A stretch of 37,895 nt of DNA, taken from the IMG/VR virus record IMGVR_UViG_3300021185_003495, positions 1 to 37,895 of that record, one strand, 5' to 3'. Each line of letters begins with the position of its first letter. Positions within the stretch are counted from its first letter, which is position 1. Below are positions 1 to 37,895 of the stretch, in pieces. Origin of the DNA: a virus. The notes beneath the pieces were generated by a model, which worked only from the letters and a program-made list of their open reading frames with translations, had not been told where the DNA came from and made no database searches. The translations under genes and the position numbers were made by a program.

Positions 1-593
1 TCGGCACGTGCCATTTGTACTTCGTGATCTCTTTCAGCCATATCAGCTAAGTCGGCCAACCCTTCCTCAATTGATTTTCTATTCATCATCGATTCCTTTT
101 TAATATATGTTGTTTTACCTTTTGCCGCGGCATCTATCCAACTTGCTTTTACTGACTCTTGGTCTTTTATTGCTTCGTAGCGTCCGTTAGCATCATTCCT
201 TACTAACCATTTATTTCCGCTCCAGTGATATAATTTACCGTCTTTTCCAATTAATCTAGCGTCCTGTGGAGGAGTGCTATCTGCTTTTGAATTTTTATAA
301 CCTGCTAGTTCTTTACTATATTTTCTTTTAGCGGCCATTTGATTAAGAATGCCTTCGCCGTCGCCTTTTAATTTCTTTGCATCTGCTTTAGTAACACTAT
401 CTTTTGTACCAGCTCCGCCTTTAGCATCTTTTTTCTTTGTATCTGCTTTATCAACATTAGTGAAAAACTTCTTAATACCTTGTTCTAAACTATCAGGAGC
501 AAGTACACCGCCTTTTTGTGTCGCAGTAAATCCCTTAGCAATATTTTGCTGAATTGATTTTAACGGTCCTTCATTTATATCTTTAATTCGCAT
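1..593 (-). CDS. Conserved marine-phage protein, 3' end outside window
   Basis: An open frame begins with ATG at 593 (MRIKDINEGP) and stays open for about 197 codons to the left edge, so the C-terminus is missing. The visible protein is Lys/Ala/Asp-rich, with a low-complexity stretch at about residues 50-75 and a segment reading LYHWSGNKWLVRND near residues 120-135. It ends at the edge in an acidic/basic helix (LADLADMAERDHEVQMARA) that resembles helices I remember from T4-like marine phage virion proteins. A late-promoter-like GATAAATA sits only 4 nt before the ATG, and I see no Shine-Dalgarno. Function is unknown; a virion or capsid-associated role is a guess from context. Confidence 0.75.
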   Translation of the reverse strand, partial: MRIKDINEGPLKSIQQNIAKGFTATQKGGVLAPDSLEQGIKKFFTNVDKADTKKKDAKGGAGTKDSVTKADAKKLKGDGEGILNQMAAKRKYSKELAGYKNSKADSTPPQDARLIGKDGKLYHWSGNKWLVRNDANGRYEAIKDQESVKASWIDAAAKGKTTYIKKESMMNRKSIEEGLADLADMAERDHEVQMARA

Positions 594-597
594 ACTG

Positions 598-605
598 TAT
601 TTATC
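598..605 (-). promoter_or_regulatory. Late-promoter-like motif GATAAATA, very close to start codon
   Basis: Minus-strand GATAAATA matches the T4 late promoter element TATAAATA at 7 of 8 positions. It overlaps the TAA stop of the 64-aa gene (601-603) and ends 4 nt before the ATG at 593. If transcription starts 5-6 nt past the motif, as in T4, the mRNA would begin at about the start codon. Confidence 0.6.
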
Positions 606-795
606 GCTTGTTCTTTTTCTTCTTCTTTTTATGCCCTAAGATGTTTGCATCGATATCAAGAGCATTTTTAGCAGTGCCGTCTGCATTTTTCATTTGACGA
701 CTAATCATTCCGCCTACTGGAGTAGCAACACCTGCAACACTGCCTGCTGATGTAGTTTCGTCTAGTATATCTTTATCAATGTCTGTTATCTTCAT
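601..795 (-). CDS. Small conserved phage protein with poly-Lys tail
   Basis: This 64-residue protein starts MKITDIDKDI and ends in a Lys/Asn/Arg tail. I chose the ATG at 795 over the in-frame ATG at 825 because a strong GGAGG (803-808) lies about 7 nt upstream of it. The middle segment (GGMISRQMKNADGTAKNALD) recalls small proteins I remember from marine T4-like phages. There is no signal peptide or membrane segment. The first 20 nt overlap the preceding 39-aa frame, so the two may be translationally coupled. The basic tail would suit nucleic-acid or capsid contact, but the function is unknown. Confidence 0.75.
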   Translation of the reverse strand: MKITDIDKDILDETTSAGSVAGVATPVGGMISRQMKNADGTAKNALDIDANILGHKKKKKKNKR

Positions 796-895
796 TGTAT
801 TTCCTCCAGTACTCGTTTCTTTCATTAGTACTTAGCTGTTTTTCTTCGTGTTCTTTGTACTTTTCGATGTAGTGTTTAAGTTCCTGTTCTGTCAT
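776..895 (-). CDS. Small charged protein, 39 aa
   Basis: The frame reads MTEQELKHYIEKYKEHEEKQ, then a basic/acidic C-terminus ending EDNRH. It is almost entirely charged and predicted helical. Its start lies inside the end of the DUF6356-like gene and its end runs 20 nt into the next gene, the dense packing seen elsewhere here. I see no clear Shine-Dalgarno, so expression may depend on coupling to the upstream gene. The composition looks like a real small phage protein rather than a random frame, but I recognise no family. Confidence 0.5.
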   Translation of the reverse strand: MTEQELKHYIEKYKEHEEKQLSTNERNEYWRKYNEDNRH

Positions 896-1076
896 CTAGT
901 ATATCTTTCATTACTCGTGTTGCTGTGTCTGTAAAAAAACGTGGTGCAACACTGTGTATTATTAGTGTTGGTACAAGTAATTGTAGTCTAACGGCTGTCT
1001 TTAGTGCCGCTTTCATATGCTGACATCCTGTTTCGCCTTTTTCTTCTAGATGTAATTTACATTGTTTACTGAACAT
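876..1076 (-). CDS. DUF6356-like small membrane-associated protein
   Basis: This 66-residue protein begins MFSKQCKLHLEEKGETG. It has an amphipathic N-terminal helix, a hydrophobic stretch at about residues 31-47 (LQLLVPTLIIHSVAPRFF), then FTDTA. The order (Cys/His-containing N-terminus, a Trp/His-type helix, LLVPxxIxHxxxPxxFTDT) matches what I remember of the DUF6356 family, common in cyanobacteria, marine bacteria and their phages. Its ATG shares one base with the TAA of the upstream ParB-like gene (TAATG), a coupling arrangement. The function of the family is not known to me. Confidence 0.65.
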   Translation of the reverse strand: MFSKQCKLHLEEKGETGCQHMKAALKTAVRLQLLVPTLIIHSVAPRFFTDTATRVMKDILDDRTGT

Positions 1077-2104
1077 TACTTCTTCTTTCTACCTGATTTC
1101 ATATTAGCACACCAGTGATACATTTTAGCTTTCTCACCACTTGCGTTCTTAGCACGTTTGCGTAGTGCTGTTACACTACCATTGCAACTAGCACCTGACT
1201 TCTTTACTCTGCCAGGCCTGCTTTTGCCTTTTTTCTTACCGTCGGCAAAATTTTCATCTGTTTTTTGTTCTTTATCTTTTTCGTATTTTTTGATAGAATC
1301 ACGAGCTGACTTAACCATTGCTTTATCGTGTTTAGCTAATTGACGTTTTGTTTTCTCTCTTTTTTCATCAGCATATGTTTCGCCTAACATGTTTTCTACT
1401 ACATCGTCTGCCATATATACACGAGCATATTCTGCTCCAGTCAAACGTAATGCATCAAGTCTGTGATGACCGTTAATTACTCTACCTTTACGGTCAATTT
1501 GTATTGGAGCATAATCGTCATTAATAACCTTAACTAATTGCTTACCTAGTTTGTGCCATTGTCTTTCGTTCTGTACACTTTTAAGTTTATCAATTTTAAT
1601 TTTACCTAATGACCCTAATTTTTTTAATTGCGGAGGTGCATTACCACCTGTAGGTTCATTGTCAAAGTGTGCATCTTTGTAGCCACTAGCATCTTGCGTT
1701 TTATATCCGATACGATTAAGTTGCTTCATAAGATATTTCATTTCTTTAGCACCTGCGTACGGAGCAATCATAATGTCTGGCTCATCTACATTGGAGTTGC
1801 TAGGAACATCTTTTAAATTTGCTAAATTTGCACCTATTTTAAGAAAATCGTATGCTGTATCAGATTTTGCAAGGAATGTATTTGCAGGATTTTTAAACAA
1901 GTTGCCTTCAGTCATACCTAAATTAAATGCAACATTTGTTGATTTGCCTTTTACTTTTTTACTTAGTGTAGGAGGAACTCCGTCTTTATCTACAGTAAAG
2001 CCTAACTTTGCTGCTTCTTTAGAAATAGAATTTACGTCAACGTCAGGAGTAGTGTTAACACCTTTTACAATTCTTCCATCTTCAAATAACTGACGCAGTC
2101 TCAT
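1076..2104 (-). CDS. ParB-like nuclease-fold protein with basic Cys/Trp C-terminal tail
   Basis: This 342-residue protein has a ParB/sulfiredoxin-type core at about residues 190-235: IQIDRKGRVINGHHRLDALR, where GHHRLDALR corresponds to the G-H/N-R-R box that binds nucleotide in ParB relatives. The N-terminal 140 residues are unassigned. After a Lys-rich linker the protein ends in a compact basic tail (SRPGRVKKSGASCNGS, then MYHWCANMKSGRKKK). I remember related tails on other marine T4-like phage proteins, and the 198-aa protein at 3814 ends in a similar but distinct one. It lies among late genes, so a DNA-associated virion or packaging role is possible but unproven. Stop and next start overlap as TAATG. 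Confidence 0.75.
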   Translation of the reverse strand: MRLRQLFEDGRIVKGVNTTPDVDVNSISKEAAKLGFTVDKDGVPPTLSKKVKGKSTNVAFNLGMTEGNLFKNPANTFLAKSDTAYDFLKIGANLANLKDVPSNSNVDEPDIMIAPYAGAKEMKYLMKQLNRIGYKTQDASGYKDAHFDNEPTGGNAPPQLKKLGSLGKIKIDKLKSVQNERQWHKLGKQLVKVINDDYAPIQIDRKGRVINGHHRLDALRLTGAEYARVYMADDVVENMLGETYADEKREKTKRQLAKHDKAMVKSARDSIKKYEKDKEQKTDENFADGKKKGKSRPGRVKKSGASCNGSVTALRKRAKNASGEKAKMYHWCANMKSGRKKK

Positions 2105-2328
2105 TTTTTTGTTCTTCCTCTAAATCCTCGTGGCATGTTTTGATTCATCATTTTAGGTTGACTGAACCATAACTTAAACCATTCCTCGTCTCCGGGCTTT
2201 ATATTATTATCACGCATCTTTTTTGCATTAGAATTTGCTGCGTCACTAATATTTTCTAAAGTATATTCAGTATAACCTTTGAATTCGTTTACACCGGCTA
2301 GACGTATGATGTCAGACAGTTCATCCAC
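2101..2328 (-). CDS. Conserved marine-phage protein, 75 aa
   Basis: The protein begins MDELSDIIRLAGVNEFKGYT and ends in a basic GFRGRTKK tail. Its middle (IKPGDEEWFKLWFSQP) recalls a small conserved protein of T4-like marine phages: an N-terminal IxRLAG helix, then a W-F-x-LWF segment. It overlaps the nucleotidyltransferase gene by 8 nt upstream and the ParB-like gene by 4 nt downstream, so it sits inside the late operon. It has no membrane segment. Function unknown. Confidence 0.7.
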   Translation of the reverse strand: MDELSDIIRLAGVNEFKGYTEYTLENISDAANSNAKKMRDNNIKPGDEEWFKLWFSQPKMMNQNMPRGFRGRTKK

Positions 2329-3253
2329 GTTTCAATGCCCTAATTATATCTTCAGATGTTATACGATATCTTTGTTTACCGTGTGGCTTAATTTCTTTGC
2401 CTACCATAAATTTTAATAGTTGTGAAAGTTTTTCAACATCGTTTTCTTCCATAACATATTTTTGTATCATATCACGTAAGTATGATACTAATGAACCTTT
2501 GTCTACTACTAAATCACCTTCGTCAAGTGCGCCCGCTTTAAATGCATCAGGATTGCCTTTAGCTTTCATTGCTCTGCGCTTCTTTAATTTGTCTTGTACG
2601 CTATCTTCTTCTGGTGGACGCTTTTTTACTTTTATAGTTGCACGTTTTGGACTTTTAGTAGCAAAGCCTAGTATTTCATTTGCAGGGACTTCGTCTTTAA
2701 TGCCCATGCCTGTGCGTACAGCATCGTACATTTTTTGTGCTAGTGCTGGCTTAGGTACACCTTGTGCAAACGCTTCTAAGTTACCTTCAGCAGCCGCAAG
2801 TCTCATTTTACTTGCACTCATGCCTTCTGCACCGTCTGCATCTGGATCACGCTCGCCTGCATTTTCTACAGTAATACTATTAAAGTTATATTCTTTGCCG
2901 TTGTAGTCATTAAACAGTTTATCAAAACTTGCTACACGATCTGACCCAGCTACATAGATAACATCTGTATAACCTAGTTTTTCAAGCATCTGTAACATTT
3001 GTATTGGTGTACGTACTGTAGGATGTCCTACGTTAACACCAGGAAAAAATTGTTTTGCAAAATTTAATTTGACATCAAATGGTAATGGATTGTCTTTTGG
3101 TTTTTGGGTTTGACTTAAAAATATATAATGATCACCTTCAAAGCTCTTAACTTTGTTTACAAGTTTTTCGTGACCTATTGTAGGCGGATTCATTCTTCCA
3201 AATGCTGCTACTGCTACCTTTTTAGGTGCTTCGTACAACTCTCTTAGGAACAT
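2321..3253 (-). CDS. Nucleotidyltransferase-fold protein (cytidylyltransferase/NMNAT-like)
   Basis: This 310-residue protein has the HxGH-type signature of the nucleotidyltransferase alpha/beta phosphodiesterase superfamily: FGRMNPPTIGH, with TIGH at residues 25-28. It also has the second active-site motif SASKMR (146-151), equivalent to ISSTxxR. These motifs bind a nucleoside triphosphate and place an adenylyl or cytidylyl group on a phosphorylated acceptor. Marine T4-like phages carry such a gene, often labelled cytidylyltransferase. The substrate cannot be read from sequence. Residues after about 190 form a Lys-rich extension (KRPPEEDSVQDKLKKRRAMK) and a helical C-terminal domain that I cannot assign. 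The gene overlaps both neighbours. Confidence 0.8.
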   Translation of the reverse strand: MFLRELYEAPKKVAVAAFGRMNPPTIGHEKLVNKVKSFEGDHYIFLSQTQKPKDNPLPFDVKLNFAKQFFPGVNVGHPTVRTPIQMLQMLEKLGYTDVIYVAGSDRVASFDKLFNDYNGKEYNFNSITVENAGERDPDADGAEGMSASKMRLAAAEGNLEAFAQGVPKPALAQKMYDAVRTGMGIKDEVPANEILGFATKSPKRATIKVKKRPPEEDSVQDKLKKRRAMKAKGNPDAFKAGALDEGDLVVDKGSLVSYLRDMIQKYVMEENDVEKLSQLLKFMVGKEIKPHGKQRYRITSEDIIRALKRG

Positions 3254-3594
3254 GACGATTCTGCCTTATACATTCCTTTTTTGATATTAGGTAATTCTTC
3301 AGCTTGTATCTTTGTTGCACAAGCACTTATATCTTCAGCTGTAAAAATATCTTCTGGACGTCTATCTTTAATAAACTTTTTACAATAACTATTAACACCT
3401 TTGTTTACAACAGGCTTCATCATTATAAGAGGATCAATACTTTCGCCTCGTTCCATTTTATCACTAACATCAGCCATAGCTGGAAAAAATGTTTTGCGAT
3501 AGAACATAGGATCGTTACGCATAAAGATAGCTAAATCTTCTACAACATCAAATGGTATTTCTTCCTGTTTGCTATCTAGTTCAAATAATTTCAT
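3244..3594 (-). CDS. Conserved marine T4-like phage protein, 116 aa
   Basis: The core reads DLAIFMRNDPMFYRKTFFPAM, then a segment ending NSYCKKF. I recognise this as a conserved small protein of T4-like marine phages; its function has not been described to my knowledge. Two Cys (in NSYCKKF and DISACATK) and a C-terminal Ser/Cys pair are visible, but there is no metal-site pattern I would defend. It overlaps the nucleotidyltransferase start by 10 nt and follows the 74-aa gene after one base, so it is part of the late operon. Confidence 0.75.
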   Translation of the reverse strand: MKLFELDSKQEEIPFDVVEDLAIFMRNDPMFYRKTFFPAMADVSDKMERGESIDPLIMMKPVVNKGVNSYCKKFIKDRRPEDIFTAEDISACATKIQAEELPNIKKGMYKAESSCS

Positions 3595-3595
3595 T

Positions 3596-3820
3596 TTATT
3601 CTTCTTTGTTAGCCATATGATTTACAAAGTCTTGTATTGCATCACCATCTAGGAATTCTAAAAGATCACGCATTACTTGTTCAATGCCAACTTTTTCAAT
3701 CATAGCAAATACATCCTTAGTGTAATATCCACCTGCTTCGTCAACTGCTACTGGCTCGTTATATAGTGCTGTTAGGCGATCGCCCATTTCTCTAATTTCT
3801 TCTGCTACTGTTTTTACCAT
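3596..3820 (-). CDS. Small acidic conserved phage protein, 74 aa
   Basis: The protein begins MVKTVAEEIREMGDRLTALY, then YYTKDVFAMIEKVGIEQVMRD and an acidic C-terminus. It is predicted helical and soluble. It overlaps the end of the 198-aa upstream gene by 7 nt and runs directly into the 116-aa gene. It resembles a small protein seen beside the same neighbours in marine T4-like phages. Function unknown. Confidence 0.7.
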   Translation of the reverse strand: MVKTVAEEIREMGDRLTALYNEPVAVDEAGGYYTKDVFAMIEKVGIEQVMRDLLEFLDGDAIQDFVNHMANKEE

Positions 3821-4410
3821 TTTCTACAACTCCAATATCTTGCTTTAGTACGTGGTCCTGGATTATCACAATTATGTCTTGCTCTAAAAGAACGTCTACG
3901 TGCAGGATTATTTTTCTTAATTTTCATAGCCTTACCTTTAACACTGCTTCCGCCGTGTCCAAAGTTTACTTTCTTAACATTACCTGTCTTAGGATCTTTA
4001 ACATAAACTTTAAACTTCTTGACATCACCTTGCATAGGCTTGCCAAGTTTAACTTTACGTCCTTGGTATTCTGCTTCGTCTATCGGGTCATCATCTTCGT
4101 TGTACCACATAACACCGTAATCTTCATAAAAGTCATCGTCGTCTTCGTATGTTTCTTCGTTTTCATCTATTTCACCGTCTGCTGAAATTTCAATGTCAAA
4201 ATCATCATAGCCTTGCTCAAATACATAGTCAGCTATCTTTTGTGCAAATTCATCAGCAGCTTCTTCGCTTAATGCTGTAGGTAATGGCATTTCAAATATA
4301 CTAGCACCTTGCTCTGATTCATAAATTGTACTACCTGGAAATACTGATTCGTTCAAACTTTCGCTTAAATTATCTTGTTTCTCCATCACTACTCTAATAA
4401 AATGTTCCAT
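3814..4410 (-). CDS. Conserved marine-phage protein with acidic middle and basic Cys/Trp tail
   Basis: The 198 residues fall into three parts. The N-terminal part is acidic and ends in a very Asp/Glu/Tyr-rich stretch (about 100-130). A conserved module follows at about 135-170: EYQGRKVKLGKPM, KKFKVYVKDPKTGNVKKVNFGHGG. The last 30 residues are strongly basic: NNPARRRSFRARHNCDNPGP, then KARYWSCRKW. I remember the last two modules as very widespread on T4-like marine phage proteins. The two Cys about 14 residues apart in an Arg/Trp-rich tail suggest a small folded tag, perhaps metal-bound or for capsid contact. That is a guess. Confidence 0.8.
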   Translation of the reverse strand: MEHFIRVVMEKQDNLSESLNESVFPGSTIYESEQGASIFEMPLPTALSEEAADEFAQKIADYVFEQGYDDFDIEISADGEIDENEETYEDDDDFYEDYGVMWYNEDDDPIDEAEYQGRKVKLGKPMQGDVKKFKVYVKDPKTGNVKKVNFGHGGSSVKGKAMKIKKNNPARRRSFRARHNCDNPGPRTKARYWSCRKW

Positions 4411-4419
4411 TGTTCCGCC

Positions 4420-4776
4420 TTAATGATTTAATTGTACACTATTAACAGTGCCGTCTGTCCAATTACTAATATATGTTCTAACCCATACATAGTTTCCTGT
4501 AAAGTTAGCAAGGTTACTTTTAGTTGTACCTTCGTCATTTACTGCTGGATATGCTTGTGTATACACAGTGAACCAGTCATCGTCTGTAGGATTAACAGCC
4601 AATGTTGCTTGAATATTAACAGTACCAATAAACCCTGTTATATTGTATTGTACGGTGTGGAAACCGTCACTACGTCCGTAGTAGCCGTCGCCTTTATACT
4701 TTTCCCCAGTTACAGTTTGAACTGTGCTATCACTAGGGTGCGTATTATTTGTTAATATTGTTTCACTTTGTGCCAT
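4420..4776 (-). CDS. Probable virion structural protein, 118 aa
   Basis: The sequence is rich in Thr, Asn, Val and Gly with alternating beta-type patterns (HTVQYNITGFIGTVNIQATL, then GNYVWVRTYISNWTDGTVNS). I recognise the GNYVWVRxYxSNWTDGT segment from small structural proteins of marine T4-like phages. It probably forms a beta-sandwich. It heads the late block that runs to the left edge. A GATAAATA motif ends 5 nt before its ATG and there is no Shine-Dalgarno, so its mRNA may be leaderless. Confidence 0.75.
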   Translation of the reverse strand: MAQSETILTNNTHPSDSTVQTVTGEKYKGDGYYGRSDGFHTVQYNITGFIGTVNIQATLAVNPTDDDWFTVYTQAYPAVNDEGTTKSNLANFTGNYVWVRTYISNWTDGTVNSVQLNH

Positions 4777-4780
4777 ATAA

Positions 4781-5455
4781 CTATTTATCTAAATTAGACT
4801 TGACTACTAATTTGTCGACTCGTCTAATATTAGATAACATTAGGCTACAAAGTTGTACAGTTTTATCATCTCTAGCATAGAAATATAAATCTGCACAATA
4901 GCCACTATGTTCTAAGTTATGCATTAGTGTAGGACCAACACGTACTTGTTTAGAATTACTCTTAGCCCAGTTAGCAAATCCCTGTGTATCGCTTTGCTTT
5001 GGACCTAATGTAACTTTATAATTATAGCCGTTGCTTTTATCGACAATAATAGTATTAGCATTTAGGTGTGGTAGGTGTTCGGGATTAGGCTCCCAAATTT
5101 CTAGTAAATTATCTTTGTTAATAGCACTTTTTAGGGTGTGTAACCATTCCCTGTTGTTTGTATAAATGCACGTTGTAGTGCCTTCTATACGCAAAGTCCA
5201 ATCGTTGGTTCTACTAATAAACTTATAGAGCTTACGTGCATCTAGGAAACTTAGTTCTTTTACAGGCATTTCTCTAGAAAAACTAGACAGCATTAAGGGC
5301 TTACCTGCTTCGTATTGTTGTTGGAGTGTGTCAAGAACCTCTCTAGCATTAGAAAGGTTCTTGTCTCTAAATATACTACCTATACCGTTATTAATACATA
5401 ATTTATATAGATACTTACCCCAAAATAGTTTAGTTGTCTCTAACTTCTTCAACAA
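4781..5455 (-). CDS. Unknown 224-aa phage protein overlapping clpA-like gene
   Basis: I do not recognise a named domain. The N-terminus (MLKKLETTKLFWGKYLYKL) is basic and amphipathic. The middle alternates helices and strands (LSFLDARKLYKFISRTNDWT, then CIYTNNREWLHTL), and the C-terminus is mixed alpha/beta. No membrane span is evident. The gene starts 26 nt inside the end of the ClpA-like gene, so its translation is probably coupled to it. That invites the idea of a partner or adaptor for the unfoldase, but nothing in the sequence proves it; gene overlap is the norm in this genome. Related unnamed proteins seem to occur in other marine T4-like phages. Confidence 0.7.
   Translation of the reverse strand: MLKKLETTKLFWGKYLYKLCINNGIGSIFRDKNLSNAREVLDTLQQQYEAGKPLMLSSFSREMPVKELSFLDARKLYKFISRTNDWTLRIEGTTTCIYTNNREWLHTLKSAINKDNLLEIWEPNPEHLPHLNANTIIVDKSNGYNYKVTLGPKQSDTQGFANWAKSNSKQVRVGPTLMHNLEHSGYCADLYFYARDDKTVQLCSLMLSNIRRVDKLVVKSNLDK
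4782..4789 (-). promoter_or_regulatory. Late-promoter-like motif GATAAATA, built on the upstream stop codon
   Basis: The last codons of the 224-aa gene, GAT AAA TAG, form the motif GATAAATA on the minus strand. It ends 5 nt before the ATG of the structural gene at 4776. As at 598-605, a T4-like start site would fall at about the ATG. Confidence 0.6.
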
Positions 5456-7679
5456 CTTGCTCCTTGCAATCTAATACAAACTCACCGTCAACAAAATTAA
5501 CAGTGACGTTGCCGCCTGTTTTTAACTTGCCAAATAGTAGTTCTCTAGATAGAGGACGTTTAATATCTTTGTCAATAACACGTTGTAATGGACGGGCACC
5601 ATTTTTAGGATCAAATCCTTTTTCTACTAATGCGTCGAGTGCTTCATCTGTAATGTTAATAATAACATTTTTTTCTTTGACCATGTCTTTAAGTTCAACA
5701 AGAAACTTACCAACAATTTTCATCATTACATTTTTACCTAATTTAGCAAATGTAATTACACCGTCAAGTCTGTTTCTAAACTCTGGAGCAAAGAACTTCT
5801 TGAGCTCTTTATCTTCGTAATTATCAGTATCAAACTCTTCGTCAAATCCTATAGTATTTTTCTCTGCATCCTTAGCACCTAAATTAGTTGTAAGAATCAA
5901 TATGCTATTACGTGCATCTGCTTCTCTACCATTAGATCCAGTTACTTTACCGTTGTCCATAACCTGCAACAACACTTGTGAAACGTCTGGGTGTGCTTTT
6001 TCAATCTCGTCTAATAGTAATACACAATTAGGATTTTCTTGCAATTTTTCAATTAATAAGCCACCACGTTCTTCGTGACCTACATATCCTGGAGGCGAAC
6101 CTAGCAGTTTAGAAACACTATGCTTTTCTTGATATTCACTCATATCAAAGCGTACTAGTCCTACACCAAGTGCTGACGCAAGTTGTTTTGCTGTTTCTGT
6201 TTTACCTGTACCAGTTGGACCCATAAACACAAATGAACCTACTGGCTTGTCTTCTGGCTTTAGTCCTGCTTGTGCAACTAAGATTTTATCTACAATACTT
6301 TCAATTGCTTCGTCTTGGCCATATACTGTTGATTTAAGATTCTTTTCAAGATTAGCAAGGTTCTCTGTTTCGCGTTCTGCTACTTGTTCTTCAGGCAAGT
6401 TGATCATCTTAGCAAGTTCAAATTGTATTTCTTTTTCGCTTACATTTCGATCTATACCGTCTTCTTTGAGATTAAATCTTGAACACGCAACATCAATTAA
6501 GTCGATTGCTTTATCAGGTAATTTTTTATCTGACTGATATTTAACTGAAAGTTTTACAGCAGCCTCAATAGCACTTTCTGAAATAGTTGTTTTATGATGA
6601 TCTTCGTAGTATTTTTTAATACCATTCAAAATATCTAATGTTACTTCTGGGGACGGCTCGTCAACTGTTACACGCTGGAATCTACGCATAAGAGCTCTAT
6701 CAACTTCAAAATACTTGCGATATTCTTCCCAAGTAGTTGAAGCAACTACTTTAATATTACCTTTAGTCAAAGCAGGTTTTAACATGTTTGCTAAATCGTT
6801 TGCACTATTACCACCGCCTGCACCAGCACCACTAATCATATGTGCTTCGTCAATAAACATAATAGTTTTGCCTTTGCCTTTTAATCCTGCTAATACAAGT
6901 TTAAAACGTTCTTCAAAGTCACCTCTATATTTTGAACCTGCTAATAGCGAACCAATATCTAAATTATAAACATTATATTCTTGTAAAAATTTAGGAACAT
7001 CATTGTTTACGATCTTCCAGGCAAGTCCTTCTGCTATAGCAGTTTTACCAACACCTGGATCACCGACCATTAGTACATTGTTTTTAGCTCTACGTCCTAG
7101 TGCAAGTGCAATACTTTCAATCTCTTCTGATCTACCAATAACAGGATCAATATTATTTTTCTTTGCTTCATCGTTTAAGTTAGTAGTAAATGCACGAAGT
7201 GCTTTTGCAGTTTGTCCTGAGTTTTCCATTGCTTCTTCATTTGATTCAACTTCGGAACTTACGTATTCTGAAAAACTTTCTTTACTAATATTTGCTTGTT
7301 CTAAGTAGTAAACTGCCATACTTTTCTTCTCAGACAGTACACTTACTAATACATCAGATAACTCAATTTCTGGACGTCCTTGAAATAATACTTGTGTAAA
7401 TGCACGGTTAAGTACACGTTCTACAGTTTGTGTTTTTTTAGGTTTATATTTTTTCTCTTCAATTTTAATTTCGTCTAAGTTATTTTTTAGATAATGTTCA
7501 AGATTACTTTTAATATAATCAATGTCGGCTCCGAACCCACTTACAACATTATAAAAATTTTCTTCGCAGAGCATTGCAAAAACTAGGTGTTCAAGTGTTA
7601 CATACTCGTGCTGTAGTTTTTTTGCATCCTTTATTGATTTTTCAAACACTAATTGTAGTGTTGCGCTTGGTTCAACCAT
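5430..7679 (-). CDS. clpA: ClpA-type AAA+ unfoldase
   Basis: This 749-residue protein is close to the length of bacterial ClpA. It has an N-terminal Clp repeat domain (about 1-140). The first AAA+ module has Walker A GDPGVGKT (206-213), Walker B IMFIDEAH (273-280) and pore loop KYRGDFEER (Tyr251). The second has Walker A GPTGTGKT (487-494), Walker B LLLDEIEKAHPD and pore loop GYVG (Tyr532). There is no ClpB-type coiled-coil middle domain. An IGF tripeptide at 610-612 sits where ClpA and ClpX carry the IGL/IGF loop that docks on ClpP. The protein should therefore unfold substrates and feed host ClpP; no phage ClpP is in the window. It lies in an operon with J-protein and deformylase genes. Confidence 0.95.
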   Translation of the reverse strand: MVEPSATLQLVFEKSIKDAKKLQHEYVTLEHLVFAMLCEENFYNVVSGFGADIDYIKSNLEHYLKNNLDEIKIEEKKYKPKKTQTVERVLNRAFTQVLFQGRPEIELSDVLVSVLSEKKSMAVYYLEQANISKESFSEYVSSEVESNEEAMENSGQTAKALRAFTTNLNDEAKKNNIDPVIGRSEEIESIALALGRRAKNNVLMVGDPGVGKTAIAEGLAWKIVNNDVPKFLQEYNVYNLDIGSLLAGSKYRGDFEERFKLVLAGLKGKGKTIMFIDEAHMISGAGAGGGNSANDLANMLKPALTKGNIKVVASTTWEEYRKYFEVDRALMRRFQRVTVDEPSPEVTLDILNGIKKYYEDHHKTTISESAIEAAVKLSVKYQSDKKLPDKAIDLIDVACSRFNLKEDGIDRNVSEKEIQFELAKMINLPEEQVAERETENLANLEKNLKSTVYGQDEAIESIVDKILVAQAGLKPEDKPVGSFVFMGPTGTGKTETAKQLASALGVGLVRFDMSEYQEKHSVSKLLGSPPGYVGHEERGGLLIEKLQENPNCVLLLDEIEKAHPDVSQVLLQVMDNGKVTGSNGREADARNSILILTTNLGAKDAEKNTIGFDEEFDTDNYEDKELKKFFAPEFRNRLDGVITFAKLGKNVMMKIVGKFLVELKDMVKEKNVIINITDEALDALVEKGFDPKNGARPLQRVIDKDIKRPLSRELLFGKLKTGGNVTVNFVDGEFVLDCKEQVVEEVRDN

Positions 7680-8181
7680 GTTGTAGTTTCCTCTTATTTA
7701 ATTTATAACGCTTTTTATTAGCTCTGTCTAATTTAAGTTTACTAACTCTGTTGGTAAACTCAATACCTTGTAAATGATCATACTCATGTAAGAAACATCT
7801 AGCATCTATATCATATAACTCTATTGTACACTCTTTTGCTGTAATGTCAAGATACTTTGCTATTAAACCCCGTGGACGTTTTACCGATAAAAATAAATTA
7901 GGGTGACTTAAACATCCTTCTGGTAAATTTTCATAATTAATTGTAACACTTTCTAAGTGCGGATTAATAACAACTAATGGGGATTTGTCTTCTAACAAAT
8001 GCGGCTTCATTACAAAAATACGTGCATCTAATGCTACTTGATTTGCACTTAGTCCGATACCGCCTTCTTGCGTCATAAGTTCTATCATTTCTTCACTAAT
8101 AGACTTTGCGTCAAGATTCTCAAAGTCAAAATCTTTAACTTCTTTGTCTAACCAAGGATTGGGTGATTTAATCAATTGCAT
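7672..8181 (-). CDS. def: Peptide deformylase
   Basis: This 169-residue enzyme removes the formyl group from the N-terminal Met of nascent proteins. All three family motifs are present: GIGLSANQ (41-48), EGCLS with metal-ligand Cys90, and HEYDH with His132, Glu133 and His136. The fold appears complete, with a short C-terminus ending in a basic run as in phage deformylases. The gene overlaps the J-protein gene by 14 nt and the ClpA-like gene by 8 nt, so the three are probably made together. Marine phages often carry deformylases, thought to support heavy late translation or turnover of host proteins. Confidence 0.95.
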   Translation of the reverse strand: MQLIKSPNPWLDKEVKDFDFENLDAKSISEEMIELMTQEGGIGLSANQVALDARIFVMKPHLLEDKSPLVVINPHLESVTINYENLPEGCLSHPNLFLSVKRPRGLIAKYLDITAKECTIELYDIDARCFLHEYDHLQGIEFTNRVSKLKLDRANKKRYKLNKRKLQHG

Positions 8182-8974
8182 TTTTTATTCTCTCTAATTC
8201 TTTTAATATCATTTCATTTTCTATTTTAGGCACTATTGCATTTATTTCCACAAATAAATTACCTCTAATACCTCTTTGCATATCTGGAATGCCGTTATTA
8301 GGAATACTAAACACTGCTCCGGGTTGTGTTCCTTTTGGTATATTAATTTTAAACCTTTTGCCGTCTAATGTTTTAATTTCAATACTTCCGCCAAGTAAAC
8401 ATTCAAATATACTTACTACTACTTTAGTTCTAAGATCATTTCCTGATCTCGACCAGTTTAACGGACTTCTAACTTTTACTCTAACAATTAAATCGCCTGG
8501 CGGCATATTTGGTATTTTATTATCACCTAACCCTTGAAATCTAATTCCTACACCGTCGTTTATACCCGCAGGTATATCTATATCTGCTTGTTTAAACCCT
8601 CCACCTGGAAGTTGATATTTTGCTGTTAATTCTTTTCCTGTTAAGACGTCAACTAAGTCTAAGTTAAGTACTATTGTAGCATCATGGTTGGCACGTTGTC
8701 TACGAGGTTGTCCACCAAAACCAAAGTTAGAAAATAAATCTTCAAATCCCGGAGGCATATTTCCTGTATTAAAATTATGCTGTGGTTGCGGGTTATCATA
8801 ACTAGCACGTTTTTGAGGATCTTTTAATGTGCTGTATGCTTCATTAACTTTTTTAAATTGCTCTTCATCTCCGCCGCGGTCAGGATGGTGTTGCATACTC
8901 TTTTGTTTGTATGCTTTTTTTAATTCTTTCTCTGAGGCATTTTTAGGCACGCCTAAAATAGAATAATAGTCCAT
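8168..8974 (-). CDS. dnaJ: J-domain co-chaperone, CbpA-like (no zinc finger)
   Basis: The 268 residues begin with a J domain (1-70), which has the HPD motif at 30-32 and stimulates Hsp70 ATPase. A short Gly/Phe-containing linker follows (FEDLFSNFGFGG). Two beta-rich substrate-binding C-terminal domains follow (from about DATIVLNLDL near residue 100). The four CxxCxGxG repeats of type I DnaJ are absent, so it is a type II (CbpA/DnaJB-like) protein. No DnaK is visible, so it would recruit host Hsp70. It is first in the operon with deformylase and the ClpA-like unfoldase. It is not HscB-like in its C-terminal half, so a direct part in Fe-S assembly is not indicated by its domains. Confidence 0.93.
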   Translation of the reverse strand: MDYYSILGVPKNASEKELKKAYKQKSMQHHPDRGGDEEQFKKVNEAYSTLKDPQKRASYDNPQPQHNFNTGNMPPGFEDLFSNFGFGGQPRRQRANHDATIVLNLDLVDVLTGKELTAKYQLPGGGFKQADIDIPAGINDGVGIRFQGLGDNKIPNMPPGDLIVRVKVRSPLNWSRSGNDLRTKVVVSIFECLLGGSIEIKTLDGKRFKINIPKGTQPGAVFSIPNNGIPDMQRGIRGNLFVEINAIVPKIENEMILKELERIKNAID

Positions 8975-9017
8975 ACAATTACTTATCGTACAGACTATTA
9001 CATAAACTTAGTACTGA

Positions 9018-9353
9018 TTACTTCTTCTTGTTGTCAGAATATGCATTACCAGCAAAAAATGCTGCGACTATCGCTGCTACCGAAACAAAGTATGTCGGAG
9101 CCATGTCGCCTAAAATTTTACCAGCTTGCTCTAATCCAATCAACGCTGCAACTACAACTGCGAATGGATATAGTAACATACCAAATAAAGCAAACCAAGC
9201 CATGTTGCGCATAGCATCACGACGTAAATCTGCATCTTCAAGTTCTTTTCGTTTGAACTCTAAGTACATTGCTTGTTCTTCGTTTGAAACTTTACCATCA
9301 CCGTTTGTATCTGCTGGATGGTGCCCTGCTGCTTTTACTTCTGCTTCACTCAT
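9018..9353 (-). CDS. EF-hand membrane protein, holin candidate
   Basis: The 111 residues begin with a canonical 12-residue EF-hand loop DTNGDGKVSNEE (Asp15, Asn17, Asp19, Lys21, Ser23, Glu26), expected to bind Ca2+. A charged helix follows. Then come two hydrophobic spans, at about 49-73 (WFALFGMLLYPFAVVVAALI) and 86-104, and a Lys-rich end. Similar EF-hand/two-span proteins occur in marine T4-like phages. The role is unknown. Because the endolysin at 13287 has no signal peptide, a holin is needed, and this two-span protein is one candidate. It overlaps the 94-aa membrane protein gene by 4 nt (ATGA). Confidence 0.8.
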   Translation of the reverse strand: MSEAEVKAAGHHPADTNGDGKVSNEEQAMYLEFKRKELEDADLRRDAMRNMAWFALFGMLLYPFAVVVAALIGLEQAGKILGDMAPTYFVSVAAIVAAFFAGNAYSDNKKK

Positions 9354-9634
9354 TTCTTTTTCCCCTCAAGTTTAGCGAGACGTGCTTCTAGCTCGTCTAT
9401 TTTCTTTGTTACGTGTGGATATTTTTTACGCCAAGCATCCGTAGGTTGTTGTAACCAAGTCCATCCATAACGTTTAACTAAGAAGTCAATCGTTAAGTCA
9501 AACTTGGCATATAGCCATAAACCTAAACGTGTGCTTTGAAAATATGTTGAAAACGCTAAACCTAATAGCGATCCAACTAATGCTGTGTAAATCCACAAGC
9601 GATCACTCGCCATTTGTTCAATCATTTCCCACAT
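9350..9634 (-). CDS. Single-span membrane protein with C-terminal coiled coil
   Basis: The protein has 94 residues. The N-terminus MWEMIEQMASDRLW is followed by a hydrophobic span at about 15-32 (YTALVGSLLGLAFSTYF). An amphipathic region with RYGWTWLQQP comes next, then a charged helix (KKIDELEARLAKLEGKKK) suited to a coiled coil. A TATAAATA motif lies 27 nt upstream and a GAGGG ribosome site precedes the ATG, so it probably heads a late unit with the EF-hand gene, with which it is coupled by ATGA. I remember similar RFGWTWL proteins in marine phages. A role in the envelope at lysis or assembly is possible. Confidence 0.75.
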   Translation of the reverse strand: MWEMIEQMASDRLWIYTALVGSLLGLAFSTYFQSTRLGLWLYAKFDLTIDFLVKRYGWTWLQQPTDAWRKKYPHVTKKIDELEARLAKLEGKKK

Positions 9635-9661
9635 AGTTTACCCTCTGTTGTTAACTATGTG

Positions 9662-9669
9662 TATTTATA
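9662..9669 (-). promoter_or_regulatory. Late promoter, perfect T4 TATAAATA
   Basis: This minus-strand TATAAATA is an exact match to the T4 late promoter element. It shares its central TAA with the stop codon of the 53-aa gene (9665-9667). It lies 27 nt upstream of the ATG at 9634, with GAGGG between. Confidence 0.7.
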
Positions 9670-9826
9670 TGATAATTGACGCTAGTAGTAATAGAGCAGT
9701 TACAGTGCCTAAGAACACAAGCATTACACTTGCGGCAAACACTATAATAGTTAACGGGGTAACTTTTACGTCTTCTATACTACCAACGCCGATTACTGTT
9801 TTGAGTACTGCTTTAAAAAATGACAT
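9665..9826 (-). CDS. Tiny membrane protein, 53 aa
   Basis: The protein begins MSFFKAVLKTVIGVGSIEDV. A hydrophobic span fills about residues 24-53 (TPLTIIVFAASVMLVFLGTV, then LLLLASIII). It probably inserts as one long or two short membrane helices. Its start overlaps the end of the preceding 57-aa gene by 14 nt. The stop TAA is shared with a late promoter. It was found by direct reading of the minus strand. Function unknown; the size and hydrophobicity would suit an antiholin, a pinholin or an envelope modulator. Confidence 0.65.
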   Translation of the reverse strand: MSFFKAVLKTVIGVGSIEDVKVTPLTIIVFAASVMLVFLGTVTALLLLASIII

Positions 9827-9986
9827 TGTTTACGGCCATTACACCAAACATAAAGCCTAAAGCCATAAGTTGTATAATAGTCGGTATGACTACAAACATT
9901 ACTAATGGATCAAAATCCATTTTCATCCAGTAATCAGTTTCATGCCATTCTTTTATTTGTTCAGGTGTTGCTGGTTTAATCTTCAT
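9813..9986 (-). CDS. Tiny membrane protein, 57 aa
   Basis: The protein begins MKIKPATPEQIKEWHETDYW, a charged cytoplasmic-type N-terminus. A hydrophobic Met-rich span follows at about 28-52 (LVMFVVIPTIIQLMALGFMF). It ends NNVIF. Its ATG lies 1 nt after the stop of the 44-aa gene and it overlaps the 53-aa gene, so it belongs to a chain of coupled small membrane genes. I recognise no family. Confidence 0.65.
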   Translation of the reverse strand: MKIKPATPEQIKEWHETDYWMKMDFDPLVMFVVIPTIIQLMALGFMFGVMAVNNVIF

Positions 9987-9987
9987 A

Positions 9988-10122
9988 TTAATATCTCATT
10001 GATCCTGCCATTATTAAAAATGGTAGGGCTAACGGGAATGTAACTAAAAATAAACCTTCGACAACGTTGCAAAATTTGCAAACTCGTTCGTCTTGTTTTA
10101 ATTTTAAAATCATCTGTGTCAT
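9988..10122 (-). CDS. Tiny membrane protein with CxxC, 44 aa
   Basis: The protein begins MTQMILKLKQDERVCKFCNV. A CKFC motif (Cys15, Cys18) sits just before one hydrophobic span at about 23-41 (LFLVTFPLALPFLIMAG). The CxxC could bind metal or form a disulfide. It lies between two other tiny membrane genes, with 11 nt before and 1 nt after it. Its function is unknown, and the short length limits confidence. Confidence 0.6.
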   Translation of the reverse strand: MTQMILKLKQDERVCKFCNVVEGLFLVTFPLALPFLIMAGSMRY

Positions 10123-10133
10123 GTGTGTTTCTC

Positions 10134-10244
10134 TTAATGTGTGTATGTGTTTACTCCCAACAAGGATAACGCAAAGATCGTCACGAGTACGCCCATTTCG
10201 AGTTTGTCTCGAATCGATTCTATGTTAATTCTTGGAGGTTTCAT
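10134..10244 (-). CDS. Tiny membrane protein, 36 aa, first gene after a late promoter
   Basis: The protein reads MKPPRINIESIRDKLEMGVL, then a hydrophobic span ending LLGVNTYTH. It is the first frame downstream of the late motif at 10288-10295 and the hairpin at 10262-10281. There is no good Shine-Dalgarno, so translation may be weak or depend on the 5' structure. The 11-nt gap to the next tiny gene and its co-direction support it as real, but it is short. Confidence 0.55.
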   Translation of the reverse strand: MKPPRINIESIRDKLEMGVLVTIFALSLLGVNTYTH

Positions 10245-10261
10245 TCAATATAGCAATTATA

Positions 10262-10281
10262 ACTTACAAACCTTTGTAAGT
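10262..10281 (-). repeat. Perfect 9-bp inverted repeat at start of a late transcript
   Basis: The arms ACTTACAAA and TTTGTAAGT are separated by CC. In the minus-strand RNA this would form a 9-bp hairpin with a 2-nt centre (an effective loop of 4 or more). It starts 6 nt past the late motif at 10288-10295, so it would be the 5' end of the mRNA. It may stabilise the message or hide its start; it could also be a protein-binding operator. Confidence 0.6.
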
Positions 10282-10287
10282 CAACCA

Positions 10288-10295
10288 TATTTATC
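10288..10295 (-). promoter_or_regulatory. Late-promoter-like motif GATAAATA
   Basis: This minus-strand GATAAATA lies 43 nt upstream of the ATG at 10244, between the terminator at 10305-10328 and a perfect hairpin. It is the expected promoter for the run of tiny membrane genes. Confidence 0.6.
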
Positions 10296-10304
10296 TAAAT
10301 GATG

Positions 10305-10328
10305 AAAAAACGTGTTACTTTCGGTAAC
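10305..10328 (-). terminator. Probable rho-independent terminator of the iscS-iscU operon
   Basis: Read on the minus strand, GTTAC-CGAAA-GTAAC is followed by ACG and a run of six T. The 5-bp stem can be extended by an outer mismatch-tolerant pair. It overlaps the stop of the 33-aa gene and comes just before the next late promoter, a sensible place to end the upstream unit. The stem is short, so it may be weak. Confidence 0.5.
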
Positions 10329-10416
10329 GGGGATATTTTTTTTGAAATTTGTTTGCTTTGCGTTGCCACGAACGTTCTAGCAAACGGCCTAGTAAATCAC
10401 TAAGCCACTCTATCAT
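10315..10416 (-). CDS. Tiny basic protein, 33 aa
   Basis: The protein begins MIEWLSDLLGRLLERSWQRK and ends FQKKYPRYRK. The N-terminal half is an amphipathic helix and the second half is strongly basic. The start overlaps the stop of the 64-aa membrane gene as ATGA, which supports translation. The stop lies in the terminator stem. It might bind membrane or RNA, but nothing beyond composition supports this. Confidence 0.6.
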   Translation of the reverse strand: MIEWLSDLLGRLLERSWQRKANKFQKKYPRYRK

Positions 10417-10607
10417 ACTATATGATCCTGGCGTGATTTTTTGGCTGTACGCACTGTGCCACTGATTGGGCTAGTAAATGGTACTTCTGCAAGTCCTTTA
10501 GTTCCGCCTGCTTTGCCAAGTATTAAATCAAACAAGCAATATAACAATGCTACAAAGCTCGCAACGGCTATAAACAAGATAAATGTAATGCCTATTATTT
10601 CTAACAT
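10413..10607 (-). CDS. Small membrane protein, 64 aa
   Basis: One strong hydrophobic span covers about residues 3-30 (IIGITFILFIAVASFVALLY, then LFDLIL). A polar, basic tail follows (TSPISGTVRTAKKSRQDHIV). The start overlaps the upstream 62-aa gene by 7 nt and the stop overlaps the 33-aa gene as ATGA. It is in the iscS-iscU transcription unit by position. No family recognised. Confidence 0.65.
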   Translation of the reverse strand: MLEIIGITFILFIAVASFVALLYCLFDLILGKAGGTKGLAEVPFTSPISGTVRTAKKSRQDHIV

Positions 10608-10789
10608 TTATGACCTCTACGAACAAGTTCACGACGAACTTTAACTTTTATTTTAGGTCTTGCATTACTATTTTCTAAGTAGTCTAACAGTTCTTGTTTC
10701 GGAGTAGACTTTAAATAAAAATGTTCTATCCTATTTTTGCCAGTATTTTTATCTCTGACAATTGATGATGGTTTAAATTTTGCTGGCAT
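10601..10789 (-). CDS. Conserved basic phage protein, 62 aa
   Basis: The protein begins MPAKFKPSSIVRDKNTGKNR and continues HFYLKSTPKQELLDYLE, then a basic end (KVKVRRELVRRGHKC). I recognise the pattern (MPAKFK, a TxHxYxxxTP block, KxKxKxxxELxRRG) as a small protein conserved in T4-like marine phages. A GGAGG ribosome site precedes the ATG, 20 nt after iscU. It is likely nucleic-acid binding by charge. Function unknown. Confidence 0.75.
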   Translation of the reverse strand: MPAKFKPSSIVRDKNTGKNRIEHFYLKSTPKQELLDYLENSNARPKIKVKVRRELVRRGHKC

Positions 10790-10809
10790 TATTTAGGTCC
10801 TCCGTTGTG

Positions 10810-11214
10810 TTATCTTTTTTCTCTTTTGCTATCCCAGTCGTTAATAGCTTTTTTAATTGAATCTTCTGCTAGTACAGAACAGTGTATTTTGATTGGTGGT
10901 AAGTCTAATGCTTCTGCAATATCTTTATCCTTAATTTGTCTTGCTTCCTCTATAGTTTTACCTTTAAGCATTTCAACAAACATTGTTGAACTTGCTATAG
11001 CACTACCGCAACCGTATGTTTTGAAAACTACATCTTCAATGCGATCATCTTCATCTAGTTTAAGTTGTAGACGCATTACGTCACCACATGCTGGCGCACC
11101 AGACATACCTGTTGCTACTTTAGGATCTTTTGGATCAAACTTGCCTACATTAAATCCTTCTGGATTTGATAATACACTTTTAAATCTTTTTGTTACTTCT
11201 TTTGAATATGCCAT
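10810..11214 (-). CDS. iscU: Fe-S cluster scaffold IscU
   Basis: The 134 residues match proteobacterial IscU closely. The cluster-ligand region GAPACGD (Cys43, Asp45), YGCGSA (Cys69) and HC (His111, Cys112) are all present. So is LPPIK (105-109), the equivalent of the LPPVK motif by which IscU docks on the Hsp70 HscA. IscU receives sulfur from IscS and iron, builds a [2Fe-2S] cluster and passes it to carriers. The gene lies 9 nt after iscS with an AGGA site. All required residues are present, so the protein should be active and able to use host HscA. Phages with IscU are uncommon to my knowledge. Confidence 0.96.
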   Translation of the reverse strand: MAYSKEVTKRFKSVLSNPEGFNVGKFDPKDPKVATGMSGAPACGDVMRLQLKLDEDDRIEDVVFKTYGCGSAIASSTMFVEMLKGKTIEEARQIKDKDIAEALDLPPIKIHCSVLAEDSIKKAINDWDSKREKR

Positions 11215-11223
11215 AATAATTCC

Positions 11224-12441
11224 TTAATGCATGTACTCATCCCAGTCGAACGCTTCCATATCAACGCCGTCTTGGTACATGTCCCATAGTGGAGATAGTT
11301 GTCTTAATTTTTCAACTACATCTAATAATGTATCTGCTGTTTGATCAATATCTTCAATTGTAGTTTGTCTTCCAAAACTAAATCGTATACTACTGTGTGC
11401 TAGTTCGTCTGCTCTGCCCAAAGCACGTAGTACATAACTTGGTTCAAGTGTTGCACTTGTACATGCACTACCGCTACTAACAGCAACATTTTCTAAAGCC
11501 ATAATCAAACTTTCGCCTTCAATAAAATTAAAACTAATATTTAGAATGTTTTTAACTTTGTGATCAAGGCTTCCGTTTAAATATACTTCATCAACTTCGT
11601 TGACTCTTTCTAACAAACGATCATGTAACATATCTACATGTGCTTTGTCTTGATCAAACCTTTCTTTAGCAATTCTATATGCTTCGCCCATTCCTACAAT
11701 TTGATGTGTAGGTAATGTTCCGCTTCTATTGCCTCTTTCGTGTCCGCCGCCGTGCATTTGCGCTCTTATTCTTGAACGTGGCTTACGTCGAATATATAAT
11801 GCTCCTATACCTTTAGGACCATAAGTTTTATGTGCAGACAAGCTCATTAAATTTACAGGAAGTTCTTCTAGATTAATTTTAACTTTACCTGTGGCTTGTG
11901 CAGCATCTACATGAAATACAATTTTCTTATCAAAGCAAAGTTTACCAATGCCTTCTATATCGTTAAGAGTGCCAAGTTCATTATTAATAAACATAATGCT
12001 TACAAGTATAGTATCTTCTCTGATTGCACTAGCAATCATATCTGCTGTAATTATACCGTCGTCATTTGGTTCAAGATATGTAATTTCAAACCCATCACGT
12101 TCAAGTTCTCTACAAGGGTCAAGTACTGCCTTGTGTTCAATTTTACTTGTAATAATGTGTTTGCCGTTTGTTTCGTAGAATTGTGCTGTGCCTTTAATAG
12201 CAAGGTTATCTGCTTCTGTGGCACCACTTGTGAATACAATTTCTCTTGGGTCAGCACCGATAAGATCTGCTACTTGTTGTCTTGCTGTGTCAATTGCTTG
12301 ATCAGCCTCCCAACCAAAACTGTGACTTCTACTTGCTGGATTTCCAAATTCACCTTCAAAGGTAAGGAATTTCCCCATTAAGTCTGCAACTCTGGGATCG
12401 CATGGCGTAGTCGATGCGTAGTCTAAATATATTCTTTTCAT
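11224..12441 (-). CDS. iscS: Cysteine desulfurase IscS
   Basis: This 405-residue PLP enzyme takes sulfur from Cys and hands it as a persulfide to IscU and other acceptors. The length matches bacterial IscS. PLP-lysine Lys205 (SAHK), the active-site loop SSGSACTS with Cys327, and HVDAAQ (His178-Gln182) are intact. The C-terminal LSPLWDMY region resembles the part of IscS that contacts IscU. It is a group I enzyme rather than SufS-like. A near-consensus sigma70 promoter (12462-12490) lies just upstream and gives a leader of about 14 nt with no clear Shine-Dalgarno. iscU follows after 9 nt. Confidence 0.96.
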
Positions 12442-12461
12442 AAATTTTTAGTTATTAATTT

Positions 12462-12490
12462 AGTATAACAAAACTATTCGTCATTGTCAA
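12462..12490 (-). promoter_or_regulatory. Sigma70-type promoter for iscS-iscU
   Basis: Minus-strand TTGACA (12485-12490), a 17-nt spacer and TATACT (12462-12467) give a near-consensus host promoter. It begins within the last codons of the outer spanin gene (stop at 12474). Transcription would start near 12455, about 14 nt before iscS. Confidence 0.75.
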
Positions 12491-12860
12491 CCTTTTCAGG
12501 TTCATAATATTCACGATACTGTTCAAGCGTTAAACCTTGTTGTATCATATAAGCACGTATCTGTGCAAAGTTTTTAGATAACAATTCGTAGTCATCATCA
12601 CTTAGGCCAAACAGCACAGGATCTTTGCCTTGCTCTTGCATTTTAGCAAATACTTCTGCTGCGTTTTCGCTAGTAATGATAGTCCATCTAAGTTCTTCTA
12701 GTTTGGGTGTTTCCGGATTAGGAAGATTAAGAGGGGCTCTTTCTACTTCAGTAGAAAACACATCTAGTTTTTGTACCGTACTACATCCACTAATAAGGAA
12801 TGTAGTTAGGATTAGCAATACTAGGGCATTCGGAATTAATTTCAGATTTCTTAGTAGCAT
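12474..12860 (-). CDS. Outer-membrane spanin lipoprotein (o-spanin, Rz1-like)
   Basis: The 128 residues start with a basic N-terminus and a hydrophobic signal (LIPNALVLLILTTFLISGC). The lipobox ISGC places the lipidated Cys at residue 26. The mature part is acidic and helical, longer than lambda Rz1. The gene overlaps the i-spanin gene by 71 nt in another frame, the classic Rz/Rz1 arrangement. With the inner spanin it should bridge the envelope and fuse the membranes in the last step of lysis. The iscS promoter is embedded in its 3' end. Confidence 0.82.
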   Translation of the reverse strand: MLLRNLKLIPNALVLLILTTFLISGCSTVQKLDVFSTEVERAPLNLPNPETPKLEELRWTIITSENAAEVFAKMQEQGKDPVLFGLSDDDYELLSKNFAQIRAYMIQQGLTLEQYREYYEPEKVDNDE

Positions 12861-13275
12861 TTATCTCTTTCTCCGTTAGTGGTGCGCCCATAGCAATTTC
12901 TACACATCTCATTGCTTTTTTGGTTGCACTGTTAACAACACGTTCAACTGATCGAGGACGTTGTTCAGCAAGTTTGCCTATATCACGTACTTCACCTCGA
13001 CCGTTAATTTTATTAAAACGTTCGTCTAGTGCCGAAAACTCTGCAGCTAGTACTTTGTTTTGTTCTTGTAGTGTTTCGTTAGCGGCTAGTATAGCAGTAA
13101 AGTCTGCTTTTTGTTGTGCAATTACAGCCTTCTGTCCTTCAACTGATTGTTCTAAAAGCAAGTTGTTTGCTTTTGCAGTTTCGAGATCAGCTTTAACTGT
13201 TTTGTAATGTAAAAAGCCGCCACCCGCTGTTAAGAGGGTAACGACGATCATAGCAATTTTAATTGAACTAAACAT
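12790..13275 (-). CDS. Inner-membrane spanin (i-spanin, Rz-like)
   Basis: The 161 residues have an N-terminal membrane anchor (IKIAMIVVTLLTAGGGF, about 5-21). A long periplasmic coiled coil follows (about 27-90, rich in Ala, Gln, Glu, Leu). The C-terminus has Cys residues and ends CPSIANPNYIPY. This layout is that of an i-spanin. It sits 11 nt after the endolysin gene and overlaps the o-spanin gene. Similar CPxIANPNY ends occur in T4-like marine phages. The function in lysis is well supported by topology and position rather than by close sequence identity. Confidence 0.82.
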   Translation of the reverse strand: MFSSIKIAMIVVTLLTAGGGFLHYKTVKADLETAKANNLLLEQSVEGQKAVIAQQKADFTAILAANETLQEQNKVLAAEFSALDERFNKINGRGEVRDIGKLAEQRPRSVERVVNSATKKAMRCVEIAMGAPLTEKEINATKKSEINSECPSIANPNYIPY

Positions 13276-13286
13276 AGTAATTTTAT

Positions 13287-14165
13287 TTAGTCAAGCAGTT
13301 TTCCAAATGTAGCAGGTCCGGCTACTCCGTCTGCTGTTAGACCATTGGCTGCTTGCCATTCCTTTAATGCTCTTTCAGTACCTGGACCAAACACCCCGTC
13401 TGCTCCTATACCTAATGCTTCTTGCATAATTTTAACACCTTCTCCACGTGAACCTTTACGTAGTACTCCGATGTCATCTAAGATATCTGCAATGTCGTCA
13501 TCATCTGCTGCTAACATTTCTGCATCCATGCCTAGAACTTTCATTGCATTAACATAACGATTAGTACGATCTTCTAAGCCGATGCTTCCACCGTTAATTT
13601 TCTTAGTCATACGTTTTACATCATCGCCGTCTGCAATGTCATTTAGTTTATTTGTATCCCAGAACCAACAAGCTGACTCTACAGCACCTTTTGGTGTAGC
13701 AACATATTCTGCTGCTTCTTCTGCTGTAATGTCAATGCTGTTACCAAAACGTGTATAGTTTTCACGTCCTGTTAATTGCTTTAGTCCACGACCACGGAAT
13801 CTCCATCCGTCACCGTCTTCAGTGTTGCCCATTTTGTATTTACGGTACTCGTCCATATATACATAGTTTGCAATCATTTCTGGATTACGATGATATTCGT
13901 CTGCATCACGCTTTGGCGCTGCGCCGAAATATCTACCAAATACTGCACGAAGTGCTTTTGCTGAGTAGTTCAAGTTTTCTTCTAAACTTCGAAAGTTGTT
14001 GCTTTCGTGAGCGCACTGGCTTAGAAAGTGTGCTACTCTACGTTCTGTAGTAATGCCATATTTAGGCATAATGTCAACTAGTGCATCGTACCAAGCATCA
14101 ACATCTTTGTTACCTGGAATAATAGCGGCTAGATGATCTCTAGTGAAGTTAAATTCAAAACTCAT
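13287..14165 (-). CDS. Endolysin: GH19 glycosidase plus peptidoglycan-binding domain
   Basis: In the 292 residues a GH19 chitinase-like lysozyme domain covers about 5-215. It has the catalytic Glu region AHESNNF (Glu54), a second acidic pair in LEENLNYSA (Glu62-63) and the conserved WRFRGRGLKQLTGRENY block. An acidic linker (ADDDDIADILDD) joins it to a PG_binding_1 domain at 233-292 (LRKGSRGEGVK, GADGVFGPGTE, GLTADGVAGPAT). It should cut the glycan strand of peptidoglycan. No signal peptide is present, so it needs a holin. It is next to the spanin pair, forming a lysis cassette. Confidence 0.93.
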   Translation of the reverse strand: MSFEFNFTRDHLAAIIPGNKDVDAWYDALVDIMPKYGITTERRVAHFLSQCAHESNNFRSLEENLNYSAKALRAVFGRYFGAAPKRDADEYHRNPEMIANYVYMDEYRKYKMGNTEDGDGWRFRGRGLKQLTGRENYTRFGNSIDITAEEAAEYVATPKGAVESACWFWDTNKLNDIADGDDVKRMTKKINGGSIGLEDRTNRYVNAMKVLGMDAEMLAADDDDIADILDDIGVLRKGSRGEGVKIMQEALGIGADGVFGPGTERALKEWQAANGLTADGVAGPATFGKLLD

Positions 14166-14166
14166 A

Positions 14167-14883
14167 TTATTTCCTTTTAATTACTAGGGCTTTACCCTGA
14201 TTTTCGAAGACTAATTTATCTCCGTACTTACTTATGTTGTAATCGCCGAGGTACTTAGTTAAAAAGAGTATTTCAGGATAGCTATTCATTAAATCAAATT
14301 TGCCATCGATATTGTCTTTAACATGATTAACATCACCAAAGTCAATAAATTCAAATACCAGTGGATCAGCCCACTTCTTTTTTAATACTAAAGTAGATTC
14401 TTTTAAATCTATTTGATCTAGGAAACTGTTATTAAAAAATTCTTTATAGTTTTCCATACGTGTTTCTTCAACTTTAATACCATAGTTATTTGGATCATTT
14501 GGAACTAATTCTTCTAACGTTTCTTTTGTTAGGTCCTTTGATCTCCAATTTTTATAGTATCTAAATTTAAAATTGTCCATCTCGGATAAATTTTTAACAC
14601 CGTCAATAATTTCTAAAATGTGATCGTGTACATTATTATCTCTAGAAAGCTCTACAAATACTTTATATGTTCCGTCACTTTGTTCTCCAGGAGTTACATC
14701 AGCATCAAGAATAAATCCGTATCCTCTTTCTAAGAAGTTCATTAAGTCGTCAGCTGGAGCTTTTTCATTTAAACTAAAACTTAGTGTAACAATATCTTTA
14801 TCATCTCCCATTTTACTAGAAAATGAATCAACTTCAAATACGTCACTAACCATGTCTTTTAAGTCGCCTTCACGTAAACTCAT
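14167..14883 (-). CDS. Conserved marine T4-like phage protein, 238 aa
   Basis: The protein begins MSLREGDLKDMVSDVFEVDS and continues KDIVTLSFSLNEKAPADDLM. I recognise this N-terminal half, with DGTYKVFVELSR and FKFRYYKNW, as a protein conserved in T4-like marine phages next to the following 180-aa partner. It is alpha/beta and soluble. The C-terminal half is less familiar. Its start shares one base with the stop of the partner gene. Role unknown; position after a late promoter and conservation suggest a virion or assembly part. Confidence 0.78.
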   Translation of the reverse strand: MSLREGDLKDMVSDVFEVDSFSSKMGDDKDIVTLSFSLNEKAPADDLMNFLERGYGFILDADVTPGEQSDGTYKVFVELSRDNNVHDHILEIIDGVKNLSEMDNFKFRYYKNWRSKDLTKETLEELVPNDPNNYGIKVEETRMENYKEFFNNSFLDQIDLKESTLVLKKKWADPLVFEFIDFGDVNHVKDNIDGKFDLMNSYPEILFLTKYLGDYNISKYGDKLVFENQGKALVIKRK

Positions 14884-15425
14884 TAAATTGTCTCCTGTGG
14901 TGTTGCTTCTGCGGCTGCGCCTGGCGCTGCAACTGCTACATCTGCTGGTTGTGCCTCAGCTTGTGCTTGTGTTTCTGCGGCATTGGCAGGCTCTTCGGCA
15001 TATGAACTAGTATCAATATCACCAACAATATCCATTATTAACTTCTTTGGCATTTGAATTTCTACGATCCAAATATCTTTACGATCGAGCTTACCTTTTT
15101 TACTTCCTGGACGTACATCATCTGGTTTAGTAATCTTACGTGGAACTATCATAGTATCCTTAGAATAACGTACTTTACAGTCGTAATCTAACAAACGCTT
15201 GCCGCCCATTGGATCTGGCATATTATTTCGTTTCCAGATAAAAGAACAAGTAACCCAATGTCTTTCAATCTTAGGACCCATTGCAAGTTCGCCGTCTTCC
15301 CAGTTCTTGTACACGTAGAGATCTAATTCGTCTAATACTTTTTCAAAGTCTTTTAGTACGTTAAACGCAGTATTGCTATCATAGATAGATTCAACGTTTT
15401 TAATAATGTTCATTACATCTTGCAT
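14883..15425 (-). CDS. Conserved marine T4-like phage protein, 180 aa
   Basis: The core reads FNVLKDFEKVLDELDLYVYK, NWEDGELAMGP, RHWVTCSFIWKR, PDPMGGKRLLDYDC and KGKLDRKDIWIVEIQMPKKL. This is a recognisable conserved protein of T4-like marine phages. The last 40 residues form an Ala/Glu/Gln/Pro-rich tail without fixed structure. It is first after the late motif at 15456-15463 and has an AGGA ribosome site. It pairs with the 238-aa gene (1-nt overlap). Function unknown; assembly or virion role inferred. Confidence 0.8.
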   Translation of the reverse strand: MQDVMNIIKNVESIYDSNTAFNVLKDFEKVLDELDLYVYKNWEDGELAMGPKIERHWVTCSFIWKRNNMPDPMGGKRLLDYDCKVRYSKDTMIVPRKITKPDDVRPGSKKGKLDRKDIWIVEIQMPKKLIMDIVGDIDTSSYAEEPANAAETQAQAEAQPADVAVAAPGAAAEATPQETI

Positions 15426-15455
15426 GTGATAAAGTCCTATATTCTATTGTATACT

Positions 15456-15463
15456 TATTTATC
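15456..15463 (-). promoter_or_regulatory. Late-promoter-like motif GATAAATA
   Basis: This minus-strand GATAAATA lies 30 nt upstream of the ATG at 15425, in the divergent gap before phoH. It probably starts the unit that runs through the lysis cassette. Confidence 0.65.
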
Positions 15464-15529
15464 AGTTCTACACACATATAGTATAGTTTTTCTCTCTACA
15501 GCAGAAGGTAAATACTTTTGTAGGGCAAA

Positions 15530-15543
15530 TGCCATACGTGGCA
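15530..15543 (+). repeat. Small inverted repeat in phoH leader region
   Basis: TGCCA-TACG-TGGCA is a 5-bp inverted repeat 38 nt before the phoH start, in the 155-bp divergent gap 15426-15580. It may be an operator or leader hairpin. Apart from this and the late motif, I see AT-rich TATAGT-like boxes near 15477-15487 that could be phoH promoter elements, but no convincing -35 box. Confidence 0.35.
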
Positions 15544-15580
15544 CAGTCCTATTATATTCCATAACTCATAGGAGGACTTA

Positions 15581-16306
15581 ATGGGTGCAAAAAGAAAAGC
15601 TCGTGATAAACGGGTCGCAAACGGTAACAGCAATGTTATTGATTTTAACACAATTCAAAAAAAACACACAGTTCAATTACTTCCAAGAAATAAACATCAA
15701 GAAAATTACATACTTAAACTACTAGACGATAGTAAATCAATTGTATTTGCTATTGGACCTGCTGGTACGGGTAAGACGATGTTAGCAGTGTTATCCGCTG
15801 TAAAGAAGTTCAAAGAAGGTACAATTGATAGAATTATCGTAACAAGACCAGCAGTGTCAGTTGACGAAGATTTAGGGTTCTTACCAGGTACATTAGAAGA
15901 AAAAATGGCACCTTGGACAAGACCAGTGTTTGATGTGTTAAGAGAATATTTTGACGCACGACAGATAACAGGCATGATAGAAGAAGGCATTATTGAAATA
16001 GCACCTTTGGCATATATGCGAGGTAGAACATTTAAAGATGCATATATTATTGCTGACGAAATGCAAAACGCTACCCCTAACCAAATGAAAATGTTATTAA
16101 CAAGGCTAGGCGAAAATTCTGAAATGGTCGTTACTGGTGACTTAGCGCAAGCAGATCGTTTAAAAGATAACGGTTTGATTGACTTTATTGGTCATCTTGA
16201 ATCACACGACAACAATAAGCACTTGGACGTAGTCCGCTTTGAACAAGGAGATATCGAAAGGCATGACGCTGTTAAAGAAGTATTAACTATTTACGGAGAT
16301 GAGTGA
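15581..16306 (+). CDS. phoH: PhoH-like ATPase
   Basis: This 241-residue protein is the only plus-strand gene. It has Walker A GPAGTGKT (59-66), Walker B IIADEMQN (156-163) and the PhoH block TRPAVSVDEDLGFLPG (88-103). The length is typical of short phage PhoH proteins, without the PIN or KH domains of bacterial PhoH2 and PhoH-KH forms. A strong AGGAGG (15570-15575) precedes the ATG. PhoH is very common in marine phages; in bacteria it belongs to the phosphate-starvation regulon and may act on RNA, but its phage role is unsettled. Its 3' end overlaps the convergent deaminase gene by 16 nt. Confidence 0.95.
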   Translation: MGAKRKARDKRVANGNSNVIDFNTIQKKHTVQLLPRNKHQENYILKLLDDSKSIVFAIGPAGTGKTMLAVLSAVKKFKEGTIDRIIVTRPAVSVDEDLGFLPGTLEEKMAPWTRPVFDVLREYFDARQITGMIEEGIIEIAPLAYMRGRTFKDAYIIADEMQNATPNQMKMLLTRLGENSEMVVTGDLAQADRLKDNGLIDFIGHLESHDNNKHLDVVRFEQGDIERHDAVKEVLTIYGDE

Positions 16307-16710
16307 AGTACTTTAATAACATCAATACTAGATTTATCTAAAAACTCAATGCCCTGTGTGCTACGGTAATCATGCTTGTAGTACACAGCGGCAATACCAC
16401 TTTGATAAATTAGTTTAGCACAATCGATACAAGGAGAATGTGTAATAAAAATTGCAGCGTTCTCACCACTTTCGCTACTTTTTGCAAGTTTGGCGATAGC
16501 ATTGCTTTCTGCATGTAAAACTTCTGGCTTTGATTTAAAGTGTTCGTTTTCACATTTATTATCCCACCCAGTGGGCATACCATTATAACCAATACTTATA
16601 ATACGATCATCCTTAACAACAATAGCACCTACTTGTAATCTTTTTGCAGAGCTTAGTTGTGCAAATCGTTCTGCTACATCCATATATGCATCTATAAATT
16701 TTTGCTTCAT
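16291..16710 (-). CDS. Deoxycytidylate (dCMP) deaminase
   Basis: The 139 residues carry the zinc and catalytic motifs of cytidine/dCMP deaminases: HAE (66-68) and PCIDC (Cys94, Cys97). The NGMPTGWDNKCE segment is typical of dCMP deaminase. It makes dUMP for ThyA. I chose the ATG at 16710 because it overlaps the upstream stop as ATGA; a longer frame to 16758 is less likely. It is the last gene of the 14-gene operon and runs 16 nt into the convergent phoH end, so the two messages overlap as antisense. Confidence 0.92.
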   Translation of the reverse strand: MKQKFIDAYMDVAERFAQLSSAKRLQVGAIVVKDDRIISIGYNGMPTGWDNKCENEHFKSKPEVLHAESNAIAKLAKSSESGENAAIFITHSPCIDCAKLIYQSGIAAVYYKHDYRSTQGIEFLDKSSIDVIKVLHSSP

Positions 16711-16922
16711 TTTAATTGCTCTACTAAGTATTCGTTTTTGGTATAAATGTATTCCCAACTTGCTCCTTTAATAGGAGGCTTACCATTATCGTCATAGTAA
16801 GTATGTTGTATATAATACGGCTTTAACCATATACGTTTGTTAGATCCACTACGTATTGGCGTCCAAGCAAATTTTTCTTCGATAGATCTTTGTTGATCGG
16901 TCTGCCAGTTGGCTCCCATCAT
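16707..16922 (-). CDS. Conserved small phage protein, 71 aa
   Basis: The protein is rich in Trp, Tyr and Lys (EEKFAWTPIRSGSNKRIWLK, then GASWEYIY). The KFAWxPIR...WLK pattern recalls a small protein that follows thyA or related genes in marine phages. Either of two adjacent ATGs (16922, 16919) could be the start; the first gives the ATGATG overlap with the thyA stop. It overlaps the deaminase as ATGA. Function unknown. Confidence 0.72.
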   Translation of the reverse strand: MMGANWQTDQQRSIEEKFAWTPIRSGSNKRIWLKPYYIQHTYYDDNGKPPIKGASWEYIYTKNEYLVEQLK

Positions 16923-17785
16923 ACTGCCATTGGCGCTTTGATACTATCCATGTGATTGTAATCTTTTAATACAAACATTGTAGGATCTGCTTCTGCAATT
17001 TCAAATAGTGTACCAAACTCAGGCATCCAGAGTGTAGGACCTTTTACCGGTTCACGTTGGATTTGTTCTTTTACTTGTTCAAAGTGATTTTGATAAATGT
17101 GACAATCACCTCCAGTCCATATAAAGTCGCCTACTTTAAGATTTAACAACTTGGCCATAATATGTGTAAGTAAACTATAACTTGCAATATTAAAAGGAAC
17201 TCCTAAGAACATGTCAGCACTTCGCTGATACAATTGACAACTTAGTTCTCCATCTTGTACATGGAACTGAAACATAGTATGACATGGCGGAAGTGCCATT
17301 TTATCTATTTCGCCAACGTTCCAAGCACTAACAATATGCCTTCTGCTATCAGGATCGTTGTAAATATTCTTCATAACTTCAACAATTTGATCTACATGAT
17401 GTCCTCTAGCGTTCCAACTGCGCCATTGACTACCGTACACTGGTCCTAAGTTTTTAGTTAATTCATCATTAAGATAACCAAGATCTTTGCCTTGTTTATC
17501 GGCATTGGCTGTCCAAATAGTATTCTTGCCTACAAGCTGATCTTTAGTTTTACCATAGTGTATTTCGGCAAGTCTACGCTCGTCTGTACTACCTTCTAAG
17601 AACCATAGTAGTTCACTTACTACACTTTTCCAAGCAAGTTTTTTTGTAGTAACAGCAGGGAACTCGTTACGTAAATCAAAACGCATTTGATAACCAAATA
17701 CGCCACGTGTACCTACACCTGTCCTATCGCTACGATCTTTTCCGTTTTCTAAAATGTATTCAAGTGCTTCAAGATACTGTTTCAT
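16919..17785 (-). CDS. thyA: Thymidylate synthase ThyA
   Basis: This 288-residue enzyme makes dTMP from dUMP with methylene-tetrahydrofolate. Family landmarks are DRTGVGTRGVFG (19-30), the LWFLEGSTD loop, the catalytic Cys168 in ALPPCHT, RSADMFLGVPFNIASY (188-203) and DCHIYQNH (dUMP binding). It is the folate-dependent ThyA, not flavin-dependent ThyX, and pairs logically with the DHFR gene two genes upstream, since ThyA produces dihydrofolate. Both ends overlap neighbours as ATGA-type junctions. Confidence 0.97.
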   Translation of the reverse strand: MKQYLEALEYILENGKDRSDRTGVGTRGVFGYQMRFDLRNEFPAVTTKKLAWKSVVSELLWFLEGSTDERRLAEIHYGKTKDQLVGKNTIWTANADKQGKDLGYLNDELTKNLGPVYGSQWRSWNARGHHVDQIVEVMKNIYNDPDSRRHIVSAWNVGEIDKMALPPCHTMFQFHVQDGELSCQLYQRSADMFLGVPFNIASYSLLTHIMAKLLNLKVGDFIWTGGDCHIYQNHFEQVKEQIQREPVKGPTLWMPEFGTLFEIAEADPTMFVLKDYNHMDSIKAPMAV

Positions 17786-17970
17786 TCTTCTATCATTCTC
17801 TTTTTATTTGTAATATCTTTTTTATTAATAGGATTGTCGTAATAGTCGTGTGTACCTGCTCGGTATCTTTCTTTACGCTCACCTAGCATCACAGAACTAG
17901 TCCAGACAGCTAACATCATACTTGATAAAATTAATAGTCCTGCTACGTGTTGTAATATATCGATCATCAT
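17782..17970 (-). CDS. Small membrane protein, 62 aa
   Basis: A hydrophobic span at about 6-27 (LQHVAGLLILSSMMLAVWTS) is followed by a basic segment (GERKERYRAGTHDYYDNP) and a Lys-rich tail. The KERxRAGTHDYY segment is one I remember from small marine phage proteins. It sits between the DHFR and thyA genes with 4-nt overlaps on both sides. It could tether something to the membrane; function unknown. Confidence 0.7.
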   Translation of the reverse strand: MMIDILQHVAGLLILSSMMLAVWTSSVMLGERKERYRAGTHDYYDNPINKKDITNKKRMIEE

Positions 17971-18452
17971 CTTTTCTCCAAAATTTGAAACTTAACCAAG
18001 TCGTGATCTTCTTCCCACTTAACTTTAAATAAACTTTCAATCTTTTTCATAGGCAAGAATGTATCACATGCATAAGCACCGGGTATACGACTAATATAAA
18101 ATTCGTCAATGATACCTAGTGTTTGTTCAATAATCTTAGGGCCACCAATTATCCAAGTAATAACACCTTCGTTTAAGTATTCTATATGTTTTATTTCGTT
18201 ATTTAGATCACCTGAGATATAAATGTCAGCACCGGGATAATCTTTACTACGAGTAGTTGCTAAAACGTTTGTACGCTTAGGTAAAGGTCTTGGCATACCA
18301 GGGTCTTCCCAAGTAGTAGATCCCATTATAACAATATGTCCTGCTGTGTTTTCTTTAAACCATTGCAGATCTGTTGAGTTATGCGGCCAAGGCAAAGTTC
18401 CGTTTTTGCTTACTCCACCGTAATCATCACATGCTAGTATCGCTTTTATCAT
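17967..18452 (-). CDS. folA: Dihydrofolate reductase
   Basis: The 161 residues regenerate tetrahydrofolate from dihydrofolate with NADPH. Visible features are the N-terminal strand [20 protein letters not shown] with the Met20-like loop and PWP, the FKENT segment, VIMGSTTWE (equivalent to the M-G-R-x-T-W-E block) and WIIGGPKI (the IxGG phosphate-binding motif). I chose the ATG at 18452 (MIKAIL) over 18473, because DHFRs start at this strand. It overlaps the 64-aa gene by 26 nt and the 62-aa membrane gene by 4 nt. Confidence 0.92.
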   Translation of the reverse strand: MIKAILACDDYGGVSKNGTLPWPHNSTDLQWFKENTAGHIVIMGSTTWEDPGMPRPLPKRTNVLATTRSKDYPGADIYISGDLNNEIKHIEYLNEGVITWIIGGPKIIEQTLGIIDEFYISRIPGAYACDTFLPMKKIESLFKVKWEEDHDLVKFQILEKR

Positions 18453-18621
18453 TGTCTTCGCCGTACCTTCCACGAGTTCTGTTACCGTCGCCGTTTAGCT
18501 CGGTAATATCTTGTTGCACTTCTTTGTAGTCTGTTTTCTTTTTATTAAAGATCGCGTCCCAGTTATCTTCAAAAGTGTTAGTATCAATTGCTCTAGGCCG
18601 TTGTTTACTTCCTTTACCCAT
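18427..18621 (-). CDS. Small hydrophilic conserved phage protein, 64 aa
   Basis: The protein begins [20 protein letters not shown] and continues WDAIFNKKK. The MGKGSKQRP start and the NWDxIF segment match a small protein I remember from marine phages. It is highly charged, with Gly/Arg/Asp at the end ([12 protein letters not shown]), and is probably partly disordered. It overlaps the ferredoxin gene by 8 nt and the DHFR gene by 26 nt. Function unknown. Confidence 0.72.
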
Positions 18622-18967
18622 TTGTAATGTCCTTAATTGGTATTATACCAAATTCTTCGTACTTGTTAGGATATCCATCCATATCATTTGCTTCTGGTAG
18701 AGGTTCCTGTTGATCGATAATGTTTACATTCCAATCTGAAACTCTCCTGTTTATTTCGTCCCACTTTTCTCTTTCTTCAGGCGGTATTGCATTGTCAGCG
18801 ACGATTGCTCCCACAGGGCATTCTGGTTCGCAAACGCCGCAGTCAATACATTCGTCCGGATTGATTGCTAAGAAGTTATCCGCTTCATAAAAACAATCTA
18901 CAGGACAAACCGATACACAGTCAGTATGTTTGCATTTAATACAATTATCAGTTACTAGATATGTCAT
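18614..18967 (-). CDS. fdxA: 7Fe-type bacterial ferredoxin (FdxA/FdI-like)
   Basis: The 117 residues align closely with Azotobacter ferredoxin I from memory. Nine Cys occur at 9, 12, 17, 21, 25, 40, 43, 46 and 50, with identical spacing to that protein. By analogy Cys9, 17 and 50 would hold a [3Fe-4S] cluster and Cys21, 40, 43 and 46 a [4Fe-4S] cluster. The C-terminal extension with [14 protein letters not shown] is also typical. It is a low-potential electron carrier in the early-type nucleotide and replication operon, not next to iscSU. It is not the [2Fe-2S] Fdx of the ISC pathway. Its partner enzyme is unknown. Confidence 0.94.
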
Positions 18968-19101
18968 TGCGATAACACATTTAAAACAAATAACAATAAT
19001 AACACTGTAGACGTTATTATGCCAACCGTAAACATTTGATTAGTTTTCTTTTTACCTGCTATTAGGCCTAATCTTTTTAAATCTTTTTTAATACTACTCA
19101 T
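18964..19101 (-). CDS. Tiny membrane protein, 45 aa
   Basis: The protein begins [20 protein letters not shown], a basic N-terminus, followed by one membrane span at about 23-43 ([19 protein letters not shown]). It joins gp44 upstream and ferredoxin downstream by ATGA overlaps on both sides, strong support for a real gene. In T4 the gene after 44 is 62, the clamp-loader small subunit; this protein is far too small and hydrophobic to be gp62. Confidence 0.72.
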
Positions 19102-20012
19102 AGTCTTGCCAATTTAATTAGCACTGCGGCTAAGTTAATCTCTGGATCTACGACCAATGTGTGATCTACCAGTCCTTGTTTAATAATTAGCACAGCTTTG
19201 TCTTGTTGCTCGTCATTTCCGAACAATTCAATATTGTCATATAACCAACGATATACTTCTTCCATCTCTTCTGGACGAATTGCACCACATAATAATTTAC
19301 GTGCTTCTTGTATTTTTCCAGCCTTAAACAACTCAACCATATCAAGTTTCCAGTCGCTTTCGCCTGTATCGCCTTCATTAGGCTTATTTAATACGCCGTC
19401 TACGCTATTCATTTGTACAGTGTTGATACACTTACGTAAGTCCGGATATGTTGCTTTTACATATGTATCTAGCGTATCAAGATCTGGAGCAACACCTTCG
19501 GTAATAAGTATTTCAGCGACTCTAGCTGTGAACTCAGTTTGGTCAATTTTAGCAATGTGGAAACCTTGACACCTACTATGCAAAGCAGGTATAATACGAT
19601 TTGGATAGTTACAAGTAAGAATAAAACGAGCAGTAGTATGATACTCTTCCATAACACCACGCAACGCCGCTTGAGCGTTTGGAGATAAGTAGTCAGCTTC
19701 ATCTAGTAATACAACCTTAAAGTCCCCGAATGGGATCATCTGTACAAAGTTTACAATTTTATCGCGAACATCATCTACTGAGTTTGTTCGCGATGCGTTT
19801 ATTTCAAGTATGTCTAAATCATTTAAATCAAGTTCATTAAACAATAATTTTGCAAGTGTTGTTTTACCAATGCCTGCATTGCCACTAAACAGCAAATGCG
19901 GAATAGTCTTGTCTTTAATCCAAGTCTTTACTTGATTGCGTTGTGCATCATCACGAAATACGTAACCATCTACTGTTTTCGGACGATACTTTTCTACCCA
20001 TAAATCTTTCAT
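19098..20012 (-). CDS. 44: Sliding-clamp loader large subunit (T4 gp44-like)
   Basis: This 304-residue AAA+ ATPase of the RFC small-subunit type has Walker A GNAGIGKT (44-51), Walker B LLDEAD (102-107), the SRC motif with arginine finger (146-148) and the N-terminal WVEKYRP signature of RFC and gp44. It loads the gp45 clamp at primer-template junctions for phage DNA replication. gp45 and gp62 are not in this window. The gene overlaps the 50-aa gene before it and the 45-aa membrane gene after it, each as ATGA. Confidence 0.95.
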   Translation of the reverse strand: MKDLWVEKYRPKTVDGYVFRDDAQRNQVKTWIKDKTIPHLLFSGNAGIGKTTLAKLLFNELDLNDLDILEINASRTNSVDDVRDKIVNFVQMIPFGDFKVVLLDEADYLSPNAQAALRGVMEEYHTTARFILTCNYPNRIIPALHSRCQGFHIAKIDQTEFTARVAEILITEGVAPDLDTLDTYVKATYPDLRKCINTVQMNSVDGVLNKPNEGDTGESDWKLDMVELFKAGKIQEARKLLCGAIRPEEMEEVYRWLYDNIELFGNDEQQDKAVLIIKQGLVDHTLVVDPEINLAAVLIKLARL

Positions 20013-20161
20013 TCACTTGCCTCTATAATTAGTTTTAGTCTTGCCATTTCTTTAGACGATAATTGTGCTGTATCTACTACTTTATCATCGTCTGTTTCTA
20101 TCATTTCAAAATCATCTGACAACAACTCTAGTACTATAGGATCTTTTTCAAAATTAGTCAT
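20009..20161 (-). CDS. Tiny acidic protein upstream of gp44, 50 aa
   Basis: The protein begins MTNFEKDPIVLELLSDDFEM, is acidic in the middle (ETDDDK), and ends in a helix (SKEMARLKLIIEASE). It is joined to gp44 by an ATGA overlap and to the preceding 54-aa gene by another, so it should be translated. It is probably helical and soluble. Coupling to gp44 could hint at a replication role, but that is only position. Confidence 0.68.
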   Translation of the reverse strand: MTNFEKDPIVLELLSDDFEMIETDDDKVVDTAQLSSKEMARLKLIIEASE

Positions 20162-20322
20162 GTGTTTTCCTGTTGTAATCTAAACTCGCAATACACCTGT
20201 ACCCATAAGTATTTGTATATCATATATGCTATTATAGCACCAAAGATAGGAATTGTAAAGAAGAAATACATAATAAGATATGAATATACTACGGCCGCTG
20301 GCCAGTCATACCATCTAACCAT
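20158..20322 (-). CDS. Small membrane protein, 54 aa
   Basis: The protein begins MVRWYDWPAAVVYSYLIMYF and continues through hydrophobic FFTIPIFGAIIAYMIY, probably one or two membrane helices at about 8-38. It then has a short polar end with one Cys. The RWYDxPAA start followed by an IxxAYxIYxY segment matches a small membrane protein I remember from T4-like marine phages. It overlaps the 59-aa gene by 8 nt and the 50-aa gene as ATGA. Confidence 0.7.
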   Translation of the reverse strand: MVRWYDWPAAVVYSYLIMYFFFTIPIFGAIIAYMIYKYLWVQVYCEFRLQQENT

Positions 20323-20494
20323 CCTTTTCAGTATCTTCTTTTTTCTTTCTACGTTTTGTGTAGAAGTTACCTTTATACTCTATATCTTCAGTACGCTTAC
20401 CTTCTTCGCATCTAGTGATCTCGCCGCCTTTCTTCAGATATTCGTTAACTAATCTTTGTGTATCGTCGTCTGTCGTTTTAGGCAGTGGGTTCAT
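20315..20494 (-). CDS. Small charged protein, 59 aa
   Basis: The protein begins MNPLPKTTDDDTQRLVNEYL and continues KKGGEITRCEEGKR, then YKGNFYTKRRKKKE. It looks like a short helix followed by a beta turn and a basic end, a pattern common among small nucleic-acid-binding phage proteins. Its ATG shares a base with the stop of the exonuclease gene (TAATG). Function unknown. Confidence 0.68.
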   Translation of the reverse strand: MNPLPKTTDDDTQRLVNEYLKKGGEITRCEEGKRTEDIEYKGNFYTKRRKKKEDTEKDG

Positions 20495-21030
20495 TATTTT
20501 ATTACTCCGAGTTCTTTATATGCTAATTGTATTGATTTTGATTGATAATATGCATCTGCTAGTGCGTTGTGCAAATCGTTTTGTATTTTTTTACGAGGAT
20601 CTTCTTTACATACACTAAACAGTGTACGACTATCTCTTACTTGCCAAAAGTTATATGGGATTGGCATTGATTTACTACGAAACATATCTTCCATAATAGT
20701 GTAATCAAACCCATAACCTTGTCCCCATAGTACGTCTACGCCAACAGTAAATTTACTAATCTGTTTCAAGGCAGCTTCTACACTAATGGCACCAGTTTGA
20801 TCAAATGCTTCTTCCATAATTTTTGGATCTTGTTTACCCCACCAAGCAATAGTATCGTCACTTGATGTACGTCCTAAACTATCTTGATCGTCAATACAGA
20901 CTTTAAAATACATTTCGCTGTGGGGCTCGCTATCGTCAAAAGGATTAAATTTAACTCCTCCTAAACTTAGTACTGTAGCACCTGGCTTTGTATCAATAGT
21001 TTCTAAGTCGATAGTTGCGTGTATTGCCAT
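20494..21030 (-). CDS. dexA: 3'-5' exonuclease, DexA/Rv2179c-like (DEDD family)
   Basis: The 178 residues have the DEDD exonuclease motifs. Exo I is IDLETID (Asp8, Glu10), Exo II is in GFDYTIMEDMF (Asp109), and Exo III is HNALADA (His154, Asp159), the DEDDh form. The WWGKQDP block after the first third is typical of the T4 DexA / Rv2179c-like family. It should remove nucleotides from 3' ends of single strands; whether DNA or RNA is preferred cannot be told. It lies near the start of the operon with clamp loader and nucleotide enzymes. Confidence 0.88.
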   Translation of the reverse strand: MAIHATIDLETIDTKPGATVLSLGGVKFNPFDDSEPHSEMYFKVCIDDQDSLGRTSSDDTIAWWGKQDPKIMEEAFDQTGAISVEAALKQISKFTVGVDVLWGQGYGFDYTIMEDMFRSKSMPIPYNFWQVRDSRTLFSVCKEDPRKKIQNDLHNALADAYYQSKSIQLAYKELGVIK

Positions 21031-21200
21031 TACTTTTTACCTTTTCTATTTTCTTGACCAATGCCAGAAACGATTAAAAATACGTAAAGAATAGGCCAAG
21101 CCCATCCAGTTAAGTATCCTGTTGTGTGTAAAATCATAAGTGCAATGCCAGTAGCGCCTGTCGTGCCAAGGCCTGCTGTTTGCGGTGTGGGTAATAACAT
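21030..21200 (-). CDS. Small membrane protein, 56 aa, first gene of early-type operon
   Basis: The protein begins MLLPTPQTAGLGTTGATGIA and has a hydrophobic region through about 18-48 (LMILHTTGYL, WAWPILYVFLIVSG), then a basic end. One or two membrane helices are likely. It has a strong AGGAG (21206-21210) 5 nt before the ATG and lies about 20 nt from the expected transcription start of a near-consensus sigma70 promoter. Its stop overlaps the exonuclease start as TAATG. Being first in an early-type operon suggests strong expression. Function unknown. Confidence 0.72.
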   Translation of the reverse strand: MLLPTPQTAGLGTTGATGIALMILHTTGYLTGWAWPILYVFLIVSGIGQENRKGKK

Positions 21201-21227
21201 AAAGACTCCTAGTAATTTATATACTAT

Positions 21228-21256
21228 ATTATAGCTTATAAACTTCTAGAAGTCAA
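21228..21256 (-). promoter_or_regulatory. Sigma70-type promoter of the replication/nucleotide operon
   Basis: Minus-strand TTGACT (21251-21256), a 17-nt spacer and TATAAT (21228-21233) give an almost perfect host promoter. Transcription would begin near 21221, before the 56-aa gene. No further promoter is needed for the following 14 overlapping genes. Confidence 0.82.
21242..21253. promoter_or_regulatory. Perfect 12-bp palindrome in promoter spacer, operator candidate
   Basis: ACTTCTAGAAGT is a perfect palindrome that covers the 3' half of the -35 box and the first part of the spacer of the sigma70 promoter. A dimeric regulator bound here would block polymerase. Chance palindromes of this length are not rare at this scale, so this is a candidate only. 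Confidence 0.45.
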
Positions 21257-21269
21257 GTATTATTTTGAG

Positions 21270-21626
21270 TTATTTTATGAATTGTGCTAATTCAGGAGCT
21301 TTCCAGCCCTCTGGTTTAAGTACTTTGCCGTCTTCACGTTTGCGTACTTTGCCTGTGTCTGGATCAATCTTAGCAAAGTTTGTGTCCATTACTTCTTTCC
21401 AGGCCGCTTCGCCATCCCAACCTGCGGCACGTACTGCGCCCATAGTAACAACTAAGATGTCAATTAGAGCATCAAGTTGTTCGACTTTGTCGTTGTCTTG
21501 GATAGCTTCTTCTAGCTCGTCTGTTTCCTCACGGATTAGATCAAGATACATTTTGTAGTTTGCTTCACTTGGTGGTTGGTCACATGCTGTGCCGAATGTT
21601 TCAATATCTTCAAATGGGTTTGTCAT
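21270..21626 (-). CDS. MazG-like nucleotide pyrophosphohydrolase
   Basis: The 118 residues form an all-alpha NTP pyrophosphatase. Metal-binding residues are in IREETDELEEA (Glu33, Glu34, Glu37) and in the second helix EQLDALIDILV (Glu49, Asp52, Asp56), the MazG/HisE/dUTPase-2 pattern. The C-terminal DPDTGKVRKREDGKVLKPEGW, seen in phosphoribosyl-ATP pyrophosphatase-like phage proteins, supports this. It would convert (d)NTPs to (d)NMPs. Marine phage MazG proteins have been linked to nucleotide recycling and to (p)ppGpp, but the substrate here is open. It shares one base with the GroES-like stop. Confidence 0.82.
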   Translation of the reverse strand: MTNPFEDIETFGTACDQPPSEANYKMYLDLIREETDELEEAIQDNDKVEQLDALIDILVVTMGAVRAAGWDGEAAWKEVMDTNFAKIDPDTGKVRKREDGKVLKPEGWKAPELAQFIK

Positions 21627-22054
21627 TACGCTCCGGCTCCAAAATCTTCTGGTCTTACTGATGCTACATCTCCAGCACCGTGCTTATCACCAAATATTGT
21701 ATTACGCGGCTGTTCTTCTTGCCAACCTATTACACTTTCTGCTTCTACTGTTCGCATAGTTTCAATAGTACCGTCTTCTAGTTCAACTTCAAAACCACGT
21801 GTCCATCGTCCGTGTTCAATAAGTATCCAGTTACCGACTTGATACGGATCGACATTTTCATTACCTTTAACAACAACTCGGCCCCAACGAGGCTTAATGC
21901 CTCTATCTTTGCCATCGTCTGATGAGATAATGAGTCCGCCCGCAGTTGTTTGTTCACCAAATTCCATGCTATCAACAATTACACGATTGCGAATTGGACG
22001 TACACTTCCTTTAACTCTCGTGGGGAGGCCCACTGATCCAGCATTGATTTCCAT
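21626..22054 (-). CDS. GroES-like co-chaperonin (gp31-like)
   Basis: In the 142 residues a GroES-type beta barrel can be aligned. VRPIRNRVIV (18-27) corresponds to the first GroES strand, EQTTAGGLII (34-43) to the mobile loop with its GG-hydrophobic GroEL contact, WGRVVVKG (57-64) to RGEVLAVG, and YQVGNWILIEHG (71-82) to VKVGDIVIF. The loop-roof insert and the C-terminal tail (after about 112) differ from host GroES. T4 gp31 plays this role to fold the major capsid protein in host GroEL. It is co-transcribed with the late gene at 22055. A remote-similarity call. Confidence 0.72.
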   Translation of the reverse strand: MEINAGSVGLPTRVKGSVRPIRNRVIVDSMEFGEQTTAGGLIISSDDGKDRGIKPRWGRVVVKGNENVDPYQVGNWILIEHGRWTRGFEVELEDGTIETMRTVEAESVIGWQEEQPRNTIFGDKHGAGDVASVRPEDFGAGA

Positions 22055-22474
22055 TTACGCCTCGCTTTTTGGTACAAAGTTGCCGTCAGCGTCCTCAACC
22101 CAATCTTGATCATCGCCAAATTCAGCAGCCATTTTAGGATCTTCGTCGATACCTTTTTCTTCTACTTTCTTTTGTGCTTTGGTCTTTGTTGCTTTTGCAA
22201 CTGGAGCTGGTACTTCGTCTGGTACAACATTTGCTGAAACTTCGCTAGGCATCGGTTCATCTGGTACAGTATTATTATTTTCATAATATTCACGTACTAG
22301 ATCTTCACGTTTACGAACAATTTTGCCACCTGGGCCTATTTCGTCACCACGTGCATTTACACGAGCATTACCTACTGCTGGTGTAAGTTCATTGCGTTGC
22401 TGTAATTGATCCATGTCAACCATTTTGCCTCGCATAGTTTTATATGTTTTTCTTGCGTTACCTTTTATCGCCAT
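22055..22474 (-). CDS. Conserved acidic phage protein, 139 aa
   Basis: The protein begins MAIKGNARKTYKTMRGKMVD, then LTPAVGNARVNARGDEIGPG and IVRKREDLVREYYE. The second half is Pro/Ala/Glu/Lys-rich and looks disordered, ending EDADGNFVPKSEA. I recognise the first half as conserved in marine T4-like phages. A GATAAATA motif lies 26 nt upstream and there is a GGAG ribosome site, so it starts a late unit with the GroES-like gene. Function unknown; a head-assembly role would fit the neighbour but is not shown. Confidence 0.78.
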   Translation of the reverse strand: MAIKGNARKTYKTMRGKMVDMDQLQQRNELTPAVGNARVNARGDEIGPGGKIVRKREDLVREYYENNNTVPDEPMPSEVSANVVPDEVPAPVAKATKTKAQKKVEEKGIDEDPKMAAEFGDDQDWVEDADGNFVPKSEA

Positions 22475-22500
22475 TTTAATTCTCCTGTGAATTATATACG

Positions 22501-22508
22501 TATTTATC
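22501..22508 (-). promoter_or_regulatory. Late-promoter-like motif GATAAATA overlapping a stop codon
   Basis: Minus-strand GATAAATA shares its TAA (22504-22506) with the stop of the polymerase III alpha-like gene. It lies 26 nt before the ATG at 22474, with CAGGAG between. Confidence 0.65.
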
Positions 22509-23034
22509 TTAAGAACTCTTGATAATCCAGGCCAAACTGGATTGAATCAATTTTGTGTACACCTATTAAGTATAACACATAACTTGCTACAGAACTACCT
22601 CTACCTACACCCCATACAATTTTATTCTCACGCATAAAGTCTACAAGATAGATCATATAGCGTAATAAGTTATGCATATCACGTTTTTTATATTCTTGTA
22701 GTTCTTCCCATATACGATCTTGTACGTGTTGTGGACAAGGTCTTTCTGCTTTGTGTAATACATATTCATATACATTAATGTCTTTGTATTCATCAGGCAT
22801 AAACCATTCACTTTGGCATACACCGTCAAAAGTCTTTTGATCTACGTCTAGTGGAATATACTTTTGTAGTTTGTCTAGACCCTGTTCTTCCATAGCGGCA
22901 TTGAACTTGTCTACATCATCGTCTGCATCGCACAACACCACATGAACTTTATCCGCATGACCGGTATAGATCATATCAATTAAATCTCTATTAGAGAATC
23001 GTGGAATACCTAGAGAGTCTGTTTTTATAAGCAT
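22504..23034 (-). CDS. DNA polymerase III alpha-like fragment
   Basis: Within the 176 residues, the last 40 (VWGVGRGSSVASYVLYLIGV, then KIDSIQFGLDYQEFLR) match the region of bacterial DnaE that carries the GRGSGAGS motif and the I-D-P-x-x-x-x-L-x-F-E-R-F-L helix. The protein stops at EFLR, just before where DnaE has its first two catalytic aspartates. The middle (FMPDEYKDINVYEYVLHK) may also align with DnaE. The frame is complete with its own stop, so it is not simply cut by the window. It may bind nucleotide or DNA without polymerising. I believe similar proteins occur in other marine T4-like phages. Role unknown. Confidence 0.78.
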   Translation of the reverse strand: MLIKTDSLGIPRFSNRDLIDMIYTGHADKVHVVLCDADDDVDKFNAAMEEQGLDKLQKYIPLDVDQKTFDGVCQSEWFMPDEYKDINVYEYVLHKAERPCPQHVQDRIWEELQEYKKRDMHNLLRYMIYLVDFMRENKIVWGVGRGSSVASYVLYLIGVHKIDSIQFGLDYQEFLR

Positions 23035-23043
23035 ACTCGTAGT

Positions 23044-23280
23044 TTAACTTACTTTTATAAGATTGTCAAGTCCTGTTTCGCCATTTTCTTGTTGCTGTTG
23101 TGCATCAAGTTTTTGACGAGCTCTACGACTTTCAAGTTCTAATTTGTAGTCATCAAGAAGTGTCGTGATTTGAGTTTGTACTTGTGGATTTTGTGTTTGG
23201 AAATATCTTCGATTTAACAATATAATTTTGTCTTCAATTTCTTGATCTGTCAAAGATGACGTTCCTTCAAACAACGGATG
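23044..23280 (-). CDS. Conserved small coiled-coil phage protein, 78 aa
   Basis: The protein reads MHPLFEGTSSLTDQEIEDKI, then LNRRYFQTQNPQVQTQI, a helical Arg/Gln-rich part and the end GLDNLIKVS. I recognise the xPLFEG...LNxxYFQTxNPQV...LDNLIxxS pattern from T4-like marine phages. I chose the ATG at 23280, right after the stop of the preceding gene, because the conserved part begins there. Upstream in-frame ATGs (23313, 23427) would overlap that gene. Function unknown. Confidence 0.75.
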   Translation of the reverse strand, partial: HPLFEGTSSLTDQEIEDKIILLNRRYFQTQNPQVQTQITTLLDDYKLELESRRARQKLDAQQQQENGETGLDNLIKVS

Positions 23281-23284
23281 CATA

Positions 23285-23908
23285 TTAATCAAAACTTCCA
23301 ATGTATTTTGCATAGTATGTTGTTGAACCTTGGAATGTCCATAACTCAATAAGATGATCTGCATCTGGAGTAATTGAACTGATACTGGTTGTATCTCTAT
23401 TCCAAAACGCCTCACTAGCAGTATCAAATTTAATTGTTAACGTACCGTCCCACTGTAGATTATGTGTTCCGCCACTTGCTGTTATGTTTAATGTAATTTT
23501 TTGATAATAGCCAGAATCAGGAGAACTTGCACTATCGATGTTCAATGTTGTGTCGTCAGTTAAATTAATAGTTTGATAGTTGCCAGACTCTTCGCCATTA
23601 AAATAAATTGTTTTAGTACCACTAACTGTACTGCCAACATTATATTTTACTTCTCTTTGGCCTTGTAGTGTTGGATTAATTAGTCTTGCTGTTCCGCCAG
23701 CTTGTAAAGCAACAAACGTTGTGTTTGATTCATTTCTAACTGCGTATGTTTCTAAATCTTCTAATCTAGCTTTTGATGAAGTAAAGTTTGTATTAATAAC
23801 ATTAAAGTTATCACGAAATCCTTGTGAATCGTTATCTTGACCTGGTACAGGAAATTCTGTATCTAAATCTGTTATACTGATTGGATTATTTGCTGGTACG
23901 TCTGACAT
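23285..23908 (-). CDS. Probable virion structural protein, 207 aa
   Basis: The N-terminus has FPVPGQDNDSQGFRDNFNVI, then a short helix (SSKARLEDLETYAV). The rest is beta-rich with many Thr, Ser, Asn and Gly. The PGxDNDSQGFRDNFxxI segment recurs at the start of marine phage tail-fibre or baseplate-type proteins; the 241-aa protein at 26921 has a related start (NDGTGDDLREAFDKVVYNF). It has its own GATAAATA motif 18 nt upstream and a TAGGAG site. A tail or fibre part is the best guess. Confidence 0.75.
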   Translation of the reverse strand: MSDVPANNPISITDLDTEFPVPGQDNDSQGFRDNFNVINTNFTSSKARLEDLETYAVRNESNTTFVALQAGGTARLINPTLQGQREVKYNVGSTVSGTKTIYFNGEESGNYQTINLTDDTTLNIDSASSPDSGYYQKITLNITASGGTHNLQWDGTLTIKFDTASEAFWNRDTTSISSITPDADHLIELWTFQGSTTYYAKYIGSFD

Positions 23909-23926
23909 ATTATTCTCCTAGTGCAG

Positions 23927-23934
23927 TATTTATC
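23927..23934 (-). promoter_or_regulatory. Late-promoter-like motif GATAAATA
   Basis: This minus-strand GATAAATAC lies 18 nt before the ATG at 23908 and 4 nt after the stop of the 981-aa gene. A TAGGAG ribosome site lies between motif and ATG. Confidence 0.68.
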
Positions 23935-23937
23935 TTA

Positions 23938-26883
23938 TTAAATATTAAAGTCATAATTTGCGAATAGTATATACTGGTCGTTACTATTTCCCTTTGTGCT
24001 ATCAATTACATACCTGTCGATAGTAAAATTAATATTTGAAAAATCAAATCTGCTGTTTTTTATGTTTAATAGAACATCGTTTGATGTCCCCGGTTTACAA
24101 TAACTTAATACAACTGCCGGAACATATCCTAATTCTTCGATATTATTCTCTTGTGGGGTTCTCATCCATAATGGTAAGAAATTACCATCTGTAATTCCAA
24201 TTGCTTGTATTCTATTACGCATATTAGTTATATTACTAATATATTTTTTAGTTTGTTTATCTTCGTCTATACTTATAGCATCACTATCAATTTTTAATGT
24301 ATTAGAAATAGGTCTAAACTTATAAGGTTCGCCTGACCCTGCTAGTGAAGAATTATCGTTACTTTCGTGTTCAATGCTATTAATTAATCTATCATTTTTA
24401 CTTTTAACATTTATACTATTTTTTGTATTGCCCACTGTTGGTTCTAATGGATCAATTACTTCTACATATACAACCTCATAAACAGGATTCTTTGTACCGG
24501 GTTCATATGCAACTGCTGATCTAATATTTCCAAACTTAAATTGTTTCTTTTTATGATTTTGTGCTGCTGCACCAACAAATTTTTCCATTTGAAGATTTTC
24601 AATTCCGGCATACACTAACATTTTTAAATCTTTCTGTAGCCCAAATTCAGGGTCGTTAGGTCGATAAACATATGAAGGTTCAAATATAACCGGGTCACTA
24701 ATAAAACTACTGTATAAGAATTTTTGATCTGCCTTTAAGAAAGGTTTAACAACTAAGTTGCTAAATGTCAAATCATTTGGATCATTAACATTAATAGTGA
24801 ATGATTTTGTAGTTGCACTAAATCCAAACTGATCTTCGGCTTTCGCTGTAAATGTGTATGATTTGTCAATATTAGTAGTATTGCCGTCAAGTATTAGATC
24901 GTTATTATCAAATACAGTGAGTCCTGAAACTGCAAATCCTTCATATGGTTCCCATTTAGCACTGTCACTAACAAAGTCTAAAGATGCAGTATGCGCAAGT
25001 AAGCATTTATATTTTTCTGTACCTACTTTAACAATATCGTTTGCAACATAATTTCTTGCGGTTTTCCAAAAACTACGATAGAAGTTTTCGCCAAACTGTT
25101 GCACCTTACCAAATATCTCTCCGTCAAATGCTAGATCTAACCCTGGGGGCAATCTTCCTTGAGTTTTTGTATAACGAACAACAGCATTTGTCACACTAGT
25201 AGTTGCGTCAATACTAAATGTACTTGTTAAGTTTGCATTAATTGTACCTAAAACATTATCGCTTTGCCATGTTATTGTACTATCTACTTCGCCTAATAAT
25301 TTAACAGTAAATGTTTTATCTTTGAATGCTGAGTTTGTATCTTCTTTACTATTCTCAATAATAGTTTTAGTAAAAGTTTGATCAGCCTTTAAATATGCAT
25401 CTAATGGTTTAGAAAGAGTAATAACATCATAACGGAAATCAGCATTGTTAATTGCTGTTATTTCAAATATAGTTCCTTTAATATTAAAAGTTTCATTTAA
25501 TAATAATTTTAAATCAGGATTCTTTTTAATTCTTAAGATAAACGTATTAAGTTGTTGAGCAGTGCCAACACCACTAGCAGGCCCGGCAGCAACAAAGTTA
25601 GTTCCAACGTTGTTATCTACAGCACCAACTTCAGTAAAATTTGTATTTTCTGTAGTTAAGATTTTATACTGGCGTTGTAAAATTAATTTTTTAGCAGGAG
25701 TTCTGGTTTGTGGGAATGTTTCTTCGTAAGTAGTAAAACTTAATTGTTTCGTATTATTAGGAATATCAGTATATCGTGTTGCTCTTACAGTAAATTTATA
25801 TTCTTTAGTAATATTTGGTTGATAAGGCACAACACCAGCAATTTCTCCGCTACCAGAATCTAATTCTGTACCAGGTGGTATAAGGCTAGGTGTACCATCG
25901 TCATTAAAGTCTTTGAGACTATAGTTAACAAATCCAACAATAGAGTTAGAATCAATAATATCTAAGTACATTGTAAGGAAATTATTTGCTCTACGATAAC
26001 CTAAGTCTGCTGGAGTTAACCATACTGGAGTTCTAACATGAGAAGCATCTGAACTAAACAATGTGTTAGCCGCTTGCATAAGTGTATTATCTGCACGTAA
26101 AAAATCATCTCCAACTACAAATACTCTGAACAAACGTTTTTCGATAGTATCACCGTCTGATACACTTACACGAAATTGATAATTCCTGTTTAGTTTTTTT
26201 GGCGATTTAGTAGCAATACTCTTATCATAAAACGCTGTGTCGTAATAAAAACTGTCATAACCATTTGCACTACGCACTCCAAAATCAAACGGAAATGTTC
26301 CGTATGGGTTACTGTCATAGTATCCGCTTTCAGCTAATACGTCAATAGCAAGTACAGGGTCAACAACACCTACTAGTCTGCCATCAGTTGTTAATTTAAT
26401 TCCTGGCGGAAGTTCTCCATCTCCACTTGCAATAAAATATTCTAAAGTTTGATTTGCCTCAATGTCACTATCATTTGCTATTAATTGAAAATCAATAGGA
26501 CTATTATCAAGTATATAAAATGCATCATTATTACCAACAGCCAACGATCCTGCACTAGTTTCCCATATTGGTTTATCTGCGCCACTTACATTTATTCTAA
26601 AAGTTCTGTCATCAATTTCTGTATCTTTGGATGCTCTAATTACAAATTTAAATTCTGTTTCTCTAGCAACTTCAAGAGGAGTACCTTGAATAGTATGTTG
26701 TTTAATTTGTAATCCAGGAGGTAGTATACCGCTTATAATTTCTAATGTTGCATCAGGGTCGACATTTAAATCTATTGGAAGTAATTCAGCAGAGCGCGAT
26801 TCCCCTTCTCGTTCTGCTCGAAGAGTCTTGCCTTCTTCAATACTCCGAAGACTAATATTATTTTTTGCTGTCCACAATGCCAT
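23938..26883 (-). CDS. Large virion protein with putative Ig-like (He_PIG-type) repeats
   Basis: The 981 residues are beta-rich. At least three copies of the LPPGL-type signature of He_PIG-like Ig domains can be seen: GILPPGLQIK (52-61), GELPPGIKLT (156-165) and GRLPPGLDLA near 585; a degenerate LIPPGTELD lies near 335. Each is followed by a G-x-I/L-x-G strand (for example DGRLVGV). Repeats of NxSYTFTAKAED and FTVRATR kind fit cadherin/Ig-like domains. Such proteins occur in marine phage tails and baseplates and are thought to bind surfaces. It has its own late motif 23 nt upstream. No catalytic domain seen. Confidence 0.82.
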   Translation of the reverse strand: MALWTAKNNISLRSIEEGKTLRAEREGESRSAELLPIDLNVDPDATLEIISGILPPGLQIKQHTIQGTPLEVARETEFKFVIRASKDTEIDDRTFRINVSGADKPIWETSAGSLAVGNNDAFYILDNSPIDFQLIANDSDIEANQTLEYFIASGDGELPPGIKLTTDGRLVGVVDPVLAIDVLAESGYYDSNPYGTFPFDFGVRSANGYDSFYYDTAFYDKSIATKSPKKLNRNYQFRVSVSDGDTIEKRLFRVFVVGDDFLRADNTLMQAANTLFSSDASHVRTPVWLTPADLGYRRANNFLTMYLDIIDSNSIVGFVNYSLKDFNDDGTPSLIPPGTELDSGSGEIAGVVPYQPNITKEYKFTVRATRYTDIPNNTKQLSFTTYEETFPQTRTPAKKLILQRQYKILTTENTNFTEVGAVDNNVGTNFVAAGPASGVGTAQQLNTFILRIKKNPDLKLLLNETFNIKGTIFEITAINNADFRYDVITLSKPLDAYLKADQTFTKTIIENSKEDTNSAFKDKTFTVKLLGEVDSTITWQSDNVLGTINANLTSTFSIDATTSVTNAVVRYTKTQGRLPPGLDLAFDGEIFGKVQQFGENFYRSFWKTARNYVANDIVKVGTEKYKCLLAHTASLDFVSDSAKWEPYEGFAVSGLTVFDNNDLILDGNTTNIDKSYTFTAKAEDQFGFSATTKSFTINVNDPNDLTFSNLVVKPFLKADQKFLYSSFISDPVIFEPSYVYRPNDPEFGLQKDLKMLVYAGIENLQMEKFVGAAAQNHKKKQFKFGNIRSAVAYEPGTKNPVYEVVYVEVIDPLEPTVGNTKNSINVKSKNDRLINSIEHESNDNSSLAGSGEPYKFRPISNTLKIDSDAISIDEDKQTKKYISNITNMRNRIQAIGITDGNFLPLWMRTPQENNIEELGYVPAVVLSYCKPGTSNDVLLNIKNSRFDFSNINFTIDRYVIDSTKGNSNDQYILFANYDFNI

Positions 26884-26906
26884 ACAAGATTCCCTTTATA
26901 TAGCAG

Positions 26907-26914
26907 TATTTATC
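26907..26914 (-). promoter_or_regulatory. Late-promoter-like motif GATAAATA
   Basis: This minus-strand GATAAATAC lies 23 nt before the ATG at 26883 and 6 nt after the stop of the 241-aa gene. AAAGGGA follows as a ribosome site. Confidence 0.68.
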
Positions 26915-26920
26915 GAAAAA

Positions 26921-27646
26921 TTAGATGTTAATAGTGCCAAGATCTAAACTTACATTAACGCTATTACCGGCAATCGTCCCAAAGTCAACAGTAGTTGTAG
27001 CAAATAGGAAGTCCCATAAGTTTGTTACTGCTGTAGGTGCGATACCATTGAAGTTCCAACTATTAGATTCTTCTCTAAAGTAGTTGAGATCTCGTATATC
27101 AATATTGTGTACGTTTCCTGTAAGGTTTCCGGTAAAATTTGCTGCTACTGTTGTTGCGTCTATTAATCCAACATTACCTAAATTATGTCCGTTGGCATTA
27201 AGAGCTGCTGCTAGTTTTGGTGCCGGATCATCTTCTAGTTTAGTTAAAGCAGATGAATCAATTCTAATGTTGTTGCCATCTCTAGTTGTAGTGATTGATG
27301 TTCCGCCTTGTATAGTAAACGTAGTATCTTCAACGATAACTAAACTTCCGGAGTCTGCTGCAACTATAAACTGTGTTACGCCAGCATCAACATCAATAGT
27401 AAGTTCATTGCTATCTGATGATAATGTTACATTATTGCCGCCTACAAGTGATTTAAATTGTAGTTCTGCTTCGCTTTTACTAGAGTATAACCCTTCGCCT
27501 GTGCCAAGATTTACAACAGTAGTTGCTTCTGGTGTCCTAGTATCTAAGTCTGCAAAGTTATAAACAACTTTGTCAAATGCTTCTCTTAAGTCGTCACCAG
27601 TACCGTCGTTTGCTACGCTACCAAGGTTTATAGTTTTTAGTGCCAT
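26921..27646 (-). CDS. Probable fibre or baseplate structural protein, 241 aa
   Basis: The protein begins MALKTINLGSVANDGTGDDL and continues REAFDKVVYNFADLD, a start common in marine phage structural proteins. A beta-rich body follows (VNLGTGEGLYSSK, FTIQGGTSITTTRDGNNIRI) and a segment NFTGNLTGNV resembling repeats in long-fibre proteins. It ends in a short beta stretch. It lies between the giant fibre gene and the Ig-like protein with its own late motif. It may be an adhesin or fibre hinge. Confidence 0.78.
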   Translation of the reverse strand: MALKTINLGSVANDGTGDDLREAFDKVVYNFADLDTRTPEATTVVNLGTGEGLYSSKSEAELQFKSLVGGNNVTLSSDSNELTIDVDAGVTQFIVAADSGSLVIVEDTTFTIQGGTSITTTRDGNNIRIDSSALTKLEDDPAPKLAAALNANGHNLGNVGLIDATTVAANFTGNLTGNVHNIDIRDLNYFREESNSWNFNGIAPTAVTNLWDFLFATTTVDFGTIAGNSVNVSLDLGTINI

Positions 27647-27665
27647 GTTTGTCTCCGCTTTACTA

Positions 27666-27673
27666 TATTTATT
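27666..27673 (-). promoter_or_regulatory. Late-promoter-like motif AATAAATA overlapping a stop codon
   Basis: Minus-strand AATAAATA, in TTATAATAAATA, overlaps the TAA stop of the giant fibre gene (27672-27674) and lies 19 nt before the ATG at 27646. GGAG lies between. Confidence 0.55.
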
Positions 27674-30600
27674 ATAAACGTCCTACAACTACTTCAACAA
27701 CGCCTCTACCATCGTCATCTTTAGTTCCTACTGCTTTACCAATTACAGTTCCTAGTTTAGGATCATTATCAACGATAGCATACCCTGGAATTGCACTAGT
27801 TACAAGCATGTCACCTTTTTCAACAGTACCAATAACATTACAAGGAACACGCCCTGTTAATGCTAGTTCAATGACAGTATCACCTTCTAGTTGATTATTC
27901 ATCAAGTATGCAGGATCAGTTGACACAACACCTGCAATCTTACGATCACCTTTGGTATTTGTTGTAGTAACTTCTTGGTCACCACCAAATACTACAACAG
28001 TTCCGGGCTCATAAGCTTCGTCGCCTACATATTTTTCTGCCAAGTCAGCGTAGTTAGCTGATGAAGCATTACCTTCTAAATTACCAACAAATGTTGTAGT
28101 TGATAGTCTATTTGAACTTGGATTATAAGTTAAGTTAGCCGTGTCATTGTATACACTTTCGCTGTTACCTGCTGAGTCTGTAAATACAGGATAGTATGTT
28201 CCATTAGTATTGATGTTACTAACTTTCATACTATCAGCTGTGCCAGCTGTAACTGAGCTTAAATCTGCTGCAATTTCGCCGCCTGCACTAATAGTAATAC
28301 CAGTACCTTGAGAAAATTGACTTACTATGTCAGTAATTCCGTATCCTGATACTGTAGTTGGCTTGCTTGATACATTACTAAACGCAACAGCGCCTGCTGT
28401 GCCACTAACATCACCAGTTACATCACCAGTTAAGTTACCATTAAATGTTGCTGCTGTCATTTCATTTGCGCCAACAGTTAAATCACCACCAAGTGTAGTT
28501 GCACCTGTGCTTGGATTAAATTTGAATTCAGTAGCAGTATAGAATGTCTGTTTAGCTCTTGAACCACTAGCTAAGTTGTCTGTAACAAACGTCATATAGT
28601 GATCAGCATCAACAGCAGTTGTTTGTTGTGCTGTTTGCAGTTCTTTTGCTTCATCTGCAATGTCCACACCACCCGTTAGTGATCCACTAAAAATACCAGT
28701 AAACGTTGAGTCAGTTCCAGTTGTACCTACATCAACAATTATATTACCACTACTATCTTTGATATCACCATGATGTGTACCATAGTTATCTGTAATGTAT
28801 GCTTTAGCCCAATAGTCATCACTTTGACCAATTGTATTAGTACCGCTTGAAACAAAGTCTACGCTTGCACTAATTTCATCACTAACTATAAGTTTATTTG
28901 ATACTGCGCCTGCGCCACTTGCTGTAGCAAACACAATGTTACTTCTTTCAGTTGTATTTGTTACGTTGGTAGCGTTTGCTGTGATAGTTGCTTTTATTTG
29001 ATCTAAATCTGTTGGTGTTGCACCATTACTTTGGAAAGTAATAACACCTAAGTCGTCATTAACTGCTGGCGAAGTAGTTGTCTTCTGTAGAATTAGATTA
29101 AAACCACCAGCACCGTTTGCTGCACGTTTCATCGTAAGCTCAGTGTCAGTAATGATATTATTCATTGTTAGTGTATCAGCAGTAACATTGTCGCCTAGTG
29201 TAATACTACCGTCAACTTTAAAGTCTCCAGTAACATCTACATTGCCACCAACAAATAACTTCTTAGCAATAGCTGCTCCGCCATCGACAGTAAGACTACC
29301 TCCAGCTGTTGAACTTGTTGCGTCAGTAGTTTTGTTTAAGTTTACTGCACCTGTAACATCAAGTGTACCACCAATATGTGCGTTTTCAGCAATACCTGCA
29401 CCACCGTCTACAATTAATGCTCCAGTTGTTGAACTAGTACTAGTTGTAGTGTTGTTTAAGTTTACTGCGCCTGTAACATCAAGTGTACCACTAACAGTTG
29501 TATTTGGTGTAATAGTTACTGCATTAGCATCTGTTGTGGTAGTTAGTACAATTAAGTCGCCTACACTATCTTTAATACTTAATGCATCTGCTAGGTTAGT
29601 TGGAACTACAATTTCGTTCTCGCCTGTTGCACCTTCGAATGTTACACTCTCAGAAAGATATAAATCTTTCCAGGCCATAGTAGAAGCACCTAAATCATAA
29701 GTATCGTTTGCACTTGGTATCATATTACTTGCAACATCAGCTGTAAATGTTACAGTATCAGTAGCAGCATTACCAAGAGTTGTGTCTCCATCTACTTGTA
29801 GTGTACCGTAAGTTCTAGTATTACCAGTAGCTTTATCAACACTAAATTTAGTAGCAGTACTGTTTTTAACTATTATTGAATTATTAAATTGTGTTGATGC
29901 TGATGTTATAACAACCTGTTGCGATGCACTAGCACTTAAAGTAATTTGATCTTCTTCTACTTTAAATGCATCAGCATCACCATTAACAACAAGAGTTATT
30001 TCATCAGCAGCAGTGTTCCATCCGCCTGCGCCTATTGATATACCTGTAGCACTACCGTCTAGCTCACCTGGTGCTTGAATAAAGTTTGTAAATATCCAAG
30101 GTGTAACCAAGTATGGCGAATCGTTGCCACCAGTAAGATCAGCGTTTTGTGCAAAACTACTTGCATATCCTGCATAGTTAGTTTTATCTTTGTTAATAAT
30201 TGTTGGACCAATTTGAACACTTGCTAAAGGAATTTTCATTACATGTTCATTTGGATCATCTGCTACAACTGGTTTAGTTCCTTCTACAGTAAATGCTACA
30301 GAGTTACTTCCGTCTGGATTAATACCAGGAGAATATATACTTAATGTTCCATCTGTTGAGCTTGTATCAGCAACAGCAAATCCGTCTACAATCAATCCTT
30401 TTCCGTGTATCCAACCTGATAAACTTCTAGTAGTGTCGATGTTACTAAGAGTGTCACCCGTTTGTAGTGTTCTTACTAAAGATGCACCAGCAGCAGATAT
30501 TGTAACTGGAGTACTTCCGTATAATCCATCTTTAACTTTTATTAATGCATCACCTTGAATTGATTGATTAGTAATAATACTAGTTGGAGCAATATTAAAT

Positions 30601-33600
30601 CCGTTTGCAAATCCGCCTGTTAATGGACTACCATTAATTTTTAATTGTCCTGGTGTGCCAGCACTACTAAATGTTCCAGTTACATTAATAAGTGTTACTT
30701 GATTTTCACTGAATACACTACCTTGTACTGTACCACTACCTGTTTGCCCAGTTTGCGTAATAACTTGTCCGTCTGTAGCATTAAACTCATAATTGGTAGT
30801 TATTATAACTCCGCCGGTAATAGTTTGAAGATTTGAACTATCAAAGTCTTTATCTTGTAACGCTCCGCCTTCATCAACAATTTGACTAAATGATACAGCT
30901 CTAGTTATACCACTTTCACCTGCACCTTCGTCGTCACCGTCGTAATCAATGTCTGCACGACCAATAACAGTTTTCTCTGGTAAGTTTTGTATCTTATCAA
31001 ATGTAATACCGCGATCTTTAATATTAATGTATCCAGTATTTAGAATACTATCGATTGTTACAACTGCTTCAGATTGTTCGTCTTGTGTAAAATCACTTTG
31101 GTTAACAATTACTCTTGTTAATCTATTAGCCTGAGCATTACCTGTATTAAATACATCAGCAGTTCTTACTGTGATCTTATATGGACCAGCTGCATTAACA
31201 ATTTTTACAACATATGCATAGTCATTGGATCTTGATTTAACAATGTCGCCTACGTCTAAATCATTTACAAATGTACTTGCACCCGAGCCTACTAATGTCC
31301 AAATTTGGTCTTCAGCAAATGTAGTTGCATCAAAAGCAGCTAGACCTTGATTGGCCTGTTTTGTACGCTGACCTAATGTACTTTCATCTTCAAAACTTGC
31401 AGCACTTGATGTAAGTACTGGAGCATTGTTCATTAACAGTTTACTTTGTAAAATGTCTGCTTCGTTGTTTACATCAGAATTAATAATTGCTTCATCTTGT
31501 AACTGTAGGTTGATTGTTGTTTTGCCGCCGTCAGTTATATCGTTGCCAACTTTTGTTCCTCTAACACGAGTAAGTTCTATATTAATATCACTTCTAGTTG
31601 GATCACCTGGCTCAATATTAGCTGCTAAATGATCAGCATTTTGTTCAGTTGCGTTAGCAAATTCCAGCATAGTTGTAACTGGTGCGCCGTCTGTTCCGCC
31701 GGTTGTTTGACCATATGCACCGTTACTATTTTCTATTTTTTCATTTTCAAAGTCTCTAACAGTTTCTACAACTACATTATCGAGGTATATTGATGTAGTA
31801 ACATCTGCTCCTACTAACGGCTCTAATATAAGAGTATCTGCTGAGTTAGTAGTAAACGTTCCTGTTACTTCTATTAGTTGTACTTCGTTACTTTGTGTTT
31901 TAAGAATAGCATCATTAGTTGAGCTTTGATCTTGTTCAAATAGTACATAACCTCTAGCACCACTATTAGCCTGACGTATATAGTATCCTCTTTGTAATCC
32001 TAAATCATTTAAGTTTTCACCAGCACCGTTTGTTGTAATTGTTACAACCTGTCTTGGACGATATACTAGTAACCAAATTTCAACACCATTGTCTAGTGTT
32101 TTTTGTTCTAAGTCTTCAATGTATGCTGCTGTCTGTGATTGAGTACCTGTAATTAAATCACCAATATCCCAATTTTCAGGAGTACCTGTTCCGTCAACTT
32201 TAATAAACACACGTTTATTACCAGTCAGCATTATTAGATCATTTTTACCAAAATCATTTTCGTATGTAATTTGATTAAGTTCGACGTCTGCTAGTTCTTG
32301 TATTTCGTCATTTGAGAAAATGCGATTATCAACATACTTTTTATTAGTTGCATCTAAGTCATCGATTGGGTCATTCAATTGAATAACACGACCACTCTGC
32401 ATGTTTATGTAATGTGTTTCATTGCCATCAACATCTAATACTGGAGTAAGTATTGGATTCTTTTGCGGAAGGAAGCCGTCACCTAAGGTAGCTGCCTTCT
32501 TGTTCATAGATCTATCCCAGCCTAAACGTCTATCAATATATTGTTCGACTGAGTATGAAGTTGGAACAGTACTGTTGTCTACAGGTGTCATTCCTGAGTC
32601 ACCAGTAAACTTACTAATTGTTTCGCCGTCTCTAAAGCCTAGTCCGTCTAGTCCTGAAATATTAATTTGTGCTTCAAATTTAACAGTACCAGTACCTTGG
32701 TCAACTTCAAAGAACTTACCAACTCTAAAGAATCCATCTTCGTCTGTTGACATGTAGAATACACGCCCTTTGTTTCTTTCCCAAACTTGTGCATTTCCAT
32801 CTTCGTCAGTTAGTTCTTCACCGTCTTTTTGTAAGTGGAAGTTTTTAGTTTTACCGTTTGCTGGTTCTCCTAAAATAACATTTGGATAGTTAGTAGTATT
32901 AAAACCACCAGTACCAATATTACTAAAGTCATGGCCAGTTGCACGAGTTAAGGAAATATTAACTGTAATTTCTGCTGGCTCATCTGCTGGAATACCAATT
33001 GATAATCTTACAGGATTTTTTCCGTTGTTAAGACTAACTGGTCTTGCAATACCTGCACCCGGAGGTGTTGGATTAGCTATTGTAGATTTATCAATTTTTG
33101 GAGCTGCCGCAGTTTCAATATATGGGAATCCTGTAACTAAACTAGTTGGTCTAGTAACTGGATAACTATTACCTTCACCATCATGATACCCTACTACTGT
33201 ATGTACTCGGTCTTTCCAACCAAATACCATATCACCGTTTGATATTCTTGATTGTGAATCATCATCAGCAATTGGGCTTGTTAATGCAATTAATGTATCG
33301 CCTGCTGTAGCACCAAATGTATCTGAACTACTAAATTCAACAACTTCTGTTGGAGTACTACCTGCTAAACTGCTGCCTGCAATAGTTAAGACTCCGCCTG
33401 TTGTAAATGAAGTTGCGTTCCAATCTTTAACGTATACCGTAGTATAGCCGTCTACATTTGAACTTACAAAGTGTACAATACCTGATGCACTGCCTTGTGT
33501 AATAGTGTCGTCAACAGCAATACTTGAACTAAGATCACTTCCGAGTTGTATTTTAACTTGTGATTCAAAATAATCATATCCAACAGTTGGAGTTATATAA

Positions 33601-36600
33601 TCGTAGTTTGCATCAAACAATACTACTCTGTATCCACCTGGCAAAGTTTGATCTGCTGTATCGCCAAACGTTGTAATAGGTTTCTCATCAAATGATAATG
33701 TTCTGTATACTGTGTCTGATTCTTGGAACAATAATGCTGTACTAGGACGAGCTGGTAATGTTTCAATATTATCAATCATAAACTTAGCACGTTGTCTAAT
33801 AGTTACAGTTTCGCCACCATACAGTTTATATGCCAATCCGCCAGTTGATGCATTTTCATCATTTGTTTGATTTGAGAAAGACAATTTCCAAACAGTACCG
33901 TTGCCACCATTTAACGGAAGTCCTGTGCTACCGTCATATGTTGTTACTAAGTGACTAGTATCACCTACTGCTTCTTGACTAGCAATAGCAGTAATATTAA
34001 TACCGTCGCTGTATGATACTGATTCTACTGAGTCCCAAACACTTTCAATTTTAATATCATCTGTAGTATTAAATGGTGTAGCACCGTCAGCTTGTGTTAC
34101 AATTAATGTTGTTCCACCTATAATAATTGGATCTCCATTAGCATCTGCACCTTGTGCAGTTCTTTGTGGATATGCAACAGAACCAACAGCACCTGTATTT
34201 TGCTGTGTTACTGTGTCTCCCCAATATGCTGTTACATTAGCACTAGTTGTAAAATTCTGTTGTCCAACTGCTGCAACGCCATCTTCAGCACTTGCTGATA
34301 CTACGTTAACAACTTCAAACTTTCCAGTAAATGAACCTACTTCGTCTGCTGGATATACTACTCCAGTTTCTTCCCAAGTACCGCTAAGAGTTGGCTTATT
34401 GGTTCCTGCTAAGGCATCTGCATAAGATGAATGAACAGTAAAGTTACTAGTGTCAATATATTGTACAAAAAAGTCTCCGTTTAGACCACTTGTAATATTA
34501 TATGTTACTGTACCATTACTACCCCAAGTACCAGTTAATGCTACTAAATCATTATTTGCTGCTGCACCTGCAGAACTGTTGTGAATAGTAAATGTGTTAG
34601 CACCAGTGTCTCTTACAAAATGATCATCATTTAAATTAGTAACACCTGTTGTACCAGAAATAGTAATTCTGTCTCCGGTATTAAATGGATGTCCGTTTAC
34701 TTGTATAGTTGAACCAACAACTGTTACGTTGTCTATTGCACTACTATCAGTAAACGTACTATCAGATATTCTAATCTTTTCACCAGTAGTAAACCCGTGA
34801 CCAGTAATAGTAATTTGAGCAGCACCAAGATCTAAATCTGAAATAGCTTGACGATTTTCAAATGTAATATCAATTTCACCTTCTGGTAAAGGAGTAAAGT
34901 CTGTGTCGTAAACATATACATAACTTTGATTTGCGTCCGCACTAAACTGTGCCGGGTCATTCACATAAACTTTTGCTGTCTGTACAGTATCATATGCTAA
35001 TGCACCTGCTGCTGGAACTTCGTTAGGATCACTGCCTGCTGCAACTAAACCAAAGTTACCATACGCATTTGACCCACCTACGGATCTAATTTCTGAACCA
35101 TTGTTCGCATAGTAGGCTGCATGACAGTAGTATGTGAACATACCAACCATCTCTGACAACCCTGTGTTAGTAACAAGTAGTCCGTAACCTAAATCGTTAA
35201 TTTGTGTAAAGTCATTACCTAGCTGCGATCTGTTACCAGCTGTTTGTAATATAGTAGGATAATTTTCACTTTGTCCGTATGTAGGAGTTTTTACCCCACC
35301 TGGATATGTATAACCTGTTACAGGTCCTTGCCACCCTAGTCCGTTTTGATTACCTGCTCTTATTCCAGAAGTTTTATCAAGGATAAATTCTGCTGTACCG
35401 TTTTCAATATCGTGATTTACAATTGAGTTAACTTGATAGCGTACACCATTTACATAAAACGGTGCTGGTAACTGTGGACGTCTTACGAACAAGCCGTGTC
35501 CAACGCCTACTCCAAGAACTTCTGTTTGAGATCTTTTACTTCTTGCATATAATCTAAATGGATCGCCATTTTTTTGCTCAACAATTTCGAATGGCATGTT
35601 ACCATTAAATCCGTCAACAAACATACCACCTCTAAATGCTTGTTCGTTAACTGATTGTGAGAAACTTGAACCTGTTTGTATGTATGGAGATTTAGTAAGA
35701 ATTTGACCATTTGGATCAAGCACTGTCATAAATCCACCGTGTCCTTGTACAGTACAATTACGTATAATTGTAGCATCGTTCATCAAGAACACATCCATGT
35801 CTTTGTTGTTTAGTGCTGGACTATATTCACTATTGAATGCAAATACAATAGTATCGATTAAATTATCTACAACACCGCTTGCACCTGATTCACTTTGCGG
35901 AACAGTTTGTGTTAGTTTCCAAGATGTAATAGTCGATGCAATTGGTGCCGCTGCGCCTGCTGTGTTAAGCAATCCGCTTGCAATAGTTTTAATATTATTA
36001 ATTGCTTGTGAAGTAATTTCTTCTTGTCCTACTTCAACTGCACCTTCGTAATATTTGCCTTGTATTTCCATTGACTGGTCATTTCGGCCCTTCGCTAAGT
36101 CAAATACAAGTGCGTCAACAATATATCCAATGTCTCTATAGCATTTTGTAGTAAACGTAAACTTACCTACAGTAGCTGATGTAGGAACACTTGCTACGCC
36201 TAATGGTCCACTTTCTGATCCAGTAAACTCATTAGATAAATTAAATGTACCACTAGGTGATACAAGTGTAAAGGTTGTTACGCCACCTAATGTAGCAGGA
36301 TCATCTTTAACAACACCAGTTACTCCGGTAGTAAGTTGAGTAAGTGTTTCACCTTTAACTGGAGCAAGTACTCCGGTTAACGGGCCTGCTGTTTCAATTT
36401 CTACTTGTGCCCATGTTCCAAATCCAGCAGCAACCGCATCAGTTGCTTGTCTGTCCATAAAGTCGTAAACTTCTTCTTGAATATTAATTTTATTTTGTCT
36501 TAATATGTCAGCAGCTACGTCTCTGCCACCTTTATTTCCAACGGAAAGTTGTGAGTTCGTATTAATTGGCTTACGTGAATCTTGTGAATAATGCCAACCG

Positions 36601-37895
36601 ATATCATAATCAATTTCATTTGTTGTATCTATACCAGTAACTGTGATACCTGTTTGGTCTACACCATTAAGCACAATGTCATCGGTTCCGTTAAATGGTG
36701 AACTTGCAGCAACATTAGTTCCTGCAGGATTAAATCCGTCGTCATAACGAACTTTGACTGTAACAGCATTTGTTATGTCTTCAAGAATAGTTGCTCGAAC
36801 ACCAGTATTACTATCAATAAATGCTATTGTACGATCAATAATGTTAATATCAGCATCAGCTTCGGCTAAGTTATTATCAATATCAACTTTAGCATCTTTT
36901 AATGACGGTGTTGACCAAGTGACACTCGGTAGTGTAGGTGAACTAGGTAATACTGCATTTGTTAATGCATTTTGAATAATTTGTAAGTTTGCAGAAGCTT
37001 CTGAACCTTCTGCACTACTTGCATTTGCTCCAGATGTGACTTGTAAAGATGCATTACCAGCTGACCGTGTAATCTGAGTGCCGACTAATATGTCTGAAAT
37101 AATGCTACGTAAATGGCCTGTTATTGCTGTAAGTGTTGCTACATTGCCAGACGCTCCTGCAGGCGTGTCTGGATTTAAACTAGTGTCAGTAAAATACAAT
37201 CTTGCTTGTGTAGTACTTGCATCATTTCCGCCATAAAGAACATCATAAGTTAATGCATCAACCCACTGTCCAACTTGTAGTTTAATAGTATCAAAGTCCG
37301 GTGCACCAACTAATCCAAATACATTTTTAGCATATGCATCAGCTTCATCTTTAATAAATTGTCTGTTTGCTCTTAGTTTATCACGAGCTGCAACTTTATT
37401 AGAATCAACACCGTCTGGTGCTGGGAATAATAATGTAGTTGATATATCGCTAGTAGTGCCAACTTCTTCTGAATTTGTATTACCGTTTTCAATAATATCT
37501 AAAACAGTATCAAAGTAACCGTTTGAACGTGCTAACGATAATGTATTATCGGCAACATCAGTTAGTTCAGAAACTCTATCTCCAGCAAAGCCAACAGATG
37601 CTAATTCTTGAGAAAGTTGACTACTTTGTACAACTGCGCCACTGTCTCTTTGATAAGAAAGACCTTGTGTTATGGCATTATAGTTTGTACCCATAGCAAT
37701 ATCAAAGCCAGCTGCGCTGATAATGTAGTCTAAATCTCGTCTACATTTTGCTTCGTTATATGTAAATGTATTATCTTGTGTAAGTTTGTCACCTTTAAAC
37801 GCTGTTATAGAGCCGCCACTAAGTGTAAGAACTGCTTCGTCTTGATATGTAACTGTGTTACTGTGTAAGGTCAATCCATCAAAATATTTGTCACG
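27672..37895 (-). CDS. Giant tail-fibre/adhesin-type structural protein, 5' end outside window
   Basis: At least 3,407 codons are open to the right edge. The frame has no stop before the edge, so the TTG near 37874 is not the real start. Two copies of a module with CRRDLDYIISAAGFD and CYRDIGYIVDALVFD lie near residues 45 and 580. A long beta-rich middle follows with ATGHGFTTG and NGHPFNTGD repeats, then tandem 40-residue repeats containing LIVDGGAGIAE and GGTLDVTGAVNLN. The last 150 residues carry NYADLAEKYVGDEAYEPGTV, a C-terminal domain I remember from marine phage fibres. It is probably a trimeric fibre or baseplate-attached adhesin contacting the host surface. Confidence 0.88.
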   Translation of the reverse strand, partial: RDKYFDGLTLHSNTVTYQDEAVLTLSGGSITAFKGDKLTQDNTFTYNEAKCRRDLDYIISAAGFDIAMGTNYNAITQGLSYQRDSGAVVQSSQLSQELASVGFAGDRVSELTDVADNTLSLARSNGYFDTVLDIIENGNTNSEEVGTTSDISTTLLFPAPDGVDSNKVAARDKLRANRQFIKDEADAYAKNVFGLVGAPDFDTIKLQVGQWVDALTYDVLYGGNDASTTQARLYFTDTSLNPDTPAGASGNVATLTAITGHLRSIISDILVGTQITRSAGNASLQVTSGANASSAEGSEASANLQIIQNALTNAVLPSSPTLPSVTWSTPSLKDAKVDIDNNLAEADADINIIDRTIAFIDSNTGVRATILEDITNAVTVKVRYDDGFNPAGTNVAASSPFNGTDDIVLNGVDQTGITVTGIDTTNEIDYDIGWHYSQDSRKPINTNSQLSVGNKGGRDVAADILRQNKINIQEEVYDFMDRQATDAVAAGFGTWAQVEIETAGPLTGVLAPVKGETLTQLTTGVTGVVKDDPATLGGVTTFTLVSPSGTFNLSNEFTGSESGPLGVASVPTSATVGKFTFTTKCYRDIGYIVDALVFDLAKGRNDQSMEIQGKYYEGAVEVGQEEITSQAINNIKTIASGLLNTAGAAAPIASTITSWKLTQTVPQSESGASGVVDNLIDTIVFAFNSEYSPALNNKDMDVFLMNDATIIRNCTVQGHGGFMTVLDPNGQILTKSPYIQTGSSFSQSVNEQAFRGGMFVDGFNGNMPFEIVEQKNGDPFRLYARSKRSQTEVLGVGVGHGLFVRRPQLPAPFYVNGVRYQVNSIVNHDIENGTAEFILDKTSGIRAGNQNGLGWQGPVTGYTYPGGVKTPTYGQSENYPTILQTAGNRSQLGNDFTQINDLGYGLLVTNTGLSEMVGMFTYYCHAAYYANNGSEIRSVGGSNAYGNFGLVAAGSDPNEVPAAGALAYDTVQTAKVYVNDPAQFSADANQSYVYVYDTDFTPLPEGEIDITFENRQAISDLDLGAAQITITGHGFTTGEKIRISDSTFTDSSAIDNVTVVGSTIQVNGHPFNTGDRITISGTTGVTNLNDDHFVRDTGANTFTIHNSSAGAAANNDLVALTGTWGSNGTVTYNITSGLNGDFFVQYIDTSNFTVHSSYADALAGTNKPTLSGTWEETGVVYPADEVGSFTGKFEVVNVVSASAEDGVAAVGQQNFTTSANVTAYWGDTVTQQNTGAVGSVAYPQRTAQGADANGDPIIIGGTTLIVTQADGATPFNTTDDIKIESVWDSVESVSYSDGINITAIASQEAVGDTSHLVTTYDGSTGLPLNGGNGTVWKLSFSNQTNDENASTGGLAYKLYGGETVTIRQRAKFMIDNIETLPARPSTALLFQESDTVYRTLSFDEKPITTFGDTADQTLPGGYRVVLFDANYDYITPTVGYDYFESQVKIQLGSDLSSSIAVDDTITQGSASGIVHFVSSNVDGYTTVYVKDWNATSFTTGGVLTIAGSSLAGSTPTEVVEFSSSDTFGATAGDTLIALTSPIADDDSQSRISNGDMVFGWKDRVHTVVGYHDGEGNSYPVTRPTSLVTGFPYIETAAAPKIDKSTIANPTPPGAGIARPVSLNNGKNPVRLSIGIPADEPAEITVNISLTRATGHDFSNIGTGGFNTTNYPNVILGEPANGKTKNFHLQKDGEELTDEDGNAQVWERNKGRVFYMSTDEDGFFRVGKFFEVDQGTGTVKFEAQINISGLDGLGFRDGETISKFTGDSGMTPVDNSTVPTSYSVEQYIDRRLGWDRSMNKKAATLGDGFLPQKNPILTPVLDVDGNETHYINMQSGRVIQLNDPIDDLDATNKKYVDNRIFSNDEIQELADVELNQITYENDFGKNDLIMLTGNKRVFIKVDGTGTPENWDIGDLITGTQSQTAAYIEDLEQKTLDNGVEIWLLVYRPRQVVTITTNGAGENLNDLGLQRGYYIRQANSGARGYVLFEQDQSSTNDAILKTQSNEVQLIEVTGTFTTNSADTLILEPLVGADVTTSIYLDNVVVETVRDFENEKIENSNGAYGQTTGGTDGAPVTTMLEFANATEQNADHLAANIEPGDPTRSDINIELTRVRGTKVGNDITDGGKTTINLQLQDEAIINSDVNNEADILQSKLLMNNAPVLTSSAASFEDESTLGQRTKQANQGLAAFDATTFAEDQIWTLVGSGASTFVNDLDVGDIVKSRSNDYAYVVKIVNAAGPYKITVRTADVFNTGNAQANRLTRVIVNQSDFTQDEQSEAVVTIDSILNTGYINIKDRGITFDKIQNLPEKTVIGRADIDYDGDDEGAGESGITRAVSFSQIVDEGGALQDKDFDSSNLQTITGGVIITTNYEFNATDGQVITQTGQTGSGTVQGSVFSENQVTLINVTGTFSSAGTPGQLKINGSPLTGGFANGFNIAPTSIITNQSIQGDALIKVKDGLYGSTPVTISAAGASLVRTLQTGDTLSNIDTTRSLSGWIHGKGLIVDGFAVADTSSTDGTLSIYSPGINPDGSNSVAFTVEGTKPVVADDPNEHVMKIPLASVQIGPTIINKDKTNYAGYASSFAQNADLTGGNDSPYLVTPWIFTNFIQAPGELDGSATGISIGAGGWNTAADEITLVVNGDADAFKVEEDQITLSASASQQVVITSASTQFNNSIIVKNSTATKFSVDKATGNTRTYGTLQVDGDTTLGNAATDTVTFTADVASNMIPSANDTYDLGASTMAWKDLYLSESVTFEGATGENEIVVPTNLADALSIKDSVGDLIVLTTTTDANAVTITPNTTVSGTLDVTGAVNLNNTTTSTSSTTGALIVDGGAGIAENAHIGGTLDVTGAVNLNKTTDATSSTAGGSLTVDGGAAIAKKLFVGGNVDVTGDFKVDGSITLGDNVTADTLTMNNIITDTELTMKRAANGAGGFNLILQKTTTSPAVNDDLGVITFQSNGATPTDLDQIKATITANATNVTNTTERSNIVFATASGAGAVSNKLIVSDEISASVDFVSSGTNTIGQSDDYWAKAYITDNYGTHHGDIKDSSGNIIVDVGTTGTDSTFTGIFSGSLTGGVDIADEAKELQTAQQTTAVDADHYMTFVTDNLASGSRAKQTFYTATEFKFNPSTGATTLGGDLTVGANEMTAATFNGNLTGDVTGDVSGTAGAVAFSNVSSKPTTVSGYGITDIVSQFSQGTGITISAGGEIAADLSSVTAGTADSMKVSNINTNGTYYPVFTDSAGNSESVYNDTANLTYNPSSNRLSTTTFVGNLEGNASSANYADLAEKYVGDEAYEPGTVVVFGGDQEVTTTNTKGDRKIAGVVSTDPAYLMNNQLEGDTVIELALTGRVPCNVIGTVEKGDMLVTSAIPGYAIVDNDPKLGTVIGKAVGTKDDDGRGVVEVVVGRL
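29251..29490 (-). repeat. 120-bp tandem repeats inside the giant fibre gene
   Basis: The stretch around 29331-29370 recurs at 29451-29490 with few changes (shared TTTACTGC-CCTGTAACATC), a period of exactly 120 bp or 40 codons. A third, more diverged copy begins near 29211-29250. Each encodes a DVTGAVNLN...TSST...LTVDGGAAI-type unit. They are likely stacked elements of a fibre shaft, and good substrates for recombination-driven length change. Confidence 0.75.

Follow-up and report, generated by a model that had tools for sequence, protein, structure and literature searches.

Why would a phage keep a gene for a piece of the bacterial-type DNA polymerase III alpha subunit (Pol III alpha) that stops just before the catalytic aspartates? 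We addressed this question for a minus-strand gene in the window, by which we mean the whole 37.9 kb stretch of viral DNA analysed here. A sequence-only reading of the window had offered three explanations: a repurposed nucleotide- or DNA-binding piece, a decoy for the host replisome, or one half of a split gene. Our analysis favours the split gene, which is best supported by a second protein (the C-half) that starts where the first (the N-half) stops, and gives little support to the decoy. Because a separate protein with the catalytic residues was found in every N-half genome tested that is complete or larger than 250 kb, we conclude that the product of this gene is very probably the N-terminal part of a minimal DnaE-type (family C) Pol III alpha core made of two proteins. 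The features on which the argument draws are as follows.

19098–20012, minus strand: clamp loader large subunit, T4 gp44-like (AAA, 9.6e-16; DNA_pol3_delta2, 3.1e-13; Gp44_lid, 0.0013), in the same neighbourhood in relatives
21626–22054, minus strand: T4 gp31/GroES-like co-chaperonin (phrog_931, 8.3e-12; phrog_3188, 1.7e-4), in the same order in relatives
22055–22474, minus strand: conserved downstream neighbour with a NARGD motif and no assigned function (phrog_14844, 2.4e-16), in the same place in cultured phages
22501–22508, minus strand: T4-type late-promoter-like motif GATAAATA, which includes the stop codon TAA (GA-TAA-ATA), from a motif scan of the window
22504–23034, minus strand: the N-half, very probably the N-terminal half of a split Pol III alpha, 176 aa (phrog_11127 family; PF07733), conserved at full length in cultured jumbo phages and marine contigs
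22510–22758, minus strand: DnaE-like palm segment of the N-half, residues 93–175 (PF07733 and hhalign matches)
22594–22605, minus strand: GRGS, residues 144–147, the DnaE palm nucleotide-binding motif, found in 172/172 ORFs and invariant in 47/47 aligned sequences
23044–23283, minus strand: conserved upstream neighbour that starts MHPLF and has no assigned function (phrog_15348, 6.3e-06)

The open reading frame at 22504–23034 is present on the minus strand as described, and residues 8–176 of its product matched phrog_11127 nearly end to end (2.2e-43). We ran the DnaE profile search that the sequence-only reading had proposed. Residues 93–175 of the N-half matched positions 12–94 of the 260 in PF07733 (DNA_pol3_alpha) with an E value of 3.1e-12 and a score of 47 bits, the cut-off being 23.9 bits, and a profile-profile comparison (hhalign) against 11 DnaE sequences aligned residues 101–176 with residues 318–393 of E. 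coli DnaE (E 3.5e-13). The reported match to DnaE was thus confirmed, but it covers ~76–83 residues, roughly double the 40 C-terminal residues given originally. After N393, E. coli DnaE reads PERVSMPDFDVD, which contains the first catalytic aspartate, D401, and D403. The alignment ends at residue 393 and D401 lies beyond it, which bears out the proposal that the chain stops just short of the first catalytic aspartate. Because it ends before D401, the N-half does not carry the equivalents of D401, D403 and D555 in one chain, as a full-length DnaE or PolC replicase does. No significant similarity was found between residues 1–90 of the N-half and the N-terminal region of DnaE by profile comparison (E 0.24, as against 0.4–0.9 with shuffled columns).

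We then considered whether the end point of the N-half is a fixed property of the family. The C-terminus lies 33–35 residues beyond the first GRGS residue in 171 of 172 viral ORFs, with a single exception at 17 residues. Based on this spacing and on the presence of GRGS in every one of these ORFs, we conclude that, as judged from sequence conservation, the end point is biologically fixed and is not that of a decayed fragment. The sequence profile of the N-half matched only C-family polymerases in the PDB. The predicted structure of the window's N-half had a mean pLDDT of 80.8, with most of the palm part at ~90 and residues 1–40 averaging below 70; its fold matches were weak, the top four being C-family polymerases at E values of 0.14–1.0, which might be what a half-domain without its sheet would give. 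GRGS stands in a palm context and does not form a Walker A motif (GxxxxGK[ST]). The possibility that the match reflects a generic P-loop-like motif therefore fails: the similarity extends over ~80 residues, the PDB matches of the sequence profile are confined to C-family polymerases, and GRGS is a palm motif, not a Walker A.

The nearest relatives of the N-half in annotated phages are stand-alone proteins of ~170–183 aa from the jumbo phages MIJ3, PA5oct, XacN1, Atu_ph07, RAS14, CBB, GAP32, Vibrio 2.275.O, 121Q and RaK2, and the aligned N-halves of cultured phages share a common end point within a few residues. One of them, CBB_328, has been described as a truncated alpha subunit of 172 aa, compared with 1120 aa (PMC5259590). 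Two scans of viral contigs yielded at least 499 and at least 590 confirmed relatives. In the marine jumbo phage cluster PGC_A, PF07733 was reported in 51.9% (Weinheimer and Aylward, 2022, PMC9123017); this is the same Pfam match as that of the window's N-half, and the part of the paper that reports it does not discuss a split. On the evidence of the two contig scans, the N-half is carried by a common marine phage group.

A split of this kind has been described. In a computational study, Iyer et al. (2021, PMC7824862) presented, for jumbo phages of group 2.2, a "split minimal Pol III alpha" in which separate NTP-binding N and Mg-/template-binding C proteins are encoded by distant genes alongside a family B polymerase; Atu_ph07 is named there. 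What is already known about the split amounts to a few sentences from 2021; elsewhere, in the portions of the literature consulted, the N-half appears as a Pol III alpha subunit, or just as a truncated protein. The sentences on the split in Iyer et al. give neither accessions nor a breakpoint for the two units and do not mention the marine clade of the window. PHROGs annotates both phrog_11127, the N-half, and phrog_11778, the C-half, as "DNA polymerase", as two families without a stated link. Consistent with the published description, the N-half is a stand-alone unit that has the NTP-binding palm motif and ends before the metal-binding aspartates, and the window gene is very probably a new marine member of the described split minimal Pol III alpha.

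Since the split had already been reported, our search for the C-half was a test and localisation of a published claim. We built a profile from the DnaE region downstream of the break. The best ORF was at 115147–115788 in RaK2 (E 9e-4) and at 51184–51801 in MIJ3 (E 3e-6); each genome has one such protein of ~200 aa, and the two are 42% identical. The same profile detected C-halves in Phosso, SCTP-2, Atu_ph07 and Slicko01 with E values of 1e-8 to 2e-5. The C-half, which corresponds to phrog_11778, is about 165–215 aa long across phages and starts at TDIDID or PDIDIDF, equivalent to D401/D403/D405 (the Atu_ph07 member begins MKNIPDIDIDF). It retains the equivalents of H511, K553/D555, RP (639–640) and F-x-K-x-H (756–760, ending in H760). 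Near-invariant in C-halves are DxDxD, the H and G of the KHAGGV segment, K-x-D, RP and F-x-K-x-H; in an alignment of 58 sequences, D16, D18 and D20 are present in 57, and K80, D82, R149-P150 and H190 in all 58. Family C as a whole conserves D401, D403 and D555; D405 is shared by the DnaE groups, but PolC has another residue there (PMC3919608). H760 is a proposed steric gate (PMC8485763). The missing palm part that the sequence-only reading had suggested looking for thus exists in RaK2, MIJ3 and other relatives; none was found within the 37.9 kb window.

Structure prediction gave a clearer answer for the C-half than for the N-half. The model of a marine relative's C-half, built with 52 sequences, had a mean pLDDT of 92.8, and its comparison with the PDB returned Pol III alpha at ranks 1–8 (probability 1.00) and as every match at E ≤ 2e-3. 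The C-half sequence profile had nine PDB matches at E ≤ 1, all of them Pol III alpha and individually weak (best 0.007), and in the best of these the motifs are in colinear order. Pfam gave at most a sub-threshold finger-domain match to the C-half. Similarly, PF07733 matched only the N-half in RaK2, MIJ3, Atu_ph07 and six marine contigs, with no second match; because the C-half is too divergent for this profile, this is not evidence of its absence.

We next examined how consistently the two halves occur together. Both were present in 21 of 21 tested N-half genomes that are complete or larger than 250 kb (RaK2, MIJ3, Atu_ph07, XacN1, RAS14, CBB, GAP32, Vibrio 2.275.O, 121Q, SCTP-2, Phosso, Slicko01 and nine IMG/VR contigs of 256–371 kb), a set that is not fully independent, since some IMG/VR entries are close kin of cultured phages, and in which SCTP-2, Phosso and Slicko01 were chosen by their C-half and then found to have the N-half. 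As in the published system, the genes for the two units are distantly located in relatives, with gaps ranging from 11 kb to more than 200 kb: ~34 kb in RaK2, ~43 kb in MIJ3, ~11.5 kb in Slicko01 and ~230 kb in G003, a linear marine contig of 256 kb whose N-half is 85% identical to that of the window. No fused or adjacent pair was seen in any N-half locus examined. The C-half was found in none of 26 N-half contigs of 43–165 kb (0/26), as a large distance between the genes would lead one to expect, although this is no proof. The Alishewanella phage vB_AspM_Slicko01, at 141 kb below the jumbo limit, has both halves and a family B polymerase that appears to be in two open frames.

Two further features of the published system have counterparts in these phages. 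The sequence-only reading had assumed a T4-like phage that uses a family B polymerase, and relatives support this setting: such a polymerase was found in RaK2, MIJ3, Atu_ph07, five of six marine contigs, SCTP-2, Phosso, Slicko01, G026 and G027, and in every complete or >250 kb N-half genome tested for one. The sole exception among the relatives tested was an 84 kb marine fragment, in which none was found. We detected no other Pol III domains in RaK2 and MIJ3, where the DnaE PHP, thumb, helix-hairpin-helix (HhH), OB and CTD gave no match below E 0.01. The two phage chains together have the bacterial DnaE palm elements GRGS, DxDxD, K-x-D, RP and F-x-K-x-H in the same order. By contrast, bacterial DnaE is a single ~1160-aa chain that includes PHP, thumb, HhH, OB and CTD, whereas the phage chains are of ~176 and 165–215 aa with none of these detected. 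Cyanobacterial DnaE split by a trans-splicing intein (named in PMC3919608) is likewise encoded by two genes, but with intein parts on the halves. The phage halves are short, and each has its terminus right at the break, unlike the intein-bearing cyanobacterial halves. The cyanobacterial break also lies further downstream.

In summary of position, the two proteins are separately encoded, conserved parts of one palm, split at the same loop and jointly retaining the active-site residues, with the break placed between DnaE residues 393 and 401. The N-half and C-half would bind non-covalently and so rebuild one polymerase-beta-type palm, in which, by analogy with DnaE, GRGS of the N-half would grip the nucleotide triphosphate and the C-half would bring the metals and the steric (sugar) gate. 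Because these elements sit on separate chains, the halves would have to meet to work. We infer polymerase activity from sequence, and such activity is not assured, because neither the thumb nor the tandem HhH, both of importance for how known Pol III binds DNA, is present.

The surroundings of both genes suggest where such an enzyme might act. The order phrog_15348, N-half, phrog_14844, GroES-like chaperonin, gp44 clamp loader is common to the window and RaK2-like phages; a phrog_15348 homologue precedes the N-half in RaK2, CBB, GAP32, 121Q and Vibrio 2.275.O, and in MIJ3 and Atu_ph07 the N-half gene is contiguous with a small gene and a chaperonin-like gene, and the clamp loader follows closely beyond these. 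In RaK2, genes for primase and helicase are found downstream of the C-half gene, and in Atu_ph07 a primase/helicase gene comes after it. Because the gp44 clamp loader accompanies the N-half, and gp61 primase and gp41 helicase are close to the C-half, we suggest, with less confidence, that the split enzyme may act on primed or gapped DNA: beside a gp43-type replicase, it could perhaps serve primer extension, gap filling or late recombination-dependent synthesis. As a separate observation, phrog_15348 and phrog_14844 flank the N-half both in the window and in distant T4-like jumbo phages, and may serve the same process.

The same data bear on the competing explanations. The N-half could instead be a stand-alone nucleotide- or DNA-binding accessory, for example in clamp loading or late transcription, with the C-half a separate catalyst or a relic. 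Its own conserved neighbourhood (phrog_15348, phrog_14844, the GroES-like gene and gp44), the lack of DnaE likeness in its first 90 residues and the missing thumb and HhH would fit such a role; however, the halves are found together in 21 of 21 genomes, are broken at the same loop and keep active-site residues on both sides, and a repurposed N-half should have no need of a C-half that is catalytically intact. We consider this explanation unlikely.

It is far less probable that the N-half interferes with the host replisome as a decoy or inhibitor, binding the clamp, tau or primer-template and so blocking Pol III. Its sequence resembles only host-type DnaE, as a decoy's might, but the parts of Pol III alpha that bind the clamp, tau and epsilon lie outside the N-half segment, those for clamp and tau in C-terminal regions that are missing here. 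Moreover, the phages span many hosts, yet the N-half sequence is conserved and its partner is intact. Least probable of all is decay from a full-length phage or host dnaE: the N-half is indeed truncated relative to DnaE, as noted for CBB_328 (PMC5259590), but GRGS is constant, the C-terminus is fixed in 171 of 172 ORFs, gene order is conserved across distant phages and the C-half is intact. The conserved N-half and intact C-half led us to set both the decoy and the decay aside, leaving the two-protein Pol III alpha core as our preferred reading.

Beyond the published description, we provide the exact break (DnaE 393–401), the coordinates of the partner in named cultured phages, the co-occurrence of the halves, and the presence of the pair in marine contigs as well as in a phage too small to count as jumbo, with the N-half in a common marine phage group. 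We found no experimental study of the pair in the literature searched. We give roughly even chances to a broader proposal, that the two small proteins form the smallest known family C core, lacking thumb, HhH and PHP, and take on a DNA-synthesis task of their own next to the family B replicase in many marine and jumbo T4-like phages, where the joining of the halves might serve to switch the enzyme on. If active, a polymerase core without thumb or HhH would bear on the origin of family C polymerases, and on the reason for retaining a bacterial-type core in a phage that already encodes a family B replicase.

The late-promoter-like motif that the sequence-only reading had seen built on the stop codon is present in the window, where GATAAATA at 22508–22501 on the minus strand spans TAA. 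ATAAATA occurs nine times in the window, always on the minus strand; the plus strand has no copy. A motif overlaps the N-half stop codon in 29 of 101 distinct marine relatives and is hence not universal; it probably drives the downstream phrog_14844–chaperonin genes and not the polymerase half. Copies of (G/A/T)ATAAATA at 22501–22508, 23927–23934, 26907–26914, 27666–27673 and 9662–9669, all on the minus strand, each lie shortly upstream of a start codon. Elsewhere on the minus strand of the window, a Rv2179c-like 3'-5' exonuclease gene (PF16473, 1e-32; 20494–21030) lies between the chaperonin and clamp-loader genes, and a class-V aminotransferase (PF00266, 1.7e-82; 11224–12441), possibly cysteine desulfurase-like, is unusual phage cargo. 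Lastly, the C-terminal end of phrog_7513, a family of 461 aa with no assigned function, matches the GRGS palm segment and may be another Pol III protein truncated nearby.
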